A DNA stretch of 64,000 nt from Roseivivax marinus (GTDB lineage Bacteria; Pseudomonadota; Alphaproteobacteria; Rhodobacterales; Rhodobacteraceae): contig NZ_FOAI01000003.1 in NCBI RefSeq assembly GCF_900109705.1, forward strand, positions 62,001 to 126,000, in the 5' to 3' direction. The position numbers and the translations under genes are program-made. The notes under the pieces were generated by a model. The model was given only the letters and a program-made list of their open reading frames with translations. It had not been told where the DNA came from and searched no databases. Positions within the stretch are counted from its first letter, which is position 1. Each line of letters begins with the position of its first letter. This document shows, piece after piece, positions 1-64,000 of this stretch.

Positions 1-448
1 GGGCACCGACAGCATCGACGGTGGTACGGGCAACGACTCCATCGGCGGGGGCGAAGGCGACGACACCGTGATCGGCGGTGCGGGCAACGACTTCCTCGCC
101 GGGGGCGGCCGCGACGACTCGATTGTCGGCGGCCCGGGCAACGACACGATCAACGGCGGCGCGGGCGACGACACGATGGTGGGCGGCGCCGGGGCTGACC
201 TGTTCGTCTTCAACGACTTCACCCCCGGCGATGTGGACCGGGTGGTGGGCTTCGAGGACGGTGTCGATCGCTTCCGCATGGTCGGGGTGGAGAATGCGCC
301 GGGCTCGGGGCTGCAGGGTTTCGTCGACGCGCTCGAGATCTCCGACGCGGCGGGCGGCGGAGTGACGATGAGCTTCAACGGACACGTCATCGAGGTCACG
401 GGCGTAAGCGCGGCGGATCTCGGACTGGAGGACTTCATCTTCATCTGA
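1..448 (+). CDS. RTX-type calcium-binding exoprotein, C-terminal part only
   Basis: The reading frame enters from the left edge (first full codon at base 2) and ends with TGA at 446-448. About seven consecutive glycine/aspartate nonapeptides of the GGxGxDxxx type are visible, the calcium-binding beta-roll of RTX proteins. A tail of about 85 residues follows, with the 'ADLFVF' and 'VVGFEDGVD' patterns usual after the last repeat in proteins exported by type I secretion, whose uncleaved signal is at the C-terminus. The end (AADLGLEDFIFI) resembles that of the giant RTX protein at 6652-21987 (AADELGADDFVFV), so both may use the same exporter. No type I ABC transporter, membrane fusion or TolC gene lies in the window. 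The N-terminal domains and therefore the function are outside the window. Confidence 0.9.
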   Translation, partial: GTDSIDGGTGNDSIGGGEGDDTVIGGAGNDFLAGGGRDDSIVGGPGNDTINGGAGDDTMVGGAGADLFVFNDFTPGDVDRVVGFEDGVDRFRMVGVENAPGSGLQGFVDALEISDAAGGGVTMSFNGHVIEVTGVSAADLGLEDFIFI

Positions 449-457
449 TCCGCGCCA

Positions 458-485
458 CCGGGGCGGGGCCGCTGCCTCGCCCCGG
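458..485 (+). terminator. Stem-loop after the RTX gene, possible terminator
   Basis: An 8-bp perfect GC stem (CCGGGGCG at 458-465 pairing with CGCCCCGG at 478-485, 12-nt loop) begins 9 nt after the RTX stop codon. There is no T tract behind it, so it is a weak candidate for intrinsic termination. It separates the RTX gene from the following dehydrogenase. Confidence 0.4.
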
Positions 486-566
486 CACAAAGCGCAGTTC
501 CATCGACTTGCACCCGGCGCCGGCTCCGGCCATCAACGCGGCACCGTGCAGCGAGGGGACAGCGAC

Positions 567-2054
567 ATGAAGGATTGGCAGGCATCCGTGGCAACGCTCT
601 ACGACGGATCGTTCCGACCGATGTTCGTGGACGGCGCCTGGCGCGCGGCCCGGTCCGAGCGCGAGATGCCGGCGACGAACCCCGCGGACGGCACACGCCT
701 TGCCACGGTGCCGCGCGGGGATGCGTCCGATATCGACGACGCCGTCGCCGCCGCCCGCCGCGCCTTCGAGGGGCCATGGTCCAAGTTCACCCCCTACGAG
801 CGCCAGAACCTCCTGCTCAGGATCGCCGAGCGGTTCGAGGCCGAGTGGGAGACGCTGTGCCTGTCCGACACCCTCGACATGGGGATGCCGATCCAGCGCA
901 CGCTCGCCAACCAGCGCCGCGTACTGGGGATGCTGCGCTTCTACGCGGGCCAGGCGGTCAGCGTGCACGGCCAGACCATCCCGAACTCGTTTCCGGGCGA
1001 CATCTACTCGTCCACCGTGCGCGAGCCGGTGGGCGTGGTGGGCGCGATCATCCCGTGGAACGCCCCGATCGCGGGATCGGTCTGGAAAATCGCGCCGGCG
1101 CTCGCCACCGGCTGCACGGTGGTGCTGAAACCGTCCGAGGAGGCGTCGCTGACCGTGCTGATGATTGCCCGGATCATGCAGGAGGCGGGGCTGCCGGACG
1201 GTGTGCTCAACATCGTGACCGGGACCGGCGCCGAGGCGGGCGCCGCGCTGGCCGAGCATCCGGGCGTCGACAAGATCGTGTTCACCGGCTCCACCGCCAC
1301 CGGGCAGGCCATCGCCCGCGCCGCGACCGGCAACCTCAAGCGCGTATCGCTGGAACTGGGCGGCAAGTCCCCGGTCATCGTCTGCCGCGATGCGGACATG
1401 GACAAGGCGGTGCCCGTGGCCGCCATGGCGGTCTTCGCCAATTCAGGCCAGATCTGTATCGCGGGATCGCGGCTTTTCGTGGCGCGCGAGATCCACGACG
1501 AGTTCGTGCGACGCGTGGCGGACTACGCCTCGAAGCTGAAGATCGGTCACGGCATCGCCACTGATACCGACATCGGCCCGATCATCTCGGCCCGGCAGGC
1601 CGAGCGCATCGAGGGCTACCTCTCGGCCGGTCCGGCGGAGGGCGCCGAGGTGGTCACCGGCGGCGGGCGCGCCACCGGCACGGGGCTCGACGGGGGGCAC
1701 TTCTTCCATCCCACCGTCTTCGGCGGCGTGACCGACGAGATGAGCGTCGCGCGCGAAGAGATCTTCGGCCCGGTGATTTCCGCGATGCCATTCGACACGC
1801 TCGACGAGGTGGTCGCCCGCGCCAACGCGACGCCCTACGGGCTGGCGGCGGGCGTGTTCTCGACGCATCTCGGGACCGCCCACAAGCTGGCTCACCGGCT
1901 CAAGGCGGGCTCGGTCTGGGTGAACATGTATCACGCCATCGACCCGGCGGTGCCGTTCGGCGGCATGAAGATGTCGGGCTACGGCCGCGAGGGCGGCGCG
2001 GAACATGTCGAGGAATATCTCGACACCAAGGCGATCTGGATCAACGCGGACTGA
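567..2054 (+). CDS. NAD(P)-dependent aldehyde dehydrogenase
   Basis: A 495-residue protein of usual length for the ALDH superfamily, which oxidises an aldehyde to the acid with NAD(P)+. The general-base Glu is in LELGGKSP (about E263) and the nucleophilic Cys in SGQICIAGS (about C297). The cofactor-binding stretch IIPWNAP and the FTGSTATG loop are also present. Start choice: ATG 567 has GAGGGG 8-9 nt upstream; an in-frame GTG at 546 would add seven residues and has no better site. The 3-hydroxyisobutyrate-dehydrogenase-like gene starts 52 nt downstream and a TRAP operon follows on the same strand. This suggests a small catabolic unit in which an imported acid or its precursor passes through alcohol and aldehyde oxidation. 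The substrate cannot be told from sequence; the overall look is betaine-aldehyde/gamma-aminobutyraldehyde type. Confidence 0.9.
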   Translation: MKDWQASVATLYDGSFRPMFVDGAWRAARSEREMPATNPADGTRLATVPRGDASDIDDAVAAARRAFEGPWSKFTPYERQNLLLRIAERFEAEWETLCLSDTLDMGMPIQRTLANQRRVLGMLRFYAGQAVSVHGQTIPNSFPGDIYSSTVREPVGVVGAIIPWNAPIAGSVWKIAPALATGCTVVLKPSEEASLTVLMIARIMQEAGLPDGVLNIVTGTGAEAGAALAEHPGVDKIVFTGSTATGQAIARAATGNLKRVSLELGGKSPVIVCRDADMDKAVPVAAMAVFANSGQICIAGSRLFVAREIHDEFVRRVADYASKLKIGHGIATDTDIGPIISARQAERIEGYLSAGPAEGAEVVTGGGRATGTGLDGGHFFHPTVFGGVTDEMSVAREEIFGPVISAMPFDTLDEVVARANATPYGLAAGVFSTHLGTAHKLAHRLKAGSVWVNMYHAIDPAVPFGGMKMSGYGREGGAEHVEEYLDTKAIWINAD

Positions 2055-2106
2055 GGGCCGGGCGCGCGGCGCGATCCGCGCACAGACCCAGGAGGGGGAG
2101 TTCACC

Positions 2107-2979
2107 ATGAATGTCGGACTGATCGGCGTGGGCCTCATGGGCCATGGCATCGCACGCAACGTGCTGTCGCGGGGTGGCCACGCGCTGTCCTTCCTCGACC
2201 ACCCGGGCAACCAGCCGACCGACGAGATCGTGTCGCTGGGCGGCCGGTCGGTCTCGAGCCCGGCCGAGATCGCGGCCGAGTGCGACGTGATCCTGCTTTG
2301 CGTCACGGGCGCGCCGCAGGTCGAGGCGGTGATGGAGGGGCTTTTGCCCGCGTTGCGCCCCGGCACGGTGGTGGTCGATTGCTCGACCTCGCTGCCCGAG
2401 ACGACGCTGCGGATGGGTGCGCGTACCGAAGAGGTCGGCGGGGCCTATCTCGACGCGCCGATGACCCGAACGGCGGCGCACGCCCATGCCGGCACGCTCA
2501 TTCTTCTGGTGGGGGGCGAGGCCGACACGCTCGAACGGGTGCGCCCGATCCTCGACAGCTTCACCGAGACGGTCACCCATGTCGGACCGCTCGGCCACGG
2601 GCACCGGCTCAAGCTTCTGCACAACTTCGTCTCGGTCGGGTTCATGACGCTACTCGCCGAGGCCGCCGCGCAATCGGCCGATGCGGGTGTCGATCCGGCG
2701 GTGCTGGTGGACGTGCTGGCCAACGGAGGTGGCGCGAGCGCTGCGCTCGACCGGCTCGCCCCGTTCATCGTGGATAACGACCGCAGCGGCCTGCCGTTCG
2801 CGGTGTCGAACGCCGCCAAGGACATCGATTACTACCGCGACATGGCCGAGGCCGCAGGCGCACAGCGCACCGTCGCGGACGGAGTGTCGTCGGCGATCCA
2901 CGGCGTGTCCGAGGGGCAGGGCGGGCAGGCTTACGTGCCCGAACTGGTCCGTCTCTTCCGCAAGAGCGGCGGCGCGTGA
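2107..2979 (+). CDS. 3-hydroxyisobutyrate dehydrogenase-family oxidoreductase
   Basis: A 290-residue NAD(P)-dependent beta-hydroxyacid dehydrogenase. The N-terminal Rossmann motif GVGLMGHGIA (residues 7-16) binds the cofactor. A substrate-binding stretch DAPMTRTAAHAHAG stands where family members have DAPVSGG. The catalytic Lys is in GHRLKLLHNF (about K169). Start choice: ATG 2107 is preceded by GGAGGGGG at a good distance; the frame is open further upstream, but that part overlaps the end of the aldehyde dehydrogenase and is out of character. Known family members act on 3-hydroxyisobutyrate, tartronate semialdehyde, succinic semialdehyde or glyoxylate. The altered substrate loop (TRT in place of SGG) means the exact substrate should not be assumed. 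It lies between the aldehyde dehydrogenase and TRAP genes and is probably co-transcribed with them. Confidence 0.88.
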   Translation: MNVGLIGVGLMGHGIARNVLSRGGHALSFLDHPGNQPTDEIVSLGGRSVSSPAEIAAECDVILLCVTGAPQVEAVMEGLLPALRPGTVVVDCSTSLPETTLRMGARTEEVGGAYLDAPMTRTAAHAHAGTLILLVGGEADTLERVRPILDSFTETVTHVGPLGHGHRLKLLHNFVSVGFMTLLAEAAAQSADAGVDPAVLVDVLANGGGASAALDRLAPFIVDNDRSGLPFAVSNAAKDIDYYRDMAEAAGAQRTVADGVSSAIHGVSEGQGGQAYVPELVRLFRKSGGA

Positions 2980-3065
2980 CGCGCAGGCGATAGCGCTCAC
3001 GCGGGCGGGGTTGCCACCCCAAAAAGCCGCGTGTAGCAACATCGGGAAATTCCAGGGAGGAACAC

Positions 3066-4046
3066 ATGACGTATCGTTTCAGCGGGCTCGTCGCAGCCGG
3101 TGCGATTGTTGCGGCGGCCGGTCCGGCATTCGCGCAAACCGAGGTCAAGATCGGCTACGCGCTGGCGCCCGACAGCCATTACGGCGTCGCGGCACAGACC
3201 TTCGAAGAAGTCGTCACCGAGCAGACAGGCGACGCGTTCAGCTTCAAGCACTTCCCCTCGTCCGGCCTCGGCGGTGAGCGCGAGGTGATCGAGGGCCTGC
3301 AGCTGGGGACCGTCGAGGCGACGATCGTGTCCTCCGGCACGCTGGCCAACTTCGTGCCCGACACCGGCGTCTTCGACATCCCGTTCCTGTTCCGCGACCT
3401 GGAGCATGCACGCGCCGTTCTCGACGGCGAGATCGGGCAGGAGATTCTCGCCAAGTTCGACGACGTGGGCCTGCACGGCCTCGCATGGGGCGAGCAGGGT
3501 TTCCGCCACATCACCAACAACCGCAACGCCATCGAGACCCCGGCCGACGTCGAGGGTCTGAAGATCCGCACCATGGAGAACCCGGTCCACCAGGCGGCGT
3601 TCAACGCGATGGGCGCCGCGCCCACGCCGATGGCCTGGCCCGAGGTGATCTCGTCGCTTCAGCAGGGCGTGATCGACGGGCAGGAGAACCCGCTGTCGGT
3701 GATCGTGTCGGTGAAGCTCGACGAGGTGCAGGAATATCTGACGCTGTCGGGCCACGTCTATTCGCCCGCGATGCTGCTGGTGTCGAAGCCCTTCTGGGAC
3801 GGTCTCTCGGACGAGCAGAAGGCGGCCTTCGAGACCGCCGCGGACGAGGCCGTTACCGCCATGCGTGGTTTCGTGGATGACGTGGAGACCACCGGCGTCG
3901 AGACGCTGAAGGAGCGCGGCATGAAGGTGAACGAGCTTTCCGCCGAGCAGAAAGCCCAGTTCCAGGAAGAGATCTCGTCGGCCTACGAGGGCTATTACGA
4001 GACCTACGGCCAGGACCTGGTCGACTCGATCGTGAACTTCGAATGA
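3066..4046 (+). CDS. TRAP transporter periplasmic binding protein (DctP family)
   Basis: A 326-residue binding protein of a tripartite ATP-independent periplasmic transporter. It has a signal peptide (about residues 1-25, ending at the PAFAQ site). The mature protein has the DctP-type features: an early beta-strand EVKIGYALAPDSHYG, and KIRTMENP with the conserved ligand-carboxylate Arg (about R168). PTPMAWPEVISSLQQGVIDGQENP follows, diagnostic of the family. It would bind an organic acid in the periplasm and deliver it to the QM permease encoded next. The start at ATG 3066 has CAGGGAGG upstream. A GC stem-loop lies immediately after the gene. The neighbouring oxidoreductases suggest a hydroxy- or semialdehyde-acid pathway, but the ligand is unknown. 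Confidence 0.93.
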   Translation: MTYRFSGLVAAGAIVAAAGPAFAQTEVKIGYALAPDSHYGVAAQTFEEVVTEQTGDAFSFKHFPSSGLGGEREVIEGLQLGTVEATIVSSGTLANFVPDTGVFDIPFLFRDLEHARAVLDGEIGQEILAKFDDVGLHGLAWGEQGFRHITNNRNAIETPADVEGLKIRTMENPVHQAAFNAMGAAPTPMAWPEVISSLQQGVIDGQENPLSVIVSVKLDEVQEYLTLSGHVYSPAMLLVSKPFWDGLSDEQKAAFETAADEAVTAMRGFVDDVETTGVETLKERGMKVNELSAEQKAQFQEEISSAYEGYYETYGQDLVDSIVNFE

Positions 4047-4052
4047 CCGAGT

Positions 4053-4077
4053 GCCGGCGCCCCGGGCGGGCGCCGGC
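4053..4077 (+). promoter_or_regulatory. Stem-loop between TRAP binding-protein gene and small permease gene
   Basis: A perfect 10-bp stem (GCCGGCGCCC at 4053-4062 with GGGCGCCGGC at 4068-4077, 5-nt loop) begins 6 nt after the binding-protein stop codon and ends 18 nt before the preferred dctQ start. There is no T tract. Such intercistronic hairpins commonly protect upstream mRNA or attenuate, giving an excess of binding protein over permease. Similar hairpins occupy the same position in the other tripartite operons here. Confidence 0.6.
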
Positions 4078-4095
4078 GCCGACAGGGGGCCTAGC

Positions 4096-4620
4096 GTGAA
4101 GCGGCTCGAACGCATTTTTGTCCGCGCCAACGGCTGGGCGCTGATCCTGATCCTGGGCGCGATGCCCCTGATCGTGGGCGCGAACATCGCGCTGCGCTAC
4201 CTCACCGGGCATTCGCTGTCCTGGGCCGACGAGGCCGCGCGCTATCTCATGATCTGGATGACGTTTGTCGGTGCGGGCCTCGCGCTGCGTCTCGGCGCGC
4301 ATGTCGCGATCACCAACCTGCAGGACGCGCTTCCCACCACGGGCCAGAAGCTTCTGCGTGGCGCGCTTGTCCTCGTCCTTCTGATCTTCTTCGGCTTCAT
4401 GGTGTCGGTGGGCATCGAGTATGCCCAGCGGATGCAGTTCCAGCTGACCCCGGCGCTGCGGATCCCGTTCCTCTATGTCTACGCCGCGATGCCGGTGGGG
4501 TTCTCCCTGCTGATCGTCCACCTTCTGCTGATCGCGCCGCAATTCGTGCGGGCCGGAACCTACAAGGGGTCCGGCCCCGGCGACGAAGACGCGGCGCTGC
4601 GCGAGGGCGCCAATGGCTGA
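4096..4620 (+). CDS. TRAP transporter small permease (DctQ family)
   Basis: A 174-residue integral membrane protein with four predicted helices (roughly residues 11-33, 46-64, 86-107 and 128-150), the DctQ arrangement. SWADEAARYLMIWMTFVGA is the typical second-helix signature. With DctM it forms the sodium-coupled permease that accepts ligand from DctP. Start choice: GTG 4096 (VKRLERIF) has CAGGGGGC upstream. An earlier GTG at 4051 would place the hairpin at 4053-4077 inside the coding region and add an alanine/proline-rich stretch that is not membrane-like, so it is disfavoured. The last 8 nt overlap the start of dctM, implying translational coupling. Confidence 0.9.
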   Translation: MKRLERIFVRANGWALILILGAMPLIVGANIALRYLTGHSLSWADEAARYLMIWMTFVGAGLALRLGAHVAITNLQDALPTTGQKLLRGALVLVLLIFFGFMVSVGIEYAQRMQFQLTPALRIPFLYVYAAMPVGFSLLIVHLLLIAPQFVRAGTYKGSGPGDEDAALREGANG

Positions 4621-5896
4621 GATCCTCTTTCCTGCGCTCTTCGTGCTGCTCGCGCTCGGGCTTCCGGTCGCTTTTGCCATGGCGATCGCGGTCTTCGTCG
4701 CCCTGAGCTTCGGCTCGAGCTACCCGAACCTCGTCGTGGTGAAGGAGATGTTCTCGGGCCTCGACAGCTTTCCGCTGCTTGCCGTGCCGTTCTTCATCCT
4801 CGCGGCCGAAATCATGACCGCGGGTGCGGTGACCATGGCGATCCTGCGCCTCGCGCAATCCCTCGTCGGGCACCTGCGCGGCGGGCTGGGCCACGCCAAC
4901 GTGGTCAGTTCCGCCATGTTCGCCGGTATCTCGGGCAGCGCGCTTGCGGACGCGGCGGGGCCGGGAGCGATGATGGTCCGCATGATGGAGAAGGGCGGCT
5001 ACGACCGCGCCTATGCCGGCGCGCTGACCATCGCCAGTTCCGTGGTGGGGCCCATCATCCCTCCGTCGATCACCATGATCATCTACGCCATGCAGGACCA
5101 GCGGGTGTCCGTGGGGTCGCTGTTCATGGCGGGGGTGTTGCCGGGTGTTCTGATCACGTTGTTGGTGCTGCTCGCCAATGCGCGGGTGAGCCGGGCGCGG
5201 GGCTACGCTTCCGGCGCGCCGATGCCGTCGCTGCCCGAGATCGTGCGCATCTTCCTGCACGCCGTTCCGGCGCTCCTGCTGATCGTGCTGATCGTGGGTG
5301 GCATCCGCTTCGGTGTGTTCACGCCCACCGAGGCGTCGGTCATCGCGGTGTTCTACGCGCTCTTCGTGGGCATGTTCGTCTACCGCTCGTTTCGTCTGCG
5401 GGACCTGCCCGACACCATCCTGCGCGCGGCGATCGTCGCCGGGGCGGTGCTCCTGATCCTCGGCGCGGCGCGGGCCTTCGCCTGGGTGCTGATCATCGAG
5501 GGCATTCCCCAGATGCTGGCCGAGACCATCATCTCCTGGGACCTGTCGCCTCTGGTGTTCCTGCTGGCGGTGAACCTGCTGCTGCTGGCGTTCGGCCTGT
5601 TCATGGACCCGTTGCCGGGGGTGATGATCCTGGTGCCGATCCTCGCGCCCATCGCCTTCGCGCTGGGTATCGACCCCGACCACTTCGCCATCGTGGTGAT
5701 TGTGAACCTGACGCTGGGACTGACCACGCCACCGGTGGGCAGCCTGATCTTTGTGGTCTCGTCCGCGGTGTCGCTCAAGCCGTCTCGGCTGATCCGGGAG
5801 ATGCCGCCGTTCTTCGTTGCGCTCGGTCTGGCTCTTCTGCTGATCACCTTCGTGCCGGCGCTCTCGACCTGGCTGCCGGAAATCAGCGGCTTCTGA
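4613..5896 (+). CDS. TRAP transporter large permease (DctM family)
   Basis: A 427-residue hydrophobic protein with about twelve membrane segments, typical of DctM, the sodium-coupled elevator-type transport subunit of TRAP systems. Diagnostic stretches are SGSALADAAGPGAMM, IGPIIPPS-like VGPIIPPSITMIIY, FTPTEASVIAV and LTTPPVGSLIFV near the second ligand site. It is the last gene of the 567-5896 unit and overlaps dctQ by 8 nt. No strong terminator follows. The next 755 nt are non-coding. Confidence 0.93.
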   Translation: MAEILFPALFVLLALGLPVAFAMAIAVFVALSFGSSYPNLVVVKEMFSGLDSFPLLAVPFFILAAEIMTAGAVTMAILRLAQSLVGHLRGGLGHANVVSSAMFAGISGSALADAAGPGAMMVRMMEKGGYDRAYAGALTIASSVVGPIIPPSITMIIYAMQDQRVSVGSLFMAGVLPGVLITLLVLLANARVSRARGYASGAPMPSLPEIVRIFLHAVPALLLIVLIVGGIRFGVFTPTEASVIAVFYALFVGMFVYRSFRLRDLPDTILRAAIVAGAVLLILGAARAFAWVLIIEGIPQMLAETIISWDLSPLVFLLAVNLLLLAFGLFMDPLPGVMILVPILAPIAFALGIDPDHFAIVVIVNLTLGLTTPPVGSLIFVVSSAVSLKPSRLIREMPPFFVALGLALLLITFVPALSTWLPEISGF

Positions 5897-6160
5897 GCGC
5901 GGCGCCAGGGTCGCCCTTTCCCCCTGTTTCGAATGCTCTTCCGCGGGCACTGAGCGCCTATGAGTCGCGCCTCCCCGACGGCTGATCCGAATCACTCTCG
6001 GCACCGCACAACCGGGTTGCCGTCGGCTGCCGAAGCGGGAAGTGCGCCGTTGCGAAACTGTCTGTTTCGTCCGCAGAATCGCGGTGTGCAACCCTGAGGG
6101 GACACCTTGCCCGTCGCTGTTCAGCGGCAGCTTCCACCCAAATTCGAATTTTCGCACTGG

Positions 6161-6176
6161 TTAACAGAAGGTTAAC
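6161..6176 (+). promoter_or_regulatory. CtrA-type binding box TTAA-N7-TTAAC
   Basis: TTAA at 6161-6164, seven bases, then TTAAC at 6172-6176. This is an exact match to the TTAA-N7-TTAA(C) consensus of the alphaproteobacterial response regulator CtrA. The box lies in non-coding DNA about 34 nt upstream of a perfect TATAAT hexamer. In Rhodobacterales CtrA controls motility, chemotaxis and surface functions. That would make the giant secreted protein part of a CtrA regulon; binding is inferred from sequence only. Confidence 0.55.
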
Positions 6177-6209
6177 AGCCATCCGCGCTGCTGAAAGTAT
6201 CGTGCGCGC

Positions 6210-6215
6210 TATAAT
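6210..6215 (+). promoter_or_regulatory. Candidate -10 element (TATAAT) for the giant RTX gene
   Basis: A perfect TATAAT hexamer, uncommon in this high-G+C sequence. No good TTGACA-like -35 element sits 16-18 nt upstream, as expected for an activator-dependent promoter. The predicted start near 6222 would put the CtrA-type box at about -61 to -46 and leave a leader of about 430 nt. Confidence 0.45.
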
Positions 6216-6651
6216 AATCGCCTGTTTTGGGCACTCTATCGGCGCGTGTTGCCGCAACGCCGCCCTTAAATCGTCATAAAAAAAGTAATTGCGGCAGAAA
6301 CATGTTTTCGCTCAATGTGGCCGATGCCGGGGTCCGGAGTTTTTCCGGGACCCGCTGCGCACCGCCATGTTTCTGTTTTCAATTTCGGGAAGCATCCCGG
6401 GCCCCTTTTCAAAGAGCGCGGTGCCACAAAAACAAAGTCATCTCGAAGATGATGCTCTGGTCCCACGCGGTCTCGGCCGCGCGGTGCATCTCGAATAGGG
6501 GCAAAAAGCCTCCACCAATTCCGCACAAGCGGAAAGTCCTGAGCAGTCGAAATTGAATACACCCCACGCTGTGGGGGTCGTCCGTGCGCGCTGTGTGCAC
6601 GGTCCGGGAATGGATTTGGCCGCGCGCCGCGAGACATGGTTGGAACGTAAA

Positions 6652-21987
<15,336 letters not shown>

Positions 21988-22468
21988 GGTGAACCTCCGG
22001 TCCCCGCGACGGGGCCGGCCGACAGACAGCAGGGGCCCCGCCATGTGCGGGGCCCCTTGCACGTCCGCGGACAGGCTTGGGAAAGGGGCGCCCCACGGAC
22101 CGCACCGGCACCACGGCGGACTGGATGCAGAACTGCAACGTCGCCTTATACCCATTTGCACATGAACAATTTTTCAGCAGTCGTGGTGGTCGCGACGATG
22201 TGTCCGACCCGCGACCCGGCGATCATCCGAAGGTTGGTCGATGCGCCGTAAACCCCGTCATTGGCGTCCTGAATTGTGTCGATCAAGCTCCGGGCGCGGC
22301 GACGCAAAGCCGGCAAACATATACGAGAATCCTGAACAATAAGTTGACATTGCCCTGCGCCGCGCCGGAACCTTGGGGCACCCCGCGCGGGTCTCCGGGA
22401 CCCGCCACAACCAATCGGCGCTCGTTCGTGCTGCCACGACGAGAGCGCCCGAAGCTGGGAGATACTTC
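21988..22468 (+). other. Intergenic region between the giant RTX gene and TRAP operon 2
   Basis: 481 nt with no convincing gene. It begins with a strong hairpin (22031-22057) that probably ends transcription of the giant gene. The rest must hold the promoter of the TRAP operon. A TTGACA hexamer at 22344-22349 has no acceptable -10 at the normal distance. GGGAGAT at about 22457-22463 is the ribosome site of the next gene. Confidence 0.6.
22031..22057 (+). terminator. Strong hairpin after the giant RTX gene, probable terminator
   Basis: A perfect 11-bp stem (AGGGGCCCCGC at 22031-22041 with GCGGGGCCCCT at 22047-22057) and a 5-nt loop, 43 nt after the stop codon. It is followed by only TGC, not a T run, so termination may need a factor. 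The position and stem strength favour a 3'-end role. Confidence 0.6.
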
Positions 22469-23488
22469 ATGAAACGCCGCAACATCCTTGCCGCAAGCAT
22501 CCTCGCCCTGGGGGCCGCCACGACCTCGGCCAGCGCCGATACCTGGCGCTATGCGTTCGAAGAGGCGATGGACGAGGTGCAGGGCATCTTCGCGCAGAAG
22601 TTCAAGGAAGAGGTCGAGGCCAACTCCGACCACACTGTCCAGCTTTTTCCGTTCGGCACGCTGGGCGAGTCCGCCGACATCATGGAGCAGGCGCAGTCTG
22701 GCATCCTTCAGTTCGTCGACCAGTCACCGGGCTTCACCGGCGCGCTGATCCCCGAGGCGCAAGTCTTCTTCGTGCCTTATCTGCTGCCCCAGGACGAAGA
22801 GCAGCTCGCGACCTTCTTCCAGGAGTCGAAGGCGATCAACGAGATGTTCCCGCCGCTCTACGAGGAGCAGGGCCTCGAGCTTCTGACCATGTTCCCCGAG
22901 GGCGAGGTCATGATGACCACGCAGGAGCCGGTCGAGAGCCCCGAGGACCTCAACGAGGTCAAGTTCCGGGTGATGACCAACCCGCTGCTGGTGGAAAGCT
23001 ATCAAGCCTTCGGCGCGACGCCCACGCCGCTGCCGTGGGGTGAGGTCTACGGCGGTCTCCAGACCGGCATCATCCAGGGCCAGGAGAACCCCGCGTTCTT
23101 CATCGAGTCCACGAAGATGTACGAGGTGACCGACTACATCACGCGCGCCGGCCACAACAACTTCACCACTGCTGTCATGGCCAACCTCGAGTTCTACGAG
23201 GGCCTTCCCGAGGAAGAGCAGACGATGATCCAGGACGCCATCGACGTCGCGTTCGATCACATCATCGAGTACCAGGACGGCCTGACCGAGGAGTCGCTCG
23301 AGAAGATCAAGGAGGCCAAGCCCTCGATCACGATCACCGAGCTGACCGAGGAGCAGCGCCAGCCCTTCATGGAGACCGCCGACGAGGTGGAGCAGGAGTT
23401 CCTCGAGATCGGCGGCGACCAGGCCGAGGCAATCCTCGAACAGATGAAGGCCGATCTCGAAGCGGTGGCCTCCGGCTCGGGCAGCTGA
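22469..23488 (+). CDS. TRAP transporter periplasmic binding protein (DctP family)
   Basis: A 339-residue binding protein. It has a signal peptide (MKRRNILAASILALG..., cleavage near ASADTW). The mature part has TWRYAFEEAMDEVQG, KFRVMTNP with the conserved ligand Arg (about R167) and ATPTPLPWGEVYGGLQTGIIQGQENP, all characteristic of DctP. Start: ATG 22469 with GGGAGAT upstream; the frame is open earlier but codes non-conserved sequence. First gene of the dctPQM-uspA-isomerase operon and followed by a stem-loop. The mature protein is unusually acidic toward its C-terminus. The gene order with a UspA gene recalls the ectoine system TeaABCD of Halomonas; the ligand here is not known. Confidence 0.93.
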   Translation: MKRRNILAASILALGAATTSASADTWRYAFEEAMDEVQGIFAQKFKEEVEANSDHTVQLFPFGTLGESADIMEQAQSGILQFVDQSPGFTGALIPEAQVFFVPYLLPQDEEQLATFFQESKAINEMFPPLYEEQGLELLTMFPEGEVMMTTQEPVESPEDLNEVKFRVMTNPLLVESYQAFGATPTPLPWGEVYGGLQTGIIQGQENPAFFIESTKMYEVTDYITRAGHNNFTTAVMANLEFYEGLPEEEQTMIQDAIDVAFDHIIEYQDGLTEESLEKIKEAKPSITITELTEEQRQPFMETADEVEQEFLEIGGDQAEAILEQMKADLEAVASGSGS

Positions 23489-23511
23489 TCCGCGCCGACC
23501 ATGCCTTTCGT

Positions 23512-23544
23512 ACCGGGCCGCGCCGCAGGCGCGCGCGGCCCGGT
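23512..23544 (+). promoter_or_regulatory. Stem-loop between TRAP binding-protein gene and small permease gene
   Basis: A perfect 12-bp stem (ACCGGGCCGCGC at 23512-23523 with GCGCGGCCCGGT at 23533-23544, 9-nt loop), 23 nt after the binding-protein stop and 46 nt before dctQ. There is no T tract. It holds the same position as the hairpins at 4053-4077, 39439-39464 and 47325-47352. Confidence 0.6.
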
Positions 23545-23590
23545 GCGCCACGACCCGGCCCCTCAGACGACCGATCAAGGAAGGCATCTC

Positions 23591-24244
23591 ATGCCAGCTG
23601 ACCCCCGCGACAGACATCCCGAACCCGATCCGCACATGATGGCCGAGGTGCAGGTCCCGGCCGAGGACGACGACATCGACGATTCCCGGTACGTCTCCGG
23701 ACTTCCGGGCATCCTCGGTGTCGTCGACGTGGCCATCGCGAAACTGGAGGCGATCCTTCTGGCGGTCGGCGTCCTCTTGATGGCGGTCAACACCATCGCC
23801 AACGTGGTCGGGCGCTACGTCTTCGGAAACTCGCTCTACTTCTCGGAAGAGCTGAACCAGGCGCTCATCATCCTCATCACCTTCGCCGGCATCTCCTATG
23901 CCGCGCGGCACGGGCGGCACATCCGGATGTCGGCGATCTTCGACGCGCTGAACCCGACGCTGCGCAAGCCGCTGATGATCCTGATTGCCGTGGTGACGGC
24001 GGCCGCGATGTTCATGCTGACATGGTTCTCGGTGGAATACGTGCTCAGCCAGGCAGGACGCGGGCGGCTTCTGCCGGCGCTCCAGATCCCGGTTTGGTGG
24101 ATCATCGTCTGGGCGCCGCTGGGTTTCTTCCTGACGGGGCTGCAATACACGCTGACCGCCATCAAGAACGTCGTGCACGAGAACATCTGGCTCTCCACCT
24201 CGACGATGGAAGGCTACGACGACACCCGCGAAGAGGAGGTCTGA
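23591..24244 (+). CDS. TRAP transporter small permease (DctQ family)
   Basis: A 217-residue membrane protein, longer than many DctQ subunits because of an acidic, hydrophilic N-terminal extension of about 45 residues. Four helices follow. The family signature is [24 protein letters not shown]-like (kept short here: [10 protein letters not shown] and [17 protein letters not shown]). Start: ATG 23591 with AAGGAAGG upstream; an earlier frame opening at 23501 would run through the stem-loop and is rejected. It pairs with the DctM encoded 3 nt downstream. It also ends in an acidic tail (YDDTREEEV). Confidence 0.9.
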
Positions 24245-24247
24245 GCC

Positions 24248-25534
24248 ATGAGCGTCGCCATCTTCGGCACGATGATCGTGCTGCTTCTCCTGGGTTTCCC
24301 GATGATGATCCCGCTGATCGCGGGGTCTCTGATCGGGTTCGTGTCACTGTTCGGCGGGGTCGGTCAGCTCGATACGATGGTGCAGCAGATCCTCGCCGGC
24401 ATCCGCCCGGCAAGCCTGATCGCCGTGCCCATGTTCATCTTTGCCGCCGACATCATGACGCGCGGCCAGTCGGCGGGGCGGCTGATCGATCTCGTGATGG
24501 CTTTCGTGGGACACCTCAAGGGCGGGCTCGCGGTGTCGACCGCCACCGCCTGCACGCTCTTCGGCGCGGTCTCGGGGTCGACGCAGGCCACGGTGGTCGC
24601 GGTCGGCGGCCCGCTGCGCCCACGGATGCTCAAGGCTGGCTACAAGGACAGCTTCGTTCTCGCCCTCATCGTGAACTCCTCGGACATCGCGTTCCTGATC
24701 CCGCCATCCATCGGCATGATCATCTACGGCGTGGTCTCGGGCACCTCGATCTCGGAGCTGTTCATTGCCGGGATCGGGCCCGGCCTGCTGATCCTGCTGA
24801 TGTTCTCGATCTACTCCTACATCTACGCGCACCGGAACAACGTCCCGGTCGAGCAGAAGTCGAGCTGGAGCGAACGCGGCTCCGCGGTGCGGCGCGCGCT
24901 CTGGCCGCTGGGTTTCCCGGTCATCATCGTGGGCGGCATCTACGGGGGCATCTTCTCGCCCACCGAGGCGGCGGCGGCATGTGTGCTTTACGCGCTGTTC
25001 CTCGAGATGGTCGTGTTCCGCGAGATGTCGCTGAAGCAGCTCTACTCGACGGCCAAGTCCACCGGCCTCATCACCGCGGTGGTGTTCATCCTGGTGGGGG
25101 CGGGCGCGGCGTTCTCCTACGTCATCAGCTTCGCGCAGATCCCCCAGCAGGTGCTGGGCGCCATCGGCATCGACGACATGGGCCCCTACGGGATCCTGTT
25201 CACCATCTCGATCGCCTTCTTCGTGGGCTGCATGTTCGTGGACCCGATCGTGGTCATCCTGATCTTCGTGCCGATCTTCGCACCCGTGGTCGAAAGCGCC
25301 GGTCTCGACCCGGTGCTCGTGGGCACGATCATCACCCTGCAGGTGGCCATCGGCAGCGCCACGCCGCCCTTCGGCTGTGACATCTTCACGGCGATCGCGG
25401 TGTTCAAGCGGCCCTACATGGAGGTCATCCGCGGCACGCCGCCGTTCATCTTCATGCTGATCTCGGTGGCGGTTCTGCTGATCTTCTTCCCGCAGATCGC
25501 GCTGTTCCTGCGCGACCTTGCGTTCGCGGAATAA
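24248..25534 (+). CDS. TRAP transporter large permease (DctM family)
   Basis: A 428-residue polytopic membrane protein. Diagnostic stretches include GAVSGSTQATVVAVGGPLRP, FLIPPSIGMIIYG, FSPTEAAAACVLYA and ATPPFGCDIFTA near the C-terminal half-site. It forms the transport subunit with the DctQ encoded 3 nt upstream. The UspA gene starts 15 nt after its stop, so the regulator-like protein is translated from the same message. Confidence 0.93.
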   Translation: MSVAIFGTMIVLLLLGFPMMIPLIAGSLIGFVSLFGGVGQLDTMVQQILAGIRPASLIAVPMFIFAADIMTRGQSAGRLIDLVMAFVGHLKGGLAVSTATACTLFGAVSGSTQATVVAVGGPLRPRMLKAGYKDSFVLALIVNSSDIAFLIPPSIGMIIYGVVSGTSISELFIAGIGPGLLILLMFSIYSYIYAHRNNVPVEQKSSWSERGSAVRRALWPLGFPVIIVGGIYGGIFSPTEAAAACVLYALFLEMVVFREMSLKQLYSTAKSTGLITAVVFILVGAGAAFSYVISFAQIPQQVLGAIGIDDMGPYGILFTISIAFFVGCMFVDPIVVILIFVPIFAPVVESAGLDPVLVGTIITLQVAIGSATPPFGCDIFTAIAVFKRPYMEVIRGTPPFIFMLISVAVLLIFFPQIALFLRDLAFAE

Positions 25535-25549
25535 GGGAGGGCAGGGACC

Positions 25550-25993
25550 ATGTTCACATCCATCCTCGCGGCCTACGATGGCTCCAAGGGCGCCTATGCC
25601 GCGCTCGAGAAGGCGGCGGATCTGGCCAAGCTTACCGGCGCGGGCCTCACGGTGCTGACCTGCTACCGGCACCACTCGATGCTGGAGGCGTCGCTGTCGA
25701 TGGTGCGCGGCGCGCGCGACACCAATCACAACCTCGACGACGTCATGCGCGAGGTCTCGCGCGAGGCGGCCGAAGAGGCCAAGACCCACGCGCAGGAGAT
25801 GGGCGTGCCGTCGGTGCAGGCCTTCATCAAGAACGGCCCCTCGGCCCGGACCATCGTGTCTTTCGCGAGCGAGCGGAAATGCGACCTTATCGTGATCGGT
25901 GCGCGCGGCCTCGGCTCGACCGAGGGCTATCTGCTGGGCTCGGTCAGCCACAAGGTCACCAGCCTGACCGACGTTCCCGTCCTCGTGGTCTGA
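25550..25993 (+). CDS. Universal stress protein (UspA family), TRAP-associated
   Basis: A 147-residue single-domain UspA protein. The ATP-binding signature G-2x-G-9x-G-S is intact in GARGLGSTEGYLLGS near the C-terminus, so it should bind ATP. The N-terminus (FTSILAAYDGSKGAYAALEKA) carries the conserved early Asp. Its position directly after dctM (15 nt; AAGGGAGGG ribosome site) matches teaD, the ATP-binding protein encoded after TeaABC in Halomonas that modulates that transporter. A regulatory role on this TRAP system is inferred from this order alone. Confidence 0.9.
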   Translation: MFTSILAAYDGSKGAYAALEKAADLAKLTGAGLTVLTCYRHHSMLEASLSMVRGARDTNHNLDDVMREVSREAAEEAKTHAQEMGVPSVQAFIKNGPSARTIVSFASERKCDLIVIGARGLGSTEGYLLGSVSHKVTSLTDVPVLVV

Positions 25994-26001
25994 GGCGCGG
26001 G

Positions 26002-26712
26002 GTGCGGACCGATCCCGTCCGCCGCTTCGGGCTGATCGCGCTCGCCACCGACCTCACCATAGAGGGGGACGCGGCGCGGATCATGCCCGTGGGCACGCAG
26101 CTGCACACCACGAGGATCGCGTTCGAGAACCCGACCACGCCCGAGACCCTGCGCCGGTGCGGACCGCGCCTGCGCGCGGCGGCCGACCTGATCGTGCCGG
26201 GCGTGCCGCTCGACGGGATGATCTTTGGCTGCACCTCGGCGGCGGCCGCGCTCGGCGACACGGTCGAGGCCGAGATCGGCGGCCGCGCGCCCGTGGTGAC
26301 GCCGGTGGGCGGGCTGCTGCGGGCACTGGAGACCCTCGATATCCGTCGGATCGGCCTGCTGACGCCCTACCTGCCCGAGACGGCGGACCTCGTGGCCGGC
26401 TATCTCGAGGGGCAGGGGATCGAGATCGTCGCGCGCCACGCCATGGGCTTCGCCGACGACCGTGACATGGCGCGGCTGATGCCGGGCGAGATCATCGAGG
26501 GCGTGACCGCCGCCGACCATCCCGATGCCGACGCGCTGTTCCTGTCATGCACCGCGCTGCCGGCTGTGCCGCTCATCGCCGAGCTGGAGGCCCGGCTGGG
26601 CAAGCCGGTTCTGAGCTCCAACCAGGTCGTGTTCTGGGCCACGCTCGACATCGCGCGCATCCCCGGCGATCGCCCGGGGCCGGGACGGCTCTTTCGCATC
26701 TGCAAGTGGTGA
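26002..26712 (+). CDS. Maleate isomerase / arylmalonate decarboxylase-type (Asp/Glu racemase superfamily) protein
   Basis: A 236-residue protein of the two-cysteine Asp/Glu racemase superfamily. Cys residues sit in the paired active-site contexts FGCTSAAAALG and LSCTALPAVPL, as in maleate cis-trans isomerases, where both halves contribute a Cys. The VTPVGGLLRALETL and RIGLLTPYLPE stretches are also typical of that branch, which includes EutA of ectoine breakdown and arylmalonate decarboxylase. Start: GTG 26002, 8 nt after the UspA stop with a GAGG ribosome site; the frame is open upstream but overlaps uspA. It is the last gene of the TRAP operon and converges with the DeoR gene, leaving 12 nt between stops. 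It may isomerise, racemise or decarboxylate the imported compound; the exact reaction is unresolved. Confidence 0.8.
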   Translation: MRTDPVRRFGLIALATDLTIEGDAARIMPVGTQLHTTRIAFENPTTPETLRRCGPRLRAAADLIVPGVPLDGMIFGCTSAAAALGDTVEAEIGGRAPVVTPVGGLLRALETLDIRRIGLLTPYLPETADLVAGYLEGQGIEIVARHAMGFADDRDMARLMPGEIIEGVTAADHPDADALFLSCTALPAVPLIAELEARLGKPVLSSNQVVFWATLDIARIPGDRPGPGRLFRICKW

Positions 26713-26724
26713 GCGGGCCGGGGT

Positions 26725-27492
26725 TCAGTCGCCCTCGGCCACGTGCACCGCGACGCCCATCTCGCGGCAGCGTGCCGCGAGCGCTGCGGGCGGCGGACGG
26801 TCGGTGAAGAACGCGGACAGGTCCGACAGCGCCGCCACGCGAACCGGCGCCTGACGCCGGAACTTGGTGTGATCTGCCACGAGAAAGACCCTCCGCGACT
26901 GCTCGATGATGGTGCGCGTGACGCCCACCTCCTGCATGTCGAAGTCGAGGATGTCGCCATCCTCGTCCAGCGCCGAGCATCCGATCACCGCGATGTCGAA
27001 CTTGAACTGGCGGATCGTGGTCTCGGTCAGGTCCCCGGTGAGGCCGCCGTCCGCGCGGCGCAGCGACCCGGCGGTGACGACCACCTCGCAATCGGGGTTC
27101 CGCGCCAGCGTCGCGGCCACGTTGAGGTTGTTGGTCACGGCAAGGATATTGCGATGCGCCAGCATCCCGTCCGCCACTGCCTCGGTGCTCGTGCCGATGT
27201 TGAGAAAGACAGAGCAGTCGTGCGGGATCTGCGCGGCGCAGGCGCGCGCGATGGCGGTCTTGCCTTCGGGGTTGAGGCCGCGGCGGTCCTCGTAACCGAT
27301 GTTGGTGGTGCCGGACGGCAGCACCGCGCCGCCGTGCACCCGCTCCAGCCGGCCTGAGTCGGCCAGGTCCGACAGGTCGCGCCGGATGGTCTGCAGCGTG
27401 ACGCCGAAATGGTCGGCGAGGCCCTCGACCGTGACCTTGCCCTCCCGCCGCGCGATCTCGAGGATCTCGGGATAGCGAATGGATTGCGACAT
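26725..27492 (-). CDS. glpR: DeoR/GlpR-family transcriptional regulator
   Basis: A 255-residue DeoR-family repressor. The N-terminal helix-turn-helix is in residues 1-57 (VTVEGLADHFGVTLQTIRRDLSDL is the family pattern; core VSxQTIRRDL-like). A sugar-phosphate-sensing domain with FLNIGTSTEAVADGML and TNNLNVAATL follows. It is divergent from glpD with 212 nt between the starts. That is the arrangement of rhizobial glpR beside the glycerol operon, so it most likely represses glpD-glpSTPQUV and responds to glycerol-3-phosphate. The gene symbol rests on context and family. Confidence 0.88.
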   Translation of the reverse strand: MSQSIRYPEILEIARREGKVTVEGLADHFGVTLQTIRRDLSDLADSGRLERVHGGAVLPSGTTNIGYEDRRGLNPEGKTAIARACAAQIPHDCSVFLNIGTSTEAVADGMLAHRNILAVTNNLNVAATLARNPDCEVVVTAGSLRRADGGLTGDLTETTIRQFKFDIAVIGCSALDEDGDILDFDMQEVGVTRTIIEQSRRVFLVADHTKFRRQAPVRVAALSDLSAFFTDRPPPAALAARCREMGVAVHVAEGD

Positions 27493-27524
27493 GACTTCCC
27501 CCTCCGGTCTCCATGTGTTCCATC

Positions 27525-27537
27525 GTTTTCGCTTTTG
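27525..27537. promoter_or_regulatory. Possible DeoR-family half-operator (TTTCG-type)
   Basis: GTTTTCGCTTTTG lies 33 nt upstream of the glpR start. It resembles the TTTCGTTT-type repeat elements bound by several DeoR-family regulators and matches the stronger cluster at 27610-27636. It could mediate autoregulation. Sequence resemblance only. Confidence 0.3.
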
Positions 27538-27609
27538 TCAACGCGAATGGAATGCGTCTCGCGCGGAGCGCGTATGTTGCTGATTTCGCGGGAGGCACGC
27601 GGCGCGCAT

Positions 27610-27636
27610 GTTCGAAACGAAGAAAAACGAAAATTT
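27610..27636. promoter_or_regulatory. Candidate GlpR operator, tandem TTTCGTTT-like repeats
   Basis: Read on the minus strand this segment gives TTTTCGTTTTTC then TTCGTTTCGAAC, that is direct TTTCGTTT-like repeats. They resemble operators of DeoR-family proteins such as AgaR. The edge ATGTTCG-AAA-CGAA (27608-27621) also resembles one arm of the enterobacterial GlpR operator. It lies about 70-95 nt upstream of the glpD start, in the divergent region shared with the DeoR-family gene. Confidence 0.45.
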
Positions 27637-27704
27637 ACGCTTTCAAACCGCGACCGGCCCGTCTACCAATATGGACGAGGAGAAAACGGGCTTGGGAGGG
27701 CTCG

Positions 27705-29294
27705 GTGACCACAGCGCACGACGATATCCACGACCTGTTCGTCATCGGCGGCGGCATCAACGGATGCGGCATCGCGCGTGACGCCGCGGGTCGCGGGCTG
27801 TCGGTCGCGCTGGCCGAGATGAACGACCTCGCCTCGGCCACGTCGTCGGCCTCCACCAAGTTGTTCCACGGTGGACTGCGGTACCTCGAGTACTTCGAGG
27901 TCAGGCTCGTCCGCGAGGCGCTGGAAGAGCGCGAGACGCTCCTGCGTGCCATGCCGCACATCTCGTGGCCCATGCGCTTCGTGCTGCCGGTGCATCGCGA
28001 CATGCGTTTCGAGGGCACGACGCCGGTGTCGAAGCTTCTGTCGACGGTGATGCCCTGGATGAAGGGCCGCCGCCCGGCCTGGCTGATCCGCGCCGGCCTG
28101 TTCATGTACGACCATCTCGGCGGGCGGAAGATCCTGCCGCCGACGCGCACGCTCGACCTGCGCGAGGCGCCCGAGGGCAGGCCGCTAGACGACCGGTTCG
28201 AGACGGCGTTCGAGTATTCCGATTGCTGGGTCGAGGATTCGCGACTCGTCGCGCTGAACGCCCGCGACGCCGAAGCGCGCGGCGCGCGTATCATGACCCG
28301 GACCCGCGTGATCGCGGCCGAGCGCGAGGGCGACATCTGGCGCGTCTCGCTCGAGGGCGCGGACGGCCGGCGCGAGATGCGCGCGCGGATGCTGGTCAAC
28401 GCCGCCGGTCCTTGGGTCGGCGACGTGATCCGCGGCACGATCCGGTCGAACAGCCGCGAGGGCGTGCGCCTCGTGCGCGGCAGCCACATCGTGACCCGCC
28501 GGCTCTTCGATCACGACAAGTGCTATTTCTTCCAGGGGACGGACGGGCGCATCATGTTCGCGATCCCCTACGAGCGGGACTTCACCCTTATCGGCACCAC
28601 CGATCAGGAGCATGACGGCGCTGACCGCTGCCCCGGCTGCACCGATGCCGAGCGCGACTACATGATCGACTTCGTGAACGCCTACCTGAAGACGCCGATC
28701 GGCGCCAATGACGTGGTCTGGTCCTATTCCGGGGTGCGGCCGCTCTACGACGACGGCGCGTCCTCGGCCACAGCGGCCACGCGGGACTACACGCTCAAGG
28801 TCGACGCCGCGGGGGGCGCGCCGGTGCTGCACGTGTTCGGCGGCAAGATCACCACCTATCGCCGCCTCGCCGAAAGCGCGCTCGAGAAGATCGGCGCGCA
28901 CTTCCCGGGCCTGCCGGGCCACTGGACCGCGGGCGTGCCGCTGCCCGGCGGAGACTTCCCGGTGGACGGGGTGGCGGACCTGATCGCGCGCCTGCGCGCC
29001 GATCATCCGTTCCTGACCGAGGCCTGGGCCGGGCGGCTGATCCGCGCCTACGGTCGTGACGCTTGGTCATTGCTCGACGGGGCGCAGGACAAGGGTGCAC
29101 TCGGGCGTGATTTCGGTGCTACGCTGTCGGAGTCGGAAGTGATCTGGCTGATGGAAAAAGAGTGGGCCCTGCGCGCGGAGGACGTGCTGTGGCGTCGCTC
29201 CAAGCTGGGCCTGAGACTGAACGCGGCGCAAGCCGCGGCATTGGACGACTACATGGTGACGCGCGGGACCGCGTCGCGGGTCGCGGCGCAGTAG
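27705..29294 (+). CDS. glpD: Aerobic glycerol-3-phosphate dehydrogenase
   Basis: A 529-residue FAD enzyme that oxidises sn-glycerol-3-phosphate to dihydroxyacetone phosphate and passes electrons to ubiquinone at the inner face of the membrane. The N-terminal dinucleotide fold has GGGINGCGIARDAAGRG (from about residue 15), followed by SSASTKLFHGGLRYLEYFE, a GlpD hallmark. Later FGGKITTYRRLAE is the C-terminal FAD-contact signature. Start: GTG 27705 behind GGGAGGG; the frame is open back to 27513 but codes non-conserved residues across the operator region. It heads the glycerol operon, with glpS 22 nt downstream. No glycerol kinase (glpK) gene is present in the window, so glycerol phosphorylation must be encoded elsewhere. 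Confidence 0.95.
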   Translation: MTTAHDDIHDLFVIGGGINGCGIARDAAGRGLSVALAEMNDLASATSSASTKLFHGGLRYLEYFEVRLVREALEERETLLRAMPHISWPMRFVLPVHRDMRFEGTTPVSKLLSTVMPWMKGRRPAWLIRAGLFMYDHLGGRKILPPTRTLDLREAPEGRPLDDRFETAFEYSDCWVEDSRLVALNARDAEARGARIMTRTRVIAAEREGDIWRVSLEGADGRREMRARMLVNAAGPWVGDVIRGTIRSNSREGVRLVRGSHIVTRRLFDHDKCYFFQGTDGRIMFAIPYERDFTLIGTTDQEHDGADRCPGCTDAERDYMIDFVNAYLKTPIGANDVVWSYSGVRPLYDDGASSATAATRDYTLKVDAAGGAPVLHVFGGKITTYRRLAESALEKIGAHFPGLPGHWTAGVPLPGGDFPVDGVADLIARLRADHPFLTEAWAGRLIRAYGRDAWSLLDGAQDKGALGRDFGATLSESEVIWLMEKEWALRAEDVLWRRSKLGLRLNAAQAAALDDYMVTRGTASRVAAQ

Positions 29295-29316
29295 CCGGGA
29301 CCGGGGGAGGACAGGA

Positions 29317-30405
29317 ATGACGCTGACGCTCGAGAACGTCTCGAAGGTCGTCGGGACCGAGACGCACATCCATCCCACCGACATGGTGCTGGAGCCGGGC
29401 ACGATAAACGTGCTCCTGGGGCCGACACTGGCGGGAAAGACGTCGCTGATGCGGCTGATGGCGGGGCTCGACCAGCCGTCGACGGGGCGGATCCTGTGGC
29501 AGGGCGAGGACGTGACCGGCCAGCGGGTGCAGGACCGCAAGGTGGCGATGGTCTACCAGCAGTTCATCAACTACCCGTCGATGACCGTCTACGACAACAT
29601 CGCCTCGCCCATGCGCCTTCTGGGCCTGAAGCGCGACGAGATCGAAGCGAAGGTGCGCGAGGCGGCGGAGCTGATGAAGCTGTCGCCGATGCTCGACCGC
29701 AAGCCGCTGGAGCTGTCGGGTGGCCAGCAGCAGCGTTGTGCGCTGGCTCGCGCGCTGGTCAAGAACGCCGGCCTCGTGCTGCTAGACGAGCCGCTTGCGA
29801 ACCTCGACTACAAGCTGCGCGAGGAACTGCGCGCCGAGATCCCGCGCATCTTCGAGGAATCCGGCTCGATCTTCGTCTACGCCACCACCGAACCCGAAGA
29901 AGCGCTCTTGCTGGGCGGGCGTTGCGCGACGCTCTGGCAGGGCCGCGTGACGCAGTTCGGCCCGACGCCGACCGTCTATCGCAAGCCCGCCGACGTCACC
30001 ACGGCGCGGGTGTTCTCGGACCCGCCAATGAACTTCCTCCGGATCGAGAAGCGCGGCGACCGCTTCACCTTTCCCGATGGGCAGTCGGTGCCCGCGGCGT
30101 CGATCGCCGGGGACGTGGCGGACGGCACCTACACCGCGGGGTTCCGCCCGAACCATCTCGAACTGGAGTCGCCGCACGGTGAGGCGATGAGCTTCGAGAC
30201 CACGCTAAGCGTGACCGAGATCACCGGGTCGGAGACCTTCGTGCATCTCGATCACCACGGCGAGCGCTGGGTCGGCCTGATCCACGGCGTGCGAGATCTG
30301 CGCCCGGGGCAGGCGCTGACCGTGCACCTCGATCCGGCACACGCCTACCTCTTCGACGACACGGGCGCGCTGGCCAAGGCCGCGCCCTATGCGGAGGCCG
30401 CCTGA
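29317..30405 (+). CDS. glpS: Glycerol ABC transporter ATP-binding protein GlpS
   Basis: A 362-residue ABC ATPase of the sugar-importer (MalK/UgpC-like) type with a C-terminal regulatory domain. The Walker A is the unusual GPTLAGKT (35-42), the Q-loop Gln is in VYQQF, the signature LSGGQ is intact (133-137) and Walker B ends in LLDEP (D157, E158). The switch (H-loop) His is replaced by Thr: VYATTEPEE at about T191, where VYVTHDQTE is expected. It pairs with GlpT, which has the opposite defect. Gene order glpD-S-T-P-Q-U-V matches the glycerol uptake operon described in Rhizobium leguminosarum. It overlaps nothing; glpT starts 1 nt after its stop. Confidence 0.92.
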   Translation: MTLTLENVSKVVGTETHIHPTDMVLEPGTINVLLGPTLAGKTSLMRLMAGLDQPSTGRILWQGEDVTGQRVQDRKVAMVYQQFINYPSMTVYDNIASPMRLLGLKRDEIEAKVREAAELMKLSPMLDRKPLELSGGQQQRCALARALVKNAGLVLLDEPLANLDYKLREELRAEIPRIFEESGSIFVYATTEPEEALLLGGRCATLWQGRVTQFGPTPTVYRKPADVTTARVFSDPPMNFLRIEKRGDRFTFPDGQSVPAASIAGDVADGTYTAGFRPNHLELESPHGEAMSFETTLSVTEITGSETFVHLDHHGERWVGLIHGVRDLRPGQALTVHLDPAHAYLFDDTGALAKAAPYAEAA

Positions 30406-30406
30406 C

Positions 30407-32369
<1,963 letters not shown>

Positions 32370-32370
<1 letters not shown>

Positions 32371-33260
32371 TGTCCGACACGACCGCAGCCCCCGGAGCCG
32401 CGTCGATCCCCGGAGACGTGAGCGCCGCCCGCAACCGCGCCACCACCGCGCGCCGCTTCCGCCCCAGCGGGTCGGCCATCGTCATGGGCCTCTACCTGCT
32501 GTTCCTGATGCTGCCGATCTACTGGCTCATCAACATGAGCCTGAAGACCAACACCGAGATCCTCGGGTCCTTCTCGCTCTGGCCGCGCGACCTGACGTTC
32601 CAGAACTACGAGACCATCCTGACGGATGCCTCGTGGTACATGGGCTACGTGAACTCTCTGATCTACGTGCTTATGAATACGGTGATTTCCCTCGCCGTGG
32701 CGCTGCCGGCGGCCTACGCCTTCTCGCGCTATTCGTTCGTGGGCGACAAGCACCTGTTCTTCTGGCTGCTCACCAACCGCATGGCGCCGCCGGCGGTCTT
32801 CGCGCTGCCGTTCTTCCAGCTCTACTCTTCGGTCGGTCTTTTCGACACGCATATCGCCGTGGCGCTGGCGCATTGCCTCTTCAACGTGCCGCTGGCGGTC
32901 TGGATCCTCGAGGGCTTCATGCGCGGGGTCCCGAAAGAGATCGACGAGACCGCCTATATCGACGGCTACTCGTTCGGGCGCTTCTTCGTGCGGATCTTCA
33001 TGCCGCTGATTTCCTCGGGCATCGGTGTCGCGGCGTTCTTCTGCTTCATGTTCTCGTGGGTGGAACTGCTGCTGTCGCGCACGCTGACGAGCGTCGACGC
33101 CAAGCCCATCGCCGCCACCATGACCCGCACCGTCGGCGCGGCGGGCATCGACTGGGGCGTGCTGGCGGCGGCCGGCGTGCTGACCATCATCCCCGGCGCG
33201 CTCGTGATCTATTTCGTGCGGAATTACATCGCGAAGGGCTTTGCCCTGGGACGTGTTTAG
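32370..33260 (+). CDS. glpQ: Glycerol ABC transporter permease GlpQ
   Basis: A 296-residue permease, MalG-like, with a hydrophilic N-terminal segment of about 35 residues and six helices. The EAA loop reads KEIDETAYIDGYSFGRFF. Start: ATG 32370 overlapping the glpP stop; the frame is open far upstream within glpP, but those residues are a shadow. It is normally followed directly by glpU; here a 100-codon gene of unlike composition intervenes. Confidence 0.92.
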
Positions 33261-33282
33261 AAAGACCTCGAAAGGACGAGTT

Positions 33283-33585
33283 ATGTCGATATCCGACGAG
33301 AAGATCGTGGAATGGAGAGAGCTCATACAGCATCGGGTGGACGAACGTACTGCTGACGGCTCAGATCGGGAATTCAACATCGCCGACCTATTCACCAAAG
33401 ACGAATGGGAAACGATCTCCGAGAATGGCAGGTATGGCCCTGCGCTTTCTAACGCGTTTGCCCAACGCTTGCCTGGTGCCGAAGGCATAGAAAAGCAGCC
33501 TCTTTTCGCTCGGGTAATGTCGCGCTGGGTTCTTGGCGAAAGTGATGGACAAACCCCGCCGTATTTTGCGCGCACGGAAATCTGA
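33283..33585 (+). CDS. Small protein of unknown function inserted in the glp operon
   Basis: A 100-residue acidic, soluble protein with no signal peptide or membrane helix. I do not recognise it with certainty; the FNIADLFTKDEWETI stretch faintly recalls the DUF1413 group. A hand count gives about 54% G+C for the gene against roughly 65-67% for its neighbours, and codons such as CTA, ATA, GTA and TCA appear that the neighbours avoid, so it looks acquired. AAAGGACG lies upstream of ATG 33283, a good ribosome site. The stop (33583-33585) is 1 nt before the glpU start, so it has replaced or captured the original glpQ-glpU junction without breaking the operon. Its place among transporter genes says little about its own function. 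Confidence 0.7.
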   Translation: MSISDEKIVEWRELIQHRVDERTADGSDREFNIADLFTKDEWETISENGRYGPALSNAFAQRLPGAEGIEKQPLFARVMSRWVLGESDGQTPPYFARTEI

Positions 33586-33586
33586 C

Positions 33587-33859
33587 ATGGCCTGGATGGC
33601 TTGGACATGGCCCACGGCGGCCTTCTTCGCGGTCATCGCCGCGCTGCTCGTCACCTTCACCGTTCTCGCCGTGAAGTTCCCCGAGACCCCGCGCCGCGGC
33701 GTTCTCGGGATCGAGACGACGCGCGGCGACCGGCTCTTCATCACGCTGCTCGGCTCGGCGTTTCTCAATCTCGCGTGGCTGGGCTTCGGGATCGCCCCGC
33801 AGCCCTACGCGCTGATCGCGTGTCTCGTCCTCGCGGCGGCGGTCTTCCGCTTCGTGTGA
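33587..33859 (+). CDS. glpU: Small integral membrane protein GlpU (DUF2160 type)
   Basis: A 90-residue membrane protein with three hydrophobic segments. The pattern MAWTWPTAAFF near the start and the ETTRGDRLFITLLGSAF core match the DUF2160 family, found in glycerol transporter operons between the permeases and the binding protein. Its role is not established; it may be an accessory subunit. Start: ATG 33587, directly after the stop of the foreign small gene, whose end would have to carry its ribosome site. Confidence 0.85.
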   Translation: MAWMAWTWPTAAFFAVIAALLVTFTVLAVKFPETPRRGVLGIETTRGDRLFITLLGSAFLNLAWLGFGIAPQPYALIACLVLAAAVFRFV

Positions 33860-33897
33860 CGGCCAACTTCGAACGTTCAGAACCAGGGAGGATACTT

Positions 33898-35619
33898 ATG
33901 AACGTGACCTTGAAATCCACCACCGCCATGGCGGTGGCGCTGGGGCTGCTCTGCGGCCCGGCGATCGCCGACATGGAGGCCGCGCAGAGCTTCCTTGACG
34001 AGGAAATCGGCGACGTCTCGACCCTGACCCGCGAGGAGCAGGAAGCCGAGATGCAGTGGTTCATCGATGCCGCGCAGGACATGCAGGGCATGGAGATCAA
34101 CGTGGTCTCGGAAACGATCACCACGCACGAATACGAAAGCCAGGTTCTGGCCCCCGCGTTCAGCGCGATCACCGGCATCACGGTCAACCACGACCTGATC
34201 GGCGAGGGCGACGTGGTCGAGCGTCTGCAGGTCCAGATGCAGTCGGGGCAGAACGTCTATGACGCCTTCGTCAACGACTCCGACCTGATCGGCACCCACT
34301 GGCGCTATGGCCAGGCGCGGAACCTGACCGAATGGATGGAAGGCGAGGGCGCCGACGTCACATCGCCGACCCTCGATCTCGAGGACTTCATCGGCACCCA
34401 GTTCACCACCGGGCCTGATGGCAACCTCTACCAGCTGCCCGATCAGCAGTTCGCCAACCTCTACTGGTTCCGCTACGACTGGTTCAACGACGAGAAGAAC
34501 CAGACCGACTTCCAGGAAGAATACGGCTACGAGCTGGGCGTTCCGGTCAACTGGGCGGCCTACGAGGACATCGCCGAATTCTTCACCGGTCGCGACCTGA
34601 GCCACATGGGCGTGGATCAGGAAATCTTCGGCAACATGGACTACGGCAAGAAGGACCCCTCGCTCGGCTGGCGCTATACCGACGCGTGGATGTCCATGGC
34701 CGGCATGGGCGACAAGGGCGAGCCGAACGGCCTGCCGGTGGACGAGTGGGGCATCCGCGTCAACGAGAACAGCCAGCCCGTCGGCGCCTGCGTCGATCGC
34801 GGTGGGGCGACCAACTCGCCGGCAGCGGTCTACGCCGTCGACAAGGCGATCCAGTGGCTGCAGAACTACTCGCCGCCGTCCGCCATGGGCATGACCTTCT
34901 CCGAGGCCGGTCCGGTTCCGGGTCAGGGCAACATCGCCCAGCAGATGTTCATGTACACCACGTTCGTCGCGCCGCTGGTCGACAGCCCCGAGGTGATGAA
35001 CGAGGACGGCACGCCCAAGTGGCGCCTCGCACCCTCGCCGCACGGCGTCTACTGGGAAGAGGGCATGAAGGTCGGCTACCAGGACGTGGGCTCGTGGACC
35101 ATCCTCGACTCCACCCCGACCGACCGCGCCAAGGCCGCATGGCTCTACGCGCAGTTCGTGACCTCCAAGACCGTGGACGTGAAGAAGTCCGACGTGGGTC
35201 TGACCTTCATCCGCGACTCCACCATCAACTCGGACCACTTCACCGAGCGTGCGGACAAGCTCGGCGGCCTCGTCGAGTTCTACCGCTCGCCCGCGCGCAC
35301 CCAGTGGTCGCCCACCGGCACCAACGTTCCCGACTACCCGAAGCTCGCGCAGCTGTGGTGGCAGAACATCGGTGACGCCATGTCGGGTGCGAAGGACGCG
35401 AAGGGAGCCCTCGATCAGCTCTGCGCCGACATGGAAGACGTCATGTCGCGCCTCGAGCGGGCTGGCGTGCAAGGCGATCTCGGCCCGGTCCTGAACGAAG
35501 AGCAGGACCCGGAGTACTGGCTCGAGCAGCCGGGCGCGCCGAAGCCTGCCCTCGAGAACGAGGACGAAGAGCCGCAGACCATCTCGTACGACGAGCTGGT
35601 GCAGTCCTGGCAGCAGTAA
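33898..35619 (+). CDS. glpV: Glycerol ABC transporter substrate-binding protein GlpV
   Basis: A 573-residue periplasmic binding protein, long like other GlpV proteins. The signal peptide covers about residues 1-24 (GLLCGPAIA before DM). An N-terminal region of about 60 residues precedes the binding fold (INVVSETITTHEYESQVLAPAF). The ligand-pocket stretches LYQLPDQQFANLYWFRYDWF and VGSWTILDSTP are typical. Start: ATG 33898 with CAGGGAGG upstream. It is the last gene of the glycerol operon and is followed by an intrinsic terminator. It captures glycerol and delivers it to GlpPQ. Confidence 0.92.
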   Translation: MNVTLKSTTAMAVALGLLCGPAIADMEAAQSFLDEEIGDVSTLTREEQEAEMQWFIDAAQDMQGMEINVVSETITTHEYESQVLAPAFSAITGITVNHDLIGEGDVVERLQVQMQSGQNVYDAFVNDSDLIGTHWRYGQARNLTEWMEGEGADVTSPTLDLEDFIGTQFTTGPDGNLYQLPDQQFANLYWFRYDWFNDEKNQTDFQEEYGYELGVPVNWAAYEDIAEFFTGRDLSHMGVDQEIFGNMDYGKKDPSLGWRYTDAWMSMAGMGDKGEPNGLPVDEWGIRVNENSQPVGACVDRGGATNSPAAVYAVDKAIQWLQNYSPPSAMGMTFSEAGPVPGQGNIAQQMFMYTTFVAPLVDSPEVMNEDGTPKWRLAPSPHGVYWEEGMKVGYQDVGSWTILDSTPTDRAKAAWLYAQFVTSKTVDVKKSDVGLTFIRDSTINSDHFTERADKLGGLVEFYRSPARTQWSPTGTNVPDYPKLAQLWWQNIGDAMSGAKDAKGALDQLCADMEDVMSRLERAGVQGDLGPVLNEEQDPEYWLEQPGAPKPALENEDEEPQTISYDELVQSWQQ

Positions 35620-35646
35620 GCCGCCACGACATCTGAACGCTACGAG

Positions 35647-35682
35647 CGCGCCGGGCCCCGAGGTCCGGCGCGTTTTCGGTTT
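35647..35682 (+). terminator. Intrinsic terminator of the glp operon
   Basis: An 11-bp stem (CGCGCCGGGCC at 35647-35657 with GGTCCGGCGCG at 35662-35672, one G-T pair, 4-nt loop) is followed at once by TTTTCGGTTT. It lies 27 nt after the glpV stop codon. This is a good rho-independent terminator. Confidence 0.85.
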
Positions 35683-35800
35683 GGCAGCATCGGTGTGGGC
35701 TCTCGCGTCGTGCCGGAGCTAGAAAGCGGCGGCCGAGGACCGGGGCGCCGCCACTCCTGTCGGACGTGCGGCCGGTCATCTGTCGGAGGATTTGCGAGGT

Positions 35801-36484
35801 TCAGGCAGGCGCCAGCAGTCTCGCACCGTCGAGGATGCTGAGGACCGGGCGGCCCGTTACGCGGCGTACGGCTTCGGCGTAGGGCGGCAGGTTTCCGCAT
35901 TCCAGCACGATCGACCCGATCTCGGGCGCGCGGGTCACCAGCGCCTCGGCGGCGGCGGCAACGCGGCCTTCGACTTCAGATCGATCGAAGCTGTCCCGCT
36001 GCGCCGCCCGTGCGGCGAGGAACACCGAAGCGAAAAGCGCATCGCCGTCCAGCCCCGCTATCCGTACGTCCTCGGGCTCGGCTCCTGCGGCACGGATCGC
36101 ACCGGGACCGAGCGCCGCCGCCGAAGCGGTCAGCACGCCCACCGGCGCCCCGCCGGTCGCCGCGCGCGCCAGCGGCACGAGGCTGAGGCCTGAAAGCAGC
36201 ACGGGAACGCCGAGATCGCGCGCCACGTCCGCCTGCACCGTCACGAGAAACCCGCAGGTCGATGTGACGAGGCACGCCCCTTCCGCCACGAACGTCTCCG
36301 CTGCGGCCCGGAAGGCCGACACGAGCTCCGGATCGGGCCTTCCGTCGCGCACGATCTCGGTGCTGCCGGCGCCTGCGACGACAGATACCCGCGCAGGCAG
36401 ATGGTAGCTCTCGGGGTTGCCGGCGTCGCCCGCGATGCGGGGAAACGCGGTGTCGAGGCTCAGGATTCCGATGAAGCGGGACAT
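35801..36484 (-). CDS. Asp/Glu racemase-superfamily protein
   Basis: A 227-residue member of the two-cysteine racemase superfamily. The paired Cys residues are in VTSTCGFLV and IVLECGNLPPY. Between them lie VLLSGLSLVPLA and GVLTASAAAL, the usual hinge strands. It differs from the maleate-isomerase-type protein at 26002-26712 and is closer to the group annotated aspartate/glutamate or hydantoin racemase. Start: ATG at 36484, which overlaps the upstream permease gene by 25 nt; the frame is open further up but is permease shadow. It is last in the operon DadA-like, dctP, dctQM, BASS-like, racemase, suggesting that a D- or racemic amino or hydroxy acid is imported and interconverted. Substrate unknown. 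Confidence 0.75.
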   Translation of the reverse strand: MSRFIGILSLDTAFPRIAGDAGNPESYHLPARVSVVAGAGSTEIVRDGRPDPELVSAFRAAAETFVAEGACLVTSTCGFLVTVQADVARDLGVPVLLSGLSLVPLARAATGGAPVGVLTASAAALGPGAIRAAGAEPEDVRIAGLDGDALFASVFLAARAAQRDSFDRSEVEGRVAAAAEALVTRAPEIGSIVLECGNLPPYAEAVRRVTGRPVLSILDGARLLAPA

Positions 36485-37413
36485 GCGGGCGCGGGATCCC
36501 TCCGGTCGGGCGGCGTGAAGAGGTAGGGCGTCGCGTAGATCGGCACCTGCGCGAGCGCCACGAACAGGGTCAGGACGGGGTCGAAGGGCAGGGCGGCCAG
36601 GACGATCGACATGTTGCGGTTGCCAAAGACCAGTCCCGCCGCGGCCGCGGTCTCGGGCGGGACGACATGCCGCGCGGCGGCGCGGATCACCAGGTGTCCG
36701 CCGAAGTTCAGCGCGCAGGCCAGCGTGAACAGCCCCGCGGCCAGCACCGGGTCCGCGGCGATGGCCGCGCCCGTGCCCGACAGCAGTGGAAACAGAAAGC
36801 CGATCATCGCCAGCGCCGAGAGCCCGTTCAGAACGTCCGTGTTGCGCTCGATCCGGTCGAGGCCGGCAGTCCTCTGGATCGCGATGCCGCCCGCGATCCC
36901 CGCGGCGAGCATCGCCAGAACCCGCCGGGCCATTTCCCAAGGGGTCGCGTCGAGCGTCGCGCCGGTGAACGACAGCGCGAGCGGCATGAGAACCGGCGCC
37001 AGCACCACTCCCAGCAGCGTCAGGCGCAACGCCAGCCTCACGTCGCAGCGTACCATCGCCGCCACGTTCGGGGCCGATCCCAGCGGCGCTGTCGAAAAGA
37101 AAGCGACTGGCAGGAACGCGAGCCACGGCGCGATTCCCAGCAGGTGCGAGATCAGAACCGCCACCGCCGAGAAGCCGAGTTGCGAGACGATCAGCCACCC
37201 CACTAGCCGGGCCGTCCCGAGCGGCGGAAAGAGCCGCGCGAGATCGTCGCGTCCCAGGGGCTGCCTTGCAATGGCCAGCGCCGTGACCAGCGAGACGAGA
37301 ACAGGCAGCAGCGGCTTCAGCCGCTCGGGCGAGACCGGCACGAACGGCACCGTCACCAGCCCGAGGAGGAGCAGCGCCGAGGCGTGCCGGCCGAGCCAGG
37401 TCAGCGCGGTCAT
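36460..37413 (-). CDS. BASS/SBF-like (bile acid:sodium symporter-like) permease
   Basis: A 317-residue membrane protein with nine or ten predicted helices. STAPLGSAPNVAAMVR around residue 107-122 and GLVFGNRNMSIVLAALPF near the C-terminus fit the crossover regions of the bile acid:sodium symporter fold, which also includes arsenite and small organic-acid exporters or importers. Start: ATG at 37413 overlaps the TGA of the TRAP permease gene (ATGA), so it is translationally coupled. Why a TRAP operon should carry a second, secondary carrier is unclear; it could import a related substrate or release a product. Family assignment is by fold pattern, not by a single decisive motif. Confidence 0.7.
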   Translation of the reverse strand: MTALTWLGRHASALLLLGLVTVPFVPVSPERLKPLLPVLVSLVTALAIARQPLGRDDLARLFPPLGTARLVGWLIVSQLGFSAVAVLISHLLGIAPWLAFLPVAFFSTAPLGSAPNVAAMVRCDVRLALRLTLLGVVLAPVLMPLALSFTGATLDATPWEMARRVLAMLAAGIAGGIAIQRTAGLDRIERNTDVLNGLSALAMIGFLFPLLSGTGAAIAADPVLAAGLFTLACALNFGGHLVIRAAARHVVPPETAAAAGLVFGNRNMSIVLAALPFDPVLTLFVALAQVPIYATPYLFTPPDRRDPAPACPASSES

Positions 37414-39371
37414 CGCGATGCGGCCACCGTCTCGGGCAGCCACGTGGCGAGGCCGGGGAAGACCACGAGTATCGCGACCATCAGCACCATGATCAGGAAC
37501 ATCGGCGCGGCGGTCTTGGCGATGTAGCTCATGTCGTGCTTGGTCATGCCCTGCAGCACGAAGAGGTTGAAGCCCACCGGCGGCGTGATCTGCGCCATCT
37601 CGACCACGACCACGACGAAGATGCCGAACCAGATCAGGTCGATGCCCGCCGCGCGGACCATCGGCTCGATGATCGCCATGGTCAGCACCACCGCCGAGAT
37701 GCCGTCAAGGAACATGCCGATGATGATGTAGAAGACGGTCAGCGCGGCGATCAGGGCGACGGGCGACAGCTCCATCGCGGCGATCATGCCCGCCAGCGCG
37801 CGCGGGACCCCGGTGAAGCCCATCGCCAGCGTCAGGAACGCGGCACCCATGAGGATCAAGGCGATCATCGCCGAGGTGCGGGTCGCGCCGAAGAGGCTTT
37901 GCAGGAAAGCCTCCCATGTGAGCGACCCCTGCACCGTTGCAAGGATCAGCGCGCCGATCACGCCGAAGGCCGCCGCCTCGGTCGCGGTGGCGATGCCCGC
38001 GTACATGGAGCCGATCACCACGAGGATCAGGAGGATCACCGGGATCAGCAATGTCGACGAGCGCAGCTTGTCGATGAACGAGATCTTCGGCTCCTCGGCG
38101 TACTTGTCGCGGCGGAACACGTAGGACCAGAGCGCGATGTAGCCCATGAACATCGCCGCCAGCACCATGCCCGGGATCACGCCCGCCATGAAGAGTGCGG
38201 TGATGCTCTCCTTCACCGTGACGCCGTAGACGATCAGCGTAAGAGACGGCGGAATCATCAGGCCGAGCGTCGCGGCGCCGGCGAGGGTGCCGATGATCAT
38301 GAACTCCGGGTAGCCGCGCTTGCGCAGCTCGGGGATCGACATCTTGCCCACCGTGGTCAGCGTCGCCGCCGACGAGCCCGACACGGCGGCAAAGACGGTG
38401 CAGCCTACCACGTTCGAATGCAGAAGCCCGCCCGGGAAGCGCGAGAGCCATGGCGCGAGGCCCCTGAACATGTCTTCGGACAGGCGCGTGCGATAGAGGA
38501 TTTCACCCATCCAGATGAACAGCGGCAGCGAGGTCAGGGTCCAGCTCGAGGCCGAAGTCCAGACCGTGATGCTCATGGAGGTGCCGGGATTGCGCGGGGT
38601 GAAGCCGATCATGCCGATATAGGCCACGCCCATCAGCGCCAGCCCGACCCACAGGCCCGATCCCAGCAGGAAGAACAACACGAACAGGAAGACGCCGATC
38701 TTGAGGCCCACCGCGTCGTTGTCGAAGCCCGTCATCGCGCGGATTGCGGCGTAGGCGATCAGGGCACAAGCCGCGAACAGAACGAGCCGCGCGCGCACCG
38801 AGGACAGGAGGTCGCGCAGGGGCGGGCGCGCCGGCGCGTCGACGCCGAGGTTGTCGGTGAAGAGGATGCCGGCAAGGTGATCGAGCACGGCGATCGCCAG
38901 CAGCACCGCGCCCACGGCCATCGAGATCTGCGGGATCCACAGGGGCGTGCCGTCCTGTCCCTGCGAGACATCGTTGATCCGGTGGCTCAGGATCGGCGTC
39001 TGCACCGCGTACCACGCGAAGAATAGCGCCACGGCGGCGGCGATGGTGTAGCACCAGATCTCGACGCCCCGGCGGACATTGCCGCTGCGCTCCACGACCA
39101 TTCCCACGCGGATGTGCTCGTTGCGGCGGAACGTGTCGGCCATGGCGAGGAAGGATGCCGTGGCCATGGCGTAACCCGCGTAGTTCGCGCCGCCGGGCAG
39201 CAGGATTCCCATCCAGCGCGTGACCATCTGCGCCACCACGAGGCACAGGATCGCGACGAGCGCGAGCGACGCGCCGTAGCCGGAGATGGCGTAGAGACCG
39301 GTCATCGCGCGGCGCAAGGCGCCGCCGGCGGCGCCGCCTCGGGGCGCGGGCTGGGGAGAGGTGGGATGCAT
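37410..39371 (-). CDS. TRAP transporter fused small-large permease (DctQM)
   Basis: A 653-residue fusion. Residues about 1-185 form the DctQ part with four helices (ANYAGYAMATASFLAMADTFRRNEHIRVG is its core). A linker with an extra helix follows, then the DctM part from about 215 to the end, with FAAVSGSSAATLTTVGKMSIPELRKRGY, MIPPSLTLIVYG, ATATEAAAFGVIGA and ITPPVGFNLFV. Fused QM subunits are well known, for example in sialic acid TRAP systems. It is encoded after dctP, separated by a 148-nt gap holding a stem-loop, and overlaps the downstream permease gene by 4 nt. Confidence 0.93.
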   Translation of the reverse strand: MHPTSPQPAPRGGAAGGALRRAMTGLYAISGYGASLALVAILCLVVAQMVTRWMGILLPGGANYAGYAMATASFLAMADTFRRNEHIRVGMVVERSGNVRRGVEIWCYTIAAAVALFFAWYAVQTPILSHRINDVSQGQDGTPLWIPQISMAVGAVLLAIAVLDHLAGILFTDNLGVDAPARPPLRDLLSSVRARLVLFAACALIAYAAIRAMTGFDNDAVGLKIGVFLFVLFFLLGSGLWVGLALMGVAYIGMIGFTPRNPGTSMSITVWTSASSWTLTSLPLFIWMGEILYRTRLSEDMFRGLAPWLSRFPGGLLHSNVVGCTVFAAVSGSSAATLTTVGKMSIPELRKRGYPEFMIIGTLAGAATLGLMIPPSLTLIVYGVTVKESITALFMAGVIPGMVLAAMFMGYIALWSYVFRRDKYAEEPKISFIDKLRSSTLLIPVILLILVVIGSMYAGIATATEAAAFGVIGALILATVQGSLTWEAFLQSLFGATRTSAMIALILMGAAFLTLAMGFTGVPRALAGMIAAMELSPVALIAALTVFYIIIGMFLDGISAVVLTMAIIEPMVRAAGIDLIWFGIFVVVVVEMAQITPPVGFNLFVLQGMTKHDMSYIAKTAAPMFLIMVLMVAILVVFPGLATWLPETVAASR

Positions 39372-39438
39372 GGTGGCGCGGGCCTCGGTGATGGGGCGCG
39401 GGGCGCGGAGGAGAGAGGGGCCGGGACAGACCTGGCGC

Positions 39439-39464
39439 GGGGGACGTTTGCGAAACCGTCCCCC
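39439..39464 (-). promoter_or_regulatory. Stem-loop between TRAP binding-protein gene and fused permease gene
   Basis: The arms are GGGGGACGTTT (39439-39449) and AAA-C-CGTCCCCC (39453-39464), with a single bulged C and a 3-nt loop. It lies in the gap between dctP (upstream on the minus strand) and dctQM. Same position as the hairpins in the other tripartite operons. Confidence 0.6.
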
Positions 39465-39519
39465 GGAGATGCCGGAGGCCGCGACCCGCGCTCCATTGCA
39501 CGGCCCGCGGCCCGGTGGC

Positions 39520-40488
39520 TCACTCGGACTGGTAGGCGTCGACGATGATCTGACCCTGTTCGCCGGTCTGCTCCAGCCATTCCGAGGTCATGGTCTCGCC
39601 GATCTCCTGCAGCTTGGCGCTGATCGCCTCGTTCGGAGGATTCACGTCCATGCCATTTTCGGCCAGCGTGTCCACGAAGCCGCCGGCGAGTTCGGCGGCA
39701 GTCTCGCTGCCGCGGGTCTGGGCCTCGGCGGCGGCGTCGGTCACGCAGGTCTGCGCCTCTTCGGACAGGCTGTCGAAGGCCTCCGAGTTCACGAAGACCG
39801 TGTTGCGCGGAAGCCAGGCCTGCACGTCGTAGAAGTTGGTCATGTCTTCCCAGACGCTTTCATCGACGCCGGTCGAACCCGACGAGATCATCGAGGTCAC
39901 GACCCCGGTGGCCAGCGCCTGCTTGAGGTCGGCGGCCTCGATCTGCGTGGGCACCATGCCCGCGAGCTCGGCCACACGCGCGGTGATCGCGTTGTAGGCG
40001 CGGAACTTTTTGCCCTCCATCTCCTCGGGCGAGCTGACCGGCTGCGAGAAGTAGAGGCCCTGCGGCGGCCACGGCACCGAGTAGAGCAGGCGCAGGTTCT
40101 GGTCGCCCAGCACGTCGGTCAGGACCGGCTCGGCGGCCGCGCGCAGCTCTTCGGAGGCCTCGAACGAGGTCGCGAGGAAAGGCACGGAATCGTAGGCGAA
40201 GATCTGGTTTTCGTTGGCGTGGGCCGACAGCAGGCGCTCGCCGATCTGGGCCTCGCCCAGTTGAACCGCGCGCTTGATCTCGTCGCCCTTGAAGAGCGAA
40301 CCGCCCGCGTGGATCGTGATCTCGAGCTCGCCGCTGGTGCACTCGGACACCGCGTCGGCAAAGGCCTGCGCGTTCTCGGTGTGGTAGTTCGAGGCCGGGT
40401 AGGCCACCGGCATGTCCCAGGATTGCGCGCTCGCGGCGCCGGCCAGGGCCAGCGTCAGGGCCGTCAGCGATGTCGTGGCTAGTTTCAT
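39520..40488 (-). CDS. TRAP transporter periplasmic binding protein (DctP family)
   Basis: A 322-residue binding protein with a signal peptide (MKLATTSLTALTLALAGAASAQ). Mature features include MPVAYPASNYHTENAQAFAD, ITIHAGGSLFKGDEIKRAVQLGEAQIGE and KKFRAYNAITARVAEL with the conserved Arg. The sequence differs markedly from the two DctP proteins on the left, having TQIEAADLKQALATGVV where those have the PTPMAW/PTPLPW pattern, so the ligand class probably differs. Start: ATG at 40488, with AGAGGACG upstream. It lies 204 nt downstream of the D-amino-acid-dehydrogenase-like gene; that gap may hold its own promoter. Confidence 0.92.
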   Translation of the reverse strand: MKLATTSLTALTLALAGAASAQSWDMPVAYPASNYHTENAQAFADAVSECTSGELEITIHAGGSLFKGDEIKRAVQLGEAQIGERLLSAHANENQIFAYDSVPFLATSFEASEELRAAAEPVLTDVLGDQNLRLLYSVPWPPQGLYFSQPVSSPEEMEGKKFRAYNAITARVAELAGMVPTQIEAADLKQALATGVVTSMISSGSTGVDESVWEDMTNFYDVQAWLPRNTVFVNSEAFDSLSEEAQTCVTDAAAEAQTRGSETAAELAGGFVDTLAENGMDVNPPNEAISAKLQEIGETMTSEWLEQTGEQGQIIVDAYQSE

Positions 40489-40692
40489 GGATCGTCCTCT
40501 CCGTTGGTCGTCTTCAGTATCGGACCGTTCGGCCCCGGGGCGGGGCGCGCGGCCTCTTGGAATGTGCGCCGACGCTGCCAGAGGCGGTCGACGAAGGAAA
40601 TGCCGTGCCACATGCCGCGTGCGACTTTGGCCGCATGGTGCCCGCTTCCGAGGCGACTTGCCAGCGCTCCCGAGGGGAGGCCGGGACGCGGC

Positions 40693-42030
40693 TCAGCCGC
40701 CGTGGGCGGTCGCGGTGGCGCGCGCGTGGTGCGCGGGTGACCGGCGGGTCCGTCCGCTTCGGCGGAACCGCGCGACCGAGAAGGGCGAGGCGTCTATCGC
40801 GGGTGCACGGCCGGCCACCATGTCGGCCACCAGCGCCGCGGTCATCGGCGCGGCGACGAGGCCGAAATGCCCGTGCCCGAAGGCATAGGTGACGCCGCCG
40901 ACGCGGGCCGGGCCGATGACAGGCACGCCGTCCGCGGGCGAGGGCCTATTGCCCTGCCAGCGCGTGACCGTGAGAGCATCCGGATCGGTGCCGAGGCCGG
41001 GAAAGCACTCCAGCAGCGCGCGGCGCAGGAGGTCGGCGCGGCGCCAGTCCGGGGCGGTCGAGGTCGAGGCCAGCTCCACCTGGCCCGCGACGCGCAGGCC
41101 GGTGCGCGTGCGCGTGATCGCGACCTTGAGGTCCTGCGGCATGACCGGGGTCTGCAGATCCGGCGCGCCTTCGGTCAGCTCGATGTGGTAGCCGCGTTCG
41201 GCCTCCATCGGGACCCGGTCGCCGCAGGCGCGGACGAGGGCGCCGGAATGGACGCCGGCCGTGACAACGGCGCCGTCGCAGGGAATGTCATCCGTCTCGG
41301 TCCGGACCGCGCGCACATGTCCGCCCTCGGTCCGAAGGCCAATCGCCCGCGCGCCGACGTGGCTCATGCCCTGCGCCAGACACCAGTCGGCGATGGCGGC
41401 GACGTAGGCGCCGGGCTCGGTGCAATGGCCGCCGTCGTGCAGCAGCACCCCGAAACGATAGTCCGGGGACAGTCCCGGCACCCGCGCTGCCAGCGCTTCG
41501 CCCTCGAGCAGGTCGGCGCGAACGCCCGCGTCCCGGCGCAGGCCCCAGGCCAGCGCCTCGGCCTCGTAGGCGGCGCGGTCGCGATACAGGTAGATCAGTC
41601 CCTCGCGACGGATCAGGTCCGGCGCACCGACTCGCGCGGCAAGAGCGGAGTGGCGCCCGGCCGCATCGTCGAGAAGCGCGCCGAGCGCGGCGGCGGTGCG
41701 CGTCACTCGGGCCTCGGTCCAGCCAGCGGCGAGGAAGCGCAGAAGCCACGGGGCCAAACGGGGCAGGTGCGCCCAGCGGATCGTCAGCGGGCCTTCGCGA
41801 TCCCGCAGATAGCCGGGCACCTTGGCCCAGAGACCGGGCATCGAGACCGGGGTGTTCGAGGCCGGGCTGAGAAAGGCGCCGTTGCCGAAGCTCGCCGCCT
41901 GCGGGCCGCCGAACGTGCCGGGTTCTATCATGGTGACCTTGTGGCCATCCCGCAGCAGCGCCTCTGCCGCGCTGACACCCATGATGCCGCCACCGATCAC
42001 CGCGATGTGCCGTCCCGTCGCCTCTGTCAT
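40693..42030 (-). CDS. FAD-dependent D-amino-acid dehydrogenase-like oxidoreductase (DadA type)
   Basis: A 445-residue flavoprotein of the DAO superfamily. The N-terminal FAD-binding motif is VIGGGIMGVSAAEALL. The later stretches RVAGQVELAS and GNRPSPADGVPVIGPA, with YAFGHGHFGLVAAP, are the DadA-type C-terminal signature that contacts flavin and substrate. Such enzymes deaminate D-amino acids or D-hydroxyproline and feed electrons to the respiratory chain. The C-terminal tail (about 30 residues) is Arg/His-rich and probably unstructured. It is the first gene of the minus-strand cluster that continues with TRAP genes and a racemase-family gene, which supports a role with a racemic or D-configured substrate. 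Confidence 0.85.
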   Translation of the reverse strand: MTEATGRHIAVIGGGIMGVSAAEALLRDGHKVTMIEPGTFGGPQAASFGNGAFLSPASNTPVSMPGLWAKVPGYLRDREGPLTIRWAHLPRLAPWLLRFLAAGWTEARVTRTAAALGALLDDAAGRHSALAARVGAPDLIRREGLIYLYRDRAAYEAEALAWGLRRDAGVRADLLEGEALAARVPGLSPDYRFGVLLHDGGHCTEPGAYVAAIADWCLAQGMSHVGARAIGLRTEGGHVRAVRTETDDIPCDGAVVTAGVHSGALVRACGDRVPMEAERGYHIELTEGAPDLQTPVMPQDLKVAITRTRTGLRVAGQVELASTSTAPDWRRADLLRRALLECFPGLGTDPDALTVTRWQGNRPSPADGVPVIGPARVGGVTYAFGHGHFGLVAAPMTAALVADMVAGRAPAIDASPFSVARFRRSGRTRRSPAHHARATATAHGG

Positions 42031-42132
42031 GGTCGCCTCTGTCGCCTTCGTGTCGCGGCCGACCTTAGGCCCTGTTCGGGGCAGTCCGCGAGGGGAAAGT
42101 CGGTGATCTGATCAAAAATCGCCGGCGCCCGA

Positions 42133-43179
42133 TCAGCGTCTTGCGGCCAGCCTGATGGTGAACGTCCGCGGCGCGCCGGCCGGGGGCGGCGGGAACGGTG
42201 CCGCCTGCCGGATATGTGCGAGCGCCGCGCCGTCGAGCGCACCGGAGCCCGAACTCGCCGCGATCTCGATCCCCGCGAGCGCGCCGGACCCGGAGACGGT
42301 AAAGCGGACCTGCGCCGTGCCGGAGCGGTTCGTCCGTAACGGTCCGAGCCGCGAGATCCGGCGCATCACAGCGCCGCGGTAGTTGCTGGCCGCCGCGTTC
42401 CCGGCTTGCTGGCCCTGTCCAGAGCGCGTGCCCTGTTGCGTGGCGTTCGAGTTCGGGGTTTCCGTGGTTGCGCCGCGCCGGGTGTTGCGTTCGGCCGTGC
42501 CGGCGGCCGGGGGCGCGGCCGGTTCCGGGCGCGCCTGACGCTGCGGCTCGGCCTGGCGTCGGGGCGCGGGCTCCGGCTCGGGGGCTGGCCTGTGCCGCGC
42601 CTCGAACGCGGCGCTGCGCCGGGCGGGCCGGAGCGAGCGGGCCACGGCGGCGGTATCGGGACTGTCGGCGGCAAGAGCGGAGGTCGGGGCCTCTGGCGTC
42701 AGAGCTGCGGCGGGATCGGGCCGGGCGGCCGGTTCCGCCTTGTCGGATCGCGAAACCTCCGGGACCGCTGCCGACCCGGCGGAGAGCATGCCGTCCGCAC
42801 GCACCGGGGCCTGGGTGGCCGCGGTCTCGGAGCGTGTGGGCGTGGCTTCGGACCGTCCGGCCTCGATGACCTCCGCCGCCCGCGCGGCGCGGATCGGTTC
42901 GGTCGGTTCCGGCCGTGGCGCCGTCGCGGCGGGCGCGTTTTGCCCGGCGGATTCTGCACGAGTGATCTCGCGGGGATTCTCGGCGCTCAGCGTGCCCACC
43001 GCGAGGTCGGCGAACGTGCCGAGCCGGGCGGCGGCCCCGCCACGCCCCGCCTCGATCTTGATGTCCGGGGCGCGGTCGAGAAGGGCCCAGCCGGCCGCCG
43101 CGTGCACCAGCACCGCGCCGGCAAGGGCCAGCGCCTTGCCGATGCCGCCGGAAGGGATGTCCGTTGCCGCGACGCTCAT
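42133..43179 (-). CDS. tonB: TonB-family energy transducer
   Basis: A 348-residue protein with one N-terminal membrane helix (about residues 13-34), a long Pro/Ala/Arg/Glu-rich periplasmic spacer (about 40-255) and a C-terminal TonB domain (about 260-348). The domain contains YRGAVMRRISRLGPL, GTAQVRFTVSGSGAL and AALAHIRQAAPFPPPP. It would transmit proton-motive force from ExbB/ExbD to outer-membrane TonB-dependent receptors. It is the last gene of the exbB-exbD-exbD-tonB set and overlaps the second exbD by 4 nt (ATGA). No TonB-dependent receptor gene is in the window. Confidence 0.88.
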   Translation of the reverse strand: MSVAATDIPSGGIGKALALAGAVLVHAAAGWALLDRAPDIKIEAGRGGAAARLGTFADLAVGTLSAENPREITRAESAGQNAPAATAPRPEPTEPIRAARAAEVIEAGRSEATPTRSETAATQAPVRADGMLSAGSAAVPEVSRSDKAEPAARPDPAAALTPEAPTSALAADSPDTAAVARSLRPARRSAAFEARHRPAPEPEPAPRRQAEPQRQARPEPAAPPAAGTAERNTRRGATTETPNSNATQQGTRSGQGQQAGNAAASNYRGAVMRRISRLGPLRTNRSGTAQVRFTVSGSGALAGIEIAASSGSGALDGAALAHIRQAAPFPPPPAGAPRTFTIRLAARR

Positions 43180-43577
43180 TCAAGGCCCCGTTCGGTCACG
43201 ATGAGGACCCGGTCGGCCCCGGCGGCACGCAATTCGCCCGAGATGGTGACCAGCGTGGCGGCGGGCAGGTCGCGGTCGGGCACCACCCGGAGCGTCCGCC
43301 CGGCTTCCTCGTCCTCGGCCGCCATTTGCTCGGCGTAGTCGGCGGCGCTGGACAGCGTATCCCCCCGGAAACTCAGCCGCCCGTCGGCGTGGATCACCAG
43401 CGCATCGCCCGGCGCGCGGCCCTCCAGCTCGGCGGTGCGCACGAGCGAGAGGCCACCGTCCAGCGGGTCTGCCAGCGTGCCGGCCACCATGAAGAAGACC
43501 AGCATCAGGAAGACGATGTTGATCAGCGCGATGGTCGGCTCGCGGGTCCGGCGCGGGCGGGTGGCACGGCGGATCAC
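43176..43577 (-). CDS. exbD: ExbD-family protein with Asn at the essential membrane Asp position
   Basis: A 133-residue ExbD/TolR-family protein: short basic N-terminus, one membrane helix (about residues 15-36) and a periplasmic domain. The family normally has a conserved Asp early in the helix, as in LIDV, which carries the proton pathway. Here the position reads ALINIVFLMLVFFM, with N20 encoded by AAC (complement of 43518-43520). The periplasmic part (DALVIHADGRLSFRGD, TLRVVPDRDLPAATLV) looks normal. The preceding exbD copy keeps the Asp. It overlaps tonB and the first exbD by 4 nt each, so the three are translated together. Confidence 0.88.
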   Translation of the reverse strand: MIRRATRPRRTREPTIALINIVFLMLVFFMVAGTLADPLDGGLSLVRTAELEGRAPGDALVIHADGRLSFRGDTLSSAADYAEQMAAEDEEAGRTLRVVPDRDLPAATLVTISGELRAAGADRVLIVTERGLE

Positions 43578-43969
43578 GACGCAGCCCCGAGCACCGTGGG
43601 CGCGATGCCGGGAACGCCGCGGATCGCGACGAGAACGTCGGTCAGCCGCTGCGCCGTCACCCCGTCGCGCAATGACACGAGCACCGGTCGGGGCGGGGCA
43701 TCGGCGGGGGCGTCAGCCGCGCGCTCCACCGCCTCGGCCAGCGCCGCCAGCGATACCGTGTCGCCGTTCAGCCGGACTTCGTCGGCGGCGAGTTGCAGGA
43801 ACAGCGGCGCCGCCTCGCTGCCGGGCGTGGCCGAGCGCGCGGCGGTGGTCAGCTCGATCTCCGAGAACCGGGTGAAGGTCGAGGTCAGCATGAAGAACAG
43901 CAGCAGCAGGAAGATCACGTCGATCAACGACGTCATCGACAACCGCCGCCGAAGGCGGTGTCTACGCAT
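43574..43969 (-). CDS. exbD: ExbD-family proton-channel protein (Asp present)
   Basis: A 131-residue ExbD-family protein. A basic N-terminus (MRRHRLRRRLSM) is followed by the membrane helix TSLIDVIFLLLLFFML, with the essential Asp at D17 (GAC, complement of 43919-43921). The periplasmic domain includes LQLAADEVRLNGDTVSLAAL and RPVLVSLRDGVTAQRLTDVL. With ExbB it forms the proton-driven motor that energises TonB. Start: ATG at 43969, overlapping the end of exbB by 8 nt; an open stretch upstream to 44056 is exbB shadow. Confidence 0.9.
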   Translation of the reverse strand: MRRHRLRRRLSMTSLIDVIFLLLLFFMLTSTFTRFSEIELTTAARSATPGSEAAPLFLQLAADEVRLNGDTVSLAALAEAVERAADAPADAPPRPVLVSLRDGVTAQRLTDVLVAIRGVPGIAPTVLGAAS

Positions 43970-44606
43970 GGTGTGCGGTCGCAGTCGCGGCGGGCGATCC
44001 CTCGCGCGGCGACAGGATGGTGTGGATCGCGCGGCTTGCGGTGACGCGCTCGGCATCCATGCGCGCTTCGAACCAGCTCAGGGCGGCGGCAGTGGGCATG
44101 GCAACCAGAAGGCCCACGGCGGTGGTGGTCAGCGCCACCCAGATGCCCCCGGCGAGGACGGAGGGATCCACCCGCGCGCCAGCGTCCTGCAACGCCTGGA
44201 ACGCCTCGATCATGCCGAGCACGGTGCCGAAGAGCCCGAGTAGCGGCGCAAGCTGCGCCACCGTGTCGAGAAAGCGGAAGCCCCGCTCGAGCCGGGCGAA
44301 GCGTGCCTCGGCCTCCGCTTCGAGGCGGGCGACGTCCCGTGGCCCGGCGGAAAGGCTCATGTCCACCACCGGGGCGAGGTAGCTGCGCGAGGATGCAAGT
44401 TCGCTTCGTGCCGCGGCACGGTCGCCACGGTCCCATGCCGCCACCGCGCTGGTCAGGGCGCGATGCCGGCCGACGCCCGCGCGCGCGAACTGCCAGAGCT
44501 TGTAGAGCACGACGGCAAGCGTCAGGACCGAGATCGCGACCAGAACGGCGACGACGGGCCCGCCGATTTCAACAATGGCTTCAATGGACTGAAGGGCAAC
44601 GTTCAT
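43962..44606 (-). CDS. exbB: ExbB-family proton-channel protein
   Basis: A 214-residue membrane protein with three helices (about residues 14-38, 113-135 and 150-172). The MotA/TolQ/ExbB core appears as FLDTVAQLAPLLGLFGTVLGMIEAFQ and GGIWVALTTTAVGLLVAMPT. It forms the pentameric scaffold around the ExbD helices. Start: ATG at 44606 overlaps the upstream gene by 4 nt. Order exbB, exbD(D), exbD(N), tonB on the minus strand. Confidence 0.93.
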   Translation of the reverse strand: MNVALQSIEAIVEIGGPVVAVLVAISVLTLAVVLYKLWQFARAGVGRHRALTSAVAAWDRGDRAAARSELASSRSYLAPVVDMSLSAGPRDVARLEAEAEARFARLERGFRFLDTVAQLAPLLGLFGTVLGMIEAFQALQDAGARVDPSVLAGGIWVALTTTAVGLLVAMPTAAALSWFEARMDAERVTASRAIHTILSPREGSPAATATAHHA

Positions 44607-45040
44607 CCGATGACCTCGATCCCGACACGGCTGTCGAGGCGCAGGTCTCGCGTGCAAGCATCTGCGGGCAGGCCCTCCGCCTCGCAAGTCTCGGCCCCGT
44701 TGATGAGCACGCGGCCCAGGTCCTCGCACATGGCATCCGGCACGACGAACTGGCGAACGCGGGGCCGGCCGGCGGGCAGGGTGTCGAAGTCGAAGAGGGT
44801 CAGGCGCTCGACCTGACCGGCGGCGTCGAAGAGCACGGTCTCGAACACGGCGCGGGTCACGTCCGCGGGGTGGCCGTTCTGAACGAGGAAGGAGAGCGTG
44901 CACCCGGCGTCACGCGACTCGGTCTGGTTCAGCTCGATCGACAGGCGCGCTCCGAGATCGTCCTGTGCGGAGGCCGGGAGCACGAGGGTGGAAACATGAA
45001 GTATCGCGGCTATCCCGCTGATTAGAAGTGTTTTCGTCAT
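44603..45040 (-). CDS. Exported protein of unknown function in the TonB cluster
   Basis: A 145-residue protein with a clear signal peptide (about residues 1-26, VLPASAQ before DDLG). Four Cys occur in the mature part (AGCTLSF, AMCEDLG, ETCEAEG, DACTRDL), probably two disulfides. I recognise no domain; similar small exported proteins accompany exbB genes in Rhodobacterales. It overlaps the exbB start by 4 nt, so it is the first gene of the TonB operon as visible. Start: ATG at 45040; the upstream frame to 45121 does not look like coding sequence. It may be a periplasmic partner of the TonB motor, but this is inference from position. Confidence 0.75.
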   Translation of the reverse strand: MTKTLLISGIAAILHVSTLVLPASAQDDLGARLSIELNQTESRDAGCTLSFLVQNGHPADVTRAVFETVLFDAAGQVERLTLFDFDTLPAGRPRVRQFVVPDAMCEDLGRVLINGAETCEAEGLPADACTRDLRLDSRVGIEVIG

Positions 45041-45240
45041 TGACCCATACCTTCCCGCTCTTGCTGAGGTCGCGCCACAATCAGGACCGGACACGATCAC
45101 GTTTCCCGGACTGGCGCACATTCGACGGCCACCGCTCCGTGTCCGTCGCGTATGCCGGTGCTCCGTTCCACGTCGCCGTGATAGCCGGACCGGTCACCCC
45201 GTCAACCCGCGTGGCGGCCGCCGGATCGGGCGGCGCAGCA

Positions 45241-45281
45241 CGGAAAACGAAAACCCCCGCCCGGCGCGTGCCGGACGGGGG
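45241..45281 (-). terminator. Intrinsic terminator of the tctCBA operon
   Basis: On the minus strand a 12-bp stem with one mismatch (arms 45270-45281 and 45254-45265, 4-nt loop) is followed by TTTTCGTTTTCCG (complement of 45241-45253). It lies about 25 nt past the tctA stop. The G+C-rich stem plus T-rich tract makes this a good rho-independent terminator. Confidence 0.88.
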
Positions 45282-45306
45282 CGATGGACCCGGGAAGAGG
45301 ACGGGC

Positions 45307-46839
45307 TCAGTCCGTCAGGTCGCGCTCATCCTTCTTCATCTTCCGGCGCAGCGTCGAGGAGACGAAGATCGGGATGATGAAGCCGATGATGGCGATGGCC
45401 CAAAGCACGATGGTCAGCGGCGAGGAGATCAGCACCGAGTAGTCGCCGTCGGCGATGGTGACGGCACGGCGGAAATTCACCTCCATCTCGTTGCCAAGAA
45501 GAGTGCCGAGGATGATGGGCACGAGGGGCACCTCGAGCTTGCGCAGCGCCCATCCGGCGACCCCGAAGATCAGCATGACCATCAAATCGAAGCTCGATCC
45601 CGAGATGCCGTAGATGCCGACGAAGGAGATCATCGCGACGATCGGCATAAGGATGCGCGGCGGCACCATCAGCACGCGGGTGAAGAGCCCCACCATCGGG
45701 ATGTTCAGCGCGAGCAGCATGAAGTTACCGATGAAGAGCGCCGCGATCAGGCCCCAGACCACGTCGGGGTTCTGCTGGAACAGCAGCGGCCCGGGCGTGA
45801 TATTGAGCGCCAGCAGCACCGCGAGCAGCACCGCCGTCGTTCCCGATCCCGGCACGCCGAGCGCCAGCATTGGCACGAGTGCGCCGCCTGCCGCCGCGTT
45901 GTTGCCGGTCTCGGGCGCCGCGACGCCGCGCGGGTCGCCGGTGCCGAAGGTGCCGTCACGGTCGACCAGCTTCTTTTCCATCGAGTAGGACACGAACGAG
46001 CCCAGAGACGCGCCCGCGCCCGGCAGGACGCCCGAGATGAAGCCGAGGATCGAGGTGCGGCCCATGGTCGGAATGCACGATTGGATCATCGGCCAGGTCG
46101 GCGTGATGCGTCCGATTTCCATGCGCGGACCGGTGGTCGCGTCCTTCTCGGTGCCGCGATGCTCGAGGAAGATGAACACCTCGGACAGCGCGAAGAGGCC
46201 GACGATCGCCACGAGGAAGTCGATGCCGTCGTAGAGGTGGACCTCGCCGAAGGTGAAGCGCGGCACGCCGGTCTGGGTGTCGACACCGATCATCGCCAGC
46301 ATGATGCCGAGCGCCGCGGCGAACAGCGACTTGGCCTGGTTCTTGGCCGAAATGCCGCCGAGCGTGGCGAAGGCCAGCGCGAAGAGGGCGAAGTATTCCG
46401 CCGGGCCGAACAGCAGCGCGACTTTCACGAGCTGCGGTGCCAGCAGAACGAGACCGCAGGTCGACAGGAACGCGCCGACGAAGGACGCGATGCCCGACAA
46501 CGCCAGCGCTTCGCCGGCCTGTCCCTTGCGGGCCATCGGGTAGCCGTCGAGACAGGTCATCATGGCCGGCTCGTCGCCGGGGATGTTCAGCAGGATCGAC
46601 GAGATCCGGCCGCCGTACATCGCGCCATAGTAGACCGAGGTCAGCAGGATCAGCGCGCCGGTGGCGTCGAGGCCCAGCGTGAAGGCGAGCGGGATCAGGA
46701 TGGCGACGCCGTTCGACGGCCCGAGGCCGGGCAGCGCGCCCATGATCGTGCCCAGAAGACAGCCCAGCAGTGCGTAGAGCAGGTTCTGCCAGGAGATGGC
46801 GATTGCGAAGCCGTCGCCGAGACTAGCGAGGAGTTCCAT
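45307..46839 (-). CDS. tctA: Tripartite tricarboxylate transporter large permease TctA
   Basis: A 510-residue membrane protein with about twelve helices. LGTIMGALPGLGPSNGVAILIPL near the N-terminus and GVLPGAGASLGSFVSYSMEKKL in the middle are the duplicated family signatures. ILLNIPGDEPAMMTCLDGYPMA is also characteristic. With TctB it forms the cation-coupled permease for citrate-like tricarboxylates. It is the last gene of tctC-tctB-tctA, 14 nt after tctB, and is followed by a terminator. Confidence 0.95.
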   Translation of the reverse strand: MELLASLGDGFAIAISWQNLLYALLGCLLGTIMGALPGLGPSNGVAILIPLAFTLGLDATGALILLTSVYYGAMYGGRISSILLNIPGDEPAMMTCLDGYPMARKGQAGEALALSGIASFVGAFLSTCGLVLLAPQLVKVALLFGPAEYFALFALAFATLGGISAKNQAKSLFAAALGIMLAMIGVDTQTGVPRFTFGEVHLYDGIDFLVAIVGLFALSEVFIFLEHRGTEKDATTGPRMEIGRITPTWPMIQSCIPTMGRTSILGFISGVLPGAGASLGSFVSYSMEKKLVDRDGTFGTGDPRGVAAPETGNNAAAGGALVPMLALGVPGSGTTAVLLAVLLALNITPGPLLFQQNPDVVWGLIAALFIGNFMLLALNIPMVGLFTRVLMVPPRILMPIVAMISFVGIYGISGSSFDLMVMLIFGVAGWALRKLEVPLVPIILGTLLGNEMEVNFRRAVTIADGDYSVLISSPLTIVLWAIAIIGFIIPIFVSSTLRRKMKKDERDLTD

Positions 46840-46853
46840 GGGTCAGCCTTTCC

Positions 46854-47285
46854 TCAGAAGCCCAGCGGCCCCTCGGCCAGCGAAAGGCCGAGCAGGAGCT
46901 TGAAGATGACGAAGATTCCGAGCGAGGTTCCGACGCCCACGATCACCGCCTCGAGCGGCTTCGATCCCAGCCGCCAGGCGAGGTAGCCGGCGGTCAGCGC
47001 GGTCGCGATGACGAAACCGATCTCGGGGAGAAGCTGGCCATAGGCCAGCAGCACGAGCGCGGCGAAGGCGATCTCGGCGAAGCGGCCGGCGCGCGGCCAG
47101 TCGGGCTCGGGGTCGGGCTTGAGCAGGAAGTAGACGGACGAGATGCCCAGCAGGACCGCCAGCAGGATGGGGAAGGTCTTGGGGCCGACGGCGTCGCTGA
47201 TGAAGCTTGTCTGGATCAGGGTGGCCTGCCACGCGAAGAAGATCGCGATGACCAGCCCGATCCCTCCGAAGATGCGGTCGCTCAT
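46854..47285 (-). CDS. tctB: Tripartite tricarboxylate transporter small permease TctB
   Basis: A 143-residue membrane protein with four predicted helices, the TctB size. AVGPKTFPILLAVLLGISSVYFLL follows the usual pattern in the first loop and second helix. Start: ATG at 47285 with AAGGAG about 9 nt upstream; a GTG at 47294 would overlap that site. It lies between tctC (100-nt gap with a stem-loop) and tctA. Confidence 0.9.
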   Translation of the reverse strand: MSDRIFGGIGLVIAIFFAWQATLIQTSFISDAVGPKTFPILLAVLLGISSVYFLLKPDPEPDWPRAGRFAEIAFAALVLLAYGQLLPEIGFVIATALTAGYLAWRLGSKPLEAVIVGVGTSLGIFVIFKLLLGLSLAEGPLGF

Positions 47286-47324
47286 GGCGGGCACTCCTTG
47301 GGATGTGTCGCGGAAAGGGAATGT

Positions 47325-47352
47325 GCGCCCCCGGCGCTTGGGCCGGGGGCGC
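47325..47352 (-). promoter_or_regulatory. Stem-loop between tctC and tctB
   Basis: A perfect 11-bp stem (GCGCCCCCGGC at 47325-47335 with GCCGGGGGCGC at 47342-47352, 6-nt loop) in the gap between the binding-protein gene and the permease genes. There is no strong T tract on the minus strand. It probably raises tctC message over tctBA message. Confidence 0.6.
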
Positions 47353-47385
47353 GCGGGCGATCCAGGGCCGGATCGTCCGGGGGGA

Positions 47386-48375
47386 TCAGTTGATGAGGCC
47401 GATCTCTTTCGAGAGAGTCTCGATCTGGCTGATGGAGTCGTTCACGAAGGCTTCGAACTCCTCGCCGTGCAGGTCGAGAGGCGCGAGGCCGTTGGTCTCC
47501 ATGACGGCCTTCCACTCTTCGGTGTCGTACATCGTGTCGAGCTGATCGACCCACCAGTTGTAGGCGTCGTCCGACATCTCGCCGGGCGCATAGAAGCCGC
47601 GCCAGTTGGCGCCGATCGCCTCGATGCCCTGCTCGGTGGCGGTCGGGAACTCCGAGAATTCGCCTTCGAGACGCTCGGGCGAGAGAACCGCCAGCACCTT
47701 GATGTCACCGGAGTCGACGAAGCCCTTGGCTTCCGACAGGTCGCCCGAGAACGCCTGAAGCGAGCCGGCCAGCAGCTGGGTCACTGCCTCGCCGCCGCCC
47801 GGGAAGGCGATGTACTTGACCGAACGGACGTCCTCGATGCCGGATTCCTGCGCCGCGATCAGGACCTTGAGGTGGTCCCAGCCGCCAACGGCGGAGCCGC
47901 CGCCCACGGAGATCGAGGTCGGGTCTTCCTGCATCGCGTCCAGCAGCGACGGAAGGTCGTCGTACTCGCTGTCGGCGGCCACGGCGATCACGCCGTAATC
48001 CGCGCCGATGGTGCCGAGCCAGCGGACCTGGTCCATCGAGTTGCCGGGGTAGGCGCCCTGCGCGAGGCGGGTCGCGGTGGCGGTCGAGGCCGCGACCACG
48101 AGGTTGTCGTCGTCGTTGCGCTTGTTCACGACCTGCGCGAACGCGACGCCGCCGCCGCCGCCCGACAGGTTGGTGACCTGCATGGTGCCGGGGATCAGGT
48201 CGAGATCCTGCAGCGTCTTGCCGACCTGGCGGCAGGTGAAGTCCCAGCCGCCGCCGGGGTTCGCCGGGGCGATGCATTCGGTGCGCTCGGGCTCGAAGGC
48301 CGCGACGGGCGCCGCGATGACCAGTGCGGTGCCGGCCAGAAGCGAAAGGGTGGTGCGACGTGCGATGGACGCCAT
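47386..48375 (-). CDS. tctC: Tripartite tricarboxylate transporter binding protein TctC
   Basis: A 329-residue periplasmic binding protein. The signal peptide covers about residues 1-26 (ALVIAAPVAA). CIAPANPGGGWDFTCRQVGKTL at the start of the mature protein is the TctC hallmark around the carboxylate-binding loop, followed by TNLSGGGGGVAFAQV. Two Cys in this stretch could form a disulfide. It captures citrate or a related acid for TctAB. It is divergent from tctDE with a 176-nt shared control region, the usual arrangement for a two-component system governing tricarboxylate uptake. Confidence 0.95.
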   Translation of the reverse strand: MASIARRTTLSLLAGTALVIAAPVAAFEPERTECIAPANPGGGWDFTCRQVGKTLQDLDLIPGTMQVTNLSGGGGGVAFAQVVNKRNDDDNLVVAASTATATRLAQGAYPGNSMDQVRWLGTIGADYGVIAVAADSEYDDLPSLLDAMQEDPTSISVGGGSAVGGWDHLKVLIAAQESGIEDVRSVKYIAFPGGGEAVTQLLAGSLQAFSGDLSEAKGFVDSGDIKVLAVLSPERLEGEFSEFPTATEQGIEAIGANWRGFYAPGEMSDDAYNWWVDQLDTMYDTEEWKAVMETNGLAPLDLHGEEFEAFVNDSISQIETLSKEIGLIN

Positions 48376-48551
48376 GGTTCGTCTCCTCCTCGAAGTGTCT
48401 TATCCGCATTGCGGCCATGCGCTCGCGGAATGGCTCCTCCTATCCCGCGAACCTGTCACGGAGCTTTCGACGGGCGGCGAATCTTGCCATTCTGCAAAAC
48501 CTCCGGCATCCGCCCGGGGATCCGGACGGACCGGAGGGGAGGGATCACCAC
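48376..48551. promoter_or_regulatory. Divergent control region tctC / tctD
   Basis: 176 nt between the divergent starts of tctC and tctD. It must hold both promoters and the expected TctD-binding sites. I found no clear -35/-10 pair or symmetric operator by eye. GGAGGGGAGGG just before tctD is its ribosome site. Confidence 0.5.
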
Positions 48552-49223
48552 ATGCGCGTGCTGCTCTTGGAAGATGCCGAGGACGTGGCCGAGGCGATCC
48601 GCGCGAGCTTTGCGCGGCAGGGCGATGCGGTGGATCACGTCCGGTCGGTCTCCGAGGCGGTGGACTGCATCGCGGTGCAGGGCTTCGATGTCGGCATCTT
48701 CGACCTCTCTCTGCCGGACGGCAACGGCCGCGCCGCGGTGCGCGCGGCGCGCGATGCGGACAACCCCATGCCGATCCTGATCCTGACCGCACAGAGCGGC
48801 ATCGAGGACCGGGTCGCCGCGCTTGACGAGGGTGCCGACGACTACCTCGTGAAGCCGTTCGACCTGCGCGAGTTGCACGCACGGGTGCGGGCACTGGCCC
48901 GTCGAACGGGCTCCGACAGGGGCGGTGCTGTCACTTATGCCGATCTCGTGTTCGATCCGGCAGGGCGTATCCTGACCATCGACGGTGTGCCCGCCGGCCT
49001 GACGCGGCGCGAGACGACACTATTCGAGGTGCTGCTGGCCAACCGCGAACGGATCGTCTCGAAAGAGCGCATCTATGAACGGATGTTCTCGTTCGACGAG
49101 GAGGACGTCGCGCTCAACGCGGTCGAGATCCACATGACCCGCCTGCGCAAGAAGCTCGACGCGAGCCGAGTGAAGATCAAGACGCTGCGCGGCCTCGGCT
49201 ACCAGATGACCGAGCATGGCTGA
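48552..49223 (+). CDS. tctD: Response regulator TctD (OmpR family)
   Basis: A 223-residue regulator. Receiver domain residues 1-115: acidic pair E8/D9, phospho-acceptor D51 (IFDLSLPDG) and K101 (YLVKPFD). The C-terminal winged-helix DNA-binding domain (about 125-223) ends in KTLRGLGYQM. Start: ATG 48552 behind a strong ribosome site; the frame is open upstream to 48324 inside the control region and tctC, but that part is not conserved. The stop overlaps the tctE start by 8 nt. It most likely activates the divergent tctCBA operon in response to extracellular tricarboxylates. Confidence 0.93.
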   Translation: MRVLLLEDAEDVAEAIRASFARQGDAVDHVRSVSEAVDCIAVQGFDVGIFDLSLPDGNGRAAVRAARDADNPMPILILTAQSGIEDRVAALDEGADDYLVKPFDLRELHARVRALARRTGSDRGGAVTYADLVFDPAGRILTIDGVPAGLTRRETTLFEVLLANRERIVSKERIYERMFSFDEEDVALNAVEIHMTRLRKKLDASRVKIKTLRGLGYQMTEHG

Positions 49224-50589
49224 GGCCTCCGCCGTCCCGCGCCGCCGCCGGTCGATCACGACCCGGCTGGCGCTGACGCTGGCGGCGATCTTCGTGGGCG
49301 GCGGCACCGCCATCGCCATCGCCGCGTTGGCCTACGGACGGACCGCCGCCGACCGCTCCTTCGATCGGCTGCTGATCGGCGCGGCCGAGCAGATTGCCGA
49401 GGCCGTCGCGGTGCGCGGCGGGCGGCTGATCGTGGACATCCCCGCTTCGGCGTTCGAGCTTCTGTCGCTCGCCGCGGACGACCGCATCGTCTACGCGGTG
49501 ACGGCGCCCGACGGGGCCTTGGTGACAGGATACCCGGACCTTCCCCGCGCCGAAACGCAAGGCATCTACGATGGCGAGATCACCGGCGCCGACGCGCGCT
49601 TCGTCCGGATCGACCGTCTCCTGGCCGAGCGCGCGCTGACGGGGCGGGTGACGGTGGTCGTCGGCCAGACCACGCAGGCCCGGACCGAACTCGCGCGCGA
49701 GATCGCCGGCCGGGCTGTCCTGCTGTCGGGGATCGCGGGTCTCTTCATGGCCGGTCTCGCGCTGGTCGCGGTGCGGCGCGCGCTGGCGCCGCTGGACCGG
49801 CTGGCACGGCACCTTTCGACCCGAGAGGCGCACGATCTGCGGCCCGTCCCGGTCGAGGTCCCGCGCGAGATCGGGGTCCTCGTGGACACGCTCGACCGTT
49901 TCATGGCGCGGGTCGAGCGGCAGGTCTCGGCGACGCAGGCGCTGCTCGGCGATGCACCGCACCAGCTTCGCACGCCCATCGCTGCGATCCGTGCCCATGC
50001 CGAACTCGCGCGCGAGGAACGCGACCCCGAGAAGCTGCGTGCCATGGTCACCCGCATCCATCAGCGCGCGCTGAACCTGGGGCGGCTGGCGGACCAGATG
50101 CTGAGCCGCGCGATGATCATCCACCGGGCCGACGCCGTGCCGCGTGCGCCGGTCGATCTGCGAGAGGTGGCGATGAGGGCGGTGGACGAAGTGGATCATC
50201 TGGGTGGCGGCGCGGGCGTGGGCTTGCACCTGCCCGAGGATGCCGTGCGGGTGGCGGGTGACGCGCTGTCGCTTGGGGAGGCAGTGAAGAACCTGCTGGC
50301 CAATGCGCTGCGCTACGGGACGGCACCGGTGGCTGTCTCGGTTTCGGGCGCGGAGGGACGTGCGCGGATCGAGGTCCTCGATGCCGGGCCGGGCATCCCC
50401 GAAGGCCAGTGGGTGGACGCCATGTCTCGTTTCGCCGGGCGCAGCGGCGTCTCGGCCGAGAGCGCGGGACTTGGCCTTTCCATCGTCGCTTCCGTCGCCG
50501 AAGCGCACGAGGGCACGCTCCGGTTCTCGCATGACGGCGTGCGGTTCCACGCCACGCTGGAAATGCCGATGCTGGGGGCCGGGGCATGA
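49216..50589 (+). CDS. tctE: Sensor histidine kinase TctE
   Basis: A 457-residue membrane kinase. Helix 1 is at about residues 17-40, then a periplasmic segment (about 41-170) of the TctE type, helix 2 at about 170-190 and a HAMP region. The DHp helix carries the phospho-acceptor His in GDAPHQLRTPIAAI (about H249). The ATPase domain has the N box EAVKNLLANALRYG, G1 LDAGPGIPEG and G2 GLGLSIVAS. It would sense a tricarboxylate and phosphorylate TctD. The end overlaps the following gene by 4 nt (ATGA), linking the kinase to an extra binding protein. Confidence 0.93.
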   Translation: MAEASAVPRRRRSITTRLALTLAAIFVGGGTAIAIAALAYGRTAADRSFDRLLIGAAEQIAEAVAVRGGRLIVDIPASAFELLSLAADDRIVYAVTAPDGALVTGYPDLPRAETQGIYDGEITGADARFVRIDRLLAERALTGRVTVVVGQTTQARTELAREIAGRAVLLSGIAGLFMAGLALVAVRRALAPLDRLARHLSTREAHDLRPVPVEVPREIGVLVDTLDRFMARVERQVSATQALLGDAPHQLRTPIAAIRAHAELAREERDPEKLRAMVTRIHQRALNLGRLADQMLSRAMIIHRADAVPRAPVDLREVAMRAVDEVDHLGGGAGVGLHLPEDAVRVAGDALSLGEAVKNLLANALRYGTAPVAVSVSGAEGRARIEVLDAGPGIPEGQWVDAMSRFAGRSGVSAESAGLGLSIVASVAEAHEGTLRFSHDGVRFHATLEMPMLGAGA

Positions 50590-51764
50590 GATGGGCAGGA
50601 AATTTCACCTGGGTCTGTGTCGTCGCAGCGGCACGTCGCGCCGGGGCGAAACCGCAAGGAGCCTGCCACGCCACGGATTCCGGGCAGCGCCACGACCCCG
50701 AACGTAAGCACCGAGCGCTGGTCCCGGGATTGGTGCTGGCCCTGATCGCCTCTATCGTCGCGGCGCCCGCCGTCGCGCAGACCGAGGCCGAGGTCCGGAT
50801 CGGGCCCGCCGACGCGCCCGCGCTGATCGTGCGCGGCACCACCGACGCCGACATCTTCCTGCCGGTCCTGCGCGCGTTTCTTGCGACCGAGCCGGACCTC
50901 GCGATCCGCTACGAGCAATGGGGATCGAACGACCTGTTCGCCCGCGCGACCGAGGCCTGCGCCGGCGGCGCCGAGGCCGCCGACCTTCTGGTCAGCTCCG
51001 CGGTCGACAGCGTCGTGCGGCTTGCCAATGATGGCTGCGCGCAGGCCCATGTCTCGGAGGAAACCGCTACGCTGCCCGCGGGGCAGCTCTGGCGCGACGA
51101 GGTCTTCGGCATCACGCAGGAGCCGGCCGTCATGGTCGTCAACCGCGCCGCGGTGCCCGACGCCCCGGTCACGCGTTTCGACCTCATCGACATGCTGCGG
51201 CCCGGCGGCGCGCGCGAGAGCCTGCGCGTCGCCACCTACGACATCGAGGAGAGCGGCCTGGGTTACCTCTTTGCCTTCATGGATTCGCTGCAGGCCACCA
51301 CGTTCGGCAGCCTGATCGAGGCCTTCGACCGCTCGGGCGCGGTGGCGACATGCTGCTCGGCCGAACTGATCGACGGCGTGATCGAGGGGCGCTGGGACCT
51401 CGCCTACAACGTGCTCGGCTCCTACGCCGAGGCGCGCGCCGCCGAGAGCGACGAGATCGCCATTGTCGCACCCGAGGACTACACGTTGATGCTGTCGCGC
51501 GCGGCGTTCATCCCCGCGGGCGCCGCACGTCCCGAGGCGGCGGGCCGGCTCGTGGACTTTATGTTGTCGGGGCAGGGGCGCGCTGTCCTGCGCGCCAACC
51601 ACCTGATCCCCCGCATCGACGGGCTTGGTGTCGAGGATGACGTATCGATCCGCCCGATCCCGCTCACCCCGGTTCTGCTTCTTACGACCGACGCGGCCAA
51701 GCGGCGCTTGTTCATCGAGCTTTGGCGGAACACGTTCCCCGGTGACCGTGCGGCGGGGCCGTGA
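50586..51764 (+). CDS. Periplasmic substrate-binding protein associated with TctDE
   Basis: A periplasmic binding protein of the iron/thiamine ABC-type fold family (LLVSSAVDSVVRLAND, AYNVLGSYAEARA and LVDFMLSGQGRAVL are the recognisable stretches). It is 392 residues if translated from ATG 50586, which overlaps the tctE stop (ATGA). That start gives about 43 odd residues before a good signal peptide (GLVLALIASIVAAPAVAQ). A non-ATG start such as TTG 50730 would place the signal peptide at the N-terminus, so the start is uncertain. No permease or ATPase genes accompany it. It may act as a ligand-presenting partner for TctE rather than for transport. That function is inferred from position. Confidence 0.8.
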   Translation: MRWAGNFTWVCVVAAARRAGAKPQGACHATDSGQRHDPERKHRALVPGLVLALIASIVAAPAVAQTEAEVRIGPADAPALIVRGTTDADIFLPVLRAFLATEPDLAIRYEQWGSNDLFARATEACAGGAEAADLLVSSAVDSVVRLANDGCAQAHVSEETATLPAGQLWRDEVFGITQEPAVMVVNRAAVPDAPVTRFDLIDMLRPGGARESLRVATYDIEESGLGYLFAFMDSLQATTFGSLIEAFDRSGAVATCCSAELIDGVIEGRWDLAYNVLGSYAEARAAESDEIAIVAPEDYTLMLSRAAFIPAGAARPEAAGRLVDFMLSGQGRAVLRANHLIPRIDGLGVEDDVSIRPIPLTPVLLLTTDAAKRRLFIELWRNTFPGDRAAGP

Positions 51765-51816
51765 CGGCAAGCCGCCGAGGGGCGCTGTCAGGTGCCGGGC
51801 TGCGCGTCGGTCGCGA

Positions 51817-52911
51817 TCACTCCGCCTCTGCGGTCTCGTTCAGCGTCGCCGGGGCAAGCGAGGCGTAATAGGCCGCCAGCGCCTCGATATCGGCATCGGT
51901 CAGCTCCTCTGCTGCGAGGTGCATCAGTTCGCGCACGCGTCCACCGCCGCGCTGGCCATCGCGCCAGAGAGTCAGCTGCTGGCCGAGATAGGACTGGTTC
52001 TGGCCCGCGAGCGACGGGAAGGCCTCGTCGAGCTGGTCCGGCCACGGCCCGTGGCAGGCGGCGCAAGCCGGCACGCGGGTGCTGTCCTCGGCCCGCGACA
52101 GCGCCCGGCCGCGGGCGACAAGATCGCCGTCCGCACCGTTCACGCTGCCGCCCTCGGGCGCGAAGCCCGCGAAGCGCTCGGCGTACTCGGCCAGCGCGGC
52201 GGGCGTTACCTCGGTGGCGGCGTGCTCCATGATGCCGCTGTCGCGCGCGCCGCGGCGATAGGCCGAAAGCGCCTCGGTCATGTAGGCGCGCGACAGGATG
52301 TCGAGGCGCGGAATGTGCGGGTTGTCCGTCGCGCCGCGCTCTCCGTGACACGAGGTGCAGTAGGCGAAGTCCCGCGCCGCGGTCTTCTCCATGCCGGTCA
52401 TCTCGGTGTAGGCCGCGCCGTCCATGCCCTCCTGCACGCGCGTCAGGAAGGCGACGACCGGCCAGACCTCCTCGTCGCGGTCGGCGGGCCAGTGCGGCAT
52501 TCCCGACATCTTCACGCCCTCGCGCACGATCCAGTGCAGCTCGGCGGGGTTCCAGTGGCCCACGGCCTGCGTGATGTGCGGCGGCAGGGGGGACATCGCC
52601 CGCATGGTCGCGGTGCGGCCCCGTCCCGGGGCCGAGTGGCAGTCGGCGCAGGCCGCGTCGAAGTGCTTGGCGCCGAGCGCGGCCATTTCGTCGGTCAGCT
52701 CGGGCACGTCGTCCACGGACATGGCTCGCAGGTCCACCGAGTTGCGGAAGGTCGTGTGCAGGACCGAGCCGACACCGGGGAAGTGTCCCACCTTCGCCGA
52801 CACGTTGTAGAGACCGAGAAAGACCACAGCCGCGCCGACGATCGCGCCGGCGACGGCCAGTCCGCCAAGGGTCCAGGCCACGGTTTCGGGGTCGAGGTCG
52901 GGCCGTTTCAT
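51817..52911 (-). CDS. Membrane-anchored triheme cytochrome c
   Basis: A 364-residue protein with one N-terminal membrane helix (about residues 14-37) and three c-type haem sites: CADCH, CTSCH and CAACH. Met ligand candidates follow each (GVKMSGMPHW, ARDSGIMEH, RVRELMHLAAE). The second and third domains resemble a c4-type dihaem pair and the first the alcohol-dehydrogenase-type cytochrome. It probably hands electrons to the CuA/cytochrome c part of subunit II encoded in the same minus-strand cluster. Start: ATG at 52911 with GGAG upstream; a TTG at 52917 is less likely. It lies 46 nt downstream of the CtaG-like gene. Confidence 0.88.
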   Translation of the reverse strand: MKRPDLDPETVAWTLGGLAVAGAIVGAAVVFLGLYNVSAKVGHFPGVGSVLHTTFRNSVDLRAMSVDDVPELTDEMAALGAKHFDAACADCHSAPGRGRTATMRAMSPLPPHITQAVGHWNPAELHWIVREGVKMSGMPHWPADRDEEVWPVVAFLTRVQEGMDGAAYTEMTGMEKTAARDFAYCTSCHGERGATDNPHIPRLDILSRAYMTEALSAYRRGARDSGIMEHAATEVTPAALAEYAERFAGFAPEGGSVNGADGDLVARGRALSRAEDSTRVPACAACHGPWPDQLDEAFPSLAGQNQSYLGQQLTLWRDGQRGGGRVRELMHLAAEELTDADIEALAAYYASLAPATLNETAEAE

Positions 52912-52957
52912 CGGCAAGGCTCCGTGACTTTGGGGCAGGCGGGGAGACGGGGCGCGC

Positions 52958-53542
52958 TCATGCCGCGCCCTCCGCGGGATCGGGGCCGAGGGCGCGTACG
53001 GTCAGCCACAGCCCGCACAGAAGGTAGATCGGCGTGCCGATGCCCAGCATCAGCAAACCGCCAAGCCGCTGGCCGTCGAGGGCGCCGCAGAGCGCGCAGG
53101 TCTCGGAATAGAGCGGTTGCGGCGCCAGCGTCAGCAGCGCGCCCAGCAGGGTCATGTGCATCGATGTGAGCAGCAGGCCGAGGGCTCCGGTGAGCGGCTC
53201 TTCGGCGGACAGCGCGCTCCACCACACCAGCAGTCCGGCGCCGAGGAACGTCGCCTGCTCCAGCAGCTTCCACGGTCCACCGAGGCATGCGAGCCCGTGC
53301 GCGGCCGGGAGGTGCCAGCCCCAGACGACCACAGCCTCGAGCACCGCCGCCAGCATGATGCCCGGCGCGCGCCCGCGCGGCGCGGCGCCCAGCACCAGAA
53401 GCGGTGCGGCGATGGCGACCAGCGTCATGTGCTGGACCATGTGTTCGGGGAAGAAGCCCAGCCACGCGCGCCACGGCAGGAGATAGGCCCCCGCGATGGC
53501 CGCGACGCCGAGGCCGAGGGGCAGGGCGCGGATCGCGGTCAC
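52958..53542 (-). CDS. ctaG: CtaG-like (caa3-type) cytochrome oxidase assembly protein
   Basis: A 194-residue membrane protein with about six helices, of the Caa3_CtaG type found beside caa3 oxidase genes. HMVQHMTLVAIAAPLLVLGA carries the repeated His-Met motif that may handle copper. HMTLLGALLTLAPQPLYS later repeats it. It is distinct from Cox11-type CtaG. It overlaps the upstream small membrane protein gene by 4 nt (ATGA). The likely role is CuA or CuB maturation of the oxidase encoded upstream. Confidence 0.85.
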   Translation of the reverse strand: MTAIRALPLGLGVAAIAGAYLLPWRAWLGFFPEHMVQHMTLVAIAAPLLVLGAAPRGRAPGIMLAAVLEAVVVWGWHLPAAHGLACLGGPWKLLEQATFLGAGLLVWWSALSAEEPLTGALGLLLTSMHMTLLGALLTLAPQPLYSETCALCGALDGQRLGGLLMLGIGTPIYLLCGLWLTVRALGPDPAEGAA

Positions 53543-53913
53543 CCGCAGCTTCCCACGAATGCGGCCGGCAGCGCCACGTAGATCACGCCGATGACCGACA
53601 CGACCGCGAGAAGGAAGCCCGCGTGCCCGAGGAACTCGCGCCGGTCTTCGATGGTGGGCCCGTCATGCTCGTAATCGTAGTCGTCGGTATAGTCCCATTG
53701 CCGCCAGGCCCGCCATGCGACGCCGAGGATCATGGCCAGGGCGACCGCTGTAACGATCAGGATCCACAGCCGCAGGTCGCCGGATGCGGCGGGCGCGCGT
53801 TCGCACCAGATCGCGGTCATCCCGTAGGTGACGCAGAAGTGGATCGCCCAGATCGTCGGAGCGAGGATCAGGTGCCACAGGCTGCGGCTGCGCTCGATGC
53901 CGAACACGCTCAT
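53539..53913 (-). CDS. Small membrane protein of the cytochrome oxidase cluster
   Basis: A 124-residue protein with three predicted helices (about residues 11-31, 42-62 and 97-119) and a charged Asp/Tyr-rich loop (YTDDYDYEHDG). I do not recognise a named family. Its size and place suggest an accessory or subunit IV-like component. Start: ATG at 53913, overlapping the stop of the fused subunit I/III gene by 4 nt; an open stretch to 54000 is shadow. It also overlaps ctaG by 4 nt. Confidence 0.75.
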   Translation of the reverse strand: MSVFGIERSRSLWHLILAPTIWAIHFCVTYGMTAIWCERAPAASGDLRLWILIVTAVALAMILGVAWRAWRQWDYTDDYDYEHDGPTIEDRREFLGHAGFLLAVVSVIGVIYVALPAAFVGSCG

Positions 53914-56516
53914 GCCAGCACCCGCGGCAGCCAGCCGATCACGGCGCAGGCGATGATCGCCGAGGTCCCGTGGAAGTGCCAGAAGAGCGTGGTGTTCCAC
54001 AGGTCGGCGTCATAGCGCGGCGTCAGCTTGCCGAAGATCGTGCCGGCGAGACAGTAGCACATCATGATGACCCCCGCCGCGGTGTGCACGCAGGTCCAGA
54101 CCGCGACCGCCCACATCATCGCCGGGTAGGCGTGGCTGGTCGGGTCGAGCGCGATCAGCGACCAGCAGAGCGCAGCGCCAGCGCCAAGGGCGGCAAGCGG
54201 CGCGGCGACCAGAAGCGCGCGCCCGGTGGTCACGGCACCGGCCCGGTTCACGCCGCGCGCGGTGCGCACGAAAAGCCACGCCAATGCGTAGAGCACCGCT
54301 GCGCCCGCGATCCAGATCGGGTCGGCATGGGCGCTCCCTTCGGGCGGGAAGTCGGGACTGGAGGTCCAGTAGAAGAACACCCCGAAGATCAGCGACGCGA
54401 AGGCCGTGGCGTCGCCCAGCATGGAGATGAACACGCCCCACCACCCCGGCGCCTTGTTGCCCGAGACGTAGACCGGCAGCCGGAGACCGAGGCTCACGTC
54501 CTTCGATGGGGCCGCCGGCACCTGCGCGGTCGAGGTCCAGAGCCAGTAGATCACGCAGGCGATGGCGAAGGCGCCCGAGATGATTGCCGGCAGGTACCAC
54601 GAGAACGTCGGGAAGATGAACGCGCCGCCGGTGAAGATCGCCGCGAAGATCGTGCACCATGCCGGGCCGGTCACGGCGGTCACGCTTTGCGGCCGCGCGT
54701 CCACCGCCGAGGTGATGATCGTCTCGCGCAGGCCCTCCTGCGCGTCGGGCAGGTAGTAGCGGCCCGCGTCGATGCGCTCGAGAATCTTGGGCTGCTGCCA
54801 CAGCGGGTAACGCGTGGTGATGAACGGCACCGAACGAACGCCCCACTGTTCGTCGTTGGGGTCGTCGGCCCATTCCAGCGTGCCCGCCTTCCATGGGTTG
54901 CGCGGCGCGCGGGGCTGGTGGCTCTTGGGCCGCAGCAGGTCCCAGGCAAAGACCGCGACGCCCGCGGCGGTGACGAACGCGCCGACGGTCGAGATCATGT
55001 TGGGCAGGTCCCAGCCGATCCCGCCGGGATACGAGTAGACCCGCCGCGGCATCCCAGCGAGGCCGGTCCAGTGCATCGGCAGGAAGGTCAGGTTGAAGCC
55101 CGTGAAGATCAGCCAGAACGACCAGCGGCCGAGCCGCTCGGACATCATCTTCTTGGTGAAGAACGGGTAGTAGTAATAGACCCCGCCGATGATCGGAAAG
55201 ATCATGCCGCCGAACAGCGTGTAGTGCAGGTGAGCGACGATGAAGTAGGTGTCGTGGACCTGCCAGTCGAACGGCGCGAGCGCGATCATCACGCCTGTCA
55301 GCCCGCCCGCGGTGAACACCGCCATGGCCCCCGCGATCCAAAGCATCGGCAGGATCATCTTGACCCGGCCCACCATAAGCGTGGCCACGAAGGCGAAGAG
55401 CTGGACGCCCGTTGGGATCACCACTGCCTCGGACGCGGCACTGAAGAAGCCGAGTGACAGCATCGGCAGCCCGGTGGTGAACATGTGGTGGACCCAGAGC
55501 CCGAAGCTCAGGAAGCCCACGCCCACCGCCGACAGCACGATCCAGTTGTAGCCCACGATGGGGCGCTGCGCCGCCGTCGGGATGATCATCGCCGCCAGCG
55601 CGATCGACGGCAGAAAGACGATGTAGACCTCGGGATGGCCGAAGATCCAGAACAGGTGCTGCCACAGAAGCGGGTCGCCGCCACGCTCCGGGTCGAAGAA
55701 GGGCCAGTCGAAGGATCGCTGCATCTCGAACAGGAAGTCGCCCGCGATCAGCGGCGGGAAGGCGAAGAGGATCATCACGCCCACGACCAGCACGTACCAG
55801 GCGTAGAGCGGCATCAGGTTCACGCGCATCCCCGGCGGGCGGCACTTCACCACGCCGACGATCAGCTCGACCGCCGCGGCGATCGAGGCCACCTCGATGA
55901 AGGAGAGGCCGAGAAGCCAGATGTCGGGGCCCACGCCTTCCTCGATGGTCGAGAGCGGCGGGTACATGAACCAGCCGGACGAGGGCGCGGCGTCGAACAG
56001 GACCGAGCTCATCACGAAGATGCCGCCGATCAGGAAGCACCAGTAGCCATAGGCCGACAGGCGCGGGAACGGCATGTCGCGCGCGCGCAGGATCTCGGGC
56101 AGAAGCAGGATCGACAGCGCTTCGAACATCGGCACGGCGAAAAGGAACATCATCGCCGAGCCGTGCATGGTGAAGAACTGGTTGAAGCGGTCGGCGCTCA
56201 GGAACTCGTTCTCGGGGACCGCGAGCTGGACGCGCATCAGCAACGCGAGGATGCCCGCGCAGAGCATGAACGAGAACGCGGTCAGGCAGTACCACTTGCC
56301 CACGAACTCGTTGTTCACCGCAGAGATCACCTTCCAGCCCTTCGGCGCGGCCCAGGCACGGCGAAGCCGGTCCTCCTGCGCCTTCGAGACCTCCGGATCG
56401 ACGGGCTCGTTCAGCATGTCCTCGGTCGGAGGGTAGATGCCGTAGGGTCCGTGCTCGCCCTCGGCGCTGACGAAGGTTTCGTCCTCGATGCGGCCGCCGC
56501 CCCAGGTCGTGCTCAT
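53910..56516 (-). CDS. ctaD: Cytochrome c oxidase fused subunits I and III
   Basis: An 868-residue fusion. The first 580 or so residues are subunit I: the haem-copper core is seen in WQHLFWIFGHPEVYIVFLPS (His/Glu/Tyr of the CuB site and K/D pathway gate, A1-type HPEVY), VHHMFTTGLP and DTYFIVAHLHYTLFGG (ligands to haem a3 and a). The remaining ~250 residues, after a short linker, are subunit III-like helices (PGWWGVFISMLGDATAFASL and ending WNTTLFWHFHG). Such I-III fusions are known in caa3/aa3-type oxidases. It pumps protons while reducing oxygen. It overlaps the subunit II gene by 4 nt. Confidence 0.93.
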   Translation of the reverse strand: MSTTWGGGRIEDETFVSAEGEHGPYGIYPPTEDMLNEPVDPEVSKAQEDRLRRAWAAPKGWKVISAVNNEFVGKWYCLTAFSFMLCAGILALLMRVQLAVPENEFLSADRFNQFFTMHGSAMMFLFAVPMFEALSILLLPEILRARDMPFPRLSAYGYWCFLIGGIFVMSSVLFDAAPSSGWFMYPPLSTIEEGVGPDIWLLGLSFIEVASIAAAVELIVGVVKCRPPGMRVNLMPLYAWYVLVVGVMILFAFPPLIAGDFLFEMQRSFDWPFFDPERGGDPLLWQHLFWIFGHPEVYIVFLPSIALAAMIIPTAAQRPIVGYNWIVLSAVGVGFLSFGLWVHHMFTTGLPMLSLGFFSAASEAVVIPTGVQLFAFVATLMVGRVKMILPMLWIAGAMAVFTAGGLTGVMIALAPFDWQVHDTYFIVAHLHYTLFGGMIFPIIGGVYYYYPFFTKKMMSERLGRWSFWLIFTGFNLTFLPMHWTGLAGMPRRVYSYPGGIGWDLPNMISTVGAFVTAAGVAVFAWDLLRPKSHQPRAPRNPWKAGTLEWADDPNDEQWGVRSVPFITTRYPLWQQPKILERIDAGRYYLPDAQEGLRETIITSAVDARPQSVTAVTGPAWCTIFAAIFTGGAFIFPTFSWYLPAIISGAFAIACVIYWLWTSTAQVPAAPSKDVSLGLRLPVYVSGNKAPGWWGVFISMLGDATAFASLIFGVFFYWTSSPDFPPEGSAHADPIWIAGAAVLYALAWLFVRTARGVNRAGAVTTGRALLVAAPLAALGAGAALCWSLIALDPTSHAYPAMMWAVAVWTCVHTAAGVIMMCYCLAGTIFGKLTPRYDADLWNTTLFWHFHGTSAIIACAVIGWLPRVLA

Positions 56517-57535
56517 GTCAGGCCCTCCAGGTAGGCGGCGAGGTCGGACAGTTCGTCCTCGGTCAGGTGGTCGTAGGCGGGCATCTCGGCACCGGGCTTC
56601 ACGGCCTTGGCGTCACGCACCCAGCGCACAAGCGCGTCCTGCGTCATGGGCAGCGTGCCGGCGGCGAGCGAGGTGCGCGCGCCCAGATGCGTGAGGTCGG
56701 GACCGACCTTGCCCGCGGCGGCGGTGCCACGGACGGCGTGGCAGGCACCGCAGCCTTCGGACAGGAACACCGCTTGTCCACGCTCGGCCGACTCGGAGGC
56801 AGGCGCGGCCGCCGGTTCGGCCTGCGCGTCAAGCCACGCGTCGTACTCGTCCTGCGGCAGGACGACGGTGTTGAACGCCATCCAGGCGTGGCTCTCGCCG
56901 CAGAACTCGGTGCACTGGCCACGATAGGTGCCGGGTTTCAGGGGCTCCAGCGACATCCGCGTCTCGCGGCCGGGGAACATGTCGGTCTTGCCGCCGAGCG
57001 CGGGCACCCAGAACGAGTGGATCACCTTGTCGGCGGTCAGCCCGATTTCGGAGCGGCTGTTCGCGGGAAGCACGATCTCGTTGGCGCTGACGATGGGGGC
57101 CTCGGCGCCTTCGGGCCAGTATTCCACCCGCCACCACCATTGCTCTCCGGTCACCTTCAGGCGTGTGCCGGTGCCTTCGGCGCGCATGTCCGGCATGGCG
57201 TTCAGTGCGACCGAGAGCAGCACGCCGATCACCACGGTGGGAAAGACGATGCCGCCGCCGATGATCAGCGCCTCGGCCTTGCGCGACGACATGTGCCCGA
57301 CGTTGACCCGCCAGACGTAGACCATGAGCCCGTTCATGAAGAACCAGAGTACGACCGCGCCGGCCAGCATCACCCAGAACAAGTTGGAGAGGAACGCCGC
57401 GTCGGTGCCCGCGGGGGCGAGGATGGACTGTACGCCGGAACAGCCCGCGAGAAGGCCGGGAAGAAGGAGGGACGCACCGCGTCGCTGCCACGTTCGGCGG
57501 CGCAAACGAGCCGCCTGGGAAGGACGTGCCGTCAC
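56513..57535 (-). CDS. ctaC: Cytochrome c oxidase subunit II with C-terminal cytochrome c domain
   Basis: A 340-residue protein. It has a lipoprotein-type signal (LLLPGLLAGCSG), two membrane helices (about residues 58-80 and 94-116), a cupredoxin CuA domain with GQCTEFCGESHAWM and an upstream binding-site His in VIHSFWVP, then a class I cytochrome c domain (CGACHAVRG, Met in AEMPAYDHLT). This is the caa3 arrangement. Start: GTG at 57535 with GCGGGGA upstream places the lipobox in register; the frame is open to 57622 but would need TTG and an out-of-place leader. First gene of the oxidase operon. The small triheme cytochrome encoded at the end is a likely electron donor. Confidence 0.92.
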   Translation of the reverse strand: MTARPSQAARLRRRTWQRRGASLLLPGLLAGCSGVQSILAPAGTDAAFLSNLFWVMLAGAVVLWFFMNGLMVYVWRVNVGHMSSRKAEALIIGGGIVFPTVVIGVLLSVALNAMPDMRAEGTGTRLKVTGEQWWWRVEYWPEGAEAPIVSANEIVLPANSRSEIGLTADKVIHSFWVPALGGKTDMFPGRETRMSLEPLKPGTYRGQCTEFCGESHAWMAFNTVVLPQDEYDAWLDAQAEPAAAPASESAERGQAVFLSEGCGACHAVRGTAAAGKVGPDLTHLGARTSLAAGTLPMTQDALVRWVRDAKAVKPGAEMPAYDHLTEDELSDLAAYLEGLT

Positions 57536-57699
57536 CGTGTAGATATCCCCGCTGTCCCTTGGACGCGGCTTTGGGCCGCATTTCTCGGCAGGGAACGCGG
57601 ATCGGGGCGGGACGGTTCCCAAAGTAGGCGATATTTTTCAGCGGCCTGCGGCACGGGACGAGGTGGCAGGGACGCTCGCCGCGCGGAATTCGGTGCGGC

Positions 57700-57714
57700 T
57701 TTACCCGGAATTAA
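57700..57714 (+). promoter_or_regulatory. Near-match to a CtrA box upstream of the chemotaxis cluster
   Basis: TTTA at 57700-57703, seven bases, then TTAA at 57711-57714: one mismatch from TTAA-N7-TTAA. It lies 63 nt before the first gene of the chemotaxis cluster in a 241-nt divergent region. Chemotaxis genes are CtrA-controlled in several Rhodobacterales. One mismatch in so short a motif makes this tentative. Confidence 0.25.
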
Positions 57715-57776
57715 TGGGCCGGACGGTAGGTCAGGCCATCGATGGCGTCCGCCGTCCGGGAAACGGAGATCCCCCA

Positions 57777-58349
57777 ATGACCGCCAAACCTTTCCGCATC
57801 CTCGCGCTGGCCGCTTTCCTCGCACCGGTTGTGGCCCTCGCCGAAGGCGGCAACGCCGCGATGACGAGCTTCGTCACCAAGCACGCCCGCGCGTGGGCCG
57901 CCGATCCTGTCATCTCTCGCGCCCTCGCCACGGCGAACCGGCGCCACGCGGACCTGACCCAGGCCGAGATCGACGACCTCGACGCGGCGTGGCAGGCCGA
58001 AATCGGGGCGGCCGAGACGCCCGTCATCGACGCTGTGACCGAATCCGAGGCAAGCGCGATCCTGCGTGAGGCCGTGGCCGACGCGTCGGGCCGTATCACC
58101 GAAATCATCCTCATGGACACTCGCGGCCTCAACGTCGCGATCAGTTCCGTGACTTCCGATTACTGGCAGGGTGACGAGGCCAAATTCCTCAAAACGGTCC
58201 CTGCCGGCTCCGATGCCGTCCACCAAAGCGAGATCGAGTTCGACGAGTCCATGCAGATCTACCACGTGCAGGTCTCGGTTCCGGTCCTCGGCGCCGCCGG
58301 CGACCCGGTGGGCGCCGTGACCGTAGGTCTCGACGTCGACGCCTTCTGA
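57777..58349 (+). CDS. Secreted Cache/PDC-like sensory protein
   Basis: A 190-residue protein with a signal peptide (about residues 1-22, LAPVVALAE) and no further membrane helix. The mature part is a PAS-like extracellular (Cache/PDC) fold: [27 protein letters not shown] and [21 protein letters not shown] are the typical strands. In most proteins this fold is the ligand-binding part of a receptor; here it is free-standing. It lies 44 nt before the methyl-accepting chemotaxis gene and on the same strand. It may bind a small ligand in the periplasm and act on the MCP. That role is inferred from position. Confidence 0.75.
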
Positions 58350-58393
58350 ACGGCTACGCCGCCCATTCCCGATCGCCAACAGGAACTCGACCC

Positions 58394-60934
58394 ATGCGTG
58401 GTATCTCTGAATCGCTCTCCCTGCGGTCCGTCTTCGTGAAGATCGCGCTCATTTGCGCCGTCACCTGCCTCGTGGTCTCCGCCACGGTCGCCGTCGTGTT
58501 CTCGCGCGGTACGACCAAGGCGACCGAGATCACCATCGCCGAGGAATCCGCCAGCATCATCGAGTTGGTCGGCCACGCCGTCGCGGCCCCGGTACGCTTC
58601 GGCAACCCCGAGCACGTTCAATCCACGTTCGCCAAGCTCCTTGAGGGATTGGACGACACGATATCGGGCGTCGTCGCGCTCGACGCGGCCGGGGAGCGCC
58701 TCGGCAGCTGGGGGGGCGCGATACCGTCGGGTGCCGAGGCTCTGGCACAGGCGGCCATTGCGGACGGCAGCGTTGTTACGGACGAAGCGACCAACGCCTT
58801 GGCCGTTCCGCTTGTCCATGGCGGCGATGTGCCGATAGGCGCCGTTGTCGGAAGCTGGACGACGGCCGAGGCTCAGGCCGCCATCCGCTCTGTCCTGGTC
58901 GGCTCGTTCATTGCGGCCGGAGTCGTGCTGCTGCTCGCTGTCGCGATCGCCCTGGGCCTCTTCGAGCTGACGGTCGTCGGCCCCCTGCGCGCCGCTCGCG
59001 CCGCAATCGAACGTCTGTCGGCACGCGACTACGTCTCCGAGGTGCCCATGCAGGAACGCGGGGACGAACTCGGCTCCATCGCCCGTTCGCTGGAAGGACT
59101 GCGCGACGACCTGGTTCTGGCCGAGAATGTGCGCCAGGAGGCAGAGTTCCAGAGCGCTGCCTTCCGCAACACCTCGGCAGCCATCATGCTGCTCGACAAG
59201 GATTTCCGGATCCGCGACCTGAATAAACCGCTCGTGGATCTGCTGCGTGAGCAACAAAAGGCGCTGGCCGAAAGCGGCAAGCGTTTCGATCCGGACCGCC
59301 TGATCGGCCTTTCGGTTGAACATTTCCACGGAAATCACGGCCAGATCAGAAGCCGCATCGAAGCCCACGGGGACGGGCCAATGGACCTGCAGGTCGTGCT
59401 CGGCAATGCACGCGTCAATCTGCGCATCAACCGCGCGGAGGACGAGACAGGCACTGTCTTCGGCTACGTCTTCGAATGGATCGACGTGACGGAATTGTGG
59501 TTCAAGGCCGCGATGGCCGATGCAATCGACGCCTCGCAACTCACCTGCGAAGTGGCGCTCGACGGCAGCATCACCCGCGCCAACGCTCATTTTGCCACCT
59601 GCCTCGGTCGGGACGCGGGAACATTGCGGGGCATGCCGCTCGGCCCGCTCGTGGCCCGTGTGGGCGAGACCGGACGCTCCGTCGAGGCGATGATCGCCGA
59701 AGTCTGTGACGGCTCCGCGTTCTACGGAGAACTACACATGAAGGCTGCGGGCGGCACGGACGCGGTGGTCGAGGCCGGGGTGACCTGCATGCGGGACCGC
59801 GCCGGGGCACCGGTGCGAATCCTGTTGATCGGCAAGGACGTGACCGAGACCGCGCGTCGGACCGCCACGTCTGCCGAAGACCGCAAGCGCGTCCTGGCCG
59901 AGCAGGCCGAGGTCGTGGAAGGCTTGCGCACAGGCCTGCAGGCCCTGCGCTGTGGCGATCTGACCGTGCGCTTGCGGACGCCCTTCGCCACCTCTTTCGA
60001 GGACCTGCGCCAAGACTTCAACGCCACCGTCGAGAACTACGAGACCGCGCTCGTGGGTATTCTTGACAGCGCCTCCAATATCAGCAGCGAAACCGGCGAT
60101 ATCTCGACCACGGCCGACTCTCTCTCGCGCCGGACCGAAAGCACCGCCGCCACGCTGGAGCAGACAGCCGCCGCGCTCGATATGCTCACGAAGTCGGTCC
60201 GGGACACAGCCGATGGCGCCACGAGGGCCGACAAGGCCGTCAGCGCCGCGCGGGTGAACGCCGAAGAGAGCGGCGCGGTCGTTCTCGACACCGTCGCGGC
60301 GATGGACCAGATCGCGGCGTCGTCCGACGAGATCACCTCGATCATCAAGGTCATCGACGACATCGCCTTCCAGACCAATCTCCTGGCGCTGAACGCCGGG
60401 GTGGAAGCCGCCCGTGCGGGCGATGCGGGACGCGGCTTCGCTGTTGTGGCCTCCGAAGTGCGCGCGTTGGCGCAGAGGTCGTCCGACGCGGCGCGGGAGA
60501 TCAAGGAACTGATCGCCGAGAGCGGCTCGCAGGTGCAGAAAGGCGTCGACCTGGTCGGGCGCACCGGCAAGGCGCTGCGCCAGATCGCGAACTCCGTCAC
60601 CGAGATTTCCGGTCTTGTCTCCGAAATCGCCGGGTCCGCGCAGCAGCAGTCTCTCAATCTCGATGAGATCAACGGCTCCGTGACGCAGCTCGACCAGTCG
60701 ACACAGCAGGTTGCGGCACGGCTCGAGGAGACGACGGCCGCCAGTGAGGCGCTGAAGAACAACGCGGTTTCGCTCGTTGAAACATTGTCCGAATTCCGCG
60801 TCGCGGGGTCGCGCGGCGAGATGCCGTCGCGGACGGTGCTTGCCGCGTCTGCGAACGCCAAGGTCGTGAATTCGGCGCCACGAGCAGCAAGTCTGCCGCC
60901 AGCGGCAAGCGCAGAGAAGTGGGCAGACTTCTGA
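58394..60934 (+). CDS. Methyl-accepting chemotaxis protein with HAMP and two PAS domains
   Basis: An 846-residue receptor. Helix 1 at about residues 14-37, a short periplasmic region of about 130 residues, helix 2 at about 168-192, HAMP (about 193-245), two PAS-like domains (about 250-380 and 380-505), a second HAMP-like segment and the signalling domain (about 590-800). The hairpin tip is [23 protein letters not shown], the conserved CheA/CheW contact. The C-terminus ends in KWADF, matching the xWxxF pentapeptide that tethers CheR/CheB. It is followed 49 nt later by cheD. It would combine a periplasmic cue (perhaps through the secreted Cache protein) with cytoplasmic PAS signals. Confidence 0.93.
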
Positions 60935-60983
60935 TCGCCCGATCCTTGCGATCCATTCCTTCGCGTCAGCCGGAGCCGCGCAG

Positions 60984-64000: not shown

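Follow-up and report, generated by a model that had tools for sequence, protein, structure and literature searches.

Can a Ton motor be built on a pair of ExbD proteins in which only one copy has the membrane aspartate? This question is raised by an operon of Roseivivax marinus that encodes two ExbD proteins in tandem. It lies in the window, by which we mean the whole 64,000-nucleotide stretch of DNA analyzed here. The aspartate concerned, Asp25 of E. coli ExbD, is described as essential in the accessible portions of two reports (PMC12905483 and PMC11658791). On the minus strand of the window, five genes overlap head to tail, in the order secreted-protein gene, exbB, exbD1, exbD2, and tonB:

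44603..45040, minus strand: secreted-protein gene, first of the run; N-terminus signal-like by eye; without a Pfam or NCBIfam match
43962..44606, minus strand: exbB, 214 aa; PF01618, 100.5 bits
43574..43969, minus strand: exbD1, 131 aa, ATG start; PF02472, 60.6 bits; membrane Asp kept
43919..43921, minus strand: Asp17 codon (GAC) of exbD1
43176..43577, minus strand: exbD2, 133 aa, GTG start; PF02472, 44.4 bits; Asn replaces the membrane Asp; periplasmic D101 kept
43518..43520, minus strand: Asn20 codon (AAC) of exbD2, aligned with E. coli Asp25 (6tyi)
42133..43179, minus strand: tonB, 348 aa; PF03544 (TonB_C), 41.8 bits; TIGR01352, 51.3 bits

The exb operon and its products

An initial annotation of this DNA had placed two exbD genes between exbB and tonB (43176-43969), read Asp17 (GAC) in the first and Asn20 (AAC) in the second, and described the genes as overlapping. 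The open reading frames and the Pfam matches bear this out, and the secreted-protein gene upstream of exbB, absent from that annotation, extends the run. Neighboring genes share 4 nt (secreted-protein gene/exbB, exbD1/exbD2, and exbD2/tonB) or 8 nt (exbB/exbD1), and the overlap of the two exbD genes suggests matched production. As in a Ton system, ExbB, ExbD, and a TonB C-terminal domain are encoded together (Pfam, NCBIfam, and gene order), and the tonB product has a His within its N-terminal hydrophobic stretch, as seen by eye.

Both ExbD products pass the PF02472 cut-off (25.4 bits). A protonatable aspartate is present in the membrane helix of ExbD1 (D17) and absent from that of ExbD2 (N20), and a profile of ExbD2 relatives aligns Asn20 with Asp25 of the E. 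coli protein (6tyi). The TonB-system ExbD equivalogs TIGR02803 and NF008429 are failed by ExbD1 (23.9 vs. 152.95 and 22.4 vs. 216, respectively), and ExbD2 gave no match to either of them. An AlphaFold2 model of ExbD2, built from alignment A2, reached a pLDDT of 88.2, with a helix at residues 15-34 that contains Asn20 and a periplasmic part that has the ExbD fold. Its seven top PDB matches were all ExbD or TolR (8vgc: TMt 0.76, prob 1.00, E 2.2e-3), and no PDB match fell under an E value of 0.001. As modeled, ExbD2 is a complete ExbD. Its periplasmic aspartate, D101, is almost invariant in A2.

The window's ExbB retains the GTV and TTA threonine motifs, which align with those of TolQ, and both motifs are retained in 79 of 80 loci picked by ExbB (the best 80 of 579 confirmed). 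At the Glu of the TolQ GIAEAL motif, a position that we take to be Glu176 of E. coli ExbB, the window's protein has Val; across the same best 80 loci, this position holds Val in 41, Glu in 22, Gln in 11, and another or an unread residue in 6. We considered that ExbB might compensate for the Asp/Asn pair at this position and did not adopt the idea; nearly all 80 loci are Asp/Asn.

Relatives of the secreted protein are encoded at 42 of these best 80 of 579 loci, upstream of exbB in 41 of them and downstream in one (L057). Four cysteines (C47, C105, C119, and C129) are invariant in its alignment (A4, 40 of 43 rows). The modeled protein is a beta sandwich (pLDDT 91.6) whose nearest PDB fold, IrmA (5ek5), is a weak match (TMt 0.60), with none under an E value of 0.001. 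This four-cysteine protein is perhaps a periplasmic partner of this type of Ton system.

Occurrence of Asp-then-Asn pairs

The Roseivivax marinus genome has seven ExbD-family matches, i.e., TolR, which has the Asp, and three tandem exbD pairs located on contigs C18 (that of the window), C19, and C11. Each of these pairs reads Asp then Asn (D/N).

Three surveys extended this comparison to other genomes. For the first, loci were picked by their ExbB, blind to D/N, and the best 80 of 579 confirmed loci, i.e., the nearest ExbB relatives, were analyzed. Two ExbD genes were present at 77 of them, with D/N in 76 and Asp in both copies (D/D) in one (L074); the three loci lacking a pair, all at contig ends, had no ExbD (L024 and L053) or the first copy only (L049). 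Judging by record titles, the genera include Sulfitobacter, Roseovarius, Nitratireductor, Hoeflea, Pseudovibrio, and Kordiimonas, and also Shewanella, Marinomonas, Aquisalimonas, and Halopseudomonas. The second survey searched 31 genomes, including that of the window, for all members of the ExbD family and counted 31 tandem pairs, 26 of them D/N (among them L244, with a split Asn copy) and 5 D/D, with single matches checked only in part for a missed partner. In the third, the Asn-copy profile A2 was run against three sets of genomes: 299 from the phylum, 385 from the class, and 369 from the class to which G187 belongs (taken here to be Gammaproteobacteria). Skewed to the second-copy lineage and read for the fetched loci only, it yielded in the phylum sample 17 fetched loci at or above 92.6 bits besides that of the window, all of them tandem pairs (16 D/N and 1 D/D), and 12 fetched loci below 92.6 bits, each with one ExbD that has Asp.

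For pooling, pairs with the same first 110 residues were treated as one, which gave 205 pairs, and 3 with a cut-off first copy were excluded. In this pool, which mixes differently biased surveys, all within Pseudomonadota and partly skewed to this lineage (the counts blind to D/N being 76/77 and 26/31), the 202 complete distinct pairs comprise 192 D/N, 2 with Ser in the second copy (D/Ser), 8 D/D, and none with the reverse order; the first copy has Asp in 202/202. The unpaired ExbD and TolR proteins of the pool have Asp in 58/58, with one further fragment unread. Asp then Asn is the rule in this lineage. The initial annotation had asked whether this order recurs in homologous clusters, and it does so in nearly every ExbB-picked pair; the opposite case that it named, Asn in this genome only, is excluded by the pooled counts, in which pairs with two Asp do exist.

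Some loci merit separate mention. Three plasmid loci outside the pooled counts are all D/N, and a stretch chosen without reference to any match (L268, in G199) contained no ExbD. The second copies of L191 and L230 have Ser in place of Asn, likewise not protonatable. The Asn copy of L244 (G017) is broken over two frames, a sign of gene decay or of an error in sequencing that genome. At one locus (L171, G605:C34:1500-10000), a 6-kb part of a single contig encodes two D/N pairs, one on each strand. The two copies of L166 lie in one frame; a single-gene ExbD1-ExbD2 fusion was rejected here, since a normal ExbD1 end is visible by eye in the neighboring frame, and the case was taken for a frameshift.

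No receptor gene was found beside the operon in the window, and the receptor Plug domains of the genome occur only on contigs C12, C16, and C19, with none on C18. Among the first-survey loci longer than 9500 bases, 29 of 64 encode a protein that resembles one of the three receptors of the Roseivivax marinus genome. When 8 such proteins were compared with NCBIfam, 4 scored above the cut-off of a heme (L030 and L045) or siderophore (L062 and L084) receptor. A receptor is also found at the Phaeobacter and Pacificitalea plasmid loci. In Phaeobacter inhibens P66, heme ABC genes are followed by the receptor, a hypothetical protein, exbB, exbD, exbD, and tonB, the exbD genes being Asp then Asn; in Ruegeria sp. 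THAF33, the stretch examined holds the motor genes without a receptor.

The other two paralogous operons of the Roseivivax marinus genome differ in their surroundings. TonB_C domains number only two in this genome, on C18 and C19. The C19 operon (L276, 1-4600) encodes the second D/N motor together with tonB, then another gene, presumably for a siderophore-interacting protein, and then a receptor Plug domain. The C11 operon (L275, 126000-136000) is without a recognizable TonB domain and encodes the third D/N motor near genes for a protein kinase, a PP2C phosphatase, and a type VI secretion FHA protein; a transducer-like frame there had no Pfam match. This operon may encode a Ton-like motor that belongs to a type VI secretion locus.

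Selection on the asparagine and a second aspartate

In the 76 second copies of the first survey, just two columns are invariant, the Asn being one of them. On the first of the two trees described below, the Asn codon of 79 second copies underwent at least 23 changes between AAC and AAT and no residue change; the median column underwent 30 changes. These counts indicate that strong purifying selection maintains the Asn and, since the residue never changed despite so many synonymous substitutions, that Asn itself seems to be selected, beyond the mere loss of Asp.

Its history is less simple. In a first tree (169 rows, residue unmasked), a single branch (100/95) set apart all 79 Asn copies and the adjacent second copy of L074, which fitted a single change from Asp to Asn that was never reversed. 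We withdrew that reading after constructing a broader tree with the residue masked (109 rows), a poorly resolved one in which row L166_D1 is an artefact. In it, the Asn copies do not form one clade; 7 label changes, at least 5 of them forced by starred branches, and 6 changes of the Asp/Asn/Ser state are needed. The second copies of the D/D pairs L239 and L243 stand among the Asn copies (80/58), that of L128 adjoins the window's group (97/96), and those of L074 and L199 group with the Asn copy of L188 (100/99), on the first-copy side; both copies of the D/D pairs L232-L234 lie amid unpaired ExbD and TolR proteins. It is possible that the second copies of L239, L243, L128, L074, and L199 are reversals or have retained the ancestral state. 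Since each of these five groups with Asn copies in at least one of the trees, Asn is not indispensable there, and the Asn state is not absolute. Collectively, the trees and codon counts depict the Asp/Asn arrangement as old and strongly held, with a state that has nonetheless switched a few times.

A second aspartate also distinguishes the copies. In a joint alignment, from which L166 was excluded because both its copies lie in one frame, the membrane Asp is present in 191/191 first copies, 0/191 second copies, and 58/58 unpaired ExbD and TolR proteins. The periplasmic Asp (E. coli 107) has nearly the reverse distribution, i.e., 26/191 first copies, 183/191 second copies, and 57/58 unpaired proteins, in a column that is hard to align in first copies. 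If a slip of one residue is allowed, it is found in 66/191 first and 183/191 second copies, so that the contrast is weaker but still stands. Six columns past it, a Gln (E. coli 113) is present in 176/191 first copies and mixed elsewhere; both E. coli numbers come from the alignment of the ExbD2 profile with 6tyi. The Gln column adjoins residue 112, which in Serratia ExbD is the center of a hydrophobic dimer interface according to the accessible text of one paper (PMC10771500). A term search of two papers found no role for the periplasmic Asp. The 8 D/D pairs have it in 3 first and 3 second copies, so that Asn alone does not account for its loss; the 2 D/Ser pairs have it in 1 first and 2 second copies.

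Thus, by this alignment, the copies look complementary, in that each tends to retain one of the two Asp residues that an ordinary ExbD combines. Only a mixed dimer would have both, which is the main new argument for an ExbD1-ExbD2 heterodimer.

The proposed axle of the paired motor and its known counterparts

The two halves of the paired-ExbD motor in many proteobacteria are probably not equivalent. The reading that we favor, to which we give a somewhat better than even chance, is a Ton motor whose axle inside the ExbB pentamer would be an obligate heterodimer, one ExbD1 and one ExbD2, with a single protonatable membrane Asp. ExbD1 would be the sole source of that Asp; ExbD2 would supply a neutral helix whose Asn permanently mimics protonated Asp, together with the periplasmic Asp that ExbD1 has lost. 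One proton site would then replace two alternating ones. If the motor is rotary, a turn would take five protons in 72-degree steps rather than ten in 36-degree steps; alternatively, it may be a stroke device that needs a single carrier. In rotary models of ExbBD, TolQR, and MotAB, each proton is assumed to drive a rotation of 36 degrees, and in one model the two Asp residues of the TolR axle swap protonation states, as set out in the available parts of PMC12215075 and PMC12905483. An Asp/Asn axle cannot exchange protonation: it would take larger steps with one carrier, or else the exchange is not needed. We infer the heterodimer, the working of the single proton site, and the altered gearing from the sequence comparisons. 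In favor of this motor, we count the conservation of the Asp/Asn order, the selection on the Asn codon, the reciprocal Asp residues, the wholeness of ExbD2, the kept ExbB threonine motifs, and the receptor genes within 29 of 64 near-full-length loci. We also count in its favor that, with Asp25 described as essential and D25N reported as inactive, two ExbD2 copies should not make a functional motor. Against it, we count the D/D pairs, the split Asn clade, the hard-to-align periplasmic column and its equal counts in first and second copies of the D/D pairs, the broken Asn copy of L244, and the absence of a receptor gene beside the window's operon.

The same comparisons bear on other explanations. 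A heterodimer may have formed that has no mechanical meaning, the copies having lost redundant features after duplication and become mutually dependent through a neutral ratchet. We consider this rather unlikely. In its favor, reciprocal loss is what subfunctionalization predicts, Ser is also found at the Asn site (L191 and L230), and D/D pairs persist. So tight a hold on Asn, unchanged in 79 sequences over at least 23 synonymous codon changes, would not be expected under neutral Asp loss, however, and it is invariably the second copy that has lost Asp (no reversed pair among 202). Decay of the gene or a sequencing error, for which one could cite the split copy of L244 and the apparent frameshift that joins the copies of L166 in one frame, has a negligible probability and is already refuted by the Asn of 192/202 distinct pairs and the strong purifying selection.

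The initial annotation had offered, as a second possibility, that the Asn copy is an inhibitory or purely structural subunit. As an inhibitor, ExbD2 would form inactive complexes of its own or displace ExbD1 to throttle proton flow. D25N is indeed listed among inactive E. coli ExbD mutants in the text available of PMC11658791. Yet the gene overlaps in the window suggest matched production, none of the 58 unpaired proteins has Asn, and most first copies are without the periplasmic Asp found in 57/58 unpaired ones, so that an ExbD1 homodimer would itself be atypical; we regard inhibition as improbable. Also very improbable is an ExbD1 homodimer in the pore with ExbD2 as a separate anchor to peptidoglycan or TonB: ExbD2 keeps the periplasmic Asp and fold, but its pore-type membrane helix is conserved to a degree beyond the need of a plain anchor. 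The heterodimer with one proton site, as first proposed in the initial annotation, fits best and gains support, not foreseen there, from the complementarity of the copies in two Asp residues; the dimer itself is still what we infer. The interpretation in that annotation as a whole is partly supported, and the observation on which it was built is confirmed.

More tentatively, and at somewhat below an even chance, we postulate a natural class of 5:2 motors in which one axle helix carries protons and its partner is permanently neutral, a class that would be half-geared or could do without the alternation of two Asp residues, and would serve the three paralogous operons of this genome. If true, a widespread single-Asp motor would be a natural experiment on the assumptions of 36 degrees per proton and of Asp exchange. 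In addition, with its two helices distinguishable, structural and mutational findings could be attributed to one side of the axle or the other, a distinction that no homodimer permits.

Tandem exbD genes in such operons are already in print, and a literature search that covered few subscription papers found no mention of the Asp/Asn split or of an Asn-bearing ExbD. The Roseobacter heme operon of Ruegeria sp. TM1040 comprises hmuR, exbB, exbD1, a duplicate exbD1a, and tonB, plus a hypothetical protein (PMC5225302, accessible text); according to that paper, inactivating hmuR confirmed that it takes part in the uptake of heme. It shares with Phaeobacter inhibens P66 a receptor, a hypothetical protein, exbB, two exbD, and tonB, and resembles the window by gene order; its second exbD is termed a duplicate there, with no residue difference mentioned in that text. 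The tonB-exbB-exbD1-exbD2 genes of Xanthomonas campestris likewise share a tandem exbD with the window by gene order, and differ in that the second exbD is reported, in the part of PMC3551730 available, as not needed for iron uptake. The tandem pairs L232-L234 are also alike in arrangement but have Asp in both copies and group with unpaired ExbD and TolR proteins. The Myxococcus gliding motor AglRQS, a different machine, similarly combines two differing MotB-like subunits with one channel protein, and according to the accessible text of PMC9389320 it is not known whether these pair with each other or each with itself. The ExbB5-ExbD2-TonB motor of E. coli and Serratia (6tyi, 7ajq, and 9ddo) shares with the window the ExbB threonine motifs, the ExbD helix and periplasmic fold, and the TonB C-terminal domain. 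Unlike the axle proposed here, its ExbD is a homodimer with two membrane Asp residues, and in most structures one Asp touches a conserved Thr while its partner is turned toward the cytoplasmic cavity, as described in the available part of PMC12905483.
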